Source: an uncultured Oscillospiraceae bacterium
Lineage (GTDB): Bacteria > Bacillota > Clostridia > Oscillospirales > Oscillospiraceae
DNA length: 5,376 bases
NCBI GenBank assembly: GCA_934569215.1
Contig: CAKTKF010000107.1
Coordinates: forward strand, 1 to 5,376
Direction: 5' to 3'
Shown: positions 1 through 5,376 of the stretch, piece by piece
Numbering within the stretch: the first letter of the stretch is position 1
How the letters are laid out: the number at the start of each line of letters is the position of its first letter
Made by a program: the position numbers and the translations under genes
Notes under the pieces: model-generated
Told to the model about the DNA's origin: nothing
Seen by the model: only the letters and a program-made list of their open reading frames with translations
Database searches by the model: none

Positions 1-10
1 AGTCTTCCAT
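1..10 (-). CDS. Start of an unidentified gene leaving the left edge (partial)
   Basis: On the minus strand an ATG at 10-8 follows a G-rich stretch (GGGGGAT, about 7 nt upstream) and a clear -10 box. Only Met-Glu-Asp is visible before the window ends, so no function can be given. An in-frame ATG at 25-23 also exists, but it would lie almost at the predicted transcription start and has only a poor ribosome site. A third ATG at 18-16 is in another frame. The call rests on the promoter and spacing alone; the promoter could instead drive an RNA or a start further left. Confidence 0.35.
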
Positions 11-32
11 GAAAACATCCCCCATTTCTTCT

Positions 33-41
33 ATTATAGCA
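33..41 (-). promoter_or_regulatory. Extended -10 promoter for the leftward gene
   Basis: The minus strand reads TGCTATAAT, a perfect TATAAT with the TGn extension that compensates for a weak -35. The hexamer 17 bp upstream (56-61, TACCCA) is a poor match. Transcription would start near position 26 and give a leader of only about 15 nt before the ATG at 10. Confidence 0.6.
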
Positions 42-78
42 GAAACGGGGGCGTTTGGGTAGTTCTTTGACAGACTGG

Positions 79-113
79 AATGGAGCGTATCCGTACAGAT
101 ACGCTCCATTTTT
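79..113. terminator. Strong isolated stem-loop, terminator-like
   Basis: A perfect 13-bp stem (79-91 with 98-110) closes on a 6-nt loop (92-97). On the plus strand the 3' arm runs into TTTTT (109-113), the form of an intrinsic terminator, but no plus-strand gene lies upstream. On the minus strand it sits after the YetF/DUF4363 operon and before the next promoter, where a terminator is expected, but there the tail after the stem is not U-rich. It probably ends the minus-strand operon, with plus-strand function also possible. Confidence 0.55.
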
Positions 114-132
114 CGTGTCAGGGGACAACCCC

Positions 133-247
133 TTGGCTCCCCCTTTGGGGGAGCTGTCACCGAAGGTGACTGAGAGGGTCTTGCACCCCAGTTTCCCCTC
201 TCCGTCCTCGCTACGCTCGGCCACCTCCCCCAAAGGGGGGAGGCGAG
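133..247. repeat. GC-rich inverted-repeat (MITE-like) intergenic element
   Basis: The two ends are imperfect inverted copies of about 45 nt. The left end (135 to about 178) has CTCCCCCTTTGGGGGAG, then a GTCACC/GGTGAC hairpin, then GAGAGGG. The right end, read in reverse from 244, has the matching C/G hairpin with a CTTTG core, a GC-rich stretch, then GAGAGGG. Each end also folds alone (138-152, 156-170, 224-243). It has no coding capacity. From memory, elements with this core are scattered in intergenic regions of Faecalibacterium-like Clostridia; copy number cannot be seen here. No clear target-site duplication was found. Confidence 0.6.
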
Positions 248-280
248 GAGGTGCTTGCACGGCAAAGGGGTGCGGCATTC

Positions 281-661
281 TTAAAACAGATTCCACCACG
301 ACGCCCCGTGAGCCTTCCCCATGGCTTCCACCTTTCGGGAAAGGGCGGCGCAGCCGGCGGCGAAGTCGGTTTCCTCCCGGGCGGCGGCGTAGACCTCCAC
401 CTGAGAAAACAGAGCGTCGATCTCCTCCATGGGCGTGTGGTCGGCAAAGCAGGCGCCCAGGTGGCGGCTGCGCCCCCAGGCGTCCCGCGCCTGAAGCATC
501 AGTGCTTCTCCCTGTGCCATGTCCCCCTGAAGCGCCGTCTTTGCGGCGTTTTCCAAATCTCTGGCGATGGGTTCGTGGCATTTCGCTATGCCCCATGTGG
601 CGGCAATACCCCCGGCCAGAAGCACCAGAAGCAGAACAAAACCGATCCAACTGCGTTTCAT
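281..661 (-). CDS. DUF4363 family membrane-anchored protein
   Basis: This 126-residue protein has one N-terminal hydrophobic segment (residues about 5-26, after Met-Lys-Arg) that is a signal anchor or uncleaved signal peptide. A helical, charged domain follows on the outer side, with the DHTPMEEIDALF stretch I recognise from DUF4363 proteins. Its role is unknown. The family is commonly found next to DUF421/YetF genes, as here. I chose the ATG at 661 over an in-frame upstream start at 685 because 661 overlaps the upstream stop as ATGA (661-658) and has AAAGGAG 8 nt upstream, inside the end of the yetF-like gene. Translation is therefore probably coupled. Stop is TAA at 283-281. The identification is good; any function would be a guess. 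Confidence 0.8.
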   Translation of the reverse strand: MKRSWIGFVLLLVLLAGGIAATWGIAKCHEPIARDLENAAKTALQGDMAQGEALMLQARDAWGRSRHLGACFADHTPMEEIDALFSQVEVYAAAREETDFAAGCAALSRKVEAMGKAHGASWWNLF

Positions 662-1335
662 TTGCCGTACTCCTTTCCCAGCCACACGACCTTATTCCCC
701 GCATCCACCGTCAGCAGCAGGGTGTCCGCGATTTCCGCGCGGTGCTCCCGCAAGACCTGCTTCAGCCAGGCCTCATCCTTCCCGGCTCTGTCCAGATTTT
801 CCCGGGACAGAAAGCCGTCCTCCACGATGGTCACGGGGAGAAACTGGGGCTTGGGATGCAGCCCGGCATCCTTGGCGCTGGCAGGGCGCTCCTTGGGGAA
901 GGGAAATACGGACAGATTCCCGTCGGTTTCCAGAATGGCGTACTGCACGGCGGTGATGTCCAGTACATCCTTTTCCCGCAGATGCCCCGTCAGCTCGTCC
1001 AGGGTGACCCGGGTGCGACGGAGATTGTCCTGCACCAGCTTCCCGTTTTCGATCAGGATCACCGGCTTGCCGCACAGCAGTTGCCGGAACTTCACGCTGT
1101 ACAAAATCAGCCCGGACAGCACCAGCTCCGACCCCAGAACCGTCAGGATCGGCACCAGCCCGGAATACAGGGGGATCGCTCCATCCTGCATGGGAATGGC
1201 AGCCAGATTTGCCAGCAGCATGGTCACAACAAACTCCGTCGGCTCCATCTCCCCAATCTGCCGCTTGCCCATCAGCCGGACGCAGACGATCAGCACCAGA
1301 TACAGCGCGATGGTACGCACATAAGACATAATCAA
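658..1335 (-). CDS. YetF/DUF421 family membrane protein
   Basis: The 225-residue protein has the DUF421 layout: hydrophobic segments at about 4-22, 35-52 and 60-80, the N-terminal signature LMGKRQIGEMEPTEFVVT, then a soluble domain containing GKPVILIENGKL and the D-I-T-A-V-Q-Y-A-I-L-E segment. Bacillus members (YetF, YdfR, YdfS and relatives) have been linked to spore properties, but the biochemical activity is unsettled, so no reaction is assigned. A TTG at 1335 is preferred: it lies 6 nt after a GAGGTGA ribosome site and aligns with the usual family start (Met, hydrophobic residues, then Arg-Thr). The ATG at 1329 is the alternative, with a long 12-nt spacing. The gene overlaps the DUF4363 start (ATGA). 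It lies 91 bp downstream of CooT with no clear promoter of its own, so readthrough from the metal operon is possible. Confidence 0.85.
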   Translation of the reverse strand: MIMSYVRTIALYLVLIVCVRLMGKRQIGEMEPTEFVVTMLLANLAAIPMQDGAIPLYSGLVPILTVLGSELVLSGLILYSVKFRQLLCGKPVILIENGKLVQDNLRRTRVTLDELTGHLREKDVLDITAVQYAILETDGNLSVFPFPKERPASAKDAGLHPKPQFLPVTIVEDGFLSRENLDRAGKDEAWLKQVLREHRAEIADTLLLTVDAGNKVVWLGKEYGK

Positions 1336-1394
1336 AACCCGTCACCTCTTGGTGCTTAGGGTCTCCAGAAAGCAGCGGGATATACAGAATTTCC

Positions 1395-1417
1395 CCCGGA
1401 CGGCTGCGCCATCCGGG
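1395..1417 (-). terminator. GC-rich hairpin after cooT (possible attenuator)
   Basis: On the minus-strand RNA a 10-bp stem (1417-1408 with 1404-1395) with one G-U pair closes on a 3-nt loop. The plus-strand RNA would have a C-A mismatch at that position, so the fold favours minus-strand transcription. No U-tract follows, so it may be a weak terminator, a processing site or a 3' stabiliser between cooT and the yetF-like gene. Confidence 0.45.
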
Positions 1418-1426
1418 AGAAATCAA

Positions 1427-1624
1427 TTATGCAGGAATATTCTCTTTCACAACGGCGACGCCGTCTACCAGGTTTGCCATTTCCAGCGTACCCTCCACGG
1501 CCATCTGGCGCTCCATCAGGTCGGTGAGGATCACCATACCGTCCCGGCACTCGATCTTCATGACGTTGCGCATCATGACCGTTTCCGGGGTGAGCTTGTT
1601 CTTATAAACGGTAGAAAGACACAT
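1427..1624 (-). CDS. cooT: CooT family nickel-binding protein
   Basis: This 65-residue protein starts Met-Cys-Leu-Ser-Thr-Val-Tyr, the CooT (PF10133) signature. In Rhodospirillum rubrum CooT is a small homodimer that binds one nickel ion through Cys2 of each chain and helps nickel insertion into carbon monoxide dehydrogenase. Cys2 is present. A second Cys (residue 26) lies in a predicted beta strand, and the rest fits a small beta-barrel-like fold (alternating hydrophobics in VMKIECRDGMVILTDL). Length is typical. The ribosome site AGGAGGG sits 7 nt before ATG 1624 and abuts the stop of the His-rich gene 14 bp upstream, so the two are cotranscribed. Many Clostridia lacking CODH encode CooT-like proteins, so the client enzyme is unknown. 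The family is clear; the metal is inferred. Confidence 0.85.
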   Translation of the reverse strand: MCLSTVYKNKLTPETVMMRNVMKIECRDGMVILTDLMERQMAVEGTLEMANLVDGVAVVKENIPA

Positions 1625-1638
1625 CGTTTGTCCCTCCT

Positions 1639-2070
1639 TTACTTGACCTCAAGGCTGGACAGCACAACGCTCAGGCGCATGTTGCCCTTCTCAAAGTCGG
1701 ATACGGCGGCCATGACCTGCTCGTAAGCGGTGTGGTCGCCCGCCTTGTCCAGCTGGACGGCGAGGTCAGCCAGCTCCCTGGCATGGGCGGCGTTGTGGCC
1801 GACCATGTACTTCATCAGCGCCACCAGCTCCTCCATGGGCGTATGCTCGCAGGTGCCGGCGCAGGACGCGCAGTCCTGGCTGCATTCGTGGGAATGGGTA
1901 TGCTCCGCGCCGTCGGCGTGGAGGTGGGCGTGATCGTGGGGGTGCTCGTGGTCGTGGGTGTGCGCATGGGTATGCTCATGGGTGTGGGCAACGCCGTCAT
2001 GGGTATGCTCGTGGGTATGGGCGTGCGCATGCTCATGGCCGCCGGCCACGTGTTCGGAATCGATATGCAT
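1639..2070 (-). CDS. His-rich, Cys-motif putative metal-binding protein
   Basis: This 143-residue soluble protein has three parts. Residues 1-61 hold 24 histidines, mostly as H-x-H-x runs (His-Thr, His-Glu, His-Ala, His-Asp). Residues 63-74 hold four cysteines spaced C-x3-C-x2-C-x3-C. Residues 77-143 are predicted helical, with His92, His96 and His113 and no membrane span. I do not recognise the C-terminal domain. The composition fits a nickel, zinc, cobalt or copper store or chaperone. The nearest functional analogue I know is CooJ of R. rubrum, a His-rich nickel chaperone encoded beside CooT; no sequence homology is claimed. ATG 2070 has AAAGGAGG 7 nt upstream. A perfect-consensus promoter lies about 110 bp upstream, and the gene is first in an operon with cooT, divergent from a CsoR-type regulator that probably controls it. 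Confidence 0.8.
   Translation of the reverse strand: MHIDSEHVAGGHEHAHAHTHEHTHDGVAHTHEHTHAHTHDHEHPHDHAHLHADGAEHTHSHECSQDCASCAGTCEHTPMEELVALMKYMVGHNAAHARELADLAVQLDKAGDHTAYEQVMAAVSDFEKGNMRLSVVLSSLEVK
1888..2037. repeat. Degenerate HX-dipeptide coding repeat
   Basis: The His-rich tract (residues 12-61 of the minus-strand gene) is written as degenerate 6-nt units. On the plus strand they appear as GTG/ATG-GGY steps such as GTGGGTATGCTC. The codons vary between copies, so this is a selected protein repeat and not a recent perfect satellite. Such a tract could still expand or contract by slippage. Confidence 0.6.
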
Positions 2071-2094
2071 AGGATAGCCTCCTTTATTTTTCTA

Positions 2095-2173
2095 AGGAAC
2101 CTCTGAATAAATCGCCTTCGGCTGGGTCAAAATCTTCTGCCGCCAGCTCTCGTCGATTTAATCAGAGTTTCCC
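2095..2173. mobile_element. 79-bp MITE-like element with TA target duplication
   Basis: Terminal inverted repeats of 20 bp (2095-2114 and 2154-2173) match at 17 of 20 positions (core CTCTGA-TAAATCG). An inner GCTGG/CCAGC stem (2121-2125 with 2143-2147) lets the whole unit fold as one hairpin. TA dinucleotides flank both ends (2093-2094 and 2174-2175), as expected for IS630/Tc1-mariner-type MITEs. There is no ORF. It lies between the promoter and the ribosome site of the His-rich gene, so it is transcribed as that gene's leader. Confidence 0.65.
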
Positions 2174-2177
2174 TAAT

Positions 2178-2206
2178 ATTATACCCACGGAAGACGCATC
2201 TGTCAA
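2178..2206 (-). promoter_or_regulatory. Perfect-consensus promoter of the His-rich/cooT operon
   Basis: The minus strand reads TTGACA (2206-2201), a 17-bp spacer, then TATAAT (2183-2178): both boxes perfect at ideal spacing. An A/T-rich stretch at 2207-2221 upstream resembles an UP element. Predicted start is near 2171, inside the end of the MITE. Such a strong promoter suggests repression as the control mode, fitting the adjacent CsoR-family repressor. Confidence 0.8.
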
Positions 2207-2225
2207 AACATTTATTTTTATGCAG

Positions 2226-2242
2226 ATATCCCCCCGGAGGGC
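2226..2242. promoter_or_regulatory. Candidate metal-repressor operator (C/G-tract dyad)
   Basis: The sequence ATATCCCCCCGGAGGG contains an imperfect dyad centred on CCGG (arms 2230-2233 and 2238-2241, one mismatch) and a run of six C. It lies between the -35 boxes of the two divergent promoters. CsoR/RcnR-family repressors recognise operators with G/C tracts flanked by A/T, so this is the best candidate in the spacer. The match is by character only, not to a known exact consensus. Confidence 0.3.
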
Positions 2243-2271
2243 TTGCGGAATGGGCAGAAAAAAGGTATACT
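2243..2271 (+). promoter_or_regulatory. Promoter of the CsoR-type regulator
   Basis: TTGCGG (2243-2248), a 17-bp spacer and TATACT (2266-2271) form a moderate sigma-A promoter. The expected start near 2278 leaves no room for a ribosome site before the ATG at 2281 and so supports the ATG at 2311 as the real start. Overlap with the candidate operator would allow autoregulation. Confidence 0.55.
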
Positions 2272-2310
2272 AGGATAAATATGTTTCACCTGAGAAAGAA
2301 GGGCAAGACG

Positions 2311-2676
2311 ATGACCGACCACACCGAACACACCCACGACTGCTGCGGCGACCACGATCACGAGCATGACCATGCCTACCTCCATGCCCATGGCATTCCC
2401 CACAGTCACGGCCATGTCCACGAAAATCAGAAAGCCGTGCTGAACCGGCTGTCCCGCGCCATCGGCCACCTGGAAAAGGTGAAGCGGATGGTGGAGGAGG
2501 GTCACGACTGCTCGGAGGTGCTGATTCAGCTGGCAGCGGTGCGTTCCGCCCTGGACAACACCGGCAAGGTGATCCTGAAAGACCACATGCGCCACTGCAT
2601 GGTAGATGCGGTAGCCGCCGGGGACGAGGACGCCATTGACGATCTGTGTCAGGCAATCGATAAGTTCATGAAATAA
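2311..2676 (+). CDS. CsoR/RcnR-family metal-sensing repressor with His-rich tail
   Basis: This 121-residue DUF156 (CsoR/RcnR/FrmR) protein is a small all-helical DNA-binding repressor that releases its operator when it binds ligand. Residues 1-37 carry 13 histidines and Cys11-Cys12. The core starts about residue 41 (VLNRLSRAIGHLEKVKRM). The sensor residues are Cys67, His92 and Cys96. Their spacing (25 and 4) equals the Cu(I) triad Cys36-His61-Cys65 of M. tuberculosis CsoR and differs from the HCHH set of nickel/cobalt RcnR, though the N-terminal histidines could supply an RcnR-like ligand. So copper, nickel and cobalt are all possible. I prefer ATG 2311 over the in-frame ATG 2281 because 2311 has GAAGGG about 8 nt upstream and 2281 lies at the predicted transcription start. 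The gene is divergent from the His-rich/cooT operon, its likely target. Confidence 0.88.
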   Translation: MTDHTEHTHDCCGDHDHEHDHAYLHAHGIPHSHGHVHENQKAVLNRLSRAIGHLEKVKRMVEEGHDCSEVLIQLAAVRSALDNTGKVILKDHMRHCMVDAVAAGDEDAIDDLCQAIDKFMK

Positions 2677-2682
2677 CACTCA

Positions 2683-2710
2683 GGGGGTCAGGCACAAGCC
2701 TGACCCCCGT
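2683..2710. terminator. Bidirectional terminator between convergent genes
   Basis: A perfect 11-bp stem (2683-2693 with 2698-2708) with a 4-nt loop lies 6 bp after the regulator stop and 4 bp beyond the stop of the convergent 44-residue gene. The plus-strand tail (AATTATTTGT) is moderately U-rich and the minus-strand tail (TGAGTGTTATTT) weaker. It plausibly ends both transcripts. Confidence 0.75.
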
Positions 2711-2712
2711 AA

Positions 2713-2847
2713 TTATTTGTCCTTGGAAGTCAGCGCATTCAGCAGGCTCACCCCGGCGATGATCACGCCGGTGACCAGAAAAACGCCCAGCATTCCCGTA
2801 CCCACAATGGGCAGGACATTTATCAGATAATCCACATGCAGTTCCAT
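2713..2847 (-). CDS. Small single-span protein, sodium-pump decarboxylase gamma-like
   Basis: A 44-residue ORF (Met-Glu-Leu-His-Val-Asp-Tyr-Leu start, stop TAA at 2715-2713) begins 2 bp after the stop of the decarboxylase beta gene. Its ribosome site TAGGAGGT lies in the last beta codons, 5 nt before the ATG, so translation is coupled. Residues about 9-37 are hydrophobic with Gly-rich packing (IVGTGMLGVFLVTGVIIAG), followed by a short polar tail (Thr-Ser-Lys-Asp-Lys). Position, size and topology match the small OadG/gamma-type subunits that assemble with and stabilise the beta subunit, although the sequence is too short for firm homology. It lacks the long C-terminal metal-binding extension of classical OadG. 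Confidence 0.72.
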   Translation of the reverse strand: MELHVDYLINVLPIVGTGMLGVFLVTGVIIAGVSLLNALTSKDK

Positions 2848-2849
2848 CT

Positions 2850-3947
2850 TTAACCTCCTACCAGCGCCAGAATCAGGCCGCCCGCAATGACGGAGGCGAT
2901 CTGGCCAGAAACGTTGACCCCGGCGGCGTGCATCAGCAGAAAATTCTGCTTATCCTCCGCCAGACCCATTTTATGCACCACACGGGCGGACATGGGGAAC
3001 GCGGAAATCCCCGCCGCGCCGATCATGGGGTTGATCTTCTCTTTCAGGAACAGATTCATCAATTTCGCGATCATCACGCCGCCCACGGTGTCCATCACGA
3101 AGGCGACCAGTCCAAGTCCCAGAATCAGCAGCGTCTCCACCCGCAGGAACTCCGCCGCGTTCATCCGGGAGGCGATGGTCAGTCCCAACAGAATGGTAAT
3201 CAGGTTCGCCAGCACGTTCTGCGCCGTCTCCGACAGGGAATTCAGCACGCCGCACTCCCGGATCAGATTCCCGAACATGAGAAATCCGATCAGCGCCACG
3301 GCCTGGGGCGCGACGAGTCCGACAATGATCGTCACCGCAATGGGGAACAGGATTTTCGTGGTCTTGGAGACGGGGCGACCCTTATAGGTCATTTTGATCT
3401 TCCGCTCCGCCTGGGTGGTACACAGGCGAATCACCGGCGGCTGCACCATCGGCACCAGCGCCATGTAGGAGTAAGCCGCCACCATAATGGCCGCCGTGTA
3501 GCCGGAACCCAGCTGCTGGGCGACGAAAATGGAGGTAGGGCCGTCCGCCGCGCCGATGATGGCGATGGAGGCCGCGTCGTTGAGCTCAAATCCCAGCAGG
3601 GACGCCAGCCCCAGGGTGAAGAAAATACCGAACTGCGCCGCCGCGCCAAAGATCATCAGCTTGGGATTTGCCAGCAGCGGCTGAAAATCGATCATCGCGC
3701 CGATGCCGATGAACAGCAGCAGCGGAAACAGCTCATGCCCCGCGATGCCGAGCTGGAACAGATGGGCGATGACCCCCGCCGCGCCGGAATTGGGCAGGTT
3801 CACCAGAATCGCGCCGAAGCCCATGGGCAGCAGCAGCGACGGCTCCATCTCCTTGACGATGGCAAGATAGATCAGCGTGCCACCGATGATCCACATAAGC
3901 ACCTGCTGCCATGTTAGAAACGTCAGGTTTTCTACAAGCACTTCCAT
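2850..3947 (-). CDS. Sodium-translocating decarboxylase beta subunit (OadB/GcdB/MmdB family)
   Basis: This 365-residue polytopic membrane protein, at typical family length, is the part of biotin-dependent decarboxylase pumps that removes CO2 from carboxybiotin and exports Na+. Hallmarks are EMEPSLLLPMGFGAILVN (33-50), GAMIDFQPLL (83-92), GAADGPTSIF (132-141) with Asp135 matching the essential Asp203 of Klebsiella OadB, SYMALVP (160-166), and NVSGQIASV (345-353), the region carrying Na+-site residues. About ten hydrophobic segments are visible. I chose ATG 3947 because AAAGGAG lies 7 nt upstream; the upstream in-frame start at 3980 has no such site. The substrate (oxaloacetate, glutaconyl-CoA or methylmalonyl-CoA) cannot be read from beta alone. 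The carboxyltransferase and biotin carrier genes are not beside it; only the small gamma-like gene is. Confidence 0.93.
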   Translation of the reverse strand: MEVLVENLTFLTWQQVLMWIIGGTLIYLAIVKEMEPSLLLPMGFGAILVNLPNSGAAGVIAHLFQLGIAGHELFPLLLFIGIGAMIDFQPLLANPKLMIFGAAAQFGIFFTLGLASLLGFELNDAASIAIIGAADGPTSIFVAQQLGSGYTAAIMVAAYSYMALVPMVQPPVIRLCTTQAERKIKMTYKGRPVSKTTKILFPIAVTIIVGLVAPQAVALIGFLMFGNLIRECGVLNSLSETAQNVLANLITILLGLTIASRMNAAEFLRVETLLILGLGLVAFVMDTVGGVMIAKLMNLFLKEKINPMIGAAGISAFPMSARVVHKMGLAEDKQNFLLMHAAGVNVSGQIASVIAGGLILALVGG

Positions 3948-4003
3948 AAATAAACTCCTTTGATAACGGTCAGGGGACATCCACGCCGCCTGAATTGGGG
4001 TAT

Positions 4004-4009
4004 ATTATA
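4004..4009 (-). promoter_or_regulatory. -10 box of the sodium-pump operon
   Basis: The minus strand reads TATAAT about 57 bp upstream of ATG 3947. The -35 position (around 4027-4032) is a poor match, so an activator or other factor may be needed. Transcription would start near 3997 and give a leader of about 50 nt. Confidence 0.5.
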
Positions 4010-4030
4010 CTGCGCCGACGGTAAAAATGG

Positions 4031-4044
4031 GGCAAAGCTTTGCC
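4031..4044. promoter_or_regulatory. Perfect 14-bp palindrome upstream of the sodium-pump -10
   Basis: GGCAAAGCTTTGCC is a perfect dyad that overlaps the edge of the -35 region of the decarboxylase promoter. This is where a regulator of a promoter with a weak -35 could bind. It could also be part of the terminator region of the upstream response-regulator gene. No known regulator is assigned. Confidence 0.35.
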
Positions 4045-4052
4045 GGACAGGG

Positions 4053-4097
4053 AAAGTCTCTCCGGAAAGGCAGCGGCAGCCTTTCTGGAGAGACTTT
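4053..4097. terminator. Long stem-loop ending the two-component operon
   Basis: A 19-bp stem (4053-4071 with 4079-4097) with a 7-nt loop begins 4 bp beyond the response-regulator stop (4101). The single imperfect pair is G-U on the plus strand and A-C on the minus strand. The arms end in AAAG/CTTT, giving only a short U run on either strand. Its position makes it the likely terminator separating the kinase/regulator operon from the decarboxylase promoter. Confidence 0.7.
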
Positions 4098-4100
4098 GTA

Positions 4101-4799
4101 TTATTCGTCGGCAATGCGGTATCCTACGCCCAGCTCATTGATGACGTACCGGCAGTCCCCCGGGCGGCAGCCCAGCTTCTTGCGGATGTTCGCCATGTTC
4201 ACTTGCAGCTTCTTTACGCTCCCGTCGTCCATGCTGCCCCAGACGGAGCGGATGATGGTGGCGTAGGTCAGCACCTTGCCCGTGTGCTGGCTCAAAAGTG
4301 CCAGAATATTGTATTCCGTCTGGGTCAGGTGAACGGGATTCCCGCCGACGCTCACCTGCCGCCGGTCGTAGTCGATGAGAAGATCGTCCACCGTGAACAG
4401 GTTGGCCGGGGCGACCCGCGCCCGGTTCCGGCCGGCACGAAGCGCCGCCCGCACCCGTGCCAGCAGCTCCGCCGTCCCGAAGGGCTTGGTTATGTAGTCG
4501 TTGGCGCCTAAGTCCAGGGCGGAGACCTTGTCGTTTTCCTCCGTCCGGGCGGACAGAACAATGATGGGAACGGTGCTGAAAAGGCGCACCTGCCGGATAA
4601 ATTCGCCGCCGTCCATGTCCGGAAGCCCCAAATCCAGCACCACCAGATCCGGCGTATAGGAGGAGAAGATCAGCAACCCCTGACGGCACCGCTCGGCGGT
4701 CAGCACCTGATAGCCGTTGGTCTCCAGAATCGTCTGGACAAAGCCCAGAATGCTCTGGTCGTCCTCCACAATGAGTACCTTATATTTGTTATTCCCCAT
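4101..4799 (-). CDS. kdpE: KdpE-type OmpR/PhoB-family response regulator
   Basis: This 232-residue transcription factor has an N-terminal receiver domain (residues 5-120): acidic pocket Glu12-Asp13-Asp14, phosphoacceptor Asp56 in VVLDLGLPDMDG, Ser83 in IVLSAR, and Lys105 in TKPF. A winged-helix DNA-binding domain follows (about 130-230; HLTQTEYNILALL, GVGYRI end). The receiver closely resembles E. coli KdpE (GLL..PDL..LDLGLPD.DG.EFIR, VLSAR.EE.DK..ALD.GA.DY..KPFG). ATG 4799 is chosen because GGAGG lies 6 nt upstream; it overlaps the kinase stop by 11 bp, showing translational coupling. The start at 4829 would lie further inside the kinase without such a site. KdpE classically senses K+ limitation through KdpD, but no Kdp pump genes are in view, so the target may be another K+ or stress gene. 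Confidence 0.88.
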   Translation of the reverse strand: MGNNKYKVLIVEDDQSILGFVQTILETNGYQVLTAERCRQGLLIFSSYTPDLVVLDLGLPDMDGGEFIRQVRLFSTVPIIVLSARTEENDKVSALDLGANDYITKPFGTAELLARVRAALRAGRNRARVAPANLFTVDDLLIDYDRRQVSVGGNPVHLTQTEYNILALLSQHTGKVLTYATIIRSVWGSMDDGSVKKLQVNMANIRKKLGCRPGDCRYVINELGVGYRIADE

Positions 4800-5376
4800 T
4801 TTCGTCCTCCATTTCCAGCCGGAAGCCAACCTCGGTTCCGCCGCCGGCCCGCTTGTTTGCCCAGATTTCCCCGCCGTGTGCCTTGATAATGGCGCTGCAC
4901 ACGCTCAGGCCGATGCCCATGCTGCTGCGGCTCTGGTCTGTGGGTGCTTCGCTGTCCAGCATCCCCGTGAACAGCCTGGAAAGCTTTTCCTCCGGGATGC
5001 CGCAGCCGTCGTCCTCCACGTAAAAATACGCCCAGGAGCCTTTGACCTCCACCCGAAGCCGGAGATTCTCCATACCCTTGGCATGAAACACCGCGTTTTC
5101 CAGCAGGTTCATCAGCACCTGGGAGATCAGCATGGCGTCCATGGGGATGCTGACGAATTCCTCCGGAATCTCCACGTGAACGTCTATGTCCGGGTAGTGC
5201 TTGCGGAACTTCACCAGCACCGCGTCGATCAGCTCCTCCAGAACGGTACCGTTCTTGGAAAGACGGACGGTGGCGGCGTCCACCCGGGTCACGGACAGCA
5301 GATTCTCCACCATCCGCACCAGCCATTGGGCGTCGGCGCAGACGTCCGACAAAAGCTTCATGTGGGTCTGCCGGGG
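4789..5376 (-). CDS. KdpD-type sensor histidine kinase, C-terminal part (partial)
   Basis: The reading frame is open to the right edge (196 codons including the stop), so the start, sensor domains and phosphoacceptor His lie outside the window. The visible part has the end of the dimerisation helices (WLVRMVENLLSVTRVD) and then a complete HATPase_c domain: N box LMNLLENAVFHA, G1 box VEDDGCGIPEEK, an F-box-like SRLF, and G2 box MGIGLSVCSAIIKAHGG. It would autophosphorylate and pass phosphate to Asp56 of the overlapping downstream regulator. KdpD membership is inferred from the KdpE-like partner and the general layout; the diagnostic N-terminal KdpD and Usp domains cannot be checked here. An internal Met at 5361 should not be taken as the start. 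Confidence 0.87.
   Translation of the reverse strand, partial: PRQTHMKLLSDVCADAQWLVRMVENLLSVTRVDAATVRLSKNGTVLEELIDAVLVKFRKHYPDIDVHVEIPEEFVSIPMDAMLISQVLMNLLENAVFHAKGMENLRLRVEVKGSWAYFYVEDDGCGIPEEKLSRLFTGMLDSEAPTDQSRSSMGIGLSVCSAIIKAHGGEIWANKRAGGGTEVGFRLEMEDENGE

Follow-up and report, generated by a model that had tools for sequence, protein, structure and literature searches.

We wanted to establish what a small group of metal-related genes does in an uncultured Oscillospiraceae bacterium. In the stretch of DNA that we analyzed (5,376 nucleotides, referred to as the window) a CsoR-family regulator gene lies divergent from the genes of a His-rich protein and of a CooT-family protein. We consider it probable that CooT and the His-rich protein, a member of the family PF26551, are a nickel chaperone pair for CODH/ACS, and that the divergent regulator, which is predicted to sense nickel, controls them.

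Genes and proteins of the window

The cooT gene (1427..1624, minus strand) encodes a CooT-family protein of 65 aa (PF10133, 63.3 bits, cut-off 27). It starts with MCLS, and the CooT with Cys2 named in the preliminary description of this DNA was thereby borne out. The gene of the His-rich protein (1639..2070, minus strand) ends 14 nt before cooT. Its product has 143 aa with 28 His and 4 Cys; the four cysteines had been given correctly before, the number of histidines (24) had not. We observed that 25 of the 28 His are placed in the first 76 residues. Residues 77-143 are 100% identical to protein P0001, which carries precomputed PF26551.1 (presumably the same family as DUF8180). The assignment was made by this identity; a direct Pfam profile search of the window protein gave no PF26551 row. 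Further, we used residues 77-143 as a query and obtained 5553 protein matches at E<=1e-3, and all 120 matches listed carry PF26551. No relative was found in the viral contigs searched.

The AlphaFold2 model of this protein contains a two-helix hairpin (residues 78-109 and 113-142, block pLDDT mostly 95-98), and the His arm is modelled weakly. A fold search with the helical hairpin gave no telling match (best E 1.4). Among 25 aligned PF26551 homologues the residues A84, H92, N93, H96, A97, E99, N130 and L133 were invariant. The pattern H-N-x-x-H-A-x-E at residues 92-99 was likewise invariant in this alignment; it reads HNAAHARE in the window (1774..1797, minus strand) and holds candidate nickel ligands. 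One homologue, L088, has the PF26551 domain without the His-rich arm and is still adjoined by cooT. Therefore we took the hairpin as the conserved core. Weak matches to Zip, OsmY and FeoC were below cut-offs or had no cut-off, and we took them as composition or chance.

The csoR gene (2311..2676, plus strand; alternative start 2281) encodes a regulator of 121 aa (PF02583, 97.1 bits, cut-off 22.8), and its divergent position relative to the His-rich gene and cooT was confirmed. It had been described as a DUF156 regulator with a 13-His tail. The family and the 13 His were right, the tail was not, as these histidines lie within the first 41 residues and form an N-terminal extension. An intrinsic-terminator-like hairpin is present 3' of csoR (2683..2708, plus strand).

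The solved structures most alike the regulator were 6ahx and then InrS, 5fmn (E 3e-22). Its Cys-His-xxx-Cys ligand pattern aligns with Cys53, His78 and Cys82 of InrS. We looked for the ligand patterns in 59 distinct relatives and detected each of them by script in 58; the failures were CTEV in place of C[SPA]EV and one cut contig. The Cys-His-Cys pattern is present in copper CsoR as well, and therefore it does not set the metal. The N-terminal HSHGHVH of the regulator aligns near His21 of InrS, in an alignment that singles out no one His. Three NCBIfam equivalogs scored below their curated cut-offs (RcnR 37.1/138, FrmR 41/133 and RicR 50/175 bits).

Conservation of the pair and its link to CODH/ACS

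We scanned genomes with the PF26551 domain and used the best 80 of 128 loci. CooT was encoded directly 3' and on the same strand in all of these 80 loci, with a median gap of 12 nt. Of the same 80 loci, 33 had a divergent, adjacent CsoR-family gene, 1 had it on the same strand and 2 had it farther away; it was absent in 44, and 42 of these 44 csoR-less loci had enough upstream sequence to judge. The gene arrangement is beyond chance. The preliminary description had proposed that a CsoR-family regulator governs a pair resembling CooT/CooJ; the recurrence of the grouping elsewhere supports this, and the objection considered there, that the genes are not conserved together, does not hold. In even draws of class and order, the distant homologues L086, L087, L088, L091 and L092 likewise have CooT directly 3'. 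The order draw (197 genomes) contained CooT in 6 genomes, and all 4 PF26551 genomes were among them. Among 41 loci of the family draw, CooT adjacency was detected by script in 30, and L136, L199 and L204 were added by eye.

Further, we assigned the neighbouring genes by phmmer (E<=1e-5 to reference proteins; some were checked by Pfam). A CODH/ACS-pathway gene was found within 8 kb in 27 of the 41 family-draw loci (in L198 by a methyltransferase alone), CooC within 8 kb in 28, and a CsoR gene upstream on the opposite strand in 9 (in L125 with an intervening ORF). The script gave no PF26551 ORF for L136 and L208; the match in L208 has CooC- and AcsD-like genes adjoining it. Frequent orders in the linked loci were PF26551–CooT–CooC–CODH or, in place of CODH, –AcsD/AcsC. 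Two loci (L121, L124) read PF26551-CooT-u74-CooC-CODH. L123 has CODH-CooC-ACS to one side of a csoR gene that is divergent from PF26551-CooT-u74-CooC-AcsD-AcsC. From the order draw, L095 reads PF26551-CooT-corrinoid protein-GntR-CooC-CODH, and L098 from the class draw has Wood-Ljungdahl genes followed by csoR, a PF26551-like ORF, PF26551 and CooT. We infer that the CODH-linked form is the older one and the form of the window is detached; in the lineage of the window the module has probably become separated from the CODH operon.

We picked 40 genomes from the 80 loci, a non-random set with mostly longer contigs, and observed the CODH catalytic subunit TIGR01702 above cut-off in 33 of these pair-carrying genomes. 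Thus the absence of visible CODH genes, noted before, is true of the window itself and does not extend to most of these relatives; as far as they tell, the absence would be local only. Among the 7 genomes without CODH above cut-off, G009 and G035 have fragments only, and G011, G020, G025, G028 and G032 have no CODH or, judging by span, weak matches of other families. Pseudoflavonifractor sp. MSJ-30 (G028) has the pair and no CODH above cut-off, which counts against our reading. The CODH set was inspected in five genomes as a cooS-cooC-acsB cluster (L104, L106, L107, L110, L112), and in one CODH and ACS were confirmed. We detected [NiFe]-hydrogenase in 0 of the 40 pair-carrying genomes and rejected it as the target.

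In the family draw, an even sample of 130 genomes from one family, PF26551 was present in 36 genomes and CODH (E<=1e-20) in 42. Both were present in 30, PF26551 alone in 6, CODH alone in 12 and neither in 82, that is, CODH was found in 30/36 genomes with PF26551 vs 12/94 without it (Fisher p = 4e-14; p = 1e-13 minus the chosen centre; the genomes are related and p is only a guide). Twelve of the 42 CODH genomes thus have no PF26551. CODH at E<=1e-20 was missing from the PF26551 genomes G375, G502, G545, G557, G558 and G617. AcsD lies beside the locus in G557 (L137), G617 (L135) and, by reading, G558 (L208), which points to incomplete assemblies; it is absent in the other three. G263 is likewise without CODH. 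In the order draw CODH was above cut-off in 9 of 197 genomes, including 3 of the 4 PF26551 genomes, one of which is the chosen centre. The link between PF26551 and CODH was not significant in the class draw (2/4 vs 46/270, p = 0.14), where CODH was above cut-off in 48 of 274 genomes and 46 of these 48 have no PF26551.

A predicted operator and the genes behind it

We compared 34 intergenic regions, namely those of the 33 csoR-divergent loci and of the window. The DNA between csoR and PF26551 contains a conserved G-tract operator, GCAAGCCC-N4-GGGGGATA, followed by an AT-rich stretch and then by TTGACA-17-TATAAT. The distance from the operator start to the -35 was 38-41 nt in 30 of the 34 regions (exceptions L016, L067, L079 and L013, the last of them shortened by start choice). 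The predicted CsoR-type operator of the window, GCAAGCCCTCCGGGGGGATA (2227..2246, minus strand), is an exact match with the conserved footprint and the sole match in the window (chance mean 0.01 at <=2 mismatches). Its start lies 40 nt from the -35 of the PF26551-cooT operon promoter, on the upstream side. This promoter (TTGACA-17-TATAAT, 2178..2206, minus strand) agrees at 12/12 positions with the sigma-70 type and is kept in csoR-linked loci; a strong promoter before the His-rich gene had been noted before. The operator end overlaps the -35 of the csoR promoter (2243..2271, plus strand), which consists of a -35-like TTGCGG (2243-2248), a 17-nt spacer and the -10 TATACT (2266-2271). In relatives, the promoters of csoR and of transport operons show the same geometry.

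The operator centre is at about -66 from the PF26551 promoter, which is odd for a simple repressor and counts against our reading. The promoters of csoR and of the transport operons have a poor -35, and the operator overlaps with it. The leader contains a palindromic repeat (2088-2180), which, like the operator, the preliminary description does not name, and Rfam at gathering scores gave no match anywhere in the window.

In the 670 nt before the domain, an operator with <=2 mismatches was present in 29 of the 33 csoR-divergent loci vs 0 of the 44 csoR-less loci, and 30 of these 44 retained a consensus-like promoter. The CODH-linked loci L121-L140 contained no operator match within 1 mismatch; by eye, looser G-tract sites were found in L127 and L128.

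Further, we searched the 40 genomes with GNAAGCCCNNNNGGGGGATA at <=1 mismatch and obtained 79 matches, compared with 2 for the reversed control; with GCAAG there were 48 matches and 0 in the control. All 79 sites were classified by the presence of a -10 (at least 4/6 match at 16-19 nt). A -10 was found for 57 sites, and 53 of these precede csoR (26) or transport operons (27). By script, 25 sites had been placed at csoR and 26 at transport operons (CbiM 5, PBP2 5, MTase+NikB 5, SBP5 4, ECF-S 4, FecCD 2, NikDE-type 1); of the 6 that it left unassigned, L170 belongs to csoR (locus L049) and L229 to FecCD. The misfits among the 57 were L174, which is beside CbiM and points away from it, and L178, L187 and L240, which are before other genes or none. 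The remaining 22 sites had no -10; one of them is near CbiM, one is intergenic and 20 are inside ORFs, and we take these 20 as chance. By reading, one match lies inside a DNA-polymerase-I-like gene.

The transport families behind the operator were CbiM, SBP_bac_5, FecCD, Peripla_BP_2 and ECF. One operator-linked permease had as its best match 'nickel ABC transporter permease' with 347.9 bits, just under the cut-off of 350. Several operator-linked transport operons belong to iron- or peptide-type families or have no assigned substrate. The same operator is present at csoR genes that lie apart from PF26551, and 11 such loci, by reading, have a trmB-like gene adjoining csoR. CsoR is the likely protein to bind the predicted operator, because the site has the G-tract form, is positioned at csoR and is missing before PF26551 genes that have no adjacent csoR.

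The transport genes bear on the question of the metal. The regulator could sense Co(II), the uptake systems could import cobalt for Wood-Ljungdahl corrinoids, and the His-rich protein could buffer cobalt. CbiM-type transporters behind operator sites fit such a cobalt module, as do the genes of corrinoid protein and methyltransferase in the same operons. However, both CODH and ACS are nickel-dependent, one operator-linked permease matches nickel models best, and the regulator has its Cys-His-Cys pattern in common with InrS, its second-best solved relative. CooT of R. rubrum, too, is described as a nickel protein (PMC6006190), while RcnR, which is of the same family as the regulator, is described as responding to both metals (PMC7055735). 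We regard cobalt as unlikely, and the two metals cannot be told apart by these data.

Proposed function and comparison with known systems

We infer Ni(II) as the metal, CODH/ACS as the place of delivery and CsoR as the binder of the operator. In the proposed nickel chaperone pair the PF26551 protein would use its His-rich arm, along with the HNxxHAxE helix site, to gather Ni(II) and, together with CooT, would hand it to CooC/CODH/ACS. CsoR would bind the operator and read cytosolic Ni(II) by its Cys-His-Cys site and an N-terminal His, as InrS does. Nickel-free CsoR on the operators would repress both the chaperone operon and csoR itself, would support the uptake promoters and would be released by Ni(II), an InrS-like logic that we adopt. 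Least certain in this scheme is the sign of control at the individual promoters. InrS is described as repressing one gene set and supporting import (PMC7055735). In R. rubrum CooT and CooJ are important at scarce nickel (PMC6006190). Induction at low nickel would agree with this as well.

The His-rich protein could instead be a sponge for nickel storage or detoxification, derepressed at high nickel and with no delivery to CODH. We find this improbable. Its 28 His and strong promoter would suit such a role, and so would the genomes that have the pair without CODH, but the conserved CooT partner and the position in CODH/ACS operons argue against it, and L088 keeps CooT without the His-rich arm, so that the sponge would not be the conserved part. 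It is very improbable that the detached pair of the window has come to supply nickel elsewhere, for example to the nickel-pincer (LarA) enzymes. LarC is present in 18 of the 40 pair-carrying genomes (including, in partial form, G028, which has no CODH), which would suit this role, but it is absent from 22 and less common than CODH (33/40). The LarC-PF26551 proteins P0014 and P0017 would have been a pointer to lactate racemase, but they look like joins within His repeats with a single member sequence each and were taken as assembly chimeras.

In summary, the nickel chaperone pair may be part of a wider scheme, which in our opinion could equally well hold or fail. In Oscillospiraceae with CODH/ACS, one CsoR-family nickel sensor with one operator type would set import (CbiM/NikM, NikAB-type, FecBCD-type) against a new PF26551 metallochaperone family that loads CODH/ACS together with CooT. 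The module would have been born in the CODH/ACS operon; in the lineage of the window it would have been freed and become a nickel-handling unit that regulates itself. CooT, CooC, CODH/ACS and CsoR-type nickel sensors are already known. The candidate chaperone family named here for the loading of nickel into CODH and acetyl-CoA synthase is a much wider one (5553 proteins, E<=1e-3), and its invariant residues are given. Through the shared predicted operator this family is connected with a regulator and with import genes, and therefore the metal, the ligand residues and the regulation are directly testable.

The described Wood-Ljungdahl CODH clusters are similar in having CooC and CooT (COG1532) in their operons (PMC6344411, PMC13056359). 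The parts of these two papers available to us mention no CsoR regulator, operator or PF26551 partner, and 'csor' occurs 0 times in PMC13056359. The latter paper reports CooT/CooJ for some members of CODH clades E and F, with a hand-collected CooJ set that could include PF26551 proteins. We found no CsoR control of CooT, CooJ, CooC or CODH/ACS genes in the titles and abstract openings of the open-licence papers searched; some of the CooT matches there probably concern the program Coot.

The nickel motif of CooJ is reportedly H(W/F)X2HX3H (Alfano 2019). The PF26551 protein does not contain it and has HNxxHAxE instead. Its His-rich part is N-terminal, whereas that of CooJ is C-terminal (PMC6006190). 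As it departs from CooJ both in the motif and in the end that bears the His arm, we call the PF26551 protein CooJ-like and not CooJ. Of the cooT and CODH genes that would be expected beside a cooJ gene, cooT adjoins in the window and CODH in some relatives only.

Most work on the function of CooT and CooJ concerns R. rubrum, in which mutants in cooT or cooJ depend on a nickel supplement and the Kd of CooT for Ni is 9 nM, Cys2 being the proposed ligand (PMC6006190). Both systems combine CooT with a small His-rich protein and are tied to CODH maturation, which in the window is a prediction from relatives. They differ in the N-terminal His arm, the helix motif and the family PF26551 of the window protein, and, unlike the R. 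rubrum pair, the window has a CsoR-family regulator and no adjacent CODH.

A similar comparison can be made with InrS, the Ni(II) sensor of Synechocystis from the CsoR/RcnR family. The Cys-His-Cys pattern and the His-bearing N terminus are the same, and control of import and metal handling is predicted for the regulator of the window as well. The His extension of the latter is much longer, and its predicted targets are the CODH/ACS chaperone pair and import, whereas the target of InrS is the exporter NrsD.

Repeat-like stretches in the window

The leader of the His-rich gene contains an imperfect palindrome (2088-2180), whose arms of 33 nt are 76% complementary. The RNA of this palindrome gave -36.5 kcal/mol, with a z of -6.5. 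Pieces of it were found again in 8 of the loci fetched. In one of these, L079, they lie between the promoter and the gene carrying the PF26551 domain, which is the same placement as in the window. We regard the palindrome as a MITE-like element. A second repeat-like stretch was noted at 118-260, and 22 of the fetched loci held similar pieces, on both strands.

Other genes of the window

The csoR gene is adjoined by a gene for the beta subunit of a sodium-pump decarboxylase (OAD_beta, 2850-3980). We recognised no other decarboxylase subunits among the eight proteins scanned. Further on, the stretch 4101-5376 encodes a KdpE-like response regulator together with a KdpD-like kinase, whose gene is truncated at the window end. 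Downstream of cooT lie DUF4363 and DUF421/YetF genes (281-1335); in locus L008 a DUF421 gene likewise follows cooT at a short distance.

Gene neighbours in relatives

Many of these CODH/ACS operons of relatives encode a protein of 74 amino acids, u74, between CooT and CooC (for example L123:10029-10253 and L125:5933-6157), for which a Pfam search returned no match. In PF26551 loci lacking csoR (L045, L014, L072 and others), genes reading as ECF S component-like and folylpolyglutamate synthase-like often precede PF26551-cooT. The region L129:4894-8555 includes a PF26551 paralogue without CooT; the gene of an Mrp/NUBPL-type ATPase stands on one side of it and a transporter of the Peripla_BP_2/FecCD kind on the other. 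L203 and L209 hold further PF26551 genes without CooT, with neighbours that read like SAM methyltransferases.

Predicted operators before methyltransferase genes

In five loci (L218, L172, L233, L213 and L239) predicted CsoR-type operators precede either methyltransferase pairs or an ECF S component together with a methyltransferase. A NikB-like permease gene is located behind the methyltransferase pair in L218 and, by sequence reading, also in L233. The methyltransferase-containing sets behind predicted operators perhaps serve the import of a nickel chelator.
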